6,314 nt of DNA from an uncultured Alphaproteobacteria bacterium (GTDB lineage Bacteria > Pseudomonadota > Alphaproteobacteria > Micropepsales > Micropepsaceae). Position numbers and translations under genes: made by a program. This document shows positions 1 through 6,314 of the stretch, one piece after another (the stretch's first letter is position 1; each line of letters starts with the position of its first letter). The stretch spans positions 1 to 6,314 of the forward strand of contig CAIXUE010000253.1 of the NCBI GenBank assembly GCA_903922545.1, in the 5' to 3' direction. Below the pieces are notes generated by a model that worked only from the letters and a program-made list of their open reading frames with translations, was not told where the DNA came from and made no database searches.

Positions 1-1358
1 AAGACGATGCGGGTGGAGACGGCGCGGATGGTTTCCTTGAGATTGACCGAAGTGCGGCGTTCCTCGTCCATCACGCCGATCTTGATGGTGTTGCGGGCCA
101 GACCCAGAAGATCTTCGACCCGGTCGAAAATCTCGCCCGCAAAGGCGGCCTCGGCGGGGCCGTGCATCTTGGGCTTGACGATATAGATGGAATTCTTGCG
201 GCTGTTGCCGCGGCTGGTGTTGGCTTTCAGGTCATGCAGCGCGATCAGGCTGGTGACCACCGCATCCAGAATGCCTTCGGGAATTTCGCTGCCATCCGCC
301 AGCAGCACCGCATCATTGGTCATCAGATGGCCGACATTGCGGATGAAGAGGAGGCTGCGGCCGGGCAGGGTGACAGGTTTTCCGTCCGGCCCGGTAAAGC
401 TGCGGTCCGGATTGAGGGCGCGCTCCATGGTCTTGCCGCCTTTTTCAAAGCTGGCGGTGAGCGAGCCTTTCATCAGGCCAAGCCAGTTGCGGTAGGTGGC
501 GGTTTTGTCATCGGCATCCACCGCGGCGATGGAATCTTCCAGATCCATGATGGTGGTGAGCGCCGATTCCAGCGTCACATCGGCGATGCCTGCCGCGTCG
601 GTCTTGCCGATGGGCGAGGTGCGGTCGAACAGGATTTCGATGTGCAGGCCATTGTGGCGGAGGAGAATCGAAGCCGGGGCATCGGCGCTGCCGGTATAGC
701 CGGCGAACTGGTCCGGCGTGACCAGACCGCTCTGCGAGCCATCGGTCAGGGTGACGGAAAGCGCGCCGTTGTTGATCACATAGGATTTGGCGGATTTGTG
801 CGAGCCGTTTTTCAGCGGCGCGGCCTGATCCAGGAAATCGCGCGCAAAAGCGATCACCGCGTCGCCGCGCTTTTGGTTATAGCCTTTGCCCGCGGCCAGA
901 TCGCCGTCCTGTGAAATCGCGTCTGTGCCATACAGCGCGTCATAGAGGCTGCCCCAGCGCGCATTGGCGGCGTTGAGCGCGAAGCGGGCATTGGACAGCG
1001 GCACCACCAGCTGCGGGCCGGCCAGCAGCGCCACTTCGGGATCAATAGCGGGGGTGGTAATGGAGAAATCCGCGCCTTCGGTTTGCAGGTAACCGATGCC
1101 CCGCAGGAAGTTTTCATATTCGGCTTTGTCCAACGCCTTGCCGCGCCGGGCGGTGTGCCATTCATCAATCTTGGCCTGCAGATCGTCGCGACGGGCCAGA
1201 AGGGCGCGGTTCTTGGGCGCCAGATCCGTGGCCAGTTTGGCGAAACCGCTCCAGAAGGCATCGCTGGCGATGCCGGTGCCGGGCAGCACCTCCTTTTCGA
1301 TAAAATCATGCAGCACGCGCGCGACTTTGAGGCCGTGGGTGGAAATCGTACCGGTCAT
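1..1358 (-). CDS. glcB: Malate synthase G, N-terminal 452 codons (runs off left edge)
   Basis: Condenses glyoxylate with acetyl-CoA and water to give malate and CoA, a cytoplasmic Mg-dependent step that assimilates glyoxylate from glycolate or acetate. The translation begins [19 protein letters not shown] and follows the monomeric G isoform, which is about 720 residues long, so roughly 270 C-terminal residues are missing. Visible family signatures are [32 protein letters not shown] and [13 protein letters not shown]. Arg340 matches the catalytic arginine (Arg338 in E. coli), and the acidic pair in MDEERRT (from residue 430) includes the Mg-binding Glu (Glu427 in E. coli). The later Mg-binding Asp and the catalytic Asp lie beyond the edge. 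The ATG at 1358 gives a normal N-terminus, but its ribosome-binding site is weak (AAGAAGA about 8 bases upstream). The gene lies 112 bases downstream of the permease gene, with a terminator between. Identity is certain at family level; whether the gene is intact beyond base 1 cannot be seen. Confidence 0.96.
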
Positions 1359-1414
1359 GGGAGGTCTTCTTTGTTCAAGGCCGGGGCACCGTAAAACGCC
1401 AGGCGGCAGGGGTC

Positions 1415-1447
1415 AAAAAGAAAAGGCCGGGCACATGCCCGGCCTTT
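1415..1447 (-). terminator. Rho-independent terminator after the permease gene
   Basis: A perfect 11-base-pair GC-rich hairpin has arms at 1422-1432 and 1437-1447 and a 4-base loop. Read on the minus strand, the arm AAAGGCCGGGC is followed by its complement and then by the U-rich run TTTTCTTTTT down to 1415. It begins 24 bases past the permease stop codon and ends 57 bases before the glcB start codon. It therefore terminates permease transcription and separates it, at least partly, from glcB. On the plus strand the hairpin is followed by a poorer T-run, and no plus-strand gene ends here. Confidence 0.9.
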
Positions 1448-1470
1448 GCTTATTGCAGATGTGAAGGACT

Positions 1471-3138
1471 TCAGCCCGCAGGCACTGTGGCCATGAACAG
1501 CGGTACGTAAGCCTGCAGCATCGCCAGGACGCCCACCAGGCAGCCCAGGATCACCGACGGCCAGAAGACAAAGCGCAGGATGCGCGCCTCGCCGCCCTGC
1601 CAGCCGGTGGCGGCAACCGCCACCACGATGGAGGAGATGCAGATGATCTTGCCCATCACGCCGCCCACCGAATTGGAGCCGGCCATCAGGACCGAGGAAA
1701 TCCCCAGCTGATGCGAGGTGACCATCTGAAGGCCGCCGAACAGGGCGTTGGCCGCCGTGTCCGAACCCGTCGCCGCCACGCCCAGCCAGCCCAGCATGGT
1801 GCCGAAGAAGGGATAGAAGAAGCCGGTGCGGGCAAACGCCAGACCCAGGGTGCCGTCGGCGCCGCAGGCGCTGGTCACCTGCGCCAGCGACAGCATGGCG
1901 GTGATGGTGAGGAGCGGATAGCGCACGACATAGAAGGTTTTCAGATAGTGCTTGAACTGGGAGACCGGCCCAAAGCCCATCACAAAGCCGGCGATGATCG
2001 CCGCCACCAGGATGCCGGTGCCGGCATAGCTGAGGAAGGTGAAGTTCAGGATTTCCGCCAGCGGCGTCGGCTTGGAGAAGGCCGGCGGCATCTGGATGAT
2101 CATCTTGTCCACGCCCGGCAGGTGATAGACCGGCCCGAAGATCGGGTTGACGATGTGCTTGAGCATGTCGCTGGACCAGAAGGCCACCACGACGCACAGG
2201 ATCAGCCACGGAACCCAGGCGCTGAACATCTGGCCGGCGGTGGGCGCAACCTTGAGCGGCTCCGGCGGTTTGACGTCGCTGTGGGAATTGTCGGCGAATT
2301 TCAGCGCCGCGTTGGTCATGATCTCTTTGGGCTGCCAGACGCGCAGGAACAGCACCAGGCCGGCCAGCGCGGCGGCACCCGCCACCACGTCCACGATATA
2401 GGGATTGGAATAGTTGGAGATCAGATAGGCCGGAATGGTGAAGCACAGCGCCGCCACCAGAAGAGCGGGCCAGACTTCCAGCATCTTCTTGAAGCCGCAG
2501 AACATGTAAACCATCACAAACGGGATCACGAGCGAGAAGACGCAGGACTGACGCCCTATGATCTGGCTCAGTACCATCGGATCAAGGCCCGTGGACGCCG
2601 CCAGCGCGGTGATCGGCGCGCCCAGCGCGCCGAAGGCCACGGTTGCGGTATCAGCCAGAAGCGACAGGCCCGACGCGGCCAAGGGCGAGAAGCCCAGGCC
2701 CATCAGCATGGCGGCGGAAACCGCCACCGGCGTGCCGAAGCCCGCCGCGCCTTCAAAGAAAGCGCCGAAGCAGAAAGCGATGATGATGAGCTGCAGGCGC
2801 CGGTCGGCGGTGATGCGGCCCATGGAATATTGGAAGATGGCGAAATAGCCCTTATCGACCGTAAGACGGTACAGGAAGATCACGTTGACGATGATCCAGC
2901 CGATGGGGAAGAAGCCGGCGACAAAGCCCAGGCCCGTGACCTTGGCGGTCATGTCGGCCGGCATGCCGTAAGCGAAAATCGCGACCAGGATCATCGCGCC
3001 CAGGCCGAGCAATGCCGCCCAATGGGATTTGACTTTGCCGGTGGCGATCAGCGCCAGCAGCAGCACGATCGGAAACGCCGCCACGATGGTGGACAGGACC
3101 GCGTTGTTCAACGGATCGTAAATTTGATGAAAGAGCAT
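1471..3138 (-). CDS. lldP: L-lactate/glycolate permease, LctP family
   Basis: Inner-membrane proton symporter of the lactate permease family (TC 2.A.14), whose E. coli members LldP and GlcA (551 and 560 residues) carry L-lactate, D-lactate and glycolate. This protein is full length at 555 residues. It has about 12-14 hydrophobic segments, for example at about 17-33, 41-58, 71-90, 116-150, 199-214, 224-240, 249-266, 306-321, 368-390, 436-454, 498-511 and 525-548. Conserved family stretches are [16 protein letters not shown] (125-140), [12 protein letters not shown] (458-469) and [13 protein letters not shown] (487-499). The ATG at 3138 follows a G-rich stretch (CGGGGGG) about nine bases upstream, a modest ribosome-binding site. 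Sequence alone does not separate LldP from GlcA. The adjacent malate synthase G favours glycolate (glcA), since in E. coli glcB and glcA are neighbours in the glc operon, though in the opposite order. No lactate or glycolate dehydrogenase is in the window. Confidence 0.95.
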
Positions 3139-3157
3139 GGCGATAAACCCCCCGTAT

Positions 3158-3186
3158 GTCTTATGTGCTGTGTTCCGTTAGACCAA
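3158..3186 (-). promoter_or_regulatory. Candidate permease promoter overlapping a GntR/FadR-type half-palindrome
   Basis: On the minus strand, TTGGTC (3186-3181) and TAAGAC (3163-3158) are separated by 17 bases and sit about 20 bases upstream of the permease ATG. Each matches only about half of the sigma-70 consensus. The -35 element overlaps TGGTCTAACGG (3185-3175), which resembles the TNGT-N3-ACNA operator pattern bound by FadR-subfamily GntR regulators such as LldR, GlcC and PdhR, with the last position not matching. The position fits repression of a hydroxyacid permease, but this is pattern-matching by eye and no regulator gene is in the window. Confidence 0.25.
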
Positions 3187-3265
3187 AAAACGGCGCTGCG
3201 GCCAAGGCCAGAACTACGGTGCGCTGCAGCATTTCCCGTCACAAATCCGTCAGGTCACTTGGCGG

Positions 3266-3628
3266 CTATTTGTTCCAGGTGCTGGCAATATGGTCGGGAT
3301 CTTCCTGCGAGCTGCGTTCATGGCGCAGAAAGTCGAAATAGCCGCAGTTTTTGCTGCCGGGATATTCGCGGCAGATGGTGGGCCGGGCGGTATAGACCGT
3401 GCAGCGCCGCGCTTCGGTATCGAAGAAGCGGCAGATGCGGCCATAATGCTCATCTTCCTTGCGGCGCATGGCATAAGGCTCGTCGCCATCCACCTTGGTG
3501 AATTTCTTGCGCGCGTCCTTGAAGCCCAGGCCGAAATGCTCGGCCAGGCGGGTCACGTCTTTCTTGGTGAGAGGGATGACCGGATAGGAGCAGCAATAAC
3601 CGGGACATTTGGAGCAGTTGTAAGCCAC
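3266..3628 (-). CDS. YkgJ-family cysteine-cluster protein (UPF0153), putative metal-binding
   Basis: Small cytoplasmic protein of 120 residues from the chosen start. It has the two cysteine groups typical of the YkgJ/UPF0153 family, which is annotated as zinc- or iron-chelating without a settled function. The N-terminal group is C5-x2-C8-x3-C12-C13 (YNCSKCPGYCCSYPVI). The second is C66-x9-C76-x9-C86 within ICRFFD, RRCTVYTARPTICREYPG, with a further Cys at 95. No signal peptide or membrane segment is seen. The frame stays open upstream to a TTG at 3784, which would give 172 residues. I prefer the GTG at 3628: AGGAAGG lies six bases upstream of it, the added 52 residues use rare codons (CTA, AGA, AGT, GCA) unlike the neighbours and show no domain, and the TTG overlaps the divergent gene's start codon. 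It lies 127 bases upstream of the permease gene on the same strand. I see no functional link to it. Confidence 0.88.
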   Translation of the reverse strand: MAYNCSKCPGYCCSYPVIPLTKKDVTRLAEHFGLGFKDARKKFTKVDGDEPYAMRRKEDEHYGRICRFFDTEARRCTVYTARPTICREYPGSKNCGYFDFLRHERSSQEDPDHIASTWNK

Positions 3629-3783
3629 AAAAAGCCTTCCTGACTGGTGATGGTAACCGAATAGCACAGGCAATTTGCCCGGCGAGGCTTTATTATCCGC
3701 TTTTGCCGGAATTTCGCCACTTCTTGCAACTAGGTTCTTTTTCGGGGCGTCAAAGTCGTAATTCGGGCTGTTTTTAGCTGGCA
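3629..3783. promoter_or_regulatory. Divergent intergenic region between the YkgJ-family gene and the trifunctional gene
   Basis: If the GTG at 3628 is the true start, these 155 bases are non-coding and must hold promoters for both divergent genes. The stretch is visibly richer in A and T than its surroundings. A palindromic TTGCAA lies at 3724-3729 and could serve as a -35-like element in either direction. On the minus strand GATAAT (3697-3692) resembles a -10 box, with only a weak TGGCGA about 16 bases upstream of it. No convincing plus-strand -10 was found. Exact promoter positions are not supported. Confidence 0.45.
3635..3641 (-). promoter_or_regulatory. Ribosome-binding site deciding the YkgJ-family start
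   Basis: AGGAAGG on the minus strand is followed by a six-base CTTTTT spacer and then the GTG at 3628. It is the only good Shine-Dalgarno match near any candidate start of this frame (TTG 3784, TTG 3673, GTG 3667, GTG 3628). Confidence 0.6.
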
Positions 3784-6314
3784 ATGGGCAACAAACCGGT
3801 TTTCTTCGACGTCACGGGGCGGCGTGCGGCGCGCATTTCGACCCTTGGCTGGGCGGCTGCCATTATCAGCACCATTCTGGGCATCGGCTTTGTCGCCAGC
3901 CTGATCATCGCCCCGCCCACACCCAATATGGACCTGCCGGGCCGTTCGGTGGCGGTGAACCCGCCCCAGCTGGTGGCCCGCGCCGTGGCGCCGGGCCTGC
4001 TCAAGACGGCGGCGCGGCTGGCGGCCGAGGCCCGCGCCAGACGGCTGGAAATCCAGCGCCTGCGCCATTTTCGCAATATCACGCCGGTGCGGGTTCCTGC
4101 CGGCCTGTTGCCGAAAAAAGGCCGGGCGCTGGCGATCGGTTTTTACGTCAACTGGCCTTCATCGGAGGATTCCAGTTTTTCGTCGCTCAAGCGCGCCTTG
4201 CCCCGCCTGGACTGGGTGATCCCAAGCTGGCTGGGGCTGGATGGGCCGGCGCTGACCTTCAAGGCCAATATGGATGCGCAGGATGTGCGCACTCTCACTT
4301 ATATAAGGACGCGCAAGCCGGACACGGCTGTGCTGCCGCTGCTGCAAAATGCCTCGGGCGGGAAATGGTATGGGCCGGAGCTGGGCAAGCTGCTGGCCGA
4401 TCCGGACCGGCGCACCGCCCTGATCAAGAACGTGACGGACTTTCTGACCGCCAACAAATTGCAGGGCGTCGCCGTTGATTTTGAAGACGTGCAGCCGGCT
4501 GATCACAAAAATCTGGAAGCCTTCCTGACGGAAATGTCGGCCGCCTTCACGCCGCATGGCTGGGTGGTGGCGCAGTGCGCGCCGTTCGATGACGACAGCT
4601 GGCCCTTCCGCGCCTATGCCAACATTGTCGATTACACCATTCTGATGGCGTACGACGAAGCCGATTCCTCCGCGCCGCCGGGCGCGATTGCGGGCGAGGA
4701 TTGGTTTGAACGCATGCTGGACAAGCGCATGCGCCAGCTTTCCGCCGACAGCACCATCGTCGCGATCGGCAATTACGGTTACGACTGGACGCCGGGCGAG
4801 GCACAGGCCACGACGCGGGAATTTTCCGAAGCCATGGTGGCGGCGCGCGATTCTGGCGCCACCATCCAGTTCGACAATGCCAGCAACAATCCGCATTTTT
4901 CCTATAACGAAGGCGACGGCACCAAGCATCAGGTCTGGTTTTTGGATGCGGCCACCGCCTTCAATCAGATTCATGCCGCCGACGGCTATCAGCCTGCCGG
5001 CTATGCGCTGTGGCGGCTGGGCACCGAAGATCCTTCCCTGCTGCCGCTGCTGGGGCGGCCCTATAATGCGCCGCTGCCCGTCAGCCTGAAAACCATTCCG
5101 GCCACCGATGATGTGGATTTCGACGGTGAAGGTGAAATCCTGCGGGTTGAATCGGGCCCCGTCACCGGCGCGCGCGATTTTCGCACCGACAAGGACAGCG
5201 GCGATATCGTGCAGGAAAATTACACCAGCCTGCCGACCAATTATGTGATCCGCCGCGTCGGCCAGGTGAGCAAGAAGCTGGCGCTTACGTTTGATGACGG
5301 GCCCGATCCGGAATGGACGCCGCAGATTCTGGATATTCTGAAGGCCAAGCATGTGGCCGCGACTTTTTTCGTCATCGGCGCGAACATGGAATCCCATCCC
5401 GGTCTGGTGCAACGGATCCTGCGCGAAGGCCATGAAGTCGGCAATCATACCTATACGCATCCCAACCTGGCCGACACGCCGCTGGCGGCGGTGCGGCTGG
5501 AGTTGAACGCGACCCAGCGTTTGTTCGAAGCTTTGACCGGCCGTTCGATGCGGCTGCTGCGTCCGCCCTATCTGGGTGACGCTGAACCCACTGATGCCGA
5601 CGAGATCGTGCCGATCGAAGAGGCGCAGAAGCTGGGTTACGTCACCATCGGCACCCATGTCGATACGCTGGACTGGAAGATGCTGCCGGTGCCGGACATG
5701 ATGAAGCTGGTGCTGAAGGAAGTGGCCGATCCCAATCCGGATATTCGCGGCAATATCATTCTGATGCACGATTCCGGCGGCGACCGGTCGGAGACCGTCA
5801 AGCTGCTGCCGGTGCTGATCGATACGTTGCGCGCCAAGGGTTATAGTTTCGTGCCGGTGTCGGAACTGGGCGGGTTCAAGCGCGACGACATCATGCCGCC
5901 CCAGCCTTTGACCGTGATGCTGTACGAAAACCGGGTGGTGTTTCTGACCATCTCGTATCTGGGGCAGGGGCTCTATTACTGTTTCATCGCCGCGATCATT
6001 TTGGGGATTGGGCGGCTGTTGCTGTTGTGCGGGCTGGCGCTGGCCAACCGAATCCGCAAGCGGCCCGAGCCGGCGGTGAATGACAATGGCCCCGCTGTGA
6101 CGGTGCTGATCCCCGCCTTCAACGAAGAAAAAGTGATCGTTACCACGGTCGAGCGCATCCTGGCCAGCAATTACAAAAATCTGGAAGTGCTGGTGATTGA
6201 TGACGGCTCCAAGGATCACACCGCCTATATCGTGCGTTCGCACTTCATGCGCGACAAGCGCGTGGGCGTGATTTCCATTCCCAATGGCGGCAAGGCCAAT
6301 GCCCTGAATGTGGG
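3784..6314 (+). CDS. Trifunctional GH18 / polysaccharide deacetylase / family 2 glycosyltransferase (runs off right edge)
   Basis: Membrane protein of at least 843 residues, probably about 1,100 when complete. Domain order: cytoplasmic N-terminus (PVFFDVTGRRAAR); membrane segment at about 20-43; Ala/Arg-rich helix at about 63-97; GH18 domain at about 115-425; linker to about 498; NodB-type CE4 deacetylase at about 499-695; membrane segment within about 720-755, then RIRKR; GT2 domain from about 772. GH18 marks are VAVDFED with Glu234 as presumed acid, MAYD at 288-291 and LW near 411. CE4 marks are TFDDGPD (502-508), H555-x3-H559, RPPY (593-596), LDW (629-631) and LMHD (660-663). GT2 marks are IPAFNEE (776-782), DDGS (806-809) and GGKANALN (835-842). 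The architecture matches the uncharacterised trifunctional family recorded in CDD. The ATG is the first after an in-frame TAG at 3775 and lacks a clear ribosome-binding site. Inferred role: making and modifying an N-acetylhexosamine-type envelope polysaccharide. Substrate unknown. Confidence 0.93.
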   Translation, partial: MGNKPVFFDVTGRRAARISTLGWAAAIISTILGIGFVASLIIAPPTPNMDLPGRSVAVNPPQLVARAVAPGLLKTAARLAAEARARRLEIQRLRHFRNITPVRVPAGLLPKKGRALAIGFYVNWPSSEDSSFSSLKRALPRLDWVIPSWLGLDGPALTFKANMDAQDVRTLTYIRTRKPDTAVLPLLQNASGGKWYGPELGKLLADPDRRTALIKNVTDFLTANKLQGVAVDFEDVQPADHKNLEAFLTEMSAAFTPHGWVVAQCAPFDDDSWPFRAYANIVDYTILMAYDEADSSAPPGAIAGEDWFERMLDKRMRQLSADSTIVAIGNYGYDWTPGEAQATTREFSEAMVAARDSGATIQFDNASNNPHFSYNEGDGTKHQVWFLDAATAFNQIHAADGYQPAGYALWRLGTEDPSLLPLLGRPYNAPLPVSLKTIPATDDVDFDGEGEILRVESGPVTGARDFRTDKDSGDIVQENYTSLPTNYVIRRVGQVSKKLALTFDDGPDPEWTPQILDILKAKHVAATFFVIGANMESHPGLVQRILREGHEVGNHTYTHPNLADTPLAAVRLELNATQRLFEALTGRSMRLLRPPYLGDAEPTDADEIVPIEEAQKLGYVTIGTHVDTLDWKMLPVPDMMKLVLKEVADPNPDIRGNIILMHDSGGDRSETVKLLPVLIDTLRAKGYSFVPVSELGGFKRDDIMPPQPLTVMLYENRVVFLTISYLGQGLYYCFIAAIILGIGRLLLLCGLALANRIRKRPEPAVNDNGPAVTVLIPAFNEEKVIVTTVERILASNYKNLEVLVIDDGSKDHTAYIVRSHFMRDKRVGVISIPNGGKANALNV

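Follow-up and report, generated by a model that had tools for sequence, protein, structure and literature searches.

The locus and its three-domain gene

The window, i.e., the whole stretch of DNA analyzed (6,314 nucleotides from an uncultured alphaproteobacterium of the Micropepsaceae), contains one long open frame, 3784-6312(+), which starts with ATG, runs for 843 codons without a stop, and is open at the window's 3' end. To its left, the minus strand carries genes for a CxxCxxCC protein, a lactate permease, and a malate synthase G truncated by the window edge; none of these neighbors has an obvious functional connection to the three-domain gene. The features are as follows (P0001 is a full-length relative introduced below).

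3784..6314, + strand: N-terminal 843 codons of a GH18-CE4-GT2 membrane protein of ~1140 aa that continues beyond the window edge (open reading frame, Pfam, length of relatives)
3784..3852, + strand: N-terminal tail, predicted to be cytosolic, carrying VFFDxxGRR, a motif present also in a Kocuria CE4-GT2 protein (alignment)
3853..3909, + strand: membrane segment 1, residues 24-42 (hydropathy; helix 13-42 in the P0001 model)
4135..5022, + strand: GH18 domain, a SleL/YaaH-like TIM barrel
4477..4485, + strand: D-F-E, the retained end of the GH18 catalytic motif, residues 232-234 (sequence, alignments)
5263..5877, + strand: CE4 (NodB-type) deacetylase domain (Pfam core 496-598; extent by alignments)
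5287..5307, + strand: CE4 motif 1, TFDDGPD (sequence; Asp pair in 263 of 263 aligned rows)
5446..5460, + strand: CE4 motif 2, HTYTH (sequence; both His in 263 of 263 rows)
5986..6042, + strand: membrane segment 2, residues 735-753, followed by RIRKR (hydropathy; helix 708-754 in the P0001 model)
6100..6314, + strand: beginning of the GT2 domain, DDGS included, with DxD, ED, and QxxRW past the window edge (Pfam; complete in relatives)
3266..3784, - strand: divergent neighbor, a CxxCxxCC (PF03692) protein (Pfam)

The TTG start given for the CxxCxxCC neighbor is probably too far upstream; its relatives are 120 to 162 aa long. Malate synthase G and the lactate permease occupy positions 3-3138, a layout that recurs at 7 of 44 related loci.

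A sequence-only reading of the window had proposed three carbohydrate-active domains in a single unbroken frame, and Pfam bears this out, each match exceeding its curated cutoff: Glyco_hydro_18 at residues 118-413 (61.9 bits; cutoff, 29.6), Polysacc_deac_1 at residues 496-598 (121.1 bits; cutoff, 23.1), and Glycos_transf_2 at residues 773-842 (62.6 bits; cutoff, 23.3). As the window stops at that point, the last of these covers just 71 of the 168 profile positions.

Full-length relatives, topology, and gene neighborhoods

A homologue search returned 1,399 proteins at an E value of ≤0.001 among 7,995 candidates scored. Among the best 120, 116 are 1,120 to 1,169 aa long and four are shorter (773, 898, 928, and 1,023 aa), and the organism names, where given, are Rhizomicrobium or Alphaproteobacteria (a literature search by the name of that genus found nothing). 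These relatives, at ~1140 aa, have a complete GT2 domain and C-terminal membrane helices, which rules out truncation just past the window as a family trait; a stop or frameshift that removes most of GT2, named beforehand as an event that would refute the three-domain assignment, is not the rule among them. P0001, which is 85% identical to the window protein, has all three domains complete. The QxxRW motif expected of the GT2 domain is found in relatives (QRFRW in P0001), whereas the part of the gene inside the window includes DDGS but stops short of that motif. Separately, three of 64 match rows in the order of the closest genome (G833:C7, G808:C141, and G840:C35) contain one in-frame stop (TGA, TAA, and TAG, respectively), reflecting either a pseudogene or an assembly error, and the gene of Sulfitobacter sp. 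OXR-159 (L025:4149-7562), split into two reading frames in the annotation and close to transposase genes, is probably broken.

Hydropathy places hydrophobic segments at residues 24-42 and 735-753 of the window protein. In P0001, on which the charge counts were made in place of the window protein, Lys and Arg next to the membrane number 5 and 5 per 15 residues at the ends of the GT2 loop and 3 in the N-terminal tail, and the ends of the 672-residue middle loop are not rich in these residues (1 and 1). The predicted P0001 model has one long helix at 708-754, and the portion made up of GT2 and the membrane region can be aligned with hyaluronan synthase over 726-1118. Together, charge distribution, helix, and alignment support the predicted topology, proposed earlier from the window, in which GH18 and CE4 would be periplasmic and GT2 cytosolic. 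For the three-domain model, the VIA list gives GH18 and GT2 folds only, the CE4 matches coming from the Foldseek list, and the N-terminal tail has a pLDDT of <50. Because the best GT2 fold match by structure comparison is a mannosyltransferase, our confidence in the explanation preferred below is slightly lowered.

Matches at an E value of 1e-150 were obtained in 62 of the 96 genomes from the order to which the closest genome (G001) belongs (64 match rows, some of which are fragments on short contigs). The gene is rare in samples of the class (6 of 289 and 8 of 385 genomes, in overlapping samples), and in a phylum sample 31 of 398 match at 1e-60, of which 9 cover at least 80% of the model and the other 22 match the GT2 part. 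Plasmid records yielded 26 matches. The 18 that span 80% or more of the query come from Sphingobium (8), Sulfitobacter (5), Novosphingobium (2), and Sphingomonas, Deinococcus, and Prevotella (1 each). As judged by Pfam, CE4 and GT2 are the only domains in the Kocuria protein and in the single Streptomyces protein examined.

Neighborhoods in the order of the closest genome were compared at 44 loci (40 plus L001, L002, L020, and L073), with crude gene calling by GC3. The immediate left neighbor is divergent at 27 of the 43 loci with a called neighbor, four more being antisense calls over divergent C5, the CxxCxxCC family, which is present at no fewer than 16 of the 44 loci. The immediate right neighbor is convergent at 28 of 44 loci, with six more being antisense calls over convergent C2, which occurs at no fewer than 26 and is a weakly PMT_2-like protein in L001. 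For the most part, no recurrent same-strand neighbor was found at these loci. Two candidate same-strand partners, C15 (directly downstream, 6/44) and C16 (directly upstream, 4/44), were rejected because the calls lie antisense to C2 (convergent) and C5 (divergent); C24 is a same-strand cluster and not an antisense call, lying directly upstream at two loci and within two genes at three.

Other neighbors are as follows. A Wza-type Poly_export gene lies directly downstream in 2 of 13 genomes, G002 (locus L002, 64-69% identical) and G017, and in the latter a stand-alone GH18 gene also follows the three-domain gene. DUF3131 genes adjoin it in Sulfitobacter, Limimaricola, G155, and G389, and a diguanylate cyclase gene adjoins it in Deinococcus. 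Beside the Kocuria CE4-GT2 gene is a convergent gene annotated as a chitinase, whose GH18 match (22.9 bits) is under the cutoff. At sphingomonad loci (L009, L010, and L015), the three-domain gene lies near VirJ/AcvB genes (all three loci), MprF-type (lysyl-phosphatidylglycerol) genes (two of them), and sensor kinases, a possible link to surface charge. Two genomes (L058:11059-13981 and L059:1782-5207) have in common, close to a family member, a GT4 gene, a DUF2334 gene, and an unknown gene of ~315 aa.

Known systems and the probable polymer

The domain trio of the window protein presumably corresponds to CDD family cd06549 (GH18_trifunctional), in which GH18, CE4, and GT2 occur in one bacterial polypeptide and for which no described function is known to us. 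With all three domains in one polypeptide, the window protein is most likely a cd06549 member, and we know of no difference between the two; it would then be not a new kind of protein but a new member of a trio family already catalogued. No paper on the trio was found among the listed titles and beginnings of abstracts of open-access papers, and the name cd06549 does not appear in the main text of the one paper that matched it.

The earlier statement that polymer and role are unknown holds in that no described function was found for the trio, but it overlooks a characterized relative. Streptomyces MatB has the arrangement CE4-TM-GT2, and PNAG staining is absent in matA, matB, and matAB mutants, i.e., both MatA and MatB are required, according to the parts of PMC5972031 and PMC4391728 that cover these proteins. 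The closest characterized relative of the catalogued family is thus required for PNAG, which gives some indication of polymer and role. MatB resembles the window protein in its extracytoplasmic CE4, membrane helix, and cytosolic PgaC-like GT2. It differs in acting together with MatA and in being described as a two-domain protein without GH18, the domain found at the N terminus of the window protein.

The comparison with NodC and NodB in the sequence-only reading proved weaker for GT2, and PgaC/PgaB are nearer. The best NCBIfam match of P0001 is PgaC_IcaA (TIGR03937), at 188.6 bits, under the equivalog cutoff of 422.3; NodC (TIGR04242) gives 106.9 bits (cutoff, 550) and NodB (TIGR04243) 129.9 bits (cutoff, 240), both also under. 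Like PgaC plus PgaB, the family combines a PgaC-like GT2 with a periplasmic deacetylase and a TIM-barrel hydrolase; unlike them, it does so in one chain, not two, and its hydrolase is GH18, whereas that of PgaB, a deacetylase joined to a hydrolase in the relevant text of PMC5933820, is GH153. A PgaA partner was not matched over the cutoff in 13 genomes; the weak and short matches obtained (17.5 to 41.5 bits) say little, because the same search also responds in 12 of 14 control genomes, in one of them over the cutoff. The portion of PMC7112194 on divergent Gram-negative PgaB-like deacetylases describes them as fused to glycosyltransferase domains without pgaA or pgaD, a likeness in both fusion and lack of PgaA; unlike our family, those clades are described there as without a hydrolase domain, and the term GH18 is absent from the main text of that paper.

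Our best reading is that the window protein is a one-chain counterpart of PgaC plus PgaB, in which a single inner-membrane protein probably polymerizes, deacetylates, and trims a GlcNAc-type polysaccharide, like PgaC joined to a PgaB-like periplasmic domain pair. From the observed domains, intact CE4 motifs, GH18 Asp/Glu pair, and GT2 motifs of relatives, and from the predicted topology, we infer the enzymatic steps. The cytosolic GT2 would add GlcNAc from UDP-GlcNAc and, in the manner of hyaluronan synthase, extrude the growing polymer through a channel that it forms together with the membrane helices. On emerging, the polymer would meet CE4, which is anchored to the very helix preceding GT2, and be partially deacetylated; and GH18, held by the first helix, would cut or edit it. 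An amino-sugar polymer is thereby suggested for a bacterial order in which nearly two-thirds of the genomes searched match the gene.

The polymer could alternatively be β-1,4 linked, i.e., chitin or a chitosan-like chain, in which case GT2 would resemble chitin synthase and both CE4 and GH18 would be genuine chitin-type domains that process its product. We consider this rather unlikely, although CE4 scores best with the PdaB, NodB, and PgdA models, GH18 matches chitinase and SleL structures, and GT2 has a weak Chitin_synth_2 match (38.6 bits; cutoff, 27). GT2 nevertheless scores higher with PgaC_IcaA than with NodC, and MatB, whose CE4 is likewise nearest PgdA/NodB, goes with PNAG, calcofluor staining being independent of matAB in the part of PMC5972031 that reports it.

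Active-site conservation across the family

Conservation was scored on an alignment of 263 rows (240 homologues, 22 locus proteins, and the window protein), in which the homologues are the best 120 matches of each of two queries, not a random sample, and include near-copies (e.g., P0121 matches the L022 protein at 100% identity over 93% of it). The CE4 family has five catalytic motifs, all of which are present here, and HTYTH of the window CE4 we take to be metal-binding motif 2. What is new is the unevenness among the three active sites (P0001 numbering). Seven CE4 residues (D501, D502, H552, H556, R590, D627, and H659) are invariant in 263 of 263 rows, with Y593 and W628 variable, and the GT2 motifs almost never change (gaps aside, one D856E, one R985P, one W986S, and, at W927 and R928 together, four exceptions). 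By contrast, position E231, that of the GH18 catalytic Glu, holds Glu in 217 rows, another residue in 41, and a gap in 5. The covalent coupling of cleavage to synthesis and deacetylation, as suggested earlier, is therefore not constant across the family.

The GH18 catalytic motif is DxxDxDxE. The window protein retains its Glu, as do the proteins at all 44 neighborhood loci, and has Q and A in place of the first two Asp. That these early positions are non-Asp in all 121 sequences aligned, and that W382, D385, G410, and E412 are kept where the Glu is replaced, would suit a GH18 part serving mainly as a binding or structural module even with the Glu present. We nevertheless regard that role as unlikely: D229, M285, D288, and W407 are nearly fixed (98 to 100%) in the 217 Glu-kept rows, as expected for an active site, and SleL-type sequences align with the same shortened motif. 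D288 and W407 are at 100% (rounded) in the Glu-kept rows versus 49% and 80% in the 41 Glu-replaced rows. Mean pairwise identities among representatives are 42% for GH18, 55% for CE4, and 60% for GT2 where the Glu is kept and 33%, 48%, and 61% where it is replaced. A FastTree phylogeny of CE4-GT2, for which the 259 usable rows were reduced to 138 representatives by filtering at 85% identity, requires five changes between Glu kept and Glu replaced (gapped rows uncounted); their direction is inferred, and some long branches of the tree are unsure. Peptidoglycan remodeling, with CE4 and GH18 acting on the wall and GT2 supplying or tagging a lipid-linked sugar, is improbable, as the QxxRW motif and hyaluronan-synthase-like membrane part of relatives fit a processive polymerase and export genes adjoin the gene in the two genomes noted above.

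Returning to the one-chain counterpart of PgaC plus PgaB, the Glu is replaced in 3 of 14 genomes, all three of which have an adjacent glycosidase-fold gene (DUF3131 or stand-alone GH18), and no such adjacent gene was found in the 11 that keep it. Polymer cutting may therefore be supplied in cis or in trans, a suggestion drawn from about two independent cases, the neighborhoods being known for 5 of the 41 Glu-replaced rows. The DUF3131 protein has a predicted β-1,2-glucanase-like C-terminal half and a weak deacetylase match; its VIA list, filled by matches to residues 477-857, contains no deacetylase, and a PDB sequence search found nothing at an E value of 0.1. Such proteins lie beside Glu-replaced members at L013:11000-13537, L023:9021-11594, L026:7556-10045, and L063:11374-13824.

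It is possible, and we propose it tentatively, that a PNAG-like pathway always needs the cutting step but can relocate it. On this view, the active sites of the synthase-deacetylase core are retained, the catalytic Glu of the fused GH18 was lost several times, and in those cases a neighboring gene would take over the cutting, whether a stand-alone GH18 or the DUF3131 protein, which, with its β-1,2-glucanase-fold C-terminal half and another half that may be deacetylase-like, might be an unrecognized PgaB counterpart. The window protein would then be the complete one-chain form. The biological role of the PgaB hydrolase, and its coordination with deacetylation, are called unknown in the pertinent part of PMC7112194. 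The trio family offers a natural comparison, with the Glu of the cutter kept, replaced, missing, or possibly in a neighboring gene and the other two active sites kept, and so makes the role of polymer cutting testable.

A last feature concerns the N-terminal end of the protein, predicted to be cytosolic. The N-terminal tail, VFxDxxGRR (VFFDVTGRR in the window, 3784-3852), for which we know of no described role, is not clearly recognizable in the Streptomyces plasmid protein. Few parts of the family are as well conserved: F7 and R14 are retained in 232 of 233 and 234 of 234 ungapped rows, respectively (29 to 30 of the 263 being gapped there), and the tail is present also in the Kocuria relative that lacks GH18.
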